Source: Theobroma cacao
Taxonomy: Eukaryota > Streptophyta > Magnoliopsida > Malvales > Malvaceae
NCBI RefSeq assembly: GCF_000208745.1
Contig: NC_030859.1
Coordinates: 8,074,446 to 8,138,445, forward strand
Reading direction: 5' to 3'
DNA: 64,000 bases
The translations under genes and the position numbers were made by a program. Under the pieces are notes generated by a model. It saw only the letters and a list, made by a program, of their open reading frames with translations. It was not told the DNA's origin and searched no databases. Each line of letters begins with the position of its first letter. Position 1 is the stretch's first letter. Positions 1-64,000 of the stretch are shown one piece after another.

Positions 1-1268
1 GACTTATGCGCACTTCCTACTCGCACATAGCCGAGTCAATGTCATTACACAACAATGTATTCATATATATATATATATATATCAACACAATGTGGTAGTG
101 CATGAATCAATAATAGTCACATGTCACAACATGAAGACAATTTATCAAAAGCTTGTTCCCAAGGCACTTGTTTTTATGAAAAGCTAGATAATCCATTCAA
201 ATGTTTGGCAAATACATTATATCCCCAAAACAAGTTTTGAATGCAGTTCACTCACTGATTTATTGTTGAGCCTTTAGCTGACTCTAATTCCCATAATGAT
301 CTAATTGGGGTGATGGGGCTTCGTTATAACCTAAAATCACATTTGCATCAGCAATAGGTCAATTCACATACTATAAACCCTAAAAGCTATCTTTTAGCTA
401 GCTTTCAATTGCCACATTAAATGGCTATCAATGTTCACTATCTTAATCACTATAAAATGAATGAACATCCTCAACAATAAAATAGCTTATAATCTCAATT
501 ACTAGCCATTATCCACAGCTAAAAACCAAGCTTAGTTCATCACTCACCCTAGGGTTTCTTTATAGTTGAATTCTCTTCCAATAGCTTCCAAACAAATGGG
601 GTAATTCTCTCTTTCTCTCTCTAAAACACCCAACTAGTGAGAGAAAGTATGAAAATAAGATTTTTCAAGGGTCTTGAGGTGAGAGAGTGAGAGAATACAA
701 AAGTTCTAGTCAAAAGGGCTCAAAGGTATGAAAATTAAAGCTCGAAAGAGAAAATTATGCAAGCTCCATATCAAACTTCCATGGAGGTTGGAAGCAACGT
801 GAGATGGAAGAAGAAGAAGAAGAAGACAAGCTGCTGGAAAAATGGGAGAAGAAGCTGCTGGAAGAAGGATATTTATAAGCCAAACTTATCCACTCCCTTG
901 AAATTACGAAAATGCCCTTGACTAGTTAGCTTGTTCTCATGCAACCCTTTGTGCGATCTTTTTACCCTTTTTAACACTAAGACCAAGTCCATAATGGTCT
1001 AAACATGCTTGGGTTGCATAACTTTTAAAAGTTTTAACTCGAGGTGCAAAATGACCATTTTACCCCTATTGTGAAAATTATTATCATTTCTAGTTTTCTT
1101 CGTGTTTTCATCATTACACATCATTTATGCGGTCTTATGCCTATTTAGACCTTAAAATATCATAAAACTTTCTTCTGGGAGCTTATTAGAGAAAATGATG
1201 AAACTACCCCTAGCTTGTATTATTATGTCTATGCCTAGTTACAAGCCTATAGAGGTTGAGGTCTCACA
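1..1268 (-). mobile_element. Partial LTR, family K (related to solo LTR J)
   Basis: Read on the minus strand, this stretch is collinear with the first half of the LTR at 45215-47856. Shared landmarks are the block 'aaggtctaaatagg', the phrases 'ggggtaaaatggtcattttgc' and 'gggcattttcgtaatttca', a TATA-like 'ttataaatatcc' at about 868-882, the 'cagcagcttct' 5' leader, and the tandem unit with 'atgtgcgagta...gcgcataag' at 1-50. The LTR starts (TGTGAGACC on the minus strand) at about 1268, and its 3' half lies outside the window. No coding capacity is expected. Homology to J is direct; the exact terminus is inferred from the TG start. Confidence 0.75.
64..82. repeat. (TA)n microsatellite
   Basis: A run of about nine TA units lies within the LTR K fragment. 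It corresponds to the AT-rich stretch in the J LTR near 46750. Confidence 0.8.
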
Positions 1269-2376
1269 CTAATGGACTCGAATCTATTAGATCTAATCAT
1301 AGTCTGACAAGACTTATATATTCAACCCAAAAGAAGAATATGCATAAGACCCTTAAGGATCTCTCTTTACAACTAAGAGCCTAAGTCCCTGTCATCTCAT
1401 GACTCATATTTTACTTGAAATTTCATTTAATCTAATATTATCATTTAGTTTATTAAATTAATTAAGAAACCTTATTTGCCTAGTAATTGTAATAATGTCC
1501 ATCAACACATTATAACTTACCTCTACAAAAATAAAAATCTCAATGAAATCCCTTTCATTACAATCTTTACTAATGATCAATCCTCACCATACTATATTCC
1601 GAATGGGCTTTATGAATAAATAATTTCCACTGTCACATCCAACCCATTTAATACCAATTCATGATATTCATTCTTGTTGGACTATGAAAAATATTTTTCT
1701 TCAAAACACTAATATATAAACTTAATATAAATAATATAATTCACAAACATCTTTTAGAAAAAATACTGGCTAGATTTCTTGGGTCCAACAATCTTATGAA
1801 AATTGCTTGAATATCTTTCTTAATAGAGAATTATGAATTCTTTATTGAGCATCCAATATAATTTATTTAGCATGTACATAACCCAATGTACCAGGATATA
1901 ACTTTTAAATTCAACATCACCTATTAGTAACATCAAAGTCATATATATACTAAATAAATTATATTGACCTCTCAAGTCTAAGGACAATTAATAAATTGTA
2001 ATAGAACTCTTTTTAATTATTGACAATGACTGACTTATATGAAGCTCTTTAATTAAATCATGCTCAATGTATGTATCTCATACACTATACCCACTTGTTT
2101 ACTTTCAGGTCACTACCCCAATGCTAGAGTTAAAATATTCTATCTTTTTTATAAAGACATAACAAGTATAGGTTTTAAACAATTTGTCACGTTTAACCTA
2201 GAATACAAACAAAGAAATGAAAAACTACTAATTTTCGTTTAATAGTTCATCAACTATTAGCATAGTTTTTCTATAAATTACCAAACAATTATGATCATAT
2301 CATAAATGTCATAAATATATAAAATACACATTAAAATATAATATATATGAAATCAATAATTAATGTAACAATTTAA
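1269..2376. other. AT-rich intergenic DNA, nothing recognised
   Basis: Strongly AT-rich sequence with only short chance ORFs (one of 60 codons at 2060-2242 with no recognisable motif). No repeat, RNA gene or coding homology was recognised by eye. Confidence 0.6.
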
Positions 2377-3058
2377 GGTAAAATACTCTCATCATTTAAC
2401 TTTTAGTCGTAATTTCACGTGAGTCTGTTAGTTTTGAAATAAACAGTCTGTCCTAAAAGAATATCTTTCACTAAACATATAAGTCTAACCGTTAATATTT
2501 TCGTTAATGTGATGACATGGTAATATTGAAAAGATAATTTTACCCTTCATTAATTTTAAAAATTATCACTATATAAATTATAATTTTTTATTTTTAAATA
2601 TTTTTTCTCTCTTTTGAAAAAAAAAATTCTCTTCACCCACTTGTGACCAACAGCACGTAATGCTCCTGAGGGAAGGGAGCATTGATCTGGTGCTCATAAA
2701 GGAGCGAAACACTCAGTGCTACCTAGGGAGCATCTAGAAAAGATCACTAGATCGATGCTCCCAAGAGTGCTCCCCTCCCTTAGGGAGCACCAGATCAATG
2801 CTCCCCTCCCTTAGGACCACTATATTAGTGTTCCCCTCCCTTGTGGAGCACCTGCACTAAGGTGGTCAACTAGCGAATGGGAATGTCGTTAGTTAGTCAC
2901 ATTGTTTGAGAGAAAAAAAAAGAAAAAAAAAAGATATTTTAGTCCTTTCATATTTTTTGTTAACGATTATTGCACTTCTTGGTTTCATTGTAGATTTTAA
3001 AACCTAATGAATACATGTAAAATTATGATTAAAACTTAGGGGTGAGAGTATTTTATCC
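2377..3058. mobile_element. Non-autonomous TIR element (MITE-like), 682 bp
   Basis: Imperfect terminal inverted repeats of about 45 bp define the element. The left end begins GGTAAAATACTCTCATC and continues to 'cgtaatttcacgtg'; the right end, reversed, begins GGATAAAATACTCTCACC and continues to 'cataattttacatg'. The interior is AT-rich except for a GC-richer core (2640-2880) with a long inverted repeat. There is no ORF, so any movement would need a transposase from elsewhere. No clean target duplication was visible (acaatttaa on the left, aataattta on the right), so the superfamily is unassigned; Mutator-like is one option given the long TIRs. Confidence 0.7.
2675..2805. repeat. Perfect 21-bp inverted repeat in MITE core
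   Basis: Arms 2675-2695 (starting GGGAGCATTGATC) and 2785-2805 are exact reverse complements. Pairing extends outward to about 31 bp with two mismatches. The loop and right flank contain several further 'ctcccctccctt' and 'gggagcac' words, so several alternative stems are possible. This would form a strong hairpin in RNA or single-stranded DNA. Confidence 0.9.
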
Positions 3059-4009
3059 AATAATTTATTTATCTAATAAATAAATAATAAATATGGTTTT
3101 TAAGGGTATATGTCTAACAATAACAGTTTTTTATATGCTTTTTCGAATATGGAAATAAAATTTCATCCATCATTAAAATAAACAAAAGATAAATAAAAAA
3201 TATCTATTGTACTAATTAACTTTATTACTATTATTTACATATTGCTTTCAAAATGGAAATGTCGATGGGCTTTGGATTGTCACGGGCTAAGGAGTTGTTA
3301 GAAATATAACTTTAAAATCAAGAAATAATCCATAAACTAAAAAAGTTAATAAAAAATAAAACTAATTGGGTACTTACTTTTCAATAAATTACTACTTTAT
3401 TTCACCTTTAGTGGATGATATATATTGCTAAAATTTATGGTGAATGACTAATAATAATCAATGCAGTAAAATGAAGATTAAATATCAATCAATCAAAAAT
3501 TATTGATTTTGAGGAACCAAATTGTTAATATTTGATATAAAATTATTTTAAATTAGTAATAACTTTTAATTTACTTGTTTTTCTTTTATTTGTATGAATG
3601 ATTTTTGAAAATTTATTTTTCTTCTATTAAAAATCAAAATTAGAGACATATCACAATGAAAAAAATTTAACCTTGAATAACTTAATTGAAGTAGATAAAT
3701 TTTGACTCAACTTGAATGATTTGTGGAATTCAACCTAATTTTGCTTTAAAAGTCAACAATTTGAAACTTGAATTGATCCAATTTGAATGATCCCGACGCC
3801 AAACATGAATAACCTGAATCCAAAGTGATCCAAACCCAAAACAACCTTAACATGCATGAAAATGACCTGAATTCATTTTTACCCAAAGTTACACGACCCA
3901 ACTTGCCCAATTATCAACTCTAATAAAAAAAATTCAATTAATTTTAATTACTAATATTTGTAAATTGTGAATGATTTTGAAACCTACAATTATTCTACGC
4001 GCTATTACT

Positions 4010-4041
<32 letters not shown>

Positions 4042-5040
4042 CCTTATACATAATCATTTAAATAAATATTATATGAGTTATGATATTTTTTTATTAATAA
4101 TTGAGTAAATAATTAATGAAATAATTTAATTTTTCCACCAAATAGGCAAATATATATAAATTATTGTATAAACTGGCATACAAGAAATAAAAAAAATTGT
4201 ATAAAATTGATTATTGTATATTTTATATAACAATCTATTTAAATAACATTGACACTATATTAATATCAAAAAACATATAATTATTAAAAATAGACCGAAC
4301 CGACAATTAGATAGTTGAACCGGTGACTTGGTCAGGAGTTGAATCATATACGCAAATGACCAAGTCAAACCTGATTAACTTCTTAAGCATTAATTTGGTA
4401 CTAACTCAGATGACTAACCTGATTTTGATCCCATTTACGTAGGAGCCTAAGACCTCCATTCTAACCCTTTTCTTTTTCTTCCATACTCCTTTCGAATCTT
4501 GAAAATTGTAAATAATACGTGGGAGAAAAAAAAATTCTAAAAAGGGGAACAGGAAAAAGTTTTCCCCTCTCTCCCTCCGTTTCTATATTTATTTATTTTA
4601 CAGATGACTGCTGTCCTGTCCTTCCTTTTATAGTGGACAATGAGATGGCTAAAGGTAACATAGCAGATCCCAAAGCATTTCTAATTTATCTTTCTCTTTT
4701 CCATGGGAACCAAACTTGGGAAGCATAAGTAAACAGTGTGTCTTCTTTACTTCTTCAAGACTTTCACTAGCAAGTTGAAACAAAAGAAAAAAAGAAAAAG
4801 AAACTCTCCATTAACTGGCTTTTTTACAACATCTGCTTGTTACCATGCCATGTATGTGTTTATTTGCATTCAACTAACCCACATCAACCACTACTTTTCC
4901 TTTTTAGTGGGGGGCAGGGTAAAGATGAGCAATTCTACCTTTAAATCTTCACCATTCAAATCAGGTGTCCTCCGGCATTAACGTGAGTGCCACTTCCATC
5001 ACTTCTCTCCGGCAATGAAGGGTGTGGGAATCTCTTTCTC
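3059..5040. other. AT-rich intergenic DNA
   Basis: No convincing gene. Two short plus-strand ORFs (4519-4728 and 4736-4981) show no recognisable domain and have low-complexity lysine-rich or phenylalanine-rich composition. A (TA)n run lies at about 4017-4041. The stretch 3600-3930 is rich in 'gaccc/aaccc' words typical of decayed plant repeats, but no family could be named. Confidence 0.55.
4017..4041. repeat. (TA)n microsatellite
   Basis: About twelve consecutive TA units in intergenic DNA. Confidence 0.85.
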
Positions 5041-5828
5041 TGAATCATTTCGAAAAGGAGGTCATATGCTTTGTTAAAAGTTAAACTTGCAAGGGGATAA
5101 ATATACAAATCTTCAAGTGTGAGAAGAAAATAGTATCAATATAGAGAAACAGCCAATGATTCAACACTTCTATGCCTCTGATCACGAATTCAGTCTCTGA
5201 AGAGTTCAGCAAACATCCACTAGAGAACACCTGATTAGATGCTGAATTGCCGACAAAACATACAAACAAATGACTGAACTTTTATCGCTTTTCTACGTAA
5301 TTTTTGCAGATCTCAAAAACAGGGGTGCATCAGATTAAATGCTTGAAGAACAAGGATGCAACTACCTATTTCTGATGGAAGGTGCCTTGCCGTAGCTTCA
5401 TGAAATCCCTAACGAGCAAATCCCTCTAATGTTCTCTCCAGGCCAGATAGTAAGACAGTTGCTCCTCTCCCAAAGAGGAGAAAAATTTTGTAAAGAGCTA
5501 CAACATACTCAAAAGCCAAGCAGAAAGGAGGACCAGGATAATTCAATTTCCCAATATTTTCTGAGCTAATAAACAATTATAACTGCTTTTGGAGAAAAAC
5601 TGAAATAACTATAATGCTTCACCAATTTGATGTATTGAAATGAGGTCTAAATATCAATCATGGAAACTACAAAACTGTATTGAGCTTATTGCAAGAGCTG
5701 AGGTAACTGCAGCAAATTTATCAACCTGAGACAACTTCTTGGTTCAATGGAATTCATCCATCATATAAAATAAGCTCTCCCTAAACTTATTTTTTATGCC
5801 ATTATAATCATATAATGGTACCCAACTT
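5041..5828 (-). other. Downstream flank / possible 3' UTR of the OTU gene
   Basis: About 790 bp directly downstream (minus strand) of the OTU stop codon. It has no coding signal; the 62-codon minus ORF at 5081-5269 shows no motif. Part of it is probably 3' UTR, but no polyadenylation site could be fixed from sequence alone. Confidence 0.4.
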
Positions 5829-8144
5829 CTATGTGTTTACTTGCGCGCAATTTTGTTCTGGCAAAGACTCCAATATGTCGTAGTGACCATACCCATGAAA
5901 CAGCACATTAATGGGATTCTCCTTGTCCTTCTGGTACTCTTCACCATACTTTGCTATTTTTGTCAAATTACTGGAGCTTCTAGGAATCATGTAGACCGAA
6001 ATTGGAGTCCTGGGCCCATTGAATAGAAATGGTATGTCAAATACTTAAGTCAAGTAAAATACATGGAAAAATAAACAAAGAAAATGATTTAAAACATGGA
6101 ATTCAAGTTCAAAGTCCAACTTTTGGCTTTTGGTGACAATACAATTTGTACAGTGCATAAGAAAAGAACAATTTCTGTTTTGTTTGGACATAATTCCATG
6201 GATATCAGCATCATTCTATGCATAAAGCATATACCAACATAATGAACAAACAAGCCAAAGCTCATGCTGTAACCATCAAACAGTGGCCCAAACCTAGTTT
6301 CTTCAGAAAATATGCAAATTGACATGCTTGCACCAGTATGCAAGGTTTATGAATATAATACAGAATGGTCTGATTTCAGCCTGGCAGGGGACCCTCAACT
6401 ATATCATCTTGCTAATATTCAAATTATGACTGCTATGACAGCTCGTTAATAGCAGCAGACCATTTTTGAAAATAATGGCAAAATTACAATTCAAATCAAT
6501 ATTCACGAGGTGCTCACATGGGTAGTAGTTAGCGTATTAAAAATAACAGCTCTTTATTTACAAGGTGTTTGCATGAGATATTTTATATGCTAACTTTCTC
6601 ATTTGTTTGCAGAATGCATATTATGAAAATATTCATAGTCAAATTTCAAATAGAAATGAAGATGGTTAAGAAATAGCATAAAACTCACTTCAAAACATGA
6701 GAAGCCATCAGTATTTCAGGCTCTCCACCCCAAACATAAGGCTGTTGAATTTCCTTCACATAAGCATCAAAATCTCCCTCAATAAACCTGCACTTATTGA
6801 CAGAAACCATATGCTCAATAACACCTTCATACTTCATCAAACAATTAAAAAAGAAAGTATCCACTTTCCAGGATAACAAAAACAAAGCTTTACCATTCTG
6901 TTTCTTCCCGCCTCTTCAAAAGCTCATTCACAACCTACAGAATTGAAAATTTGAAAAGAACACATTTTCAACTCCTGTTACCATTTCTGGCTAAAAAAGG
7001 AAAATTTATCTGATTAACCAATGATAAGACTTGTTTTGAATTCTTAGGTAACATTCGTTTTATATTTTCGTTCACTAATAAATTCCCGACATGTGCTAAA
7101 ACAAAATTTCATCTGATTAAACCAATGATAAGACTTATTTGGAATTTCTTAAATGAAGTTTGTCTTACATTTATACTTGCTAATAAATTCGCACGCTATG
7201 TGTTAACATTGTTAATTCAATATTAACTCCAAATTGAGTTTTTAACTTTAGCTCCTAATACCGAGTTATAACATTTTAACAGTAAAAACGAAATTCACCC
7301 AAGGAACCTCACCAAACTCACCTGAGCTCTCAATTCATCCGCGAGTTCTCTTTGATGATTCTCATCCGGAGCATCTTCCCCACTCCTCAAGCAAGCTCCA
7401 TGAGCTATTGCTCTAAAAAGACATCGGCCATCCGCTAACACCCCTGCCAGTACCAATCAAATACACATTCAAGTTTGGCTTTCTTTTTTTCAAGTAATGA
7501 AACTATTTTTCACCAACAAACATTCGATAATTAGTTCAAACTAACCTGTAATCAATGAAACTATCTTTCACCAACAAACATTCGTTAATTAGTTCAAACT
7601 AACCTGTAACCTTGCAATTATCTGCAGCAGCAACCGAAGAAGAACTACTACTACTCTTCTCATCGGCGCTTAAGCGACTTAGTAAATTTAACTCGGCGCC
7701 TTCGATTTTGTCATCGGCGTCGGGATTAACGTCGACAAATTCAATCATCGGAGCGAGACAAGCGCAAACTCCAAAGAGAAGCCAAGCAGAGTCCGGCCGG
7801 TGAAGCCACCGAGCCGGTCTGGCATCCCAAGCCACATTCCAAGATCCTTCACCTTTCCTCTCCACATTCTTCCACACTTCCCCTCTCCTCCGCCCTCCTC
7901 CGCCACCGCCACACGGCAGGATCGCATGCCATATAGAAGCCGCACCGCCGTCGGAGCCGCCAAGCCGACAAGCCGTGGAGTGGTGCCGGCAACGCCGATC
8001 ATCGGCTGATAAGTCGGCGAAATGTGTCGGCCATTCCACTAGACGGCTGTCGTGGTGGTGAGCGGCTAAGCCGCCGTGGGCGATGAGAGAGAGTGAGTTA
8101 AGGATCCAAGGCTTGGGAGGTCGTGCGCACAATACTCCAAGCAT
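5829..8144 (-). CDS. OTU-domain deubiquitinase (cysteine protease), five exons
   Basis: Predicted exons, minus strand: 8144-7604, 7443-7322, 6934-6894, 6787-6689, 6009-5829. All introns are GT-AG, the phases match, and the CDS is 984 nt (327 aa). Exon 1 is GC-rich and encodes a poorly conserved N-terminus with glycine-rich and serine-rich runs. The OTU domain fills the rest: the catalytic motif ADGRCLFRA (Cys nucleophile) opens exon 2; EGDFDAYVKEIQQPYVWGG and MASHVLKTPI follow in exons 4-5; the catalytic His lies in HGYGHYDIL near the C-terminus. OTU proteases remove ubiquitin from substrates. The sequence most resembles the plant OTU3-type clade, from memory of the family rather than a search. 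I chose ATG 8144 because the codon before it is GTG and no better upstream ATG was seen. The gene looks intact and is the only host gene in the window. Confidence 0.9.
7009..7203. repeat. Diverged tandem duplication inside OTU intron 2
   Basis: Two units of about 100 bp (7009-7098 and 7112-7203) share 'tctgatta(a)accaatgataagactt' and 'ctaataaattc'. They lie in the intron between exons 2 and 3 and do not affect coding sequence. Confidence 0.75.
7496..7611. repeat. 58-bp tandem duplication spanning the exon 1 splice donor
   Basis: Units 7496-7553 and 7554-7611 are nearly identical (about three to four differences). Each carries the minus-strand donor context TTACAG|GTTAGT, so the OTU gene has two candidate 5' splice sites 58 nt apart (donor GT at 7603-7602 and at 7545-7544). 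Only the upstream donor keeps the reading frame into exon 2. Confidence 0.9.
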
Positions 8145-8220
8145 CACCGAACTGTTACTAACTTAACGCCGATCAAGGTACACGCTCTTAGCCTACGCAC
8201 CGATGACATTCATTCTAGCT

Positions 8221-8235
8221 CTCATATAAATAAAT
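8221..8235 (-). promoter_or_regulatory. TATA-like box upstream of the OTU gene
   Basis: The minus-strand sequence 'aatttatttatatgagag' lies 75-90 bp upstream of the predicted ATG, a plausible distance for a TATA box with a short 5' UTR. It is supported by position and composition only. Confidence 0.4.
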
Positions 8236-8479
8236 TCTCCCAACTTTTTTGCCCCTTTTGGCCTTTACGGCGAGAAAGAGAAGACGGTGGGGTCCACCAG
8301 GAAAATGAGTTGGTAAAAGATTTCCAGATTGTTCCCCTTTTTTCTGAATTTTCATATTTTGCTAAAATGTCAAAATGCCGAAATGTCAAAGATGACCTCA
8401 GCAGTATTATTCTGGCATTTAATATACAGGGGGAGAAATGTAAATGTATCGATTGCGTTTGAGAAAATTTAGGTAATGG

Positions 8480-8515
8480 CACGTGCAGGTCAAATTAAAA
8501 TATTAGGGTCACGTG
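8480..8515. promoter_or_regulatory. Two G-boxes (CACGTG) 30 bp apart
   Basis: CACGTG occurs at 8480-8485 and 8510-8515, about 340-370 bp upstream of the OTU start codon. CACGTG is the core site of plant bZIP and bHLH factors. The 30-bp spacing is about three helical turns, so both sites face the same side of the DNA. Confidence 0.55.
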
Positions 8516-8699
8516 TTCGCTGGAAAGTTGGAGATATCACCTTTTATTGGTACAGCAAGGGAAGGTGTTGCACGGTTTCAGTGGAACCGCACGCTTTTTG
8601 GGGGATGCGTGGGCGCAGGAGAAACGAGTTCAGGTATGACTGAGGATATTTTAGTAAATTTGGCATTTGTCAAGCAATTAGGATCTTTTTGGTAGGTTT

Positions 8700-11549
8700 G
8701 CCGAATATTATTATCATTATATATTTTGTAGTAAGCGGTAGGTAAAGATGGTTGTTGTTAAACCCTAGGCCAAGCAATTTTAAATTTTGCTTCTTTTGTC
8801 TAGAAATTAAAGAGAATCTGAGATTTATGACATTGATGCATATTTTTTTTTAGTCTAAAACTATATAAAGCTACAATATTTCTTAATAAAACATAAATAA
8901 AAAAAATTTATATTTGACACATGAACGTTTACTTGGTTGGTTGTGATTTGTCATTGTCACAAGAACTCAAAAGCAAATGAAAAATATAAACTCAATTAAA
9001 AATATCCAAATAAAAAAAAAAGAACATTTGTATTTTTCATTAATATTTTATTATCTAAAGTGAGGGTGTCATTTTGTCATCTATGATGAGAATGCGAGTG
9101 AATGAATTATTAGTGTACTAAAATTCTTACCCTGCGTTTCCAAGAAGTTGAACAATGAGGAAAAATGTATGTTGAAAAGACACGAATTTTTGTACGCAAC
9201 CACACCCAGTCCAATCAAACAAGAAACACAACGCAAATGTAGTGGGCTCACCTAACAAAGAATGCCATATTTAATTTTTGAACAAAGCAGTTTCAAAAGA
9301 CGATTAAGCATTTGCTCACCAATACTGATATTTACTTATAATTATTGTCACTTAAAATTTTCAAATCAACATTTGAAGACCTGTTGATTCTAATAATTAT
9401 AATAATGTGATATGATATAGGGACTAAACCCAAATTTGTCACCATGATTCATTATTAAATTTTGTCGTTATACTTTTAATTATTTGAGTAGATTTAATTC
9501 ACTATAAAAATATTGTCTCATTTGTGACAGAAAATTTTTTTCATCACAACTGTTAGTTCATTAATTATGCCATTAATGACTTCTATTTGTTCATACAATT
9601 GATGTCCTGATGTATATTTAATTCAATTTGTGGAGTATTTTAGTTTGGTTAAAGTAAAAGTATATATAGCCATTCTAATTGTCTGTCATTTTATCTTGTA
9701 GCTCAAGAAGGAAGTAATGCTTTTGTCGGTGAGCATTGGAATCACATGGAGTAGGTATTGCTTGTAATTTGACAAAATCTTCAATTTAAGCATATTTTAG
9801 ATCTATTTATTAATAATTGTACTAGTTCATGTACATGCTTGAAATTATGTTTAATATGGTGGGAAATCTTGCAAAATGTTACAATATAATTTGTTATTAA
9901 TTTCTTTTTCCAATGAAATAGAGAATTATACATATATATTATTGTATTTTCATGTAATTAATGAAAAGAGAATATTAAAATTTATAGATATAAATTATCT
10001 GTGATCAATTTTTTAACTAGTGACAGATTAGATAAGTTGTGGGATCTTTTATAGGTATTTTTAATTGTGATGGGAACTAGTGATGCAAGATTTTTTTTAT
10101 ATAAAAATTGTTAGCTGTGTTATTGAAAATTAAATATTGAGTAGATTTTTCATTGAATATTTTGTAAAAGAGAGACATGTGTAGTGTCTTCTCTTTTATA
10201 TATGGAGAATTCTTCTTTAGAAGAGAATAGAAACAAATGGAAATGGAAAAGGAGGAGAAAACAAAGAAAAAAAAAAGGGGAAATTGAAAAGAACTAGAGA
10301 TTTTGACGTTTGAAAATTTTATTTTTATTTTATGTAATTTTTTTTTCTTTAATTAACCTATTTATTTTGTATTATTGTATAAAAAATGAAATAAATTTTT
10401 TTTGAAAATTTTATTTTTATTTTATGTAAAACTTTTTCCTTTAATTAACCTTATTTATTTTGTATTACATAAGCAAATTGAATAAGAAAACATAATTTTA
10501 TAAAATATTTAAAATATGATCAAATATAGATATTTTGTCAATGAATTTAAAGCTTTTTAAAAATTATTATTATATACATCGACAGTAGAATTTTTTTTAA
10601 TTTCACAAACGGATTTATACAATCGTAACGTGCCTATTTCATAATTAACAAATTTATTATTTTTTAAATATATCTTAAACAGACATGCAGTAACTTTCTA
10701 AACCTATTTATAAAATTAAAAAAACCTTCAAAATCAATATATTAGAAAAAACTACCTGTTATAGAAAATAATAAAAATACATCCCGAACCTAACCTAAGG
10801 ATTCATATATAGTCTATGATGAGATTCATGCCAAAGTCTGGTCCTCATAACTGACTGAAACGTAGAGCTCTTCATATCTAAACACATGCTGGTGCTGGCC
10901 GATTATGGTTGTCAAGCCATCGATATGGAGCAGCTTTCACGACTCGTTGGATTAATTGCTGGAAAGTGGGAGACGCATTCCAAGAGCCACCAACCAAACT
11001 GTCCCAGACAAATGAGAAACACCTACTTGACTTAACAACTCGAGAAGGAAAGAAAGAAGAAGGAACCAAATATCTCATATGGCTGTCGTTTTCAGATGCT
11101 TTCTCTTGTTAATTGCGTGGTAGAACTCCTTCCCTTTTTGTCGTCTTCTGTTTCTTCCATGCTTTCACGACTCTCCTTTCGTTGGGGATCATACATGGAT
11201 TGTCATTTTGGCTGTACATGCAGCTACTAACAATTTACCTTTTGTTTCGAGTGGAAGTCTGCAGGGAGATTCAAATCCAAATATGATAAATATGCATGTA
11301 CCTTCCATTTAAAAATATGCTAATGCTAATTTTTGTGTAATTTAAAGTACTAAGAAGAGTTAAAAAAATAAAGGTCAATGGAAAAAATATATTAATAACT
11401 TGTTTTATAAAACTGATAAAATAAAAATAAAATTTAATTTAGCAAATTGGCGAATATCTAGATAAAGTTACTAGAGTCGTTTTATCCACTCTTTTAAAGG
11501 CATAATAATTTTATTGGAAATTTAAGAAGGATGATAGTTGTGGAGATAT
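8700..11549. other. AT-rich intergenic DNA
   Basis: No gene recognised. A GC-richer patch at 10878-11112 is open on both strands (66 and 67 codons), but neither product shows a known motif. It could be a decayed gene fragment or unannotated UTR. Confidence 0.5.
10311..10494. repeat. Tandem duplication, about 92 bp per unit
   Basis: Two adjacent units starting 'tgaaaattttatttttattttatgta' at 10311 and 10403, both continuing through 'tttaattaacc' and 'atttattttgtatta'. Low-complexity AT-rich sequence. Confidence 0.75.
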
Positions 11550-12300
11550 GAAAATGAACCAGAGAGCTTATGGAGACAAGTGATAACAATGATGAATAAC
11601 TATGAATCTAGTGCCATGTTACCCAACACCGATGTTACTTGCAATTGCTCAAATATTTGAAAAAATATTATATATCTTTTATTGCCTACTGACAAATTTT
11701 TCTTGCAACTAACAACTAATTTTGGAGTGGCCGCTTTATTCGATATTGGCAAAATGCTTGGCTTGATGATATGGTGTAAAAATCAACATTTTCGAGGTTT
11801 TATGTGTTGGTAGTTAATAAACATGGGAAATTATGTGAGTGGATAATTTTTGGCTGGAGATGGAAAATTGAGCTAAGAGGACAACTATTTAGTTGGGAGT
11901 TTCTATAGTGGACTAGTTTATGGAGTTTTCTTAGAAACTTCTCACTTGATGATGGATTTAAAGATGGGTTGGTTTGGAAAGCTTCAGTTTTTGGTAAGTA
12001 TTCTTCAAAATCTTTTTGCCAATTAGTTTGTTCTCAACAATTTACAAATAGGAGTCTTTGGAAAAAAAAAAAAAAATTCACTTGGTTATGCACCTTGCAG
12101 AGTTGAAATTTTTGTTTGGCAATTAATGTGGGAACGTATAGTTGTTAAATCTGAATTAGTTCGTAGGAGGTTAGTTAGGGAGGATCAAGCTATTTGTGTA
12201 CTCTGCAAAATGAAACTAGAAACTGTTAAACATATTTTTTTCACATGTGAGGAAACTTGGAGGATTTAGGGGATGTGGTGTTTGGATTGGAATATTTGTT
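11550..12300 (+). pseudogene. Decayed LINE 3' fragment (zf-RVT region)
   Basis: Pieces of the C-terminal part of a plant LINE ORF2 can be read across frames. First comes a segment resembling the 'RFWxDxWL' stretch (11720-11830). Then comes the zinc-binding region that follows reverse transcriptase, with the motif order W-K, CRVEIFVWQLMWERI, CVLCKMKLETVKHIFFTC (about 12020-12260). Several frameshifts and stops break it, including a 15-A tract at 12062-12076. No RT core or endonuclease is present. It is related in domain type to, but separate from, the LINE at 22383-29028. Confidence 0.7.
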
Positions 12301-12329
12301 GGGTAATAATTTATTAGTGTAGTAAGCTC

Positions 12330-13230
12330 AATGCAATAAATACCTAGAGGAGGAGGAATTGGTATTTTAAAAATATTTTCTTTGCAAGCTCAATGAAAAA
12401 TTAATTCCTTTCAAAGACAAATTTCCTTCTTGTGTCAAAAAACAAAGCAAGTGATTTTTCTAAAACAAGTTTTCAACAATAAATCACAATGCACAAAAGT
12501 AAATCAAGACATAAAGATTTTTATAGTGATTTGGCTTTCTTTAATGCTTACGTCCTCTCCCTTGGCTCACTAAGAAGTTTTGAATCCACTCAAGGAAATG
12601 TGCTTTTTAACGAGATTAAGCATTAAACCCTTACAATCGCTTTTTAACGAGATCAAGCTACAACCCTTACAACATTTTTTCACGAGATCAAGTAGAATCA
12701 CTATATGCTTTTTAACAGAAGTAAGCTAACCCACAAAGTGGCTTTTATCGGGTTCAACCACAAACTCTTACTAACTTTTCAATGTTAAGTTATAACCTTT
12801 AAAAATGTGTGTACAAAGGAGTAATAGCAAAAATTTACCTCATAAAGGCCGATAGCTAAAAGTTTATGCTTTGGTGTACAAGAGAAGAAATATCTCACAA
12901 ATATCAACTCAAGGATTTGCAAGCGAATGACCTTTTCAAGGCTTGATGGAAGACTAAAGTGATATCTAGAAAAGAATAAAGATGTAGAAGTTTCTCTCCA
13001 AGGTTTTCAAATGTTTGCTGGTCTTCTTTTTTTTCAAAATGAGTCAAAAATAGCCTTTTATACTTGTAAGGAAATTTAAAGCTGTTCAACACAAGTTTGA
13101 AATAAATCTAGCCATTAGTAGTGATTGCTAAGTCTATAAGATTGACTGCCTAGTCTTAAAATAAAATTCCAATTTTGTAACCCTCACTCTTAAGCATGTA
13201 TATTGTTTTAGGAACTTTAGATTGGGCTAA
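12330..13230 (-). mobile_element. Probable LTR fragment, copia/SIRE-like
   Basis: The stretch has the look of an LTR: a conserved-seeming phrase 'gcttacgtcctctcccttggctc', then short direct repeats of 'gctttttaacgagatcaag...aaccct tacaa' (at about 12610, 12650, 12680 and 12715). A 62-codon minus ORF at 12904-13092 has no domain and is probably not a gene. The assignment to SIRE-type copia LTRs comes from memory of similar repeats and is tentative; termini were not found. Confidence 0.4.
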
Positions 13231-13254
13231 ATGTTGAAAAAGGTAGAAAGGTGG

Positions 13255-13885
13255 AGTTGCTTAAAAAAATTCAAAAATTATTAGAATTCACCCCACTACC
13301 TACAATAAAAAGATATAAGTTTGGACATGTGAAATTGTGATAAAAAAAAAAGAGGAAATGAAGAAGTGTTGAAAAAACAATTGATGAAAAAGGTGTACTT
13401 AGTAAAGGAAAATAAGCTTTAGAGGTCCTAGAATAATTAGATGCTTAGGGTGATTTTGAGCCACATTATATCTTTTATCCTACTTAGACCATAGCTTTAC
13501 ATTACAAGCTTAATAAAGACATATTGATCTTTGAATAAGTGCTAGTTTACATTAGTGGAAAGAGATGAAAAGCAAACTTATGGAATTCCATCACTTAGCT
13601 AAAATTTATATTGGCATAATCTCATCTGGATTGTATGATATCCTTTGTAAAAAGATCATTCACACACATATATATTGTGTAATCCATTTGAGAATGAACT
13701 TACACTTGAATTGAGAATGAATTTAATGATAATCTATATTTCACTTTGAATTGAAATTGTGGGATAATTTTTGATGGAAAATGGGGAATTCATGCTTTGG
13801 TGAATTGCATCTCTATCTAGTTGTTTTGTTTTAGTTCTTCCTTTTGCTTTAGGACATGCAAAGTTTCAAGTTTGGGGGTATTTAA
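13255..13885 (+). mobile_element. A' element: 3' interior and polypurine tract
   Basis: This stretch is collinear with the reverse complement of 34262-35160 in element A (for example 'gctagtttacattagtggaaagagatgaaaagcaaacttatgg'). It ends in the polypurine tract 'caagtttgggggta' at about 13868-13880, right before the LTR. It is the noncoding 3' part of an Athila-like Ty3/gypsy element. Its coding region and 5' LTR are absent. Confidence 0.75.
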
Positions 13886-15367
13886 TGTGTGCATCAAATA
13901 CATATATTTCATGGGAGATGAAATACCTAGTTAGGCTAAGGTGACTAGATTTTGGATCAAATTTAGGTGTTTTTAGTTATTTTATTAGTTTAGTTTAATT
14001 TATGTTTAAATGTTTATTTTAGGTTAATAATGTTAGTTTTATGTTATTTATGTTTATTTTTAAGTTTTCGTAGGAGTAGGATCGAAAATAACTTTAATTG
14101 GTGAAGAAATGTGCATAATGGACTGGTGTTTTGTTTGCATATGTTTTGGTTTTTTGATCATATCTCCCACTACAGATGTCCAAATGACGTGATTTTTTTA
14201 CCATCAAAAATCTAGGAGAAGGGCTACAACTTTGATGTCTAACACTTTGCCCAATTTTAATTAGTAGATGGTCGAAATCTTTGTCAAAGGGGAAATACTG
14301 CACTAAGAGAATAAAAGTCAAGACAGAGCCCTTGAAAGCCACAACTCTAAAGAATGAGAGTCGCGACGCTCAAGGTATTTTCTAAAAATGAAAAACTTAT
14401 GGGATTTTGGAAGTTAGGGCTTTTGGAGGCTATTTAAGGAGCCTTTTTAGAGGTTTAAGGGAGGAGGCAACAAGCAATTTTTCTAGAGAAAAAGGGTGAA
14501 AAACAAAGCAAGAAAGCAAGAGAATTTGAGGAGAATCAATATCACAAAGCTTCAACTATTAGTTTTCTTTCTCTACTCTTGCGTTTTTCTTATTTTCTTG
14601 ACTTGGATTAATGGCTAATTTTCTTTGGATGAGGTTTTAGTAGATATTATGAGCTAAACTATTTTTCTAGGATTATGGTGGATTTCAATATGTAGTTTGA
14701 ATATTTGTTTCTCTTTTATTTACTATGAATGGGTATAGTTTTGCTTATTTAAATTTGCTCTTAATGCTTTTGATTGTCTGGCCAACAATTAATTGATTTG
14801 TAAATCTAATGGAGACTCGACAAAGAAATTTTAGATTGGACTAAGATGAATAGTGTATGTTCACGTCACTTACGTGATCTAATTCGTGATTAGGGTAGAC
14901 ATATGTCAATTGCCATACATAGCCAAATTAGAACAATAGCTTAATGAACCTTTTTTAATTGATTACTATAGATATATAATGACCCAATTAAGTTAGGTAT
15001 TTGTGCAAGCATCTCAACAGAGACTTGTATGTAACTTTGAATTCTAGGTTAGTAAAACCACCCATGAATGTAAATAATAAGAGAAACTAGTGTCAGATGA
15101 GGTGTTGAATGAATCCATAATCTTAGGTTTTAATCTATTGCCTTTTTCTAGTGAATTTTTTGTTTTTTTTTCTAATTAGTTTAGTTTTTAATCTAATTTA
15201 GTTTTAATTAATTTTCTACAAAATCAAGTTGCTTGAATAAGATTGATTTGTCATAATTTTAATACTTAGTGAAGATTAAAGAGCTAATCTTTATGAGATA
15301 TGATTCTGGATTTACTATTTATATTATTTGTTCAATATGCATACTTGCTTCTGCAAAATTGACAACA
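13886..15367 (+). mobile_element. A' 3' LTR (Athila-like)
   Basis: The LTR starts TGTGTGC right after the polypurine tract and ends 'tgcaaaattgacaaca', matching the 3' end of the A LTRs. A TATA-like 'ctatttaagg' lies at about 14427, preceded at 14334-14372 by the palindromic word GAGAGTCGCGACGCTC and a decayed partner 22 bp before it. A module shared with other LTR families sits antisense at about 14150-14310. It is about 1.48 kb against 1.77 kb for the A LTR. Confidence 0.8.
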
Positions 15368-16120
15368 AAAAGCAAAGGTGATATTTTCCATTCTTTAAAT
15401 CTTAAATCTTGGATTTTTAGTTTTGAAAACATTATTTGTTGTTCCAAATTTACTGATTCTTGCTCACTGAAGGATTCAGATGGGATTTCTCTTTGTTTAC
15501 AACTCTCTTAAGGTAAAGATGATGAGTTTATGGATTTAAATACATGGGTGTTTGAAAAGCAGTAAATTTAATATAAAAAATTAGTTTTTGGTGCACTCGA
15601 ATAGTTTTGAAATAGCCTAAAATGATGATTATGCGATTCATAGACTAAGTATTGATTGTTGGATGTTTAGGAACGGTTGAAAATCTAAAAAGTTTGCTAG
15701 ATTAGAGGTTTGTGTATTTGTAGAAGTCGACTTTCGAAGGTGAGTGGGTGCACCTTTTAAAGTACTTTATATGGTAAAGTTGAGCATGACCTATCAATAG
15801 AATTACCTTGCATAATGTGGATGCTACTTGGTTTCGATAAATCGTATTGTCTGAGAAATGAGTTTCCAAGGATGCTTTTAATCTACTATGTAGTAAATAT
15901 ACCTATTGTGTATTAGTTTTCAACAAAGAGGACATTCCCTTTCAAATGATTCTATTCAAACACTTCTTTATTGAATGTATGTTGCATGATTGGTGCATGG
16001 TTAGGCAAATAGCCTAGGCGAATGAATAAGTAACCACCCATTTACGTGTGAATGTGAATAATAGACAAACCACCGCGGCCTATGTGTTAGTATGGGTGAA
16101 ATGGGATGCCTCAATGAGGA

Positions 16121-16300
16121 GGTGAATATGGATGGCAAAATGCCCACAAGCATAAATTATGAGAGTGGATGAGTAAGTCTCCACAACTTGATTGTTATAT
16201 GTGGATAGTAAAATGCCCACAAATATACATTATGAGAGTGGATGAGTAAGTCTCCACCACTTGATTGATATATGTGAATATAAAAATGCCCACTGATGAA
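16121..16300 (+). repeat. Tandem repeat in E LTR, about 75-80 bp units
   Basis: Two full units and one partial, each containing 'aaaatgcccacaa' and 'tatgagagtggatgagtaagtctccac'. They lie in the transcribed half of the LTR and have no clear equivalent in the E2 copy. Confidence 0.85.
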
Positions 16301-16439
16301 ATTATGTTATAGATGGAAAACATAGAATGTGAATGCCAATAATTTGTAAAAAAAAAAAAAGAATGTGAATGCTAATAATTTTATAATTGTTAAATGTTTT
16401 GAAATGATGATATCTCAAGCATGTATGAAATTGCCTTGA

Positions 16440-16620
16440 GTGCATAAAGGCCAAATGTGGGGCGTCATACCACATGTGTAAGAGGGCTAGATGTGGGGCG
16501 TTATACCATACTGGATAAAGGCCAAATGTGGGGCATTATACCAAACAATTACCCAGGCCAGATGTGAGACTTCATAACACACGTGATAAAAAGCCAAATG
16601 TGGGGCATCATACCACGCAC
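16440..16620 (+). repeat. Tandem repeat in E LTR, about 43-bp units, four copies
   Basis: The core 'ggccaaatgtggggcRtcataccac' recurs four times with substitutions. It lies just downstream of the first tandem array in the same LTR. Confidence 0.9.
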
Positions 16621-17751
16621 TTTATAATTTTGATATTGAGGTGAACATGCCGACTCCTTGGCTATGATATTCATGCTTATATTGAGTTGTTTAAGATGTT
16701 CATTTAATATTGATGATGTATTGAGATGTCGAATAGTTGCTTGTGCATTAAAGGGTTGATATAGAACTATTGAGTGGAAAATTCATATAATGCTTCCTAA
16801 ATCCTTGAGTGGGAGGTAATACCCAAGGTATGGGTTATACAAGGATTGATTCCACTATCAATGGTAAAAGTATTGGTATCATTGATATGAACCCTCTCAT
16901 TTTTCTCTTTGTAAATGTTTTATAAGTAGAGGTATAAATGCTTATTAATTCTTTTATGCATAATGAATTTCAAATGCATTTATGGAAAAATGTTGAAATG
17001 AGATTATTGACATTTAAAAGGATTTTTATGGATATTTGTGAATATCGTGTTGTTTCTACAAAGTATAATTTATTGCAAAAACTCTTCCTCTTGGCTTGTC
17101 CCATTCCTTGTATACACTCACAGAGTCTTTGTGACTCACTCGCTATTTTCCCCTATTTTTGTTTTATAGATCAGTAACTCGCTTGGCTACATGTCTTATG
17201 GAGGAGTAGCTTATCTCATACTTGGTAGGTGTGATAGTGCCTTCTTTCTAGCCCTCTAATGTCACTACACTCCGTAGTGTGATGAGTCAAGTCTTTTGAA
17301 TGATGATATTTGAATGATAGTTGGTTATGTAATAAATATACTTATGTTTGCTTTTCATTTTGAATATTATGTTAAGCCCCAAAAATGGGTGCATATGAGA
17401 ATGTTGAGATGAAAGAACCATAGCGATAAGGGCATATGATGTGTATCGGACCATAAATGATAAACTTGAATGAAATTACGAACACACATTATATTGAGAA
17501 GTTCCATAATGATGTGAGATTGTTGATTTACTAGTATATTCTATGTATGAATGAATGCAATTTCGCACATTACGATGAAAAGTTCTTTAATGATTTTCAA
17601 ATGTTTATTTATCAGTGAATGGAAATGTCAATGAATGTAATAGATGACAATCCCATGCATTGTTGGTTAAGGATTGCTTGGGCCTAGTGGGCTATACGCA
17701 CATAGGTCCATGCGCCGGTCATGTCCCACCATAAAACTAAATGTGACAAAA

Positions 17752-17772
17752 TTAGTATCAGAGCTCTAGGTT
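17752..17772 (+). other. Element E primer-binding site (initiator tRNA-Met type)
   Basis: 'ttagtatcagagctctaggtt' follows the LTR end by three bases. It matches the TGGTATCAGAGC sequence complementary to the 3' end of initiator tRNA-Met, with the GG decayed to TA. Confidence 0.8.
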
Positions 17773-18000
17773 GTAGAGTCTTAGAATCATCTTGTTTGTT
17801 TGTTAAACAAAACATTGGGATTGTGTATAAGAATCTTGTTTTTGTTTTATGTACTCGGGTACAAATCGAAAATGAGAGACTTGCATATGATTCCTTGTGT
17901 GTCTACATAGCTAAGTTATGTTTTAGTGTCATGTCTAGAATTGCTAAAAGTTGATAAAATTCAATTTTATAGAATGTGATTGATCTTGTCTAGGTGTGAA

Positions 18001-18699
18001 ATGTTGCCTAGGATTTGAGCCAGTACTAGAGGTGTAGTGGAGGCAAATGCTCCCACAGAGATTATGGGTAGACCATGTATGCCTATTGCTAGAGGCCGTG
18101 GTATATGTGATAGGGTGGAGATGCCCATTAGTGCCCATGTGGAGGGTCAGCCTCTTATGGCAGATGTTGAGTCTTTGGTTAAAGGGGTAACTCTAGAGAG
18201 TATTATGGCTGAAATGCATAGCCTTAATCATACTATGGAGGTTATTGCTTAAGAGGTTGTAGAGCAAAAACATTAGGGTGATAGGCACACTACTACACAA
18301 GCCTTTCTTGGCTTTAAGAGTCGGGGCACTCAGTCACGACATGAGATCGTATAAAAGTAAAGAGCACTTCCCATATCTCAGTTTCATGGGATGAATCCTC
18401 TGTCTTTTATAGGGACAGATGAATATGAGGATCCCCAACATTTCTTAAATATCATGCGGGATATTTGTAAGACATTAGGGTGTTCTGAGAACGAAGTGGT
18501 GACACTTACTAATTTTAGATTAGAGGGTGTAGCACGAGCAAGGTGCAACAATTACCTCTTTGAAAATCATTTGGTATCCATTTCTTCGGCATGGCAAGAA
18601 TTTAGTATGGCTTTCTTGGCTTGTTGTTTACCCTTAGAGGTGCAGAGGGTCAAGAGGCGTGAGTTTAAGACTTCGGTGCAAACTTCTGACATGATGGCA
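18001..18699 (+). pseudogene. Element E gag, interrupted by element D
   Basis: Gag-like reading with stops at 18252 and near 18275 and 18350. The best part, 18391-18699, carries the Ty3/gypsy retrotransposon gag pattern: a PLSFIGT start, a DPQHFLNIM segment, a variable block with CSENEVVTLTNFRLEG, and WQEFSMAFLACCLP. It begins about 250 bp after the PBS, the normal spacing. The frame is cut at 18699, where LTR D (TGTAATACCCC) begins, so the last codons of the open frame belong to D, not to gag. Gag would form the particle that packages element RNA; this copy is dead. Confidence 0.8.
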
Positions 18700-21100
18700 T
18701 GTAATACCCCTAACTTTGATAATGATGTATAAAGAGTATTTTTGACCAAATTAAAATGTTAATAAAGCATGTATGGAGTTTAAGTATAGGCATATAGTGT
18801 AAAAGAGCATGATTATGTGGTTTTATGGATTTTGAATGATGTAATGATATGTTTAAGGTATATGTTGATGAAATAGGCCTTAATTGTTGAGTTTTGATGC
18901 TTTATCTAAGTAAATATAAGGCAAGAAGCTTGGACATAGAGTTGAGAGCCTAGAAAAAGTTGAAATTTTAGGTTCTGGACATAATATGTCGCTAGATGTT
19001 TTACATTTATTGATAAATTCTAGTTAAGAGGCAATTTGAAACAAACTGAAGTTTTATTGATATATTCATGCAACAATTAATAGATGTCCATCCGTGAGAT
19101 AAAAAGAAGCATCTGAAACACAATTTATTGAAAAATCCGTAAAAACTATTGATAGATAGCCACCCGTAAGTAATTCAAGGCAACTAGGATACAATCCATT
19201 GATAGATCTGCAAAAATTATAGATAGATAGCAACACGTGAAGAAAGTGAAAGTGTCTAGCGTGCTATCTATCGATAGACTCAATAAGTCTATCAATAGAT
19301 GAAAAATAAAATGTTGAGAAATAAGACAAATCTATTGATAGATGCATTCATCTATCGAGGGATGCATGCAAAATGTCAAAAATAAAAGGCATTCTTGGCC
19401 ATTCTGCCCATTTGAAATGAAAAAGGAAAACACTTCTAAATTCTTCCCCTTCAAAACCCATTTTCTCCTTGGAATTTTGGAGCTTAAAGAAGGTGTTTTG
19501 AGGCTTTGGAAACCATATTGAAGGTAAGATTGAACCTTTTACTGATTAGTTCTGATTTAATTAGTTTAAAAATAAAAATTTGTTATGATTTCAGCTCAAA
19601 TGATTTCCCCTTCAGCTACTAGAATTTTTGGAGTCCTTGGAGGATTTAAATCAACTATAAGGTAAGGTTCTAACTGCCTAACCTAAAGTCTTGGATATTT
19701 AGAGAAAAGTATAAATTATGAGTTGGTGGTTAGACTTAGAGTTTAGCTTAACTATCAAATGCTGGAAATGCTTTGAAACTAAGAGTTTAGCTCTTATATT
19801 CTTGATATGGGAAAACTAAGCTACTAGAATTGTAATTAAGCTAAAATTTAACTAGCTCTGGAACCTACAAGTGATTAGTGATTTGTATTGGGCAATTTCA
19901 CATGAGTGGGGTTATTGTTGAACATTAGGAAACGCATGTAATGCGTAACACAAGTATACTTGCTGCCATGGGACGTAGGTGAGTCATAGTTGATAAGCTA
20001 AACCTGTGCATATTGAATGAGCCACCCTGTGGTGTTTGAGCTTGACTATGACTATGTTGTTTGAATTGCCTACTCTTTACACAAGCTTTTTGCTTGGTGT
20101 CTTGGTTTGATTGAGGTAATGCATGAATGGCTACCACTAATTGCAAAGGCTTTGGTTTGTTGCTTTCATATGCTTATACATGATGTTATTGACTATGTAA
20201 ATAACTATTGAACACGCTAAGGGGCGTATGATTTTTGTCTGATGAACATGTTTCATGGATGATATGGTCCAGCTAGAAGGTGTCGCGATCCCCATGGTTT
20301 TGTTTACCATCAATGGCTTCAACACTAAGCAAGTTTCGTTTACATGGGAGGCCTCTTCTGTTGTTACTATCTTGATGATAGCTCATGATAATGTGAAAGC
20401 TATGGGTAATTATGTGCGACACAGGTATACTCCGATGAGTCTTGATAAATGTGTTAAGTATGTGATACAATGCTAAATTATGTCTAGCAGAAGGTAAGCC
20501 ATTAAATGAGCAAATGTGTGCTTCGATAAGTTTGAAAAACTATTTCGTATATGCTTTTATGACTTGCATATCTTGATATGACTGTTTATACATATTGTTT
20601 ATTGCTCACTCACTGAGTTAATGAGAACTCACCTCAACATCTTGTTCTCATGTGTAGATAAGTAACTTTAGAGATTCCCGTGTAAGAAGTGAATGGTTAA
20701 CGTTAGTTAGATTAATGACACTTTTGGCATCTGGTAGGAACTTGATCTATGAGTGCATTCTGTTGGTCATGACATATGTGTGGATTTTTTATGCTGATGG
20801 CATTGTGTTGGCTTTTGCTTGTAGTGACTATGAGCTATTATGTATGGGTTTGGACCTAAAACAATAGCCAATGTATGGCTTCTGTTTATAGTATAGGTTG
20901 TACTCTTTATTGAATGAGATGTTATGGGCAATTTGTTTTGGATGTATTGAAATTTGTGTTATTAATGTGCCATCTAGGCTTTATGGATTAATGTTAACAT
21001 TTGTTTGTCTGCCCGTTTTAAGGGAGGCCTGCTCGGGTCTTGTGAGTTCTTCTTGTCGGGCTCATGTGCTAGTCATGGCCTCCGAATTTGGGTCATGGCC
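18700..21100 (+). mobile_element. Element D 5' LTR
   Basis: Starts TGTAATACCCCTAAC inside E gag and ends about 21100 in a decayed 'gggtcatggcc' (family end GGGTTGTGACA), just before a tRNA-Met type primer-binding site. Length is 2.40 kb. D and C (29163) are related: both share the TGTAAYACCCCTAA start and a leader with 'ggagtgtcgagatta'. Paired palindromes at 19124-19362 sit just upstream of a likely TATA stretch ('aaaaataaaagg', 19379). Target duplication on the left would be tggca (18695-18699); the right end of D was not found. Confidence 0.85.
19124..19362 (+). promoter_or_regulatory. Paired TCTATCGATAGA palindromes in the D LTR
   Basis: 12-bp words matching TCTATCGATAGA or decayed forms start at 19124/19145, 19195/19216, 19267/19288 and 19331/19351, that is four pairs with 20-21 bp between partners. 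The best copies are 19267-19278 (exact) and 19288-19299. They lie upstream of a TATA-like stretch. A role as binding sites for a host factor is inference. Confidence 0.75.
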
Positions 21101-21103
21101 CCT

Positions 21104-21124
21104 TTGGTATCGAAGTCCTAGGTT
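21104..21124 (+). other. Element D primer-binding site
   Basis: 'ttggtatcgaagtcctaggtt' follows the LTR end and fits the initiator tRNA-Met site with small changes (tcgaag for tcagag). Confidence 0.75.
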
Positions 21125-21325
21125 AATAGAGTCTTAAGCTATTCTGTGCCTGTCAATGGAGTGTCGAGATTAACGTAGAGTTTTGTTTATAGTTGATGAC
21201 TATAGTATAGGTCATGAGCGGGAGGCTACACGAAACTCCCAAGTTTTTACCAAAAAAGTTTTTCAATTTGGAAATTTGAATTTTGAATTGGTGTTTGCTC
21301 CATCTAGGTACTAGATGTCACTAGA

Positions 21326-21690
21326 ATGCGAGCCACCACAAGGAATTTTAAAGGGCTAGATGCCCAGGATGAGCCTACGGTAAGACCACGAGCTTCAATT
21401 TCTTGGAGTCGTGGTAGGGCTAAAGCTAGAGGTAGAGCTACTAGGCATGCGGATGATCAAGGTTTTGACGAGAGGCATATTGGTACTAGTTTTGGGGGAA
21501 TAAAGGGTAATCACCTGACAATACTTGGCGTCACTTTAGAGAAGTTGGTAACTAAGCTGCAAAGCTTGACAAATTAGTTTGCCATGTTTCAACAGAGGGG
21601 TGAAAGACGCTTAGAGGAGTATGTGGGTTCTAGTTCCTAAGAATTGGAGTACGTGCCTCAAGCAAAGATGGAAAAAAGGGCGAATAGAGT
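21326..21690 (+). pseudogene. Element D gag, 5' part
   Basis: A basic N-terminal gag segment of 83 codons (MRATTRNFKG..., Arg- and Gly-rich, SRGRAKARGRA), then stop-broken continuation with 'FQQRGERRLEEYV' and 'QAKMEKRANRV' to about 21690. Its start aligns with the gag start of element C at 51240 ('gagccacc...ttttaggg'). Everything downstream (pol and 3' LTR of D) is missing. Confidence 0.65.
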
Positions 21691-22256
21691 GACTTTGGTT
21701 GATGTGCACAGTTTATATGAATAGTCATGAATTCACAACGAAAGTGACCAAGTTATGTGTGACACGATAGTCTAATGTATATAGAATGATGTGAATAGTG
21801 GTACCCTTGTACTATCATCAAACTTAGAATTATATAAGTATGCATGAAGCATAAGTAATGGTTGATGCTAGGAATAGTTGAGGACATACTCAAATCATGA
21901 AAATTTGACACCTCGGTCATGATGAGTTTAATAAGTGATTAAGGAGTGCATATGTAACTATATTAAGGTTGGTTATGAAATGAAAGACCATATAGAAACT
22001 CTTCTTGATAATACTAAGTTGTAATGATAGATCTTAAAGAATGATGTCTCTTTGAGATTGGGTGAACTAAGATAGCAAAGCCCATTCTAAATTATGCTCT
22101 TAGTGTTGTTGTGCATGGAATAGAGGAATGTCTTGGGAAGACAATTTGGGGAGCCTTGATTGAAGAATACAATTTTAGAAAAAATAACATGACGTGCTTC
22201 ATTAAGTGATGAGTAATTTGATAAATTTGAAGACAAATTTTTCTAAAGGGGAAAAA
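21691..22256 (+). mobile_element. Element E 3' interior and polypurine tract
   Basis: Stop-rich sequence without recognisable domains. It ends in 'tctaaaggggaaaaa' at 22242-22256, a polypurine tract immediately before the E 3' LTR start. Pol of E is absent, so E or this region has suffered a large deletion between gag and here. Confidence 0.6.
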
Positions 22257-22382
22257 TGTGAAACCCTACCTTGATGTAGGAGAATAAATTAAAAAATCCT
22301 TATGTGAGCATGTAGATTTCATATTTTGAACATCAAATTAATTTTAACCCTAAAAAAAATAATTCATTGTTACCTTGGCTGG
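22257..22382 (+). mobile_element. Element E 3' LTR, first part
   Basis: Starts TGTGAAACCCTACC and aligns with the start of the E2 LTR (56313), sharing 'aatccttaKgtgagca', 'catattttgaacatcaaa' and 'aattcattg'. It is split here by a LINE and continues at 29043. Confidence 0.85.
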
Positions 22383-22668
22383 TTTTTTTTTTTATGCTGA
22401 AAATTCTCGCAGGGCATAGCTACCCTGTGATCGTTTTATTAATAATGGGAAAAATTAAGTATAGAGGGAAGGTGGACATAAACTGATCCTCCAAAATTAC
22501 ATGAGTCTGAGGAGAATTAAGAGAAATACCTAAAAAGGAGTGTCTCATTTTACGTGCATATATATATGGGCACAATCATAATATTGAGACACTTTCATAT
22601 TACAAGATTCTAAATAATTATCAAAGTAAAAATAGCAAAAATAAATTAGGAGTACTACTCTTTTACAA

Positions 22669-25600
22669 TTATTTGAAACGAACATAAGGTAAATTTATTT
22701 TATCTAATCTAAGAATGCCTTTGAGCTGACCTTCGGCTTGTGATACTACATGCAGGTTTTGGTGCGAATGCCCCTGATTGGAAAGATGATCTACAGCCTG
22801 GTTTCCTTCTCTATGAATGTGTGAAATCTGATAAGAAATAGCATTCAAACATTTGCGGATGGAGGCCAACAAGTATCTAGTTTGGGAGGAGCCTTCATGT
22901 CCCTCATGTATCATTTGTACCACTACTTTTGCATCCATTTCTATCCAAATTCTAGACACATTGTACTCAATACATAAAGTAAACCTCTATGTAATGCCAT
23001 TAACTCTGCTTGTAATGAATTATAAGGTCTAAAATTTTCAAAAAACTCAAAATTCATGGTATCTGTATGATCTCAAAGTAGTCCACCACCAGTAGCATTT
23101 TGACAATTATGTTTGGAACTACCATCAACGTTTAACTTGAACTCACCTGTTAATGGTTTGTGCCAAGAGAATTTTTTTGGTGGAGGTGGGGATGCTTGCT
23201 GAAACATTAGGCCCAACGCTTAAGCAATCTGTAAATCTCCCCTCCACTGCCATCTTTTAAACTGCCTTCCATGGAATAATTGGTTAATAAGTTTCAAAAC
23301 TCTCCACACCACTCTATTAGAATACATGCCTAGGTTCGTATGCTTCGTATCATTACATTTAACCGATAGAAACCGAAAAATGAATAAAGGCATTAATGTG
23401 CGGATGTGCCTTTTTTTCGTATAATCACCAAAGTGCAACCATGCCCATATAATCTGATAAACATTTCGAGGGTGAGTAATGTAGATTTGGAAAAATTTTG
23501 TAAAAAAATTCCAAACTTGTGTAGCTATAGGACATTCTCACATGACATGAAAAAGAGACTCCTCGGAGTTGCAATATTGACATTTGGAAGCGAGTTGGAA
23601 TCCTTTAATTTTCAACCTCAAATCAACTAGAATCCAATTCTATAATAATCTCCATAGGAAAAAAGAAATAGTGAGAGGAATGCTTTTATGCCAAATTAAG
23701 TTAAACACAGAGTTTACCGAATCTCTTTGCCTGATTATTTCCCATGCTGACTTAGTAGTGAAATCACCATCCGAAGTGGGGGCCCAATATGCCATATCTA
23801 TGCTAGATGTATTAAGTGGAATTTTTAGAATTTCAGCAACCATCTCTTCTAGGAGCACACTATTCAATTTATCCACATCCCATTCATCATTGTTAAAGAA
23901 ATAACAAACTTGTGTCATAGATGATGAAAATGCAAGGAAACGATTAATCAATGGTTCATCCCCCATCTAACAATCATGCCAAAAGAATAACTTACCTTTC
24001 CCAATCTTCCACCGCATATGTTGTTCCGTAACTAGACAGCAAGTTAGCATTTGTTTCCACGTCTGTGAATCATGGCGTTTCGGTTGAGTATACCTTGGTA
24101 TTTTACCACTACAGTATTTAGCCCTCATGAATTTTGACCAAATGCTATTACAAGTCTGGAATCTCCACCACAGTTTCATACTAAAGGCGTCAAAAACATC
24201 TCCCAAGCCTTGAATATCTAACCCACCTTCAGAGGATGGTAGAGTAATCTTATGCCAAGCTTCCTAGTGAATTTTCTTAGTGCTTGTCGAACCTCCACAT
24301 AAGAAATTATTAAATAATCTTTCAATTTTTTCAATAACACAAATAGGGGGCTTTAGGACCTGAAGCAAATAAATAGGTAGAGAAGATAATACACTTCTTA
24401 ACAAGAAAGCATTTTATTTTCCCACCCTACTATACGCTCCTGTATCTTTGTCACAAGATCATCACAAAGAATTACCTTTTTCGACCTTTTGTATAGAGGC
24501 ACCCCCAAATATGTAACCGAGAGATATTTGTGAGAGAATCCAGTAGTCTGAGCAATGATTTGTTTTTTGGAATTTGTCACAACCTTATACGTAATGTAGT
24601 AACTTTTTTGATGGTTTATTCGCTGTCCAGAAATCACCTCATATTCCTGTAAAAATGCTAAAATTCTCTGCAAGGTAGATTTCGCACCATTAGTAAATAT
24701 AATCACATCATCCGCAAATGCCAAAGGACTTGCATTGAACAACCCGAAAAATACTGAATGGAAGGATATTGGGCAAACAAGGCATTCAAGCCTCGAGATA
24801 AATATTTTGCTACCAAAATGAATAATAAATGAGAAATGGAATCCCCTTGCCTAAGCCTCATCTCGGATTTAAAATACCCCACTGTGCTGCCATTTATCAA
24901 TAAAGAAAACCAACAATTGGAGATGCATCGTTTAATCATATCAATCCACTAAGAGCTAAAACCAAATTGCTGTAGCATTTGATAGAGAAAATTCTAATCA
25001 AGCCGATCATAAGCCTTCATCATATCAAGTTTAAGAACCACATTACCTCCACGAGCCTTCTTGTCAATCTTCCCTATTAATTCTTGAGCCAATAATATAT
25101 TATCATTGATCAATCTACCCCCAACAAAACCACTCTGATTGTCTGAGATAATGGAAGGGAGTACTTTTGTGAGCCGAATAGCCAAAATCTTAGTAATAAT
25201 TTTGTTCAACATATTACAAAGACTTATTGGCCTATATTCACTCCATTCCGAGGCGTGATTATTCTTGGGCAAAAGGACAAGTGCCGTAGATGTGATTCCC
25301 TTTGGAAGGGCTGCAGCTGAAAAAAAATCCACTACCGCATCTAAAAGATCTTTTGCAACAATATCCAGCATTATTGGTAGAAATATGATGAAAAGCCATC
25401 AAGGCCAACCATACTGTCTTTGTCATATTAAAAACTGCTTCCTTCAGCTCAGTCATGGTAGGAACTGCACATAAATTAGCATTGTCAGATTCAGAAATGA
25501 TGGAAGGAATTAAGGAATCATTAAATTTGGCCATTTTATTCGGTTCACTCTTTATAAGGGAAGAAAAAATTCTACAGCAGAGGCCTTTACAAGATCCGGA

Positions 25601-26711
25601 TTGTCTGTCCAGCTCCCATCAGAATTTTGTATCTTGAATATGTGGCTTTTTATTCTCTTCTTTTTAACTCTCGTATGGAAGAATTTGGTGGTACTCTCCC
25701 CCTCCACCAGCCATTTAATTCTCGATTTTTGTTTCCATAATGACTCTTCTGCACTAAGATGAAGATTAAGTTGCGCATAAGCTTTGTTCATGGAAGCTCG
25801 GCTTTCCATTGTCTGCTCCTGTTGGAACCGCTTCAAATTGTGGAATATATCTCCAAAGACTACTTTATTCCACCATTTCAAATTCTTTTTTAAACGCAGT
25901 TGCTTACCCAGAAGGTCAGTATACCCGTACCATTGATTGGATGATTCCAGATCCTCTCCATAAAATTTTTAAAGCCATGATGAAGAACCCATGCATGCAA
26001 AAATCGAAAGGAAGAAGGCACTTTGGTTTGGGTCCTTAAGCACAATATTAACAGTGGACAATGATCCAAACCATCTCTATTTAAATGTTGAATTCTTGTT
26101 ATGCTGAAGAAGTTCGCCCATTGATGATTGTAAACCATTCTATCCAACCGTTGAAACATACGGTTATTTGTCCATGTGAACGGGTTACCTTGAAAGCCAC
26201 CATCTATCAAATCACAGTCCAATAGTGCTATTGCAAAGTCCTCCATTGCACCACCATGCGGTTCAACCCCAAATAACCTTTCATCTCTATTCAAAATAAC
26301 ATTAAAGTCACCACCCACAATCCAAGAAAGTTGGATACTCTTGGCCAAGCTTCTCAAGCAATCCCAAAGTAGAACACGTTCAGACCTGGTGCATTTTGCA
26401 TAGACAAAAGAAGCATAAAAAGGCAGGTCTAGCCACGGCATGGAGAGTTTTACATGTAAGCATTGCACATGATCTAACATAACTGCACAGTTCACATCAA
26501 AAGAGTGAAAGAACCAAATTTTATGGGAACAGGTTGTGAAAACTTTCTCAAACCCCAGTTTCCTTCTAAAATATTCAGCCTTTGTCACATTAACCATTGG
26601 CTCCAAAATAACGAGAATTTTAATTTTATGCATGAGTTGTAGTTTCTTGATTCTTCGTTGAATAGCATTACTTGAGATTCCTCTCACATTCCACACAAAT
26701 GCATTGATCAT
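22669..26711 (-). pseudogene. LINE ORF2: endonuclease, reverse transcriptase, RNase H
   Basis: From the N-terminus: an APE-type endonuclease (26711-25890; start INAFVWNVRG, motif GGDFNVI, GNPFTWTNNR, DHCPLL); a linker with WLVEGESTTKFFH (25881-25552); reverse transcriptase (25371-24398) with YRPISLCN, SGFVGGRLI and the catalytic FADDVIIF; a zinc-binding region (23966-23640); and RNase H (22959-22669) with HREGNQAVDHLS. The ATG at 26711 is preferred to the upstream GTG because the endonuclease motif follows it directly. Several stops and frameshifts (for example near 25890, 25540, 24990, 24740, 24390, 23640) inactivate the frame. When intact, such proteins nick the target and copy the RNA there. 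Confidence 0.88.
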
Positions 26712-26812
26712 GGATAAGGTCTGACAGGAAAGCACACTGAGATGGAGTCATTATTCGGATCAACATCTGTGTCCCCCATGCATACTGCATCCTCCGAGGC
26801 AGAGCTGATCGT

Positions 26813-28960
26813 TCACCCAAGGGAAACTGCACCTTTAGAATTTCTCCTGTGCCTTACCAGTGGGTGAACTTCCAGTTCACCATAGCACATTCCTTCATGT
26901 GAAGGAATATCACTCAATTCTTTATTAAACAGATACTTACCCATGCCCCGATCCGAGTTTGACCGATTTGCATATATTCCTTGCATGCTTTCACGTATGC
27001 ATGTGGTTGTTGAAGCAGCTAATATATTTCCACCTGAATGCTCAGTCTCCAACTTATCATCCTCCCCTTGTTTGCTGCCTTCATCACCGTGGATAGTACC
27101 GAGTGGGAGAAAGCCATAAGAACTCAGTGCCTTACTTCTTCCGAGTTGATTCATTTCCTCATCCACCAAAGGCATATTTTCCTCGCTTCCTTCCACTAAA
27201 TCATCACTCAGTGATGCATAAACCATCACCATACGTTGCCCGTCTGATCGATTAGGACCATCACCATTTATAGTCGATTCTAACGACCTCACCACTAGCT
27301 TCTTTTTTTTCTTCTATTTTCTATCCATAACATTCTGTGCATTCGCCACTCTTTCCACAGATTCACCCTCATTCCTCTTATTGTCACCAACTCTTACATG
27401 AAAAGTTTCTAGGCCAACAAGCTCAGAAAACACTGTCTCTTTCTCGCCTATGCCTTTTCTAGACAAACTCCATTCCCCATGCACGTTGACAGATTCCTGA
27501 AGCACCCCATCTGACCCAGTTGGCTTTGTGGTGAGTGTAGCCACTTTCTCGAGTGCAACCGGCTGCTCTTCATTATCATGTAGGATCTCATTGCCCATTC
27601 CCCTGCCATCTTCCTTCACATTGAACTCTACTTCCTCACCTTTTCACCCTGAATCTTCACCAAGTGGCTCACTCAAAAAATTTTTCTTTCCCTCAGAATC
27701 ACTGTTCACATACTCTGTTTGCCCCTGTTTTTCGAACTGATTTTGCATTCGATCTTCCTCCCCCGAGATCGTATGAAATTTGTTAAAAACTAGAACGTTT
27801 GCATCCTTAGGATCCTGATCTGATCCGATTTCCCTACCCTGCCGATCCTTAACACCACTTATACCTACTTTGCCCACTACCTACCATCGTGAGGTCTGTT
27901 TCGCTGGTTCTTCCCAGCACAGATTTTTTTCTTTTTCCCGAATTCTTCCATTACCTCCTTCAAACCTTGCGACCTTTTTCTCATCTTCAGTTCCTGTTGG
28001 CAGCGTAATAAAAGACTTTGTGTTGCCCTTAGGCTGCGACTTACCCTATCTAGATTGCCTTGGCTTATTCTCCAACACAATACAGTCTGTTTCTTTATGT
28101 CCCACATGACAGCAATGTAAACAGTAATCTGGCATTGTTGAAAACTCCACCCTTTGTGAATAGCTGCTAGTCACCATGCCTGTATCTCTATTCTGTATCA
28201 CGATCCAAACGTGATCCACAAGAGGCTTCTTACAATCATATTCGACACATACACGAGCCACATTCGGTCGAGACCCCTTTGCAATGGCCTTATTGACAAA
28301 TAATGGCTTCCCAACTGTCTTGGCAATCAAAAGCAGAGCCAATTTCTTGTACAAGTGTGCCTTCAGATTCGAAAACGAGATCCATACTGGTACCACCAAG
28401 GACTCCTTCTCCGCTTCAAACTCTGGATACCATTTGAATACCCACATTTTTTGGTTAGCAATGAACCAATGCTGTCTTGTCCAGATGCGGTTAAAATCTT
28501 ACTTATTTGACAAGTGAATAAAGACATGTTTATAGTCTAACCATTTGATCTCATAGGAGCTTGCAAGGTCGATCCCTTTGAACGCAGATCTGATATCCTT
28601 GAGTTTCGGCATGCGTGAAAACTTACCCACCAGGCAAAGATTGAACCGCTCTGCTAGAGTCCGAATTTCATCCTAAAAAAATGCAGCAGCAGGTCGATCC
28701 TTATACACCACGGGATCTTGGTTCAGGGGAATCATAGGGGGCTTTTCTCCTTTAGCGATAGAAAGAAAGGATTTCCTTTGAAACCTAAGAGAGGTTGGCG
28801 GCTGGTTCTGAAGGTCAAAAGCTTGTGAGCCATTATTGTTGACTAGTGACGCATGACTTTTGGCTTCAGCAGTGAGATGCATGGGTCTCGGTTGTAAAGA
28901 GGGGGAAGAACCAATCTGCAATGAGGAGATTAGGGGATTTGGTAGCCGACTAGTAGCCAT
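26813..28960 (-). pseudogene. LINE ORF1: RNA-binding protein with CCHC knuckle
   Basis: Starts at ATG 28960 (MATSRLPNPL). After a stop near 28673, the plant LINE ORF1 nucleic-acid-binding pattern appears: WFIANQKMWVFKWYPEF, VPVWISFSNLKAHLYKK, GKPLFVNKAIAKGSRPN. It is followed by the zinc knuckle CLHCCHVGHKETDC (28130-28080), then a long acidic, low-complexity tail to 26813. Five or so stops break it (28673, near 28500, 28046, 27877, 27644, 27314). Its expected role is to coat element RNA. Confidence 0.8.
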
Positions 28961-29042
28961 CCAGTGAGGGTAAGGGAGCGGGGGGAATTGTGAGAAATTG
29001 AGAGCGTTTTCTACTTTTTTTTTTTTTTGTTACCTTGGTTGG

Positions 29043-29162
29043 TTGTTACTGTTGAAGTAAAAATTTTTCTTAGTTTAGAAAGAGTCAAAATATGTGATTT
29101 TTATAAAACAATTTTTTGAAAATAAATTATGGTAGTAATGGTGTAACACTCTTGATCTTGAT
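29043..29162 (+). mobile_element. Element E 3' LTR, second part
   Basis: Continues the E LTR beyond the LINE: 'agaaagagtcaaaatatgtgatttttataaaacaa' matches E2 at 56475-56510. It is cut at 29162 by the start of element C. The rest of this LTR was not found on the far side of C. Confidence 0.8.
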
Positions 29163-29513
29163 TGTAACACCCCTAATTTTTGGTATGAATTGTGTAATGT
29201 GAACCAAGACAATAGATGTGCTAAATTGAACCAAGACTATGAATATTGGTATAAAGGAGAGTTTTTAATGGAATTGTGTATATGTTTGGCACTTTGACAC
29301 CTAAATACGATATTAAGGCAAATCTCGATAAAAATGATGCTTTAATCCTATAACTTGAGGATTTGATTTAATTTGATATATTTTTGAGAATATATGTATG
29401 AGGATTTGAATTATATGAGTTATTTGAGGTATGAGATTAACATGGAATGGATTTGGGGTGTTAAGTTAAATTTTTGGAAGTTAGAAAAGACTAAAAACTA
29501 TCTATAGGGGAAA

Positions 29514-29775
29514 ATGTATTGATACATCACCTCATGTATCGATACATTCTTGGTGGGAAAAATAATATGAGGTGTTTTAGAGGATTTCTATCGATACATT
29601 TAAGAATGTATCGATAGATTTAGAAATTTGATGAACATGTATCGATACATTGTCCCAATGTATTAATACATTTGAAGGAGAGAGCATCCAAGACCATTTT
29701 ACCTGAAATGTATCGATACATTGCCTTAATGTATCAATGCATTCAATTGAAATATGAGAAAATGTATCGATACAT
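29514..29775 (+). promoter_or_regulatory. Nine ATGTATCGATACAT palindromes in pairs, C LTR
   Basis: 14-bp words at 29514, 29534, 29586, 29606, 29637, 29658, 29708, 29729 and 29762. Exact copies are at 29534, 29637, 29708 and 29762; the rest differ by one to three bases. Partners are 20, 20, 21 and 21 bp apart, and pairs start 51-72 bp apart. They lie in U3, just upstream of the likely promoter. The regular two-turn spacing suggests cooperative protein binding; that is inference. Confidence 0.9.
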
Positions 29776-30416
29776 CACTAAGGAATGGTAAAAATAAAAA
29801 GAGGTTTTGGGCATTCTGCCATTTTAAGAGAAAACCTAGTTTCTTTCTTTCTCTCTCTACCCTTTTCGAACCCTAAGCCTTCAAATGGCATTTGGAGCCT
29901 ATTTGAGTTAGATCCAAAGCTTGGAAAATTGATCTAGAGGTAAGATCATATGTTTTTACCGATTTATTTTTGATTTAATCGGTTAATAACCACGGATCTA
30001 GATATTTTCAAATTTGGTTAAACTCTTTCCCCTTGAGTTTATCGGTGATTTGAAGCCTAAATTTGGGTAACCGAACTTCTAAGATAAGGATTTAGCTCAT
30101 TTGTTGGAAGAATAAGCATGTATATTGAATTTGGGTATTTATGAAAAGTTGGGATATTTTTGAAAACTAGGAAATAAATATTTTTGGGATGCTTTGATGT
30201 TTCTACGAGAAAATTAAAGCCCCCTAATGTGTTGGTGAGCAATAAGACGACTGAAGGCCAAGGATTTGAGGTCAACTATAGGAGTGCTTCTGATTGTCAA
30301 GGTGAGTGAGATTTAATTAAATGCATGTGATGCATCTTGCATAATGTATGCGCTGCCATGGTACTTAAATGTTGTGTGTATGCTTAGATGAGAATGCCTA
30401 GGCTAGAGAATTGATA

Positions 30417-30420
<4 letters not shown>

Positions 30421-30453
<33 letters not shown>
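30421..30453. repeat. (TG)n microsatellite in the C LTR
   Basis: About sixteen TG units in the transcribed part of the LTR. Confidence 0.95.
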
Positions 30454-30455
<2 letters not shown>

Positions 30456-32314
30456 ACCTAGATGTATGTGGCTACGCTAGAGAACAAACATGACTGTGTG
30501 CCTAGATAAGGATGCCTAGGCTTATTAGTTATTTGAGATAGGAAATTGTGTTTGTGTGATTTGTGGTGAGCCACAAAATGGCATTGTGTTGGAACCTATG
30601 GCATGTAGGACCTAAAACAAGAGGCCTACACATGGTATGATATGAATTATGGATTAAAGACTATGTCGAATTATGATGAATAGGCTACGAAGTAGGTATA
30701 CGACTCAATATGTATTTGGGTTAATGGCATAGCGATTGAGTGATATTAAATATGTAAGGCCAAAGAGCCATGATTACTTATGGATGTAATCCATACATGA
30801 ATGCCCACGTACTTATGGTTGATTTGAGGATACGCATAAGGTTGTTAAGCCTTGATTAATAGGATTGAATATGATGAATACCCATGTGAGGTTAAGGGCA
30901 TGAGGACCTATAGATCGATTATGTTTTGTTTGATGATGCCTTAGAGTTTTGAAGGCACTTAGATTTATACTAAGCTTTAAGATGACTGAAGCTCGTTTAA
31001 TTTGAATATGATTTGATGTGGACATATGGAATGTCACAAGCACAATGGGTTGATTTGTGGATATATGTTCTGTCCAAAGGATGAATTCCGAACATTGATT
31101 TGACTTGAAGTTGAATGGAGTCCCACGCCATGTGATTATGTGTGCTTGTAGGGATGGTGGTAAGTAGGGACAGTGGCATTAATCCTGCCTGTGATTCCCA
31201 CCTGTAGTGCTGTGGTGCCATTTGTTGAGATTACTCCAAGTGATGTTGACCGTTGGGAGATTACTCCAGTCGATGATATGATTTTTAGCCAGTTGCTTTG
31301 GCATTGTGTGTGATTTGTTCTCTTCCTGTTGCTTCAGCATGGGCATGATTTGTTCTCTGCTAGTGGCTTTGCCATGAACATGATTTGGTTCTCTATCAGT
31401 TGGCCACCGAGAGTGATTTGACTACATCAAGGGTAGGACCACTCATTTGATTCATTTGACTATGATAACATGCATCGGGGATTGCATGATTTGATTTGAA
31501 ATATGAATATGTGGTGACCATTGTAAATGATATTTGATGAAATGCTTCAAATTAAACTATTATTTGTAAATGGGATTTGAGCTTCTGCTTGGCAACTAAG
31601 GTGTGCCTAGGAAGACCACTTTAATGATAGCGACTTTAAAGATAAGCCTTGAATTTATATGATTTGACGTGAGGACATAGAACTTGGGAATTATGGATAT
31701 GATATGCTGTTGAGATGTGATCAGGTAGGGCTTATATGATGAGTTGTGCATGTAGGATATTAGGATGATCCTTGCACCTTTGAATTGGAAATGTTTGATT
31801 ATGAAAGTTTTATGGTGAGATAGGCCTAAATATATTTTATATGTAAAATATTATGCTGTGATAGGGTCCCCTCACTTCATATTAGATGACTCACTCTTCT
31901 GTTATACCATATGCAGATAAATAGGCCATAGAGTTGTGTGGTAAAGGTCATCCAACAACAGACCATTTTTAGCATCTAGTAGGTTCCTGCCTGCTATGTC
32001 ACTCCGCTACATCAGTCACGAGCTTTTGCTCCACACTTAGTCTATTGTGTGTGTAAGCACAATGTGCCATATGAATTTATGTGTAAGGGTTGTTATGTAA
32101 AAACCCGCCTTGAACGACCAACGTATGGCCTTTTGAACATTTGTATGAATTATGTGCCAAGGATAATATATTATATTCGATTTTATTGTCAACATTTGAT
32201 TATGGAATCCCTTGGCTTTGCGTTATATGATTTTGAACTTTGAGCCTTGCTTGAGTCTAGTGAGCTTACTTGTTGGGCTCGATCACGGACCCTCGGGTTT
32301 GGGTTGTGACATAG

Positions 32315-32335
32315 TTAATATCAGAGCCCTAGGTT
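32315..32335 (+). other. Element C primer-binding site
   Basis: 'ttaatatcagagccctaggtt' three bases after the LTR end; initiator tRNA-Met type with the GG changed to AA. Confidence 0.8.
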
Positions 32336-32488
32336 AAAGTGTTCTAGGTAAATTTTTGTTTGTTAGCGGAGTGTCGAGATTAGTGTAGAGTCTTGTTCAT
32401 TGTTTATGATTGTAGCATGAATTATGAGCTGGAGGGTGCACGAACTCCCAAGTTCTTGTACTCCAACCTACCTTTAGAATTTGATTGG
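32336..32488 (+). mobile_element. Element C leader, cut by element A
   Basis: The leader shares 'ttagcggagtgtcgagattagtgtagagt' with D (21150-21180) and ends in ATTGG (32484-32488), the left target duplication of element A. It resumes at 51202 with 'attggtgttgctc', matching D at 21277 ('attggtgtttgctcc'). Confidence 0.85.
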
Positions 32489-34261
32489 TGTTGTTGAATT
32501 TGCACATGCAAGCATACGCATCGAACAAGTAATATAAGCAATAAGTCCAAATTATCGTTCCCACAAGAATTTGTTTCTAAAGTTTCACTAAGTACTAAAA
32601 TTATAAAACAAATTAATCTTATTTAAGTAATCTGAAAATTGTAGAAAAACTAATTGAAAACAATTAAAAATCAACATTAAATAAACTAACAAACTAAATA
32701 AGTTGAGAAAAGCAGTTTGTTAAAGACCTAGGATTATGGGTTCATTCAACATTTCATCTGATACCAGCTTTTCTTGTTATTTATCTTTCTTGGGTAGAAT
32801 CCAAAGCTATGGACAAGTTCCGTCGAGTTGCTTATACAAATACCTAACTTAATTAGTTCACTATATGTCTATGGAATAAATTAATTTAAGTTCATTAAGC
32901 AAGTGTCCTAATGTGGCTATGTATGACAATTGGTGTATGTCTACCCAAATTGCGAATCAGATCACCTAAGTAACATGAACATACACTATTCAAACCTTAG
33001 TCCAATCTAAAATCTCTCTGTCGAGTCTCAATTAGATTCACAAATTAGTTAATTGTTGGCCAAACAATCAAAAGTATTAAGAACATATTTGAATAAGCAA
33101 AACTACACCCATTTATGATAAATAAAAAAGAAACTAATATTCAAACTACATGTTGAAATCCACCACGATCTTAGAAAAATAATTTAGCTTGTAATATCTA
33201 ATAAAAACAATGTCCATAGAAATTTATCCATGAATCTAAGTCAAAGAAAATAAAAGAAACACAAAAGTATAGAAAGAAACTAATTATTAAAGCTTTATGA
33301 CATCAATTCTTTCTCAAATTCTCTTGTTTTCTTGCTTTGTTCTTGGCTCCAAATCTCCAAAATAGTTGCTTGCTATTTCCCCCTTAAAACCTTTGAAAAA
33401 GGTCCTTTAAATAGGCTCCAAGTAACCTAATTTCCAAAACCCCATCAAATTTTTATTTTAAAAAATTGTCCAACATCGTGCCCTTGATTTCTTGGTGCTG
33501 CAATGCTGAATTTTTGCCTTGGGAGTGCTGTGGCACTACTCTTTCAGCATCGCGATTCTGTGCTTTTGGGAAAATGTATGGTGCGCCCCTGATGCTTAGC
33601 GAAGCGGTCATGGTTTCCAGTGATGATGCAGTCTATTAAATTTGAATGTGGTTTTGACCCTAATATGTTCTGAACTGAGAATTGTGGTATATATAAAAGT
33701 TGTATCCCTGTCTCTTAACTTTCTAATGGCTCAAGAATCACATTAATTGGACTTCTGGGTTGAAAGATATGCTCCAAATACCGAATCATGTTTAGTCCAT
33801 TCATACTACTGCAGTACTCCAATTTAGACAAATATTTTGACCATGATCCAATCAGAATTGGGTGAATTGGTAAACATAAAAGTTGTAGCCATTCCTCTTA
33901 ATTCTGTTGGTAGAAGAATCACTTTTTTTCAAACTCTGTATAAAGAGTTATGGTCAAAATACCAAAATATATACAAATGAAGTCATCATCATACTCGCAC
34001 GAATTTTTGTCAAATGAGCCTTTTTTTTATCAAATTTCCTACAAAAGCGATAAGTGAAACCAACAATACCTACTCTTAAAGTAATTTAAAACAAAATAAC
34101 ATAAAATCTAACTAAAATAACTTAAATTAACTACTCGACGTGTAATCAAACTTAAACTAGAAAAACACCTAAAATGCTATAATTTGAACCTAAAATCGCA
34201 AAGATCTAGCTACTTAAGCCTCCAAAATTTGTCAAAATAACTCTACATAATACAATTATCA
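32489..34261 (-). mobile_element. Element A 3' LTR
   Basis: 1773 bp, with the right terminus 'attatca' directly next to the polypurine tract. TATA-like 'cctatttaaagg' at about 33405-33416 (minus), with palindromic words at 33470-33610 on its upstream side, then two copies of the shared LTR module (33669-33790 and 33853-33980, antisense to the element). By eye the two LTRs are roughly nine-tenths identical. Confidence 0.9.
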
Positions 34262-35912
34262 CACCCCCAAACTTAAGATTTTACTAGTCCTCGAGAAAAA
34301 CATAGTACTACATGCAATAACTTAAACATGAAAACATTTAACTAGAGTTCAATTACACCATTTCATTAATCACCTTTAATATCCTCATAAGTCAATCCAT
34401 ATTCATAGCTTTAGGCAACACACAAATATTATTCAAGTTCATGTTTCAATCCAAATGCTAGCTTATCATTAAATGAATTTCTGTGTGTGTGTGCAATCTT
34501 TTCACCTAGAATATTATACAAGTCAGATAAGTTTATATTCATGCAAAATTCAAATAAGTAATTAAACTCCATAAGTTTGCTTTTCATCTCTCTCTCCATT
34601 AATGTAAACTAAAACTAAAGCAAGGATCAATAGGACTTTAATTAGCTTGTAATGTATGGCTAGGGTTAAGGTTGGATATGGGATAATGTATATCTCAAAT
34701 CACCCTAAGCACATAGTCAATCTAGGACCTATTCAGAACTTTATTTTCCTCCACCTAGTGTACCTTTTTTTCATAAAAAATTTTCTTTTATTCAACACTT
34801 CATTCTTTTTCTTTTTTTTTTTCTTTCCTTTTTCCTTTTTTGCAATTTCACACCCCCAAGCTTATTTCTTTTATTGGGTAGGAAGTTGAATACAATCATA
34901 TTTTGAACTTTTCTTAATTTTTCATCTTGACTACCTTTTTCGCTATGTAGCTCGTAACATTCCTAAATTGACTTATGCACTTAAGAATAAGGGATGCAAG
35001 AATTGTTGAAGATATTAATATAAGGGTTTAGGATAAAATTTGTGTGTTCAAACAAAGAAAAGGTGTCATTAGGCTCAAAGGGAAAACTATGGATAATTTA
35101 TGTAAAGGAAAGCTACAAAAGGCTCAATCGGTCCAAAAATGACCTAAGTCATCTCCTTAACTAAGTGTAGCCTAGAATTTCACCTCGAGAGAGAAACAAA
35201 CAAATTCTAAAACTCAATACATAATTTAAAATTCATATTCACATAAACCTTCTCTAAATACGTACAATGAATCTAAGCAAAAGACATGGTTGCTCAAAAT
35301 GTATAAATTGAACTCCAACAATAAAGCTTAGCATAAGAATTTACATAACACTCAAATAGTATTCACATTTGCAAAGAATCAAAATAGGAATATAACAAAA
35401 TTCTCATCATTGGGTAGGTAAACTAAACAAAACTGGCACAATTAAATCTAGCTAAAATGCAAATGCACATGCCAAAATAAAAAAAAATTAGCTAAAATAA
35501 ACTAACCTAAAATATCACAAAAACTAATAATAGTAAAACTCTCCCTTAAACTTAAATTGTACATTGTCCTCAATGTAAAAAGCTAAAGAAAATAAGGAAA
35601 TGAAACTTTGCTATCAATAATGATAGTGCATTGAAAGCTCTAATTTTCATCCTTTTTATCTTCATGCTTTCCATACCTACAGACTCAACAAACAAGCTAG
35701 GGAGATGTTAGAACTACTTATTTAAATAGAAAACAAAAATAACTAAAATAACAACTAAAACTAAAAAGATATAGCTTTAGTACCTCTCAGGAAGCGCTTC
35801 TTTATAGTTACTAGCTTGACTGTGATACCCTTTTCTTCACTTCTTTATCACCACAAAAATGCTTGAGGCTCTGTTTCATTACCTTGAGTGCTCCAATAAG
35901 TGTATTAAAAAT
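34262..35912 (-). mobile_element. Element A 3' noncoding interior and polypurine tract
   Basis: Polypurine tract 'ttaagtttgggggtg' (34262-34276, minus) adjoins the LTR. The region is collinear with B (40374-41640) and A' (13255-13885), and holds no domain-bearing ORF. Near 35790 it has 'aagaagcgcttcctgagaggtac', like the phrase that follows the coding region in Athila elements. A pol gene would be expected before this point and is absent. Confidence 0.75.
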
Positions 35913-36600
35913 TTAGCCATATGATAAAACATTTACCACCTTAAAGGTTTTCCACCAATATGGTTGAAGTTCCCATAGTAAAAGGTGAAGGTGTGAACTA
36001 GAGAGTGTTACGTGTTGTTGAACCTTAAAATCAAGATCACTAGAAGGTGGTAGATTATGCTCATCATAACATTGCTTTGCGTGGAGATGTAGTGGCAGTG
36101 GCTCTAACTCATGAATTGGTACTTGCTTACTTGTAGGTGGTGGACTAGGATTACCTTTACCTTTATCAGCTAAATCCACTCTATAGCAATGAGATGTGGT
36201 TGAAGGACTCTTAGTTGCATTGAAAATAGTAAATTCAACTACCTCCTCTCCAACTTTAAAAGTTATTCTACTTGCCCTTACATTTGTTAGTGCACCTGCA
36301 GTGGCTAAGAATGGACGTCCTCGTATGATCGAAACTTCTTGATCCTCCTCCATCTTAAGTATAAGGAAGTCTACTAGAATGTATAATTTCCCAACTTTAA
36401 GCAAGACATTATTTATAACCCCACAAGGCTACCTTATTGTTCTATCCGCTAGTTGTAAGTGACTGTAGTCTATTGAATTTCCTTCAATTCAATTCTCTTA
36501 GCAACAGACAAAGGCATAGTTGAGACACCAGCACCCAAATCACACAAAACTTTTGAAAAATTAAAATTACCAATTGAGCAAGGGATAGAAAAACTCCCTA
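35913..36600 (-). pseudogene. Element A retropepsin (aspartic protease)
   Basis: The minus strand carries PCSIGNFNFSKVLCDLGAG, with the catalytic Asp in DLGA (about 36530-36545), MPLSVAKRIELKE, then after stops the flap-side segment LVDFLILKMEEDQEV and the conserved RGRPFLATAGALTNV. This matches Athila-type retropepsins that process gag and pol. The reading then passes into a Pro- and His-rich tail and ends at 35913 with no RT following. At least three stops or shifts separate the two halves. Confidence 0.85.
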
Positions 36601-38261
36601 AATCCTTAAGCTTTGGTGAAAGCTTATTTTAAATTATCGTGTTACACTCTTCAGTGAGTGTAATTGTCTTGAAATCCTTCAATTTTCTCTTCTTAGTAAA
36701 GGTGTCCTTTGAAAACTTCACATATAATGACATTTGTTCTAAAGCTTTTGTGAAAGGAATGTTGATCTGAAGCTTTTTAAATACCTCAAGAAATTTTTGG
36801 AAGTGCTAATCAAGCTTTTGTTTCTGAAGGCACTGAGGAAAGGGTGATGGTGGTAAAGTTGTCTTTGTTTCCTTCTCTTGAATTTGCTTGTCAGTTGTCT
36901 CAATCAGTGTTTCATTCTCAATAGGCTTATCTTAAAGAGTAGCTTGCCTAACACTATTGTTAACTTTTTTTTTAGCTCCTCCGGGTGATTGCCATAACTT
37001 GTTCCTTACCTTCTCTCCTTGGATTCACTTCTGTATCGTTAGGCAGTGTTCCTTGAGGTCGGTTGTTTAATAAAATGGCAAGTTGAGCAACTTAAGTGTT
37101 AAGGTTTTGAATTGATGCTGCTTGACTTTAAATAAAATCTGTTTGACTTGTAGAATGCTATCATTCTCTATCATGTACTGCCTTAGTAGATCTTCCATAG
37201 TTGGCTTCTTTTCTAAAATAGGTATGCCAACTTGCTGGTGAAATCCCAGAGGTGCATTTGTCATTGGAGTTGAAGACAAACCTTGATTATTAGCCCAAGA
37301 GAAATTAGGATGACTGTTCCACCCTAGGTTGTAAGTGTTGCAGTAAGGGTTGTTTTGCTGTTTGTTACCCACAAATTGCACTGTTTCTATTGAATTTGGA
37401 CACTAATGACTTGTATGATTATCTCCACAAAACTCACAAACTACAAAAGGACTTTGCAAACTATTAGCACCAAATGATTCAAGAGTTTTAGTTAAAGCTG
37501 CTACCTGAGTGGATAATGCTGTCATAGCATCAACATCATGAATTCCAATTACTTTCCTATGCATTGCTCGCTCTGTTGGCCACTAGTAGTTGATTGTAGT
37601 CATCTCTTCCAACAAATCGTATGCCTCATCAATTGATTTTGCCATTAAAACTCCTGCCACAATGACATCAATGGTGGTTCGAACCAGCTTACTCGAACCA
37701 TTATAAAAAGTCTGCACCTGAAGCCACTTTGGGAGACCATGATGAGGACAACGCTAAAGTAGTTCTTTGTATCTTTCCCAAGTTTTGTACAATGATTCAG
37801 AATCTAGTTGCATGAATGATGTAATATCATTCCTCAATTTTGTTGTCTTAGTCGAAGGGAAGAATTTTGGAAGGAATTTCTGAACAAGATCATCCCATGT
37901 TGTTATGGAGCTAGTAGAGAGTGCATTTAGCCAAGCCTTAGCTTTATCACCTTATGGAGAATGGAAAAGCCTTAACCGAATTGCATCATCTGTGACACCA
38001 TTGCTCTTGAACGTGTCACAAATCTCTAATAAGTTTGATATATGGCCATTTGGATCACCATTTGGAAGACCCCCAAAACTAAACCGATGTTTGAATCATG
38101 GTAATGATAGCTGGTTTGATTTTAAAATGGTTTTCTTGAATAGTTGGCCTTCAAATGGTCGATGGAATTCCTTGTACCGAAAGAACAGCATAATCCCTTA
38201 AGCAACAATTGTAAGCTACTACACGCTATTGGATCTACTATTCACCTTGCTGATCAGCCAT
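36601..38261 (-). pseudogene. Element A gag
   Basis: Likely start ATG at 38261 (MADQQGE, then an early stop). Readable blocks include NGVTDDAIRLRLFHSP, DKAKAWLNALSTSSITTWDD, LVQKFLPKFFPSTKTTKLRN, QTFYNGSSKLVRTTID and EAYDLLEEMT, the order seen in Athila gag. A zinc knuckle follows (CEFCGDNHTSH, next Cys after a stop) at about 37400. The most open piece, 37381-37067, is Asn- and Gln-rich (MQFVGNKQQNNPYCNTYNLG). Numerous stops make it non-functional. Confidence 0.85.
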
Positions 38262-38467
38262 TATATTTACTGGAGTAACACCTTGTTGATTCTCTTATTC
38301 GAAGTTAGCGAAATGTTCGCTCAATTTCTAGATCACACGAGATAGTCTACAAGTTGTTTGCTTTTCTCATACAATAGCTAAACACAACTACAAAAAAAAG
38401 AAATAAAACATAAATTAAGACTAATCTGAAACAGTTTAATATTAATAAATAACAAAGAAAACAAAAT

Positions 38468-38485
38468 CCCTGGCCACGGTGCCAA
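38468..38485 (-). other. Element A primer-binding site (tRNA-Asp type)
   Basis: The minus strand reads TTGGCACCGTGGCCAGGG, close to the TGGCGCCGTTGCCGGGGA site of Athila-type elements, five bases inside the LTR end. Confidence 0.8.
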
Positions 38486-38490
38486 AAACT

Positions 38491-38933
38491 TGTTGTCGAA
38501 TTTGCACACATAAGTCTACGTATCGAACAAGTAATATAGATAGTAGGTCCAGCTTATCGTTCCCACAAGGATTTATTTCTAAAGTTTCACTATACTAAAA
38601 TTATAAAACAAATTGATCTTATATAAGTAATTTGAAAATTGAAGAAAAACTAATTTAAAACAATTAAAAATCAACAATAAATAAACTAACAAACTAAATA
38701 AGTTGAGAAAAGTAACATATTAAAAACCTAAGATTATGGGTTCATTCAGCATTTCAACTAATACCAGTTTTTCTTATTATCTATCTTTCCTGGGCGGTTT
38801 TACTAACCTAGAATCCAAAGCTATGGACAAGTCTCTATCTAGTTGCCTGTACAAATGCCTAACTTAATTATTTCACTATATGTCTATATGAATAAATTAA
38901 ATTAAGTTCATTGAGCAAGTGTCCTATGTGGCT
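38491..38933 (-). mobile_element. Element A 5' LTR, first part
   Basis: Matches 32489-32925 of the other A LTR. It is cut at TGGCT (38929-38933), the left target duplication of element B, and continues at 49880. Confidence 0.9.
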
Positions 38934-40373
38934 TGTCCGGTAAAATTCTACTATGCAAGTATACGTGTCAAATAAATAGTATATAAGCAAGCAGAGTATC
39001 GATCCTACGGAGAATTGATCTAAAATTTTACTAAGTACTAAAATTAGAACAATTTAGTTTTATTCAAATAATTAAGATTTGAATTCTAATTAAACTAAAA
39101 ATTACTCAACTAAAACTAATTTAATTAAAAATTAAAACAACAAGATAATTCAGTAAAAAGCAAATCAAACAAGCTTAGGATTACAATATCCCTCACACTT
39201 TATCTAAATCTTATTTCTCTTCCCTAACTTATTTCAATGAGTTGAATTGCTAACCTAGAGTCCTCAATTATTTATAAAGGCCTCCCGACTTGTCTTATAA
39301 AAATATCTATTTTAACCAAAACACTATATACTTATGTGAATTGAAATTAAAACAAATTCGTTAAGTTCAAGCTCTAATCTGGCTACATATGGCCTATAGG
39401 TATATCCCTATCCTATCCACAAATCAATTAATATGATCATATGCTATCTCAATTTTAGTCTACATAAACTCCCTTTCCCAAGTTTGTTTAGGTTCCTAAT
39501 CAACTTAATTGGTGATCAGGCAATTAAAAGAATTAAGAACAAATTGGAATAAACAATTCAAATCCCATTAAAGATAAGCAAGAAAGAGATTAAAAATTTA
39601 GATTACATGTGAGTTTAATTGCAATCCTAGAAAAATAAAATTAGCTATTCATAATTGCAAAGATAAATAAAAATATAAATTTCAACCATTGAGAGTAACA
39701 AGAAAAATAAAAGTTAAGGAAGAAAACAAAATGATTGAATGCAGCTTGTTTTCGAGTTTCTACCTCAACTTTCAGTCTTTTGAATCTCCAAAAGTTGTCT
39801 AACCTAATTTCTCTTAAAATATCCTATTTATACTAACAATCTTAACCTAAAAGTCCTTAAGTTAACCTACTAATTCTAACTATTGGGCTTAACAGTGTAA
39901 TGAGGCCTAAACATTATTTGTTAGTATTAAAATTGCCATTCTTGTAACAGTACACCTAGTCATCTTCCAACATAATTTTCTCTATCTTCAAAATAGAACT
40001 GGGAAAAGTTATCTGCACAAAAGTTGTAGCTCTCTCTCTTAAATTGCCAATGGTTTAAGAATTACATCATTTGGATTTCTGTAGTGCAAGTTATGGGTAA
40101 AATACCAAAGCATGTACAAGCAGAGTTTTGGGTCCTTCAAACACCTTATTTTCCAAAATTAAGCCCAACTTCTTTAAATCCTACAAAAACATAAAAACTA
40201 ATAAATAATAATCAAATTAAATTAAATAAAAATAAAATTAAAATAACTCACTTAAAAATAAACCAATTATAAAAAAAAACTAAAAATAACTAAATTATAA
40301 TTAAAAATTAAGGACTTAGCTAATATTTAATATCAAAATTGATATAAAATAATTCTATAAAATAGAATTATCA
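38934..40373 (-). mobile_element. Element B 3' LTR
   Basis: 1440 bp. The TATA-like box 'gtataaatagg' lies at 39824-39834 (minus) and the shared module at 39994-40122. It abuts the polypurine tract 'aagtttaggggta' (40374-40388). Confidence 0.9.
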
Positions 40374-41640
40374 TACCCCTAAACTTAAAGTTTTACTAGT
40401 CCTTGAGCAAAAGAAAATAAAAAAATAAAAATTAAACATAAAAGAAATTTTTACGAGAGATAGAAGTACCAAATCATAATTTTCCAATTTTTCCTTCAGA
40501 AATACCTCCAATTCTAACTTAAGGCAAAATACAACTAATCCTTAAAATAAAGCATCAATTCAAGTGAAAACTTATTTTTCGAGTGGACTTCCTCTGTGTG
40601 TGTGTGTGTGAATAATCTCTTACAAAAAATATCATGCAATTTAGATGAGTTTATGCCAAAGTCTAAGCGTAGATTAAAACTACAATCCCATAAGTTTATT
40701 TTTCATCTCTTTCTCCACTAATATAGAATAACACTTATTCAAGGGCCAATAGGTCTTTGTTAAGCTTATAATGTAAGGCTAGGGTCAAGGTATGATACAA
40801 GATATTTTTAGACTCAAATTCACCCTAAACACTTAATCAATCTAGGACCTAAAAAGAGCTTTATCAAAATTTTTAACACTCTCGAAATTAAAGTAAAATT
40901 TTCTTTGTACAACACATTATATTTCTTTTTCTTTTCTTTCTTTTTTTTTATACCCCCAAACTTATTTTTGACAATTATGAATAGAGGGTAAATTTCTAGC
41001 ACCCTTTTTTTTTCACCTTTTTCCCTCAATTAACTTTAAGCTCAACACATTTACTAGAAAGATCAAAATATATAAGGGTGAAAGGTTTAAATTGTTGACA
41101 TTAAATAACAAGGCTAAGGTAATGTAGTTGTGTATATACAAAGAAAAGGTAAATTAGGCTCGAAAGGGGTGACTAAGGTTAATTATATAACAAGGTAGGC
41201 TCAACAAAGCTCAACCAGTCCAAAGATGGCCTAAATCACTTTCTATCCTAAGTGTTATCTAATATTTCACCTTACGAGAGAATCAAACAAATGCTAAATT
41301 CTTGACTTCACTAGACTTTTCATCAGCATAAACTTTCTCTAAATCACATAAAAAAATTCGAACTAAAAAAAAATATGGTGCCTAAATTATTAGAAGTTAC
41401 ATTCTTAAATAAAGTTAACACAAGAATATCACATAAAATTAAATCATAACCATATGTTTCCCAAAAGCTAAGAATCACAAGATAATCAAATTATCATCCT
41501 AGGATTGGGAAAATCATGTATAAGGTGCAAACTATCTCAATTTTTTTTTTTTGCAACTAAAACCAAATAAACATAACCTAAATAAAAGCCTAAACTAGAT
41601 AAATCTTAAAATTACTCCCCTAAACTTAGAACAAAACATT
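40374..41640 (-). mobile_element. Element B 3' noncoding interior
   Basis: Collinear with 34262-35560 of element A, for example 'caatctaggacct' and 'tttcaccttacgagagaaNcaaacaaat'. No recognisable ORF (the 69-codon minus ORF at 40820-41029 is Lys-rich low complexity). Confidence 0.75.
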
Positions 41641-41989
41641 GTCGACAATGTGATAAAAGAAAAGGAAAACGAAAGGTGAAGAAAATACTCCCCTAACACC
41701 TTAGTTACAGTCTACTGGTCATCCTCGTTGTCCACACCAAAATCATCCTCAAAGTCTAAATCCGTAGGTAACGAAGGAAAAGTGGACATATCCATCCTAA
41801 TATGTTCAGCATAGGCTCTCATAATTTGTTCAATTGCCTAATTTTTTCGCTCGTGACGGTTTAGGCAATTATCATTGCGCTCTATCCATTGAGTAACACT
41901 ACGTGTGAGAGTCAATTGTGAAGGTTGAGGGGCCGCTTGAGAAAAACTGCCAGCCACTGGAGAGATTCTTTCAATCGCTTGAGAATACC

Positions 41990-44812
41990 TATAAAACCCG
42001 ACCCTATAAACACATGTCATGACATACATGCACTGAGTAGCATGTTATTACGTTAGGAAAGCTCCTAAGAATAGACGAAACTCGATATTGTACATAACGG
42101 TACACTTAGTTGATTTAACCTCGAACTAGTTCAAATAGGAATCGTAGTATGAAATTTAATATTTTATAGTCCAAGAAAGACTAAAAATGATTGTTCAAAG
42201 TTCGAGGGTTCATTTGGGGAAAAATTGAAAATTTTGATGTTCAGGGGTAAAATCGTCATTTTGCCACCTAAGATAATAATTTGATCATGAAGTGAAATTT
42301 TTGATCGAGATTAACTATTTGGAGTATAATTTAATGATAGGAAGTGAAAATTTTTAATTATAGTAATTTTCAGAACATAGGGGCAAAACGGTAATTTTGT
42401 CACCTCGGGGTAAAAATCGTAATTTTCACCACCCAAAACTTGTCAAATCATAGGATTTATTTATTTTTGGTATGAATAACTATGGTATTTTAAGTGGTGA
42501 AAAATTGAAGTTTAAAGGATGAAATTTTAAAAACGGACCAATGGAAAAGTTACACATGGCACTTTTTAATGATTTAATATTATTTTAAAAGAAAATCAGC
42601 CCATTTAAACCCCACATCAGGTGATGGTCGGCCATAAGGAGAAAATAAGAGAGAAAATAGAGAGGAAAGGAAGAAAAGAGAAAAACCAAAGGAAAACTAG
42701 AAAATTCAAAGGGGAATTCGCGTTTTTCGTCCTTTTACGCGTCTAACGGTAAGATTTTTCGATTTTAGCTTGATTTCTACCTTTCCTATGCCTTTATTTC
42801 CATTTAGCATGCTTGAGGAGAGAGATCAAAAAGTGAAACCAAGGGCTGGCCGAAATTCTAGGGGAGAGATTTTGAAATTTTTAGGTTTTGATTTTTAGTT
42901 AAATTGGTAGTTTTAGTTAGTTAAATGTGTATAGAAATTAAATTGGGCAAGAAAGCATGAAATTTTCACAATACCCACCCTTGGCTGAATATGCATTGAT
43001 GTACAATGATGATGAACTGATTTTTATTCTAAGAGAAATGAAGAGAAAATGATGAAAAATGGTTAAATGTGATAGAAAAACAAAGTGAAAAATTAACTGA
43101 GTTAATGTCCCATTTTTGACTAATTTTTCAAGGAGGAAAGTGAGCTGATTTTGATGATTTTAGAAGGTTATTGGCTGATATTTAATGGTTAGAAATGTTG
43201 GAGAGAAAATGGGACAATTTAGAGCTAAAATGGAGCGCATTAGCAATTTATAAGGTAAAGTGCCAAAAATAGGTTAATACCACGTTTAAGCCGTTTTAGG
43301 CTATTGCATTTCATACCATGCATTAGTACAGGATTTAAGTCAATTATATAGTAATTTAGCATCAATGTGGTGAATTGTGTAATTTTTGCAATGTGTCTAG
43401 GAGGAGAGCCTTCCGGTAAAGGCAAGGAAGTCGTACTCGACGAACAGTGATCGGGGAACCTAGAAAGCATTTAATTTGTACAAACGGTGAGTAAACCTAT
43501 TATTATTGTAAATTATCTAGAGTTTATTTTTAAATGCTCTTCATGTATTTTATGAAATGAAAATGAGATTAAAATGGGACTTTTGATGTTTTAGAAATAA
43601 ATGTGACAAATAAATATATTGTGTTGATTGTCTGAAATAAGAAACTTTTGATTATGAAATTGAGTAATTGGAGGTTGCCAATTGTCATGAAAAATATATT
43701 TTCCTATGAATGGCTTATGATATATGAGTATATATGGCTATATTTTATAATTGCATTGGGAATTTATGTAAGCTGTCTTTTACTATGCAGGCTGGGTAAA
43801 TAAATAAAAGCCACGTTATACTATCAAAATTTTATTAAAATTGGTGGGTTTAGTCACTGCAGTGATGGGTTTTCGTGGACTGCCTATTAGAGGGGTACGG
43901 TAAACTCGGTTGCATAGTTACTCCGGTTGTAGAGGTGAGAAGGGTAACTCTCGGGGTAGTATTAGAGCTCATTTCACGTCGAACCCCCACGTGAATGTGT
44001 AACTTGGCCAACACCAAGGAACGACTTGTTTGCAAAACTAACATGTGTTTAACATGTAAATATCTTAACAATCTTGGCAAACTCAGTTAGATGCCTCGGC
44101 CAAGGTATCCCCGAGGATTAGTTTTTGGCTTGAGCCCTATTTTTAATAAAAGTCATAGGCCTTAACAACTGTTTTGGTAAATTACAAATATTTTATGGTT
44201 TAAGAAATAAATTGAAAACCTTATGAAATGGTTTGTGATTTATTGTTTAAACTAGCCTCCATTTTGCTCGCCTTTAGATATTTATAATAATGTCTGTTTA
44301 CTCATTGGGATTGCAAAATCTCACCCACCTCCTTTCCAAATATTTCAGGCTTGTGGTAGCTTGTAGATACCCGATTTTGTCGAGGATTCCAGTTGACCCC
44401 TCTATCTCATAGACAGTAGGTTACTATCACTAACACTTGGTGTATTTATGGGTCACTTGTCATTGTAATTATTATTGTACATTATAACTTTGTAAATTAT
44501 TGTATGTATGAATTTATTTTACTTACACGTGTTTCTATAAATATTGTTTTATATAAAAATGCTATATTTTAATCAATATTTTGAATAGTAATATTTGTCT
44601 ATAAATCCTTTTAAAAAAATTTTATCTTTTGATTTACTTGAGCCGAAAACGACTGGTAATTGTTTAAAGTGGAATGTTTGACAACGATTGCTCACCAAAA
44701 AAAAACTGATACGTAAGCCTTGCGGGGTTTCGATTGGCATTTCGGGTAATGAGTGTAAATCGGGACATCGTGGCGGTTGTCATGGGCCTGAGGGAGGTTC
44801 TGGGTCTTGTTA
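41990..44812 (+). mobile_element. Solo LTR H1
   Basis: 2823 bp with the exact target duplication ATACC at 41985-41989 and 44813-44817, inserted in the B ORF. The ends read TATAAAACCCG...GGTCTTGTTA, decayed from TG...CA. Shares 'gaactagttcaaatag', 'ggggtaaaatcgtcattttgcc' and 'acggtacacttag' with H2 at 59626. No interior or second LTR, so it arose by LTR-LTR recombination. Confidence 0.92.
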
Positions 44813-46593
44813 ATACCCATAGTGATGGGGATTTTTTGCTATTACAGCTCCTTCTTATCGCTCCAATGCACACCAACTTTCGCACATAATGCAATGATCA
44901 AGGAAGGAAAACCTATACCATCCATTTAGTGCGGCCCATATGTAAGATGGCATGAGAGATAACCTTACCAATGCTAATGGATTTATGCGTCATAACGGCA
45001 TAAATTAGAACTGCGCGATCCTTCGTGACATCACTAATATGAGTGGTAGAGAGTAATCTCGCCAGCTACAAAGTGCAACAAAGCTTTTAGCTCCTTTTTC
45101 ATGGCAATTCATTTAAATGAAATAGGCTCGCCATGTGATATATTCCATTGGGCTCCCTCAACATAGAGTATTGATATAATCTCATTAAAATCTTGATGAT
45201 CGCCCAAGTACTGCTGTAATACCTCGTCTTTTGATATGATGGCTAATAAAGTTTACGGATGCCAATTGAGGTTAATTATTGAGTTAAAAAGGGTAATTCA
45301 GAAGTGAACCTGTGAAATCTCAATCTCCATAGACACGTAACTAGAAGTAGACGCGAAGATGCGAACTAAGGGTAATTTCGTAATTTCACTAGGTGAGCTC
45401 TTATGAGTGGGTTTTTTTTATGCTATTAAGGTCTAAATAGGCCTAAGGAATGAATGAATGATGTTTATGATGGTAAAATAAATGAAGAAGATAAAAATAA
45501 TGATAATTTCCACGATAGGGGCAAAATAGTCATTTTTCATCTCGGGTTGAAATTTTTACGTTTTCATGAACCCAAGTACTTTTAGACTATTATGGACTTT
45601 GTTTCGGTGTCCAAAGAGTAAAATGGTTGCACAAAGGATGGGAAAAAGACAAAGCCACCATGTTAAGGGCATTTTGGTAATTTTAGTGGAAATTTAGATT
45701 AACTTGAAGCATAAATATCTAAGCTCCAGCAGCTTCTCCTTCTTTATCCCAGCCCTTCTCTTCATTTTATGTTTTCTTCATTCTCCATGGGAGCAAAACC
45801 TTGAATCCTCCATAAATCTCTCATGGAAAGTCCAAATTTCATGCTTTTGCCCACTCTTTCATAAGGTTTTTCATGCTCTTCCACTTTTACACCTCAACAG
45901 CCTTCAAAAGTCTTTGTTCATCACTTTTTCTCACTAGTTGGAAGTTTTAGAGAGAGAAAGAGAGACTTGCCATAGTAGCTTGAAAACTCTTGAAAAGGAG
46001 TTCAACTATAACTCCACCAAGGTGAGAATGAATTAGATTTAATTTTCGAGTTGTTGATAATGGTTGATGATTAGAGTGGTGAGTTAATCTATTGTTGAGA
46101 TTGTTAATCATTTTTAGAGTCACTAGAGTAGAGTAAACAAATAGCCACTTAATGGTAATTGGGAGCTAGTTAGGAATAACTAGCTAAGCTTGAATTAGGA
46201 AATAGCTTTTGAGAGTGTATTAATGCCAATTTGGGTTGGTTGTGATGTTGTGTGTGTATAGGTTCCAACAAGGCCTCACATGTCCATTTGGAGCATTAGT
46301 TGAGGTTAGAGTCAAGCAAAAGAATCAACAAGACCGGTGAGTTAACTTACATTTCAAAATCGTTCTGGAAAAAATAATTGTATTTGTATGAAACATTTGA
46401 ATGATTTATTCTAACTTTTCTTTAAAATTGTGTGCCGGGGAACAAGCCCTTGATAAAACGTTTTGATGTTGTGAAAATATGAAATGTGAAATGTGTAAAA
46501 GGACAAACCTATGTGCTTCTATATTATGTTGATATATACATATATAAACGAATATATGTTGTGCATTGATGAATAATGTTGTGTAATTATATT

Positions 46594-46722
46594 GACCCGG
46601 ATATGTGCGAGTAAGAGTGCGCATAAGCTAATGATGACTCGGTGATGTGTGAGTAGGAGTACGCATAAGCCGATGATGACCTAGCCATGTGCTAGTGGGG
46701 AGTGCATATGAGCTAAATGATG
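46594..46722 (+). repeat. Tandem repeat in the J LTR, three units of about 48 bp
   Basis: The core 'gatgtgtgagtaggagtacgcataagc...gatgatgac' is repeated with changes. The K copy has the same unit at 1-50 in the opposite orientation. Confidence 0.85.
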
Positions 46723-46909
46723 ATAAGAGGGTGTGCATGATGATGGATATATATATACATACATAGATATGTGTGTTATAGAAAGTTATGAAAATAATTG
46801 TGATTGTGTTGTGTGTTGGCATTATTAATTGCTCCCAAAATTGCTTTTCATTTCAACAAGAAAAGGGCTTTTGATGTAATAAGACCCATTTCACTCAAAA
46901 TGCTCTGTT

Positions 46910-47159
46910 TCTCGCTACAGCGAGATTCATTTTTGCTGTAGCGAGAAACTCTCGGGTTCTGATGCAGTTCTTTCACTTTGACAAAGATTTTGACCACTTT
47001 CCTGTCCGAACTAAGAAAAGTGGTAAACATCAAAGTTGTAGCCCTGCCTCTTGGCTTTCTAATGGTTTAAAAATCTGGTCGATTGAACTTCTTTAGTGAG
47101 AGATATGATAGAAAAAGTAAAACATATACAAACTAAGATTATTTCTCGCTGCAGCGAGA
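46910..47159 (+). promoter_or_regulatory. TCTCGCTRCAGCGAGA palindromes flanking the shared module, J LTR
   Basis: Perfect 16-bp palindromes at 47144-47159 (central GC) and near-perfect at 46910-46925 (central TAC/AGC), with a partner at 46931-46946, 21 bp from the first. The shared LTR module (about 46965-47134) lies between them. They are some 1.2 kb downstream of the J TATA box, unlike in C, D and E2. Confidence 0.8.
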
Positions 47160-47861
47160 AACTTGCTGCCATGCTTGCTACCTTGCTTGATTTTGACATA
47201 TTTTTCACCCATTTAACTTCATGGATTGATCATTGGTTTTTGTAACACTATGGGGTTATTAATCAAAGTTTGAAATGAGGGGTTTTTAGTAAGAAATTAA
47301 ATCAATTGCATTGTTTTTGAAACAAGTGCATCATGATTTCCAAATTCTTCCTATCGATTGCTTGTTCCCTTTTTATGTTCACTAACTGAGTTTTATACTC
47401 ACATTCTTAAACTTCATGTTTTTAGATTTGGAGGCAATTGGGACTTAGATTGAGTTGTCCATGTATGCTCACCTTCTTGGTAGGTACTATGGCATCTCAG
47501 TAGCTGTACCTTCACCCATGGTCACTCCGCTAACGGTCAAGTGTCTTATGCTTGTGAACATGTATAAGTAATAAAGACTACTAAGATTCATGTTAAAAAT
47601 CAAATATGTATATTTGATTATTGAAGCCACTATAAGGTGGGAAATGAGTGATACTATGTTAGCATAATACAATTGTGAGTATTGGGTTATTATAAAATGT
47701 TATTGAAATATTTTTAGCTGAGAATTACAATATGGGTTTGAGAAATTATGGTTTGGAATGATGATCGGGATTGCATAAATAAGCTTGCTTGGGCTTAGTG
47801 GGCTATGCCCATTGGGCCCATGCACCGGTCATAGCTTGGAATTTTGGGCTGTGACAATTGC

Positions 47862-48912
47862 CCATATTCATCATTCTCACTATTAGGAGTTCCAAAAAAT
47901 GCACTGATAGCCTGGCTGTGAAAAGGGACATGTTTACCACGCACAATAGCAACGCCATCAACATGCTCAAACGCATTTGTGTAAAACTCCCTAACCACTA
48001 GCATAACTGCAGCTTCAGGTTGGTCACTAAATAGTTGCCAACGTCGTTCTTGAATCATCTGATGAATCTCCTTATAATGGATGATGGGGATATTGAGCCC
48101 TTGTTCAGGAATGAGCACTTTGTTGATATACGTTGTATGATATCGTGTGGAGGCATCAGCAGAGACAAACTTTGATCTATCAAAAGCACCACTTGAGCTT
48201 GGTTTGGATAGCTTGGGTGCCATTCCTGCAAAAGAAATTCAAGCAATCAAAATCAATTCAAAACACCAATGTGCAATTCGTGTGACATGTAATCAGCCAT
48301 GAAAATATTAAAATTCCACATGCACTAATGTAATTAATTGGTTTCCAATTCAACAAACCCAACTCAACAATCCCATAGTAACATCTTAAAAAAATTAAGC
48401 AATCTCACACCATAATCTTGTAGAATTTTTATATTCCTTTATATAATCATACTTCATATCATCATCATAAATATCCCATACTCATCATTCCAAAAATAAA
48501 ATAAAATTCTATGAAATAGCACTTATCCAAAATTATCAATTATTACAATTGGCACCAAAATATCTAAACATAAGTCCACTTACTTAATCAAATATTCAAC
48601 AACATGGAAATACCCATCACCTATAAACCATTCACATGAACCAAGCATTTGACAAGTAAAGGTGCAGCAAATAGAATAAATAAAAAAATATAAGAACCTA
48701 CCCATTGGCAATAAAAATTTATCTCTAAATACTAAAATTTGTTGCACTTAAAACAAAATCAACGAGAAAAGTTTAAAACCCATTAACAGCTATGCACAAT
48801 GGAGTCACTTAATGTACAAAGATTATAAAATTTCATAATGGCATTGCTTTTCAACACAAAAATCATGCTCTCACTACACAAAAGTGGAAAATAAGGGAAA
48901 CTCAAATATGAT
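47862..48912 (-). mobile_element. Element B 5' interior and leader
   Basis: Contains the N-terminal ORF segment (to 48223) and about 690 bp of AT-rich leader with no further ORF. At 48912/48913 it joins directly to the middle of the 5' LTR, so the last ~480 bp of that LTR and the primer-binding site have been deleted. Confidence 0.7.
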
Positions 48913-49874
48913 CATATGCACAAATCAATTAATATGATCATATGCTATCCCAATTTTAGTCTACATTAAACTCCCTTTCTCAAGTTTGTTTAGGTTCCTA
49001 AATCAATTTAATTGGTGATTAGGCAATCAAAAGTATTAAGAATAAATTAGAATAAACAATTCAAATCCCATTAAAGATAAGCAAGAAAGATATTAAAAAT
49101 TTAGATTACGTGTGACTTCATTTGTAATCCTAGAAAAATAAAATTAGCTATTCATAATTGCAAAGATAAATAAAAATATAAATTTCAACCATTGAGAGTA
49201 ACAAGAAAAAAAAAAAGCTAAGGAAGAAAACAAAACGATTGATTGCAGCTTGTTTCTGAGTTTTTGCTTCAACTTTCAGCCTTTTCAATTGCAAAAGTTG
49301 TCTAACCTGGTTTCTCTTAAAATATCCTATTTATACTAACAATCTTAACCTACAAGTCCCTAAGTTAACCTACTAATTCTAAATATTGGGCTTAATAGTG
49401 TAATGAGGCCCAAACATCAATTGTCAGTCTTAAAATTGCCATTCCAGCAATAGTATGCCCAGTCATCTTCCCACACAATTTTCACTATCTTCAAAGTAGA
49501 ACTGGGCAAATTGATATGTATAAAAGTTGTATCTCTATCTTTTAGCTTTCCAATGGTCTAAGAATAACATCATTTGAATTTCTGTAGCACAAGTTATGAG
49601 CAAAAAACAGAAGCATATGCAAGCTAGAGTTTTGAGTCCTTCAAACACCTTATTTTCCAAAATTAAGCCCAACTTCCTTAAATTGTACAAAAACATAAAA
49701 ACTAATAAATAATAACCAAATTAAACTAAATAAATATAAAATTAAAATAACTCACTTAAAAATAAATTAATTATAAAACCAACTAAACATAACTAAATTA
49801 TAACTGAAAATTAAGGACTTAGCTAATATTTAAAACAAAATTGGTCTAAAATAAGTTTATAAAATAGAATTATC
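48913..49874 (-). mobile_element. Element B 5' LTR, truncated
   Basis: Aligns with 39411-40373 of the other B LTR and ends at the right-hand TGGCT duplication. TATA-like box at about 49325-49335, shared module at 49498-49628. Confidence 0.88.
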
Positions 49875-49879
49875 ATGGC

Positions 49880-51201
49880 TATGTATGATAATCGGCGTAT
49901 ATATACCTAAATTGCGAATCATATCACCTAAGTGACGTGAACATACACTATTCAACTTTAGTCCAATCTAAAATCTCTTTGTCAAGTCTCAATTAGATTC
50001 ACAAATCAATTAATTATTGGCCAGACAATCAAAAACATTAAGAACATATTTGAATAAGCAAAACTACTCCCATTCATGATAAATAAAAAAGAAACTAATA
50101 TTCAAACTACATGTTGAAATCCACCACAATCCTAGAAAAATAATTTAACTCATAATATCTAATAAAAACAATATCTAAAGAAATTTAACCATGAATCCAA
50201 GCCAAAGAAAATAAAATAAACACAAAAGTAGAGACATAAACTAATTATTGAAGCTTTATGATCTCAATTCTCTCTCAAATTCTCTTGTTTTCTTGCTTTG
50301 TTTTTGGCTCCAAATCTCCATAATAGTTGCTTGCTGCTTCCTCCTTAAAACCTCTGAAAAAGGTTTCTTAAATAGCCTTCTAGTAACCTAATTTCCAAAA
50401 TCCCCACAAATTTTTATTTTTGAAAAATCATCTAGCACTGTGGCCTTGATTTCTTAGCACTGCGATGCTGAATTTTTGCATTGGGAGTGCTGTGGCACTG
50501 TGCTCTCAGGACAATGTATGGTGCACCCTCGATGCACAGTGCTGCGACCATGGTTTCTAGCACTACAGTGGTCTATCAACTTTGAACATGATTTTCACCT
50601 TGATCTATTCTAAACTAGAAAATGTGGTAAACATAAAACTTTTATTCTATCTCTTACTTTTCCAATGGAACAAGAATCATGTCAATTGGACTTCTAGGTT
50701 GAAAAGTATGCTCCAAATACCTAATCATGTTTAGTCCATGCAATCTACTATAGTATTCAAACTTAGACAAATATTTTGACCATGATCCAATCAGAACTGG
50801 GTGAAGTAGCAAACATAAAAGTTGTATCCCTTCATCTTACTATTCTATTGCTACAAGAATCACTTCATTTGGAGTTTTGTGTAGAGAGATATAGTTAAAA
50901 TACCAAAACATATACAAATGAAGCCATTACCATACTCGCATGGATTTTCATCAAATGAGCCTTTTTTTATCAAATTTCTTACAAAAGCAATAAGAGAAAC
51001 TAGCAATAACTACTCTTAAAGTAATTTAAAACAAAATAACATAAAATCTAACTAAAATAACTCAAATTAACTACTCAACATGTAATCAAACTTAAACTAG
51101 AAAAACTCTTAAAATGCTACAATCCGAATCGACAATCTCAAAGATCTAGCTACTTAAGCCTCTAAAATTTGTCAAAATAACTCTATATAATAGAGTTATC
51201 A
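49880..51201 (-). mobile_element. Element A 5' LTR, second part
   Basis: Continues the LTR interrupted at 38933 and ends TGATAAC (minus) at 51201, next to ATTGG. Palindromic words at 50433-50580 and two module copies at 50610-50730 and 50791-50922. Confidence 0.9.
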
Positions 51202-53718
51202 ATTGGTGTTGCTCTGGTCCGGGTAAGGACACCACCTTGAGGGATGAGCCACCGTTAAGAGGATTTTAGGGCAAGATGCTCCTAAAGAGATGGCTTGAAG
51301 CCTCTAGCAATAATTTGAATAGTTGGATGTGAACTAAGAAAGGTGTACTATGTCGATGCTTTGTCGTTCTATATTTGGGATTATGGATGATCAACCTCAC
51401 TACTCTGTTTGAGTAAATACTAGTGGATGCTTCTGCATTGTGATTATATATGGGACTATTGCATATACGTGTAATTGATATTGAGTCCCTAGAAGTTTTA
51501 CATGCATATATGTGTTGAATATAGGTATAACAACTTAGATGGAGCTAATTTTGCTTTTGGTTTAGTGGTTGAGAAATCCTAAGATTTGATTTGGCGTGAT
51601 ATGGTCTAAAGCTATAGGTATGTGAATTAGCCAAAGTGTAAGCCTCGGTGTTTGTCACAGATGACATATAGTCATAACTTTATGAGGCTAGTGAATGAAT
51701 CTGCTCTAAGGATGTGTATAAGTTTCACTAGGTTGGCATGAAGCATGTGAATTGACAAGATTAATTATGCATATGATTGCTTAAAGGCAAATGATTTGGA
51801 AATTCTGATTCTGGAGTAGTTCCATCTGGGAGTTTTATATCTGAACTTGGTGTATGATTATTTAGCATTAAAGTATGCCTAAAAGATGATTTTGGCATAC
51901 CATATAAATGTGAAGAAAGCACATTCGAGTTAAGGTTTGGAGTATGTATTTTTAAGGGAAAGCAAGTTTTGTAAATTGTGGATTATATGAATGGATTATC
52001 AGAAGCTTATTGAATAAGTGAGTGTTTGTGTGGAGTTTTAAAAGTTATGAATTTGTGTGTGAATGACATGGAAGAAAACATCCTATAGAATGATTTGTTT
52101 TAATTAATGGAATATATACATAAGTCCTGTATTGTTTGGATTAAGACTAAGACACCTTGACAGATTTGAATATGGATTGTTATGGCAAACACCTTAAATA
52201 CCATTAAGAATGATTTGAGTTCTCGAATTGTGGGGGAAAAATGGATGTTGTTATGGCCATCATGAAGAGTTTAAAGGTAATCGGTTGCAAATATGCTAAG
52301 TTAGTCTTGCATGGTCCAGTTTAAGGACAAAGATTCTTTGGGAGATTTGATAACAATGTCCATTGAGACTAATGAGCAGAAATGCTCTTGAGCATGAGTG
52401 GAATTGTTGAAGTTATGAGTGGCTTTGGGAATAAGCCTTTGATTTCTAATCCTTAAATGGATTTTTGTTAACGATGTGAGACACGGAGTGGCAGTTTGAT
52501 GAAAAGTTACATTCGAACTGAGTGGCTTGATTAAAGTTTGTATTGTATTTGTTATTGTCAATGATTGACATACTCAAAGGTGATTTCGAATTTCAAAAGA
52601 CCACAATTTTTAGTTTATGGCTCAAATTTGAAATATGTTGAGAATCCCCTAGCTTAGTGATTGTGGTTTGGATGAGCATATGTCAAGTAAAGTATTGGTA
52701 GTTACGACTATAAATATGAACTTATGCCCAAAGTTTGGACCCCACTGCAGCAAGTAAAATGCTAACCTCATGGGAAGAATGATTGTGTGTATAACATGAG
52801 TTTGGTAGAGCAAAGAATCCTGCCTTGGGACTTTGATATTTCATCAGTGGCTTTGGCACTAGACGATGACTTTGATGTGGCATCAGTGGTTTTATCACTG
52901 GAAGTATTTGTTATGATGAAGAAAATATTTGTAACTATCCAGGCAGGATCGCTTTTTTGTATGTGTTTGATAGGTAACTCTATTTTGAATAAGCTTCTCG
53001 AGATTTGTTTGATCAATGATTCTAATTGAGATATCAGATATAAGCCTAAATAATAAGGCTAGTTACCACGGTGGAAGATATATCTGATAAGATAATATTA
53101 AACCTAAACAAGAGAATGAATTTGGATGGCCATGAGTGGCTTACGAATAGTCGGGTAGTACATAAGTATATCCTTATGATAAGAATTGTGATCGGTGGCC
53201 AAGAGTGGAAATTTAGAATTGTATGGTCGTTGCTTTAGGCATTGGACCACATGTAAGACTTGTGTCCATTTTGTGAATGCCTTTGGTTAGGCAATTTGAG
53301 AAGTTCCTCCCAAGGTGGAAAATGTTAAAGCTCAAAGAGCTAATGAATATGTACGAATGTTGGAGAGCTAGACTAATATGTCACACAATATATGGACTTA
53401 TTGTGAGGGTAAGAATACACAAGAACGTGGTTTGGAAGAAATGATTTCTTGCCGTTATGTTGACTCAACGATGTTCTGATCTTAATGTGCCTATCGATGT
53501 AGGGCACACAAAGGTGAGGGATTGCCTGATAAAGATAAGGTCAATGTTAGATTATGGTCCACCGTAATTGGAGCTGTGACTTTTAAGTTGGAAGGGACAA
53601 CCAACTAAGTTTTTAGTCATGCTTATGGCCGACATATTCTGCTTAAAAAGAAAAAGCACTAATTATGTGTTAAGTCCCTAATATGAGTTTGATGAGCAAT
53701 ACCGACTCTCAAAAAATA
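51202..53718 (+). mobile_element. Element C interior remnant
   Basis: Resumes the C leader and reaches the gag start region at 51236-51300 ('gagccaccgttaagaggattttagggcaagatgct'), which aligns with D gag at 21330 but is broken by stops. From about 51300 onward I see no retroelement domain. The opposed ORFs at 52768-53029 (80-82 codons) and the minus ORF at 52301-52561 show no motif. It is either a noncoding interior or strongly decayed sequence. Confidence 0.55.
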
Positions 53719-56180
53719 TGTGATGTCTCGAAAACCTTGAGATTTTTTCATTTCTATCCTATCTCCTTATTTTTCCACCCATTTTCTCTTAAATTTCATA
53801 TCCTTCAAAACCTTCACACTTCATCAACAGATCTTGGATTCTAAGTGTTAAAGGTAAGGATTTCACTCCCAAAAACTTGGTTTTGATGATTTTTGTTTTC
53901 TCTTTCTAAAAGCTATAAATTTTTTTAGGTTTTCAAGATTTGGCTAGATCCTTCATTTAAAGCTCACTGAGGAGGAAAAATAGGTAAAATAAGTTCTTTA
54001 TTTATTGAATGAGGTCTGAATGAAAGATTGATGGAAATCATTGGGTATAAATGAAGATTAAGTAGGGTTAGAAATGAGTAATTATTGTACCACAAAATCA
54101 TTATGAGTTTTTGAGAATGTTAATGAGTAAACCTCATTTTTAGGTGATATTAGAGTAATTTGAGTTGGTTGACGAAGCCGAGCTTTCAACGAAATGTCCC
54201 AAGAAGAAAGACACGTTTCAAGAGGTGAGTAGATATGGCGTTTTTAATTATTTTAATATAATTAGGCACCTTTTTTCTACAACCTTGCATTAAATGTATT
54301 TTGATGAACTTTGTGATGTGAACAATGGTTTCAAGCTTGATTATGAAATCTATATATACTATGTAAATATGCTTGTATGTATTTAGTTTTAAGCATGGGG
54401 AAAAAGCCTTTTAATTTTTTGATGCCTCAAAAATTGATATTTATCTATGGAAAATTGCTTGATTTATCATTTTTTATTTACCCTTGCTTTGAACTTTTAT
54501 TGTGTAGATGATTGCATCCATCCTGTGTTTAGAAATGAACTTTGAACACTTTGACTTCATTTTTGTTTGAACTCTTTGATCTTGGATGGCAAATGGATTT
54601 ACCTTTTCTTTTGGAGACTAATATTTAGATATTAAGAAACATAGCATAAAAATGTTTTAGTAAAGCTTACTTGAGGTATGGATCTGTAGCAAGTAACAAT
54701 AGACACTAGCCATTGTGCACAATGCTTAGCTTTGATTAGTTAGTTGACTAAGTCCTACCCCTTGATTGTGTTTCGTTTGATAGTTGATATGATCTTACCT
54801 CCTTTGATATATGATCGATGACTATCATGCATTCGAACGACATGTTTGATTGGATTGTCCATGCTATCTAGGGATCCATAATTTGCTTGTAATGATATGT
54901 GACTTTATGGAATTGGAATTCGATATTTGTTTCGACTTTGGACTTTGGAATTGATATTGTTTGATTTTGGATTTTGGTTTGGTATTTGTTTAGAATCTGG
55001 TCCTTGAATTTGGTAATTGTTTCGACCATAGTGCTTGAGTTACTATTAGTTTCGATTCTAGCATTTAAATTTGTTTTCATCTTGACCTTAATTTTTAGGT
55101 TGGGCATTTGCCTCAACTTTGGTGTTTAGACTCGATTTATTGAATGTAATACAAATTATGTTATTCTTGAAATTCAATAGCTTTCTTAAGGGTTTTCTAA
55201 AGGTATTGACATTATTTCATTTTTGAAACTAAACCTTTGTTTTCCTCAACATCTTTTACAGAAGCTTTAAAACCCAATATTTATAAACTTTTTTACTTGG
55301 AAATACTTGAATGTTTTACAAACCATGATTCTTATTTCAAAGGTTTAATAATAGGTTTTCAACAAAACTTATAAAATCCTTTCAAATGAGTTTGTAATTG
55401 TTGAGACAATGGTATTGAAGTTTGTTTTGGATATGTGATCATATTTGGTACATAACTTGCACCTTGGGATGCTTGATTTTGCTTGGGGATTGAATTCCCA
55501 AATCTCTTGAAATTTTATATGTTTGAAAGGTAAACTTTGATATTATTTGAAATGGACTACTTGCATTTGTTTTAAAAAAGTATCTTTGGCAAACACTCTC
55601 CCGTTTAGCTTGTTCTCCCTCCTCATATCTACTCATGGAGTTATTAATAACTCACACATGTAAGATGCACTTGTTTTGCAAATTAGTATTTTCTTGGCTT
55701 GTTGTCCTTTAGGAATGGCCAATACTTCAATCAATGTTGGGTAGGTGGATATATGGCATCCAATAGGCGTCAACGCTTTTGTTCAAGTCACACTCCACTA
55801 GTCTTATTTGGTTTGGTCATTTATGCTTGACTGTTATGGATATGACAATGTTTATATCTTGTATTATATGACATGTAATTGAGATATGGCAAGAAATGGC
55901 TACTTTTTTATTTTTCATAGAATGGCTTATATGTGTGTGTGTTATTTTGCTATATGTTGCTTCCGCATTTGAGCACATGAACGTGCAAACTAATATGACA
56001 TAGTCTTATGTTATATAATATGTTCATGAATGTTTGATGTATGGTCCCATGATGATGAGTCCCATGAGGTAATTCTGAGCATTTGATTTAAATTGTTTAT
56101 TTTAGGCTTGTATAGGTTAAAAAGGTAACTCCCATCAATACCCTTGCATCAGTCATGGCTCTCGAGTTTAAGTTGTGCCA
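53719..56180 (+). mobile_element. LTR G
   Basis: Runs from TGTGATGTCTCG to about 'agttgtgcca', followed by a primer-binding site at 56185. Length about 2.46 kb. It has internal tandem repeats and the 'cactccactag...tatttgg' block that other LTRs here carry before the 3' end. Only ~130 bp of its leader survives before LTR E2. Confidence 0.8.
54900..55140 (+). repeat. Degenerate tandem repeat in LTR G, about 36-bp units
   Basis: About six units of the form 'ttNgtttcgactttgg-cttggaattggtat'. They create an artificial repetitive ORF on the minus strand (54868-55116). Confidence 0.75.
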
Positions 56181-56184
56181 AAGG

Positions 56185-56204
56185 TGGTATCAGAGTCCTT
56201 AATT
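56185..56204 (+). other. Element G primer-binding site
   Basis: 'tggtatcagagtccttaatt', initiator tRNA-Met type, four bases after the LTR end. Confidence 0.85.
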
Positions 56205-56820
56205 TGTCTTTGGCCTAAGAAATTTGTTTTGAGTTAGCGGAGTTGGGTTTTTGTGTTGCGTCTTATTTTTGGCTTGTGAAAAACAACACCACCTGTGAAC
56301 AGGAGACTATATTATGAAATCCCACATTGAATAAAAGAATAAGTTAGGAAATCCTTAGGTGAGCACATACATTACATATTTTGAACATCAAACTTAGTAT
56401 TAACATTCAAAAGAATTCATTGACACTTTTGGTAGTCTATCATTTTTGAAGCAAAAAATATTTTAAGTCAAGAAGGGTCAAAATATATAATTTTTACAAA
56501 AAATCTTTTAGAAATAAAAAATGACAACAATGATTCCCTTGCTTTTTAGATTACAAAAAATTATTTTACCGTAATTTTTGGAGTAAGTTTGCTATGTTAA
56601 ATAGGAGCCGCAAATTTAATTTCAATCTAACTTTTGATTTTGTTCTTGAAAATAAAATTTAGATTTTTATATTTTTAATTTTTTTGAATCAAATGGGGGG
56701 TTATTTGCTTATTTACATTAAATATCTTAAGTAAATAGAGTGTAAAAAGGAAAGAAATAAAAATGAGGATGTGAATAAGTTGGGTGGGTTTTATAGATAA
56801 TTTGTCTTAGAAACAACATT

Positions 56821-56926
56821 CTGTTTTGATACATGTTCATGATATATCGATTCATGTTTATAATGTGTCAACAGAATTTTTCCAAAACTAAATACATCGA
56901 TACATGGCTTAAATGTATCGATACAT
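56821..56926 (+). promoter_or_regulatory. Palindrome cluster 1 in LTR E2
   Basis: Words like ATGTATCGATACAT start at 56821, 56842, 56863, 56892 and 56913 (exact at 56913), with partner spacing of 21 bp. The TATA box follows 55 bp downstream. Confidence 0.8.
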
Positions 56927-56980
56927 TTCATTGATTTCAAAAAAATATCAAAGGCAAAACTGTTTTTTCACACTCAAAAC

Positions 56981-56990
56981 TATAAATACC
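56981..56990 (+). promoter_or_regulatory. TATA box of LTR E2
   Basis: 'tataaatacc' right after the palindrome cluster and before a CT-rich leader. It is the clearest LTR promoter in the window. Confidence 0.65.
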
Positions 56991-58565
56991 TCACATTTTT
57001 CAAGGGTTTTTAGCCTTTAGCTGTTTTTCTAAGGTATTTATCCTAACTCAAATCCTCTCAACTCATTTCTAACTCAAATTTTCAGTTTTGATGACTAAAT
57101 GGTTTGCATTTGAGCTGTTTTAAAAAATGTGATAGTTTTAAGCTTTGGAAACTATAATCTTGATTTCTAGCTTTTGAAAATATTATTTCATTGCTTAGAA
57201 ATTTTTTTGGTGATTAAAGCTTAAAGGTTTTGTGATTTTCTTAAGCATCTAAGCTCACTTAAGGTAAAGATGAAAGATTTATGAGTTTCTAAGCATGGGT
57301 TTTAGCTAAAAAATTAGTTTAGCTAAAAGCGAGTTGTTTCGAAAGTACTTAGAATGATTATTACGAAATTTTTATTTTAGAAAACGATTGTGATGATTGT
57401 TGTATGATAGAAATACTTGAAAACTCCATGGATATCACCAAAATGGAGTTGTGATTGGAGTTAGGAGTTGACTCTCCAATTAGGTGAGCTGATACACCTT
57501 TTCAAGTATTTTAATATGAAAAGTTAGCTTGATTTTTACATAAATGGTTATTTAAGCATGTTGAAAAATTATTTCCATAAATGGTTTATTAAAGGATTTG
57601 AACTACATGGTTTTATAAAGTTTTCAAAGAAATGTTTAAATGACTTGATTTGATAATGATTGTGATATATGTGATACAATGATTTTAAAATTGATTATGA
57701 ATCTCCTATGTATGTAAATATGCTACTATATATTGATTTTCAACAAAGAGAGACAAGCCTTTTCATATTTGTGGTCTACTTGATTACTCCGACCTTTGAG
57801 TTAGTGTGGGTATGAGATATCTATAGTTAATGATGAATGTTATTATGCACATGTTAGATACGATGTAGCATGATAAGAATGTTGGATGTATGAGTTCCAC
57901 TCATGAGATTATGACATGTATGCCATGAAATGTATGTGTTAAGCATATCATGTACACTATTGACTAAGCATGTGAGTGATTGATGAGATTATGAAATGCA
58001 TGCCATAAGATGTGTGCGTTGATATAGTCACACACTATAGGATGAGCATGATGATGGTTTATAAAAAAAATGTTATACGTTCATGATGCAAGCTAAAGAT
58101 GAGAATGAAACTCAGCTTAAGAGATCTTATGATAATGGTGGGTGAGGCCCATGTGCCATTCACATAACTATGTTGATTGTTTACGTGAGATGAACTAGAA
58201 GGTAGTGAGGGATTTCTCCATTACCTACCTAAGTGGGGTGGGACCACTCGATAGATCATGGATGAGGCTGATGTACCATTCATGAGAGTGCCTAGGAACC
58301 CAAAATAGTGGGGGTTTGACCACTATTCACTAGAATGGGGCAAAACCACCCAAAGTTGAAAGGTAATGTGTAATGATTTTAATGAGTTTGAGGCATGATT
58401 GAATGAGTATTGTTAATGCTCTACGTTTAAATGCTTAGATTATGATTAGATGATTATTGAGAATGTTATTCACATTGAAATAAGGTGATATTGGCTTGGT
58501 TTGATAGAACCTTAGCCTGGGGAATGGTCTCTTAATGTTAAAAAGACTTATGGATGGATTAGGTT

Positions 58566-58710
58566 CATTATCGATACATGCAGAGAATGTATCAATACAT
58601 TTTCAACAGAATGTTACAACAAGTGTTCTGTGTGGAATGTATTGAGACACTCTCAAAGTATCGATAAATTCCTTGCATGTATCGATACATTTCAGAATGT
58701 ATTGATAGAA
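58566..58710 (+). promoter_or_regulatory. Palindrome cluster 2 in LTR E2
   Basis: Words start at 58566, 58587, 58637, 58656, 58677 (exact ATGTATCGATACAT) and 58697. Partner spacings are 19-21 bp. The cluster lies in the transcribed part of the LTR. Confidence 0.8.
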
Positions 58711-59552
58711 TGGTTGTAGAAAAGGATTTCTAAGTGATTAAAGAGGTTTTCGAGGATAAATGAGTTCTAATCTTTTAAGCAAGTGGTTTTCCTTGCAATA
58801 TTCTTTAAAAGAGTTTTAAAAGGCTATGTTATATGATCATTATGGTAATGATGTTGAATGTGTGAATCACATGTATTTACAATTGCATGGTTAAGAAAAA
58901 CTCTTATCGTTTGGCTTGTCCCCTTCCTTATATCCACTCACAGAGTCTTTGTGACTCACATGTTATTTTTCTTCACTATTTTTGTTGCAAATCAGTGATA
59001 GCACTCTTTTGCTAGCAGCCAGTGTCATAGAGACGTGATCCGTTCATTCCTCATCGATAGGTGCCTAGTAGCCTCTTGATGCGTAGGGAGTCAGGTCACG
59101 CTCCATTGACGAGTTAGTCTATGTTATGTTTATGTTTACAGACTATGAACATGTTTTATGGATTATGAGTATGTTACAATAATGTGGCCAAATGTTTGGG
59201 CATATTACATTATCAATGTTATGTTAAATGTATAAAGTGGCTTAAGAACCTATATGGACACCTGAGGGTGTTGAGACATGTGAATATTATGGTTCACCCA
59301 AAACGTGGCATCCTAATGATTTATGAAATGTTTGCACTTACACTAATATATTGAGAAGTTATATATATGTGTAATATTGCATATGACAGTATGCTTGAGT
59401 TGATAGTGTATACCTATGGATGCTTATGTATGCTTCCGTATGGATGAATGTGTAATGATGTATATTAAAAAAACTTGATTGGACCTAGTGGGCTATGCCC
59501 ATCTAAGTTCATGCGCCAGTCATGTTCCATCACAAAATGGGATGTGAAAAAG

Positions 59553-59573
59553 TTGGTATCAAAGCTCTAGGTT
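59553..59573 (+). other. Element E2 primer-binding site
   Basis: 'ttggtatcaaagctctaggtt', three bases after the LTR end; initiator tRNA-Met type with one change. Confidence 0.85.
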
Positions 59574-59625
59574 CATAGGGTCCTAGGTTTTTCTTGATTG
59601 TCAGCTAAATGTTTGGATTTGTATG

Positions 59626-61040
59626 TGTGAGACCTTGTCAAGCTCGATTAAAAGACAGTATTGTACCGAGTGGTACAACTAAGTTAAATCGAGACTTGAA
59701 CTAGTTCAAATAGAACTTCTAAGAGGAAATTGAAAATTTTGAAACCTACAGAATGGCTTAGAATAGTGATTCAGAGTTCAAGGTCCAGTTTGGAGTCCAT
59801 CAGGAAAATTGACCGATTAGGGACAAAACGGTCATTTTACCATGTGATGATAAAATGGAGATTTCTAGCCAAGATTTGATCACATTTGACCAAGAATAAT
59901 TATATGAGATATAATTATGATTATTGGAGTATAAAATGATGTTTAGTAGTGAAAAATTATGATTCCCGATATTTTTGGAGCATAAGGGCAAAATAGTAAT
60001 TTTGCCACTAGAGGACTAAACGAGAATTTTTATAAAACAAATTTTGTCCCATTTGGTTAATATTGATCAATATTAGTGTTATTTGAGGTTGAAAAGTAGA
60101 AATAATGTGATTCTGGTACATTTCGGAGTATAGGGGTAAAATCGTAATTTTTTCATCTCAGGGGCAAATCGGTAAATTTTTCACCCCAGCACTTGTCAAG
60201 ACCAAGGGATTTTAATTGTGGTAGGATTGGATAAGTACCAGAATATTTGTGGTGGAAAATTAAGAAGAAAAAGTAAAAAATTAAAAAATTAGGCCAATAA
60301 GCATGTGACACGTGGCATGCTTGATTATTTTATTATTTTCTATAGAAATCAGCCCATTAAATCCCCAATTCTCTCACCATATTCTTCCTAGGCAACCAGC
60401 AACAAGAACAAAGGAAGAACAAAGGGAAAAACAAGAAAACCTAGGTGGAAATTCAAAGAAAAAGTGAAGAAATCNGGATAAGTACCAGAATATTTGTGGG
60501 GGAAAATTAAGAAGAAAAAGTAAAAAAATTAAAAAATTAGGCCAATAAGCATATGACACGTGACATGCTTGATTATTTTATTATTTTCTATAGAAATCAG
60601 CCCAGTAAATCCCCAATTCTCTCACCATATTCTTCCTAGGCAACCAGCAACAAGAACAAAGGAAGAACAAAGGAAAAACAAGAAAACCTAGGTGGAAAAT
60701 CAAAGAAAAAGTGAAGAAATCAAAGAAACAAGCTATGTAAGTTAGAATTTCTTTAGTTCTCCTTGATTCCTAGCTTACCCATGCTTTTGTCCTTGATTTC
60801 CATGGTTGAATATTGAGTCATCATGATGAATTCAATTCTGAAAATGGGTATGGAAGAGGATTGTTGTTGGAATAATTTGATTTAGACTATGTTAGTGTTT
60901 ATGGATAGTTAAGCATGGTTATGAACAAAAACCCAAAAGAAATATTCAATTTCTCTGGGGTTCCTTGTTGGCCGAACCATGAGGGCTGAATATCAATGGG
61001 GGATTGTGTTTATTTCAAGGAAAATGGCTTAGGGAGGATT
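59626..61040 (+). mobile_element. LTR H2, partial
   Basis: Begins TGTGAGACCTTGTC in the E2 leader and follows H1 (41990 onward) for about 1.2 kb: 'gaactagttcaaata', 'ttttgccacta', 'ggggtaaaatcgtaatttt' and 'aaatcagcccattaaa'. The second half of the LTR is absent; the sequence passes into gag at about 61040. An N and a 246-bp duplication lie inside it. Confidence 0.75.
60229..60721 (+). repeat. 246-bp duplication on both sides of an N
   Basis: 60229-60474 and 60476-60721 are near-identical (about eight differences, some G-to-A), with the single undetermined base at 60475 between them. Probably an assembly artefact of overlapping or haplotypic contig ends. Confidence 0.85.
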
Positions 61041-62300
61041 GATACCCTTACTAGTGCACAGATAGAGGGATAAGGTCTTGAAGTAGTAGTTGAGGGATAG
61101 GCTCTCTAGGTAGTACTACAACTAGGGCAATGACTTTAAAGGATTTAGCTACCAGCTTACATGGAGTTAGTTAGACCATGGAGCTTTTTACTTAGGAGAT
61201 CTTGGATCTGAGGCAACAAAGTGATGATTGTCTTATTGTCTAGGCATCCCCTGAGTTACAAAGTTAGGGTGACCAGCCATAGGTTAGTATGGATAGAGTT
61301 GGGACCGAGGTTTAGCTATTGCAGTTCATGAAACTAAAACCTCCTACATTTTTTGGATCAGATGCATCAGAAGATACCCAAGATTTCTTAGATGACATTG
61401 AGGTCATATGTAATGGCTTGAGTTGCACTAGCACTCGGATGGTGGAGCTAGTTGCATTTAGGTTAGGTAGAAAAGCCTGGCAATGGTATGATCAGTTATG
61501 TAAAGGTAAAGTACTTGATGCTACATCGATTGCTTGGTAAGAATTTAGTATAGTTTTTCGAGAGAGTTTTCTATCTATGAGTGTAAGAGAGGCTAGAGCC
61601 TATGAGCTCGAGATGTAGGTACAAACTCCTAGATGATAGTGCTAGAATACAGTATTAAGTTTACTGAGGTGTCCTGGTATGCATCCTACTTAGTGGTTAC
61701 TGAGGAGATAAGGGTTGTGAGGTTTGTTAATGGATTAGTAAGACCTTTATATAAGGCTGTAGCTCCCTAAGAGTTCACAGATTACTCTAATGCAGTGAAC
61801 TATTCTCAAAGGCTAAAGATAAAGGATATGAAGACTAAAGGAAGGCAAGATAAGCCCAAGAGGGATAGGATTGAGGGCTAACAAAGAGGTTCACAAATAT
61901 CCTAATAGGGGAGTAATTTTTGTGGTAGTTCTAAGAAGAGTAAGAAGGCTTCCACACCACCAAGGTAGTAGGCTATAGGATAATCTTAAAGGGATAGAGC
62001 ATTATTTTCTTCATGTGGTAAGAAGCATAAAACACAATGCCTCTAAAGATACACTTCATGCTATTCTTGTGGTTTGATTGGTCATTTTGCTAGAGATTCT
62101 CCCAATAGTCGGAGATCTCAAGGAATGACTCAGGGTTAGACACAACCAGCTTTACCTACCTTTCCTATTGTTGCATAGAATATTAGAGAGGTTGGAGCAG
62201 GTAGAGGCTAAGGTGTTGGTAATGCATTCCAAGACAGAGGATCTAAACCTTAAAGGACAACTAGTTGAGGACAAGCGAAGGTTTATGCTCTGACTAGACA
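61041..62300 (+). pseudogene. Ty3/gypsy gag, stop-rich
   Basis: Gag reading with LKDLATSLHG, then the open segment 61319-61540: LKPPTFFGSDASEDTQDFLDD, VELVAFRLGRKAWQWYDQL. It continues through WxEFSIVFRESFLS to two Cys/His motifs (CGKKHKTQC and CYSCGLIGHFARDS, about 62010-62100); in the second the last Cys is Ser. Most stops are TAG or TAA where gag normally has Gln, which points to C-to-T decay. It lies just upstream of the protease in the normal order. Confidence 0.82.
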
Positions 62301-64000
62301 AAATGCACGGGCATCCAACATAGTTGTTACAGGTTCTCTACCTATTTGTTTTGTAGATGCACGAGTATTGTATGACTTTGGTGCTACACATTCGTTTGTA
62401 TCCCTATACTTTGCATCTAAATTTGGTATAGAGCACTCCAAGAGGGAGCAAGACTTGGTAGTTTCCATGCCTTTAAAATATGTGTTTAAGGCAAGGTATG
62501 AGCATAGAGATTGTATGGTCCGGATTGGGAGTGAAAATGCTTCGATAAATTTAATTTTTCTAGACATGTTGGAGTTTGATGCGATATTGGGTATGGACTA
62601 GTTGTCACCCAATTGTGCTATTATTGATTACCACTACAAGGTGGTACACTTTAACTATATGGGGGAGAAACTGTTCAGTATCCAAAGGGATCGTAGTATG
62701 GTGATGGATAGCATGATTTCAACCTTAGAGGTTAAAAGTTTGATTGGTCATGGATGTTAGGGATTCTTGGTATTAGTTAAGGATAGCTAGATGGTGGTGA
62801 GTGAGGTGGCTGACATGCCAATTGTGAGGGAGTTCACTGATGTGTTTCACGAAGAGTTGCCAAGATTAACCCCAGATAAAGATATAGAGTTTTGTATGAA
62901 CTTGGTATAGGGTACGAGTCTGATATCTATACTACCGTACCAAATGGCACCAACGGAGCTTAGAAAGCTCAAGGATTAGCTAGAGGACTTGTTAGACAAG
63001 GGGTTCATTTGTCCTAGCTTGTCATCATGTTGTGCACTAGTGCTATTCATAACGAAAAAGGATGGATCAATAAGATGGTGTATAGATTACCGACAATTGA
63101 ACAAGGCGATGGTGAAGAATAAATATCCTTTTACCACGCATTGATGACTTGTTTGATTAGCTCTAGAGAGCCCAATATTTTTCTAAGATTGACTTAAGGT
63201 CAAGCTACCATCAGTTGAGAATTAGGCAAGAGGATGTGTCTAAGACTGCCTTCTGTACTAGGTATAGGCATTATTAGTTCTTGGTGATGTTGTTCAAACT
63301 TATGAATGCCTTAGCTACTTTTATGGACAAGATGAATCGAGTGTTCAAGTCATACTTGGATAAGTGTGTGGTGCTATTTATAAATGATATATTGGTATAC
63401 TCGAGGAGTAAAGAGGGGCATGAGCAGCATTTGAGGATAATGCTCTAGACTTTGAGAGAGCACAAGTTATATGGCAAGTTCTCTGAATGTTAGTTTTGGC
63501 TTGATAATGTTAGCTTCTTGGGCCACGTAGTACCTAAAAAGGGTGTGATGATGGACCCAAAGAAGATTGAGGTCGTACAGAAATGGCCAAACCCTACCTT
63601 ACTATTTGAGATATGGAGTTTCCTAGGGTTGGTCGGATATTATAAGAGATTCATTAAGAATTTTTCAAAGATAATAACTCCCATGACTAAGTTGACACAA
63701 AAGGGATTCAAGTTTATATCGACAACTGCATGTGAAGAGAGCTTTGGGAAGCTCAAGACTTGTCTTACCATAACTCCAATATTAAGTTTGCCATGGGGAT
63801 TAGGGGGTTACACAGTTTATTATGACGCCTTGCGAGTAGGACTTGGACATGTATTGATGCAACATGGTAAGGTGATTGCGTACGCATCACAACAGCTCAA
63901 GAGGAATGAGCAAAATTACCCTACCCATGATTTAGATATGGTTGCTACAGTGTTTGCCTTAAAGATTTAGAGGCATTATCTGTATGGTGAAATGTGTGAG
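62301..64000 (+). pseudogene. Ty3/gypsy pol: protease, reverse transcriptase, RNase H (runs off window)
   Basis: Protease: DFGATHSFVS (catalytic Asp present, next Ser replaced by Phe) and ILGMD at 62368-62601. Reverse transcriptase: [23 protein letters not shown] (about 63035-63105), a frameshift after KYPF near 63130, then [15 protein letters not shown] at about 63360-63405, where the catalytic YVDD-type motif reads FIND. Tether and RNase H: 63518-63970, [13 protein letters not shown], then [15 protein letters not shown] and AYASQQL. A stop at 63968 precedes RHYLYGE. The integrase would lie beyond the window. The gene is clearly dead. Confidence 0.88.

Follow-up and report, generated by a model that had tools for sequence, protein, structure and literature searches.

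A 14-bp palindromic word, repeated nine times in the U3 region of a long terminal repeat of Theobroma cacao, lies for the most part on a ladder of whole helical turns of about 10.2 bp, and the same ladder recurs elsewhere in the genome in LTRs of both Ty1/copia and Ty3/gypsy type. The repeat studied, LTR C, lies in the window, by which we mean the whole 64,000-nucleotide stretch of DNA that was analysed. We consider it probable (at roughly 60%) that the array is a promoter-proximal, enhancer-like part of U3, on which a dimeric host protein would occupy each palindrome and bind cooperatively along one face of the helix; protein binding, cooperativity, the host origin of the factor and the activating effect are what we infer from sequence.

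Words within 2 mismatches of ATGTATCGATACAT begin at nine places: 29514, 29534, 29586, 29606, 29637, 29658, 29708, 29729 and 29762, with successive gaps of 20, 52, 20, 31, 21, 50, 21 and 33 bp across the array (29514-29775). They form four pairs with partner distances of 20, 20, 21 and 21 bp and pair starts 72, 51 and 71 bp apart, the ninth word standing single. The original prediction had named these nine words and four pairs, a recurrence of pairs every 51-72 bp and a position just before the likely promoter; the same words and distances were recovered, and the centre of the last word lies 21.5 bp from a TATA-like sequence. The core of the word is TATCGATA, and the exact palindrome has a central CpG. 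The features of the array and its relatives in the window are as follows, the palindrome words and the two further arrays having been located by word match.

29163..32311 (about), forward strand: LTR C, the 5' LTR of a Ty3/gypsy-type element, starting TGTAACACCCC and ending TGTGACA, with its ends read by eye.
29514..29527, no strand: palindrome word 1, ATGTATTGATACAT.
29534..29547, no strand: palindrome word 2, exact, 20 bp from word 1.
29586..29599, no strand: palindrome word 3, TTCTATCGATACAT.
29606..29619, no strand: palindrome word 4, ATGTATCGATAGAT, 20 bp from word 3.
29637..29650, no strand: palindrome word 5, exact.
29658..29671, no strand: palindrome word 6, ATGTATTAATACAT, 21 bp from word 5.
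29695..29701, reverse strand: TAAAATG, a one-mismatch form of the flanking motif YAGAATG, placed exactly 6 bp outside word 7; position read from the sequence, and the sole site of this type found in the LTR C array.
29708..29721, no strand: palindrome word 7, exact.
29729..29742, no strand: palindrome word 8, ATGTATCAATGCAT, 21 bp from word 7.
29762..29775, no strand: palindrome word 9, exact, single, 33 bp from word 8.
29790..29799, forward strand: TATA-like AAAAATAAAA from a motif scan, its start 21.5 bp from the centre of word 9.
29840..29858, forward strand: CT-rich tract 3' of the TATA-like box, present in several of eight aligned copies.
32316..32327, forward strand: primer-binding-site-like TAATATCAGAGC, with 2 mismatches to TGGTATCAGAGC; matches at 2 mismatches are not rarer than chance, and the call rests on its place at the LTR end.
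56821..56926, no strand: second array, four words with gaps of 21, 50 and 21 bp, in another LTR.
58566..58710, no strand: third array, six words with gaps of 21, 50, 19, 21 and 20 bp.

The words begin about 350 bp into LTR C, in U3. Across the whole window, matches with at most 3 mismatches number 27 against 4.09 expected, a total reached by none of 100 shuffles, which excludes chance as their origin. The second array is followed by a TATAAAT at 56981 that starts 61.5 bp from the centre of its last word; the third is found about 1.6 kb 3' of this box, with a primer-binding-site-like (PBS-like) site following 0.84 kb later, at 59554. Other features of the window include a reverse-strand LINE-like element (24398-28498) whose DUF4283, endonuclease and RVT_1 pieces lie in broken frames, a reverse-strand match to Transposase_32, a putative plant transposon protein, just under the Pfam cut-off (47795-48238), and a stretch of about 246 bp duplicated in direct tandem at 60229-60721, with 97% identity.

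We take the ends and PBS context of LTR C to be of gypsy type, and its element, of Ty3/gypsy type, may be a Tekay-like chromovirus. Positions 29344-29801 are 65.7% identical to a locus on contig C1 (L034) at which gypsy pol pieces stand immediately upstream of the array-bearing LTR: RVP_2, RT_RNaseH and SH3_Tf2-1 in order, then a stop and, about 65 bp on, the LTR with its array. Among the eight pieces at L034, gypsy-type order is seen for those three, with no match to RVT, rve or a chromodomain. By its LTR ends, its PBS context and the gypsy pol pieces of this relative, the carrier of the LTR C array is not a Sirevirus (Ty1/copia).

The genome searched comprises 324,851,811 bases in 431 contigs, and the exact 14-mer occurs in it 1,607 times, against 4 for the same letters reversed. 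From the window and 20 regions at the head of the genome match list, all on contig C1, we obtained 30 arrays with 245 words of at most 3 mismatches; arrays with fewer than 3 words, or without any word of at most 1 mismatch, were dropped, and the remainder were regrouped by hand under labels of the analysis (gypsy1, gypsy3, fam4, fam5, SIRE2 and "single"). Within the sampled regions, 117 of the 119 words with at most 1 mismatch fall inside arrays. Distances of up to 130 bp between words cluster at 20-21, 30-33, 40-42, 50-54, 60-62, 70-73 and 81-83 bp, and further at 91-93, 101-104, 111-114 and 121-124 bp, with troughs that are thinly populated, less so beyond 90 bp; the lattice is thus visible to 12 helical turns, a coherence over 120 bp. 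The original prediction read the 20- and 21-bp pairs as two distinct spacings, a distinction that we would withdraw: 20 and 21 are not two classes but the whole numbers on either side of 20.4 bp, which is two turns of the 10.2-bp lattice that also carries the distances of 31, 40, 50-52, 61 and 71-72 bp.

The best period in the 30 arrays is 10.20 bp, with a mean cosine of 0.676; random placement with the same word number and spans, each run taking its best period between 9 and 12, gave a mean of 0.033 and a maximum of 0.096 (300 runs). Bootstrap intervals are 10.17-10.24 over arrays and 10.13-10.235 over family groups, and leaving out group fam4 gives 10.21. Distance regressed on turn number has a slope of 10.179 and an intercept of 0.20, and 481 of 630 distances fall within 1.6 bp of the lattice, where 31% would be expected if they were uniform. 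A period of 10.5 scores 0.287 against 0.679 for 10.2. Restricting the set to words with at most 1 mismatch leaves 45 adjacent gaps between 25 and 80 bp long, whose best score falls at 9.8 (0.548); 10.2 scores 0.518 in this set, and random gaps reach at most 0.481. Exceptions occur: 29 of 212 adjacent gaps (15-80 bp) are off the lattice by more than 1.6 bp, chiefly the 33-bp gap (nine cases, in gypsy1 and fam5), which in LTR C departs by 2.4 bp while the other words of that array fit; among gaps of at least 25 bp, 70 of 94 are on the lattice. Periods of the separate groups range from 10.12 to 10.24 and five of the six groups exceed their own controls, the three-array "single" group failing to beat random placement (0.664 against a maximum of 0.664).

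Exact words in the whole genome tell the same way. A scan of the host genome for a 20-21 bp peak had been proposed with the original prediction, together with the caution that a flat distribution in other copies would speak against it; the distribution proved instead to be sharply peaked. Exact pairs number 595 at 14-44 bp, 438 at 20-21 bp, 10 at 22-28 bp and 606 at 45-75 bp, counted as left words with seemingly one partner reported per left word and range, and reversed controls gave 0 in every range. Among the 50 matches listed of the 14-44 bp pairs, 33 stand at 20 or 21 bp. Held-out pairs, lying beyond 19 Mb on C1 and on C2, with two earlier unsampled places set aside, return the same period: the 68 listed pairs outside the sampled regions have a best period of 10.20 (cosine 0.769), as do the 46 of at least 25 bp (cosine 0.681). 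The exact 20/21-bp pair is not a common sequence elsewhere, as far as viral contigs (no match) and prokaryote genome contigs (one match) show. Eight of the ten pairs at 22-28 bp sit at 22 bp, and in all eight the spacer is GTTCTTGA, GTTCTTGC or GTTCTTAC on one strand (at places on C2, C3, C5, C8 and C9); these may make up a single related subfamily to which the 20-21 bp rule does not apply.

Words are better kept than the sequence between and around them. In pairwise alignments, counting aligned columns only and dropping comparisons with flank identity below 0.60 or fewer than 150 aligned flank bases, identities of words, spacers and flanks are 86.2, 75.1 and 76.8% in gypsy1, 88.6, 77.9 and 79.3% in SIRE2, and 83.4, 72.1 and 76.5% in three of the nine gypsy3 arrays. 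Where copies differ in net length by at least 5 bases, the phase is kept in 65 of 130 cases within arrays and in 198 of 725 in flanks, a comparison in which alignments below 0.70 identity were dropped and in which copies within a family, and pairwise comparisons, overlap and are not independent. The most frequent departures from the word, in a profile biased by the 3-mismatch limit, include CA or TG at the central CpG of an otherwise intact TATNNATA core (79 of 245 words) and, at position 3, a G replaced by C, together with the mirror-image change (14 and 13% of words).

Comparing spacers between groups revealed a second motif, YAGAATG, placed exactly 6 bp outside a palindrome and pointing away from it. 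If one mismatch is allowed, the motif occupies offset 6 on 35 of the 140 sides that face gaps of at least 39 bp, and at 13 of 60 array ends, other offsets having 0-5 occurrences; beside gaps of 29-38 bp it is absent, with 1 of 48 sides in the sample and 1 of 30 among held-out strings. The form CAGAATG, again with one mismatch, occurs in 33 of 70 long spacers, drawn from all six groups, against 4.9 in shuffles (maximum 12). The held-out strings, all 37 taken together, carry YAGAATG at offset 6 on 15 of 42 sides, with 0-1 at other offsets. A 40-bp gap is made up as 6 + 14 + 6, with the middle 14 bases in the place of a missing word. The motif at 6 bp was found in carriers of both Ty1/copia and Ty3/gypsy type.

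The arrays also keep a set distance from the promoter. Scanning 160 bp from the centre of the last word to the start of a TATA box, with array direction assigned by us, places the TATA start at 91.5-92.5 bp in all six SIRE2 arrays, TATAAAT at 61.5 bp in three of nine gypsy3 arrays, and the TATA-like sequence of LTR C at 21.5 bp in six of eight gypsy1 arrays; the other seven arrays have no TATA at a common place within the 160 bp. The distances 21.5, 61.5 and 91.5-92.5 bp all fall near whole turns of 10.2 bp, being only three family values.

Two superfamilies carry these arrays. Group gypsy1 comprises eight, that of LTR C included. Group SIRE2 comprises six, with copia-type RVT_2, rve, SH3_retrovirus and gag pieces at four of the six loci (L016, L018, L029 and L030). 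At L018, integrase and reverse transcriptase run in the direction of the array, and after them come polypurine tracts and an LTR that begins with TGTTAG at 2731; at L030, AGGGGGAG-type tracts precede an LTR from 3527, the array and TATAAATA. Multiple polypurine tracts have been described for Sireviruses, and L018 and L030 fit that description as far as the available text of the source goes (PMC2829016). Carriers of the L018, L029 and L030 type agree with Sireviruses (Ty1/copia) as far as tested. Copia gag pieces at L033 and L035 follow a second, nested Sirevirus-type LTR; because nested insertions are frequent, neighbouring domains alone were not trusted for typing. Group gypsy3 comprises nine arrays, and several of its loci have two per LTR, one before TATAAAT and the other about 1.6 kb downstream; two arrays 1.6-1.7 kb apart also occur in L019, L024 and L025. 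We take gypsy3 and fam5 to be gypsy from the types of their LTR starts and PBS, with no pol domain among them. Group fam4 (L018:4840-5083 and L030:1070-1327, 81% alike) precedes the LTR by about 2.1-2.2 kb in both elements, and in L018 stands between pol and the LTR; by position only, it fits the linker copies before the envelope gene that the accessible part of Bousios 2010 describes for some Sireviruses (PMC2829016).

Some spacers are alike across the superfamilies. A near-identical 24-nt spacer is common to the arrays of L030 (SIRE2) and L025 (fam5), scoring 0.88 against at most 0.54 when shuffled, and SIRE2 and gypsy1 spacers reach 0.75 against 0.58; the shared 24-nt spacer makes an exchange of pieces between superfamilies possible beside convergence. 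Other palindromes are spaced in a similar manner. In L027 and L035, copies of TTAGTCGACTAA (at most 1 mismatch) stand 20 bp apart in four pairs; this word recurs at 53 bp three times, but also at 13 bp once and at 66 bp twice. TTAATCGATTAA yields two 20-bp pairs, in L019 and L029. The places concerned are L035 at about 1330-2441 (reverse strand), L027:1103-1249, L019:1607-1682, L029:2727-2758 and L033:7425-8567, those in L035 and L033 sitting inside nested Sirevirus-type LTRs. The 20-bp rule may hold for different words.

The reading that we favour, an enhancer-like array in U3, takes up the cooperative dimeric host factor suggested in the original prediction, which fits best, and would work as follows. 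Each 14-bp palindrome would be the site of a dimeric host DNA-binding protein, and sites at whole turns of 10.2 bp would place the bound dimers on one face of the helix, where neighbours two turns apart would touch and bind cooperatively; the pairs, together with the TATA box, would form part of a larger assembly, and YAGAATG may be where a partner protein docks, or else a further subunit of the palindrome-binding protein itself. Proteins on one face of double-stranded DNA are suggested because the one-turn period is kept over 12 turns with free spacer sequence, a dimer fits because the word is palindromic, and contact between neighbours fits because the pairs are tight at 20.4 bp. A host factor would be the simplest reader, because two superfamilies share the array; to our knowledge, Ty1/copia and Ty3/gypsy have no DNA-binding protein of their own in common. 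A role in transcription is favoured because of the upstream position and the fixed distance to the TATA box, though sequence cannot by itself separate activation from anti-silencing or insulation. Against an enhancer stand the second gypsy3-type arrays some 1.6 kb 3' of the TATA box, which are unlike a simple promoter element, and the further arrays of L018 and L030, which lie away from any promoter known to us.

The value of the period bears on the state of the DNA when it is read. DNA on histones has a helical repeat near 10.2 bp, 10.5 bp being the value for comparison, and the fit to 10.2 in place of 10.5 suggests that the DNA is wrapped or overwound. It is possible, if doubtful, that the words all face outward (or inward) on a positioned nucleosome and are there read by a pioneer-type factor: the period and its interval lie below 10.5, coherence spans 120 bp, and AA/TT/TA steps in long spacers show a weak phasing relative to the words (amplitude 0.033, against 0.009 in shuffles, with none of 1000 as high). 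A protein assembly could impose the same twist, however, and the dinucleotide signal is small and may stem from the second motif, YAGAATG. Less likely still is a role in anti-silencing or insulation, in which bound proteins would keep the LTR free of methylation or of spreading heterochromatin. DREF and BEAF-32, the fly proteins to be compared here, are BED-finger factors. In the accessible parts of two sources, VANC proteins bind clusters of short motifs in non-coding parts of VANDAL transposons (PMC5735166), and BEAF-32 and DREF bind TATCGATA/CGATA motifs in flies (PMC8759638). The CA/TG changes at the central CpG are as expected if methylated copies decay, and arrays also stand 3' of the TATA box and before the LTR. 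But VANC targets are tandem motifs in one orientation with an element-encoded reader, as far as that source goes (PMC5735166), whereas the word here is palindromic, is shared by two superfamilies and forms no longer tandem repeat that was found.

Explanations through RNA or through duplication fare worse. U3 is part of the 3' end of the element RNA. Palindromes of maize Sireviruses have reportedly been proposed as RNA folds or as sources of siRNA, and the original prediction offered a silencing target among its suggestions. RNA of the array (window 29500-29790) does fold better than its shuffles (z -7.71, equalled by none of 200) and could still be a source of small RNA, but any repeated palindrome gives such a fold, RNA pairing needs no 10.2-bp ladder, and lineages that keep the array have still multiplied, a poor fit that makes silencing quite improbable; RNA hairpins as the reason for the spacing were likewise rejected, the structure being present but asking for no such rule. 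A recombination target, also suggested originally, found no support in our analysis. That the array is a by-product of tandem duplication of a 20-21 bp or a 51-72 bp unit is largely refuted and now seems most improbable. One locus does have a 21-bp tandem with an identical spacer (C1:16042748 and 16042769), and some long spacers of different family groups are alike above shuffled controls. Yet the 110 pairs at 20/21 bp have 96 distinct spacers, so that the longer tandem repeat with conserved spacer named in the original prediction as its alternative did not appear; longer spacers have a median score of 0.314 within an array against 0.291 between family groups (90th percentiles 0.498 and 0.434); Tandem Repeats Finder calls no array overlapping 29514-29775; and one unit would not yield the 30, 40, 50, 60 and 70 bp classes together.

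A more specific form of the enhancer-like reading can be offered tentatively, at rather less than even odds: that the two-turn pair, the YAGAATG 6 bp outside it and the 10.2-bp lattice locked to the TATA box make up a composite cis-module, used by Ty1/copia and Ty3/gypsy alike and read by a multimeric host factor on DNA that is wrapped or otherwise has a 10.2-bp repeat. Such a module may have converged in the two superfamilies or been exchanged by recombination, exchange being allowed by the 24-nt spacer near-identical in one Sirevirus-type array and one array of fam5, a group with a gypsy-type LTR start.

The closest known system is the repeated motifs (RMs) of Sireviruses, which the available text of the 2010 description presents as palindromic, numbering at least 8 and up to 32 per element, each element having its own word, clustered a few hundred bp into the LTR and 5' of the TATA box, and called Sirevirus-specific since classic Ty1/copia elements were without the motif; their role was left to experiments (Bousios 2010, PMC2829016). 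The arrays here resemble RMs in being a palindromic word in many LTR copies and in clustering 5' of the TATA box (in the SIRE2, gypsy1 and gypsy3 proportions given above), and the tobacco Tnd-1 word, ACAATCGATTGT, also has the ATCGAT core (PMC2829016). They differ in having no CGG-CCG core signature, which Tnd-1 also lacks (PMC2829016), and in being common to Ty3/gypsy, set on a 10.2-bp lattice and accompanied by YAGAATG at 6 bp; no spacing rule for RMs was found in the accessible part of that paper (PMC2829016).

Other likenesses are partial. The available text on Drosophila DRE (DREF) and BEAF-32 sites likewise has the TATCGATA core near promoters, with overlapping copies in one promoter, but these are animal factors and a helical array is not described there (PMC8759638). 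The half-word ATGTATC matches AYGWAYC, from the EIN3/EIL (TEIL) site AYGWAYCT, at 7 of 7 positions, a lead only, since the eighth is G and not T (7 of 8) and a palindromic arrangement is not the site described in the part of the source available (PMC5220190). VANC targets share the dense short motifs in non-coding parts of elements and a sequence-specific protein as their reader, again as far as the source was available (PMC5735166). A search of the open-access literature, with most subscription papers outside it, found no report of the word or of helical phasing in LTRs; a match for TGTATCGATACA concerned a helminth protein, so far as that source was accessible. The original prediction called the paired palindromes no known element feature, and this stands in part: palindromic repeats 5' of the TATA box are already known in Sireviruses (PMC2829016), whereas the literature searches turned up neither the helical phasing, nor the flanking motif, nor the occurrence of the array in Ty3/gypsy as well, and all three are apparently new.

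That the lattice is kept while spacers diverge indicates a protein assembly that reads the words on double-stranded DNA, and not on RNA. The presence of the array in both superfamilies suggests that they exploit one and the same host factor. Such a factor would become findable, and the approximately 1,600 exact sites of this genome would form a natural set for the study of site spacing, central-CpG methylation and enhancer grammar.
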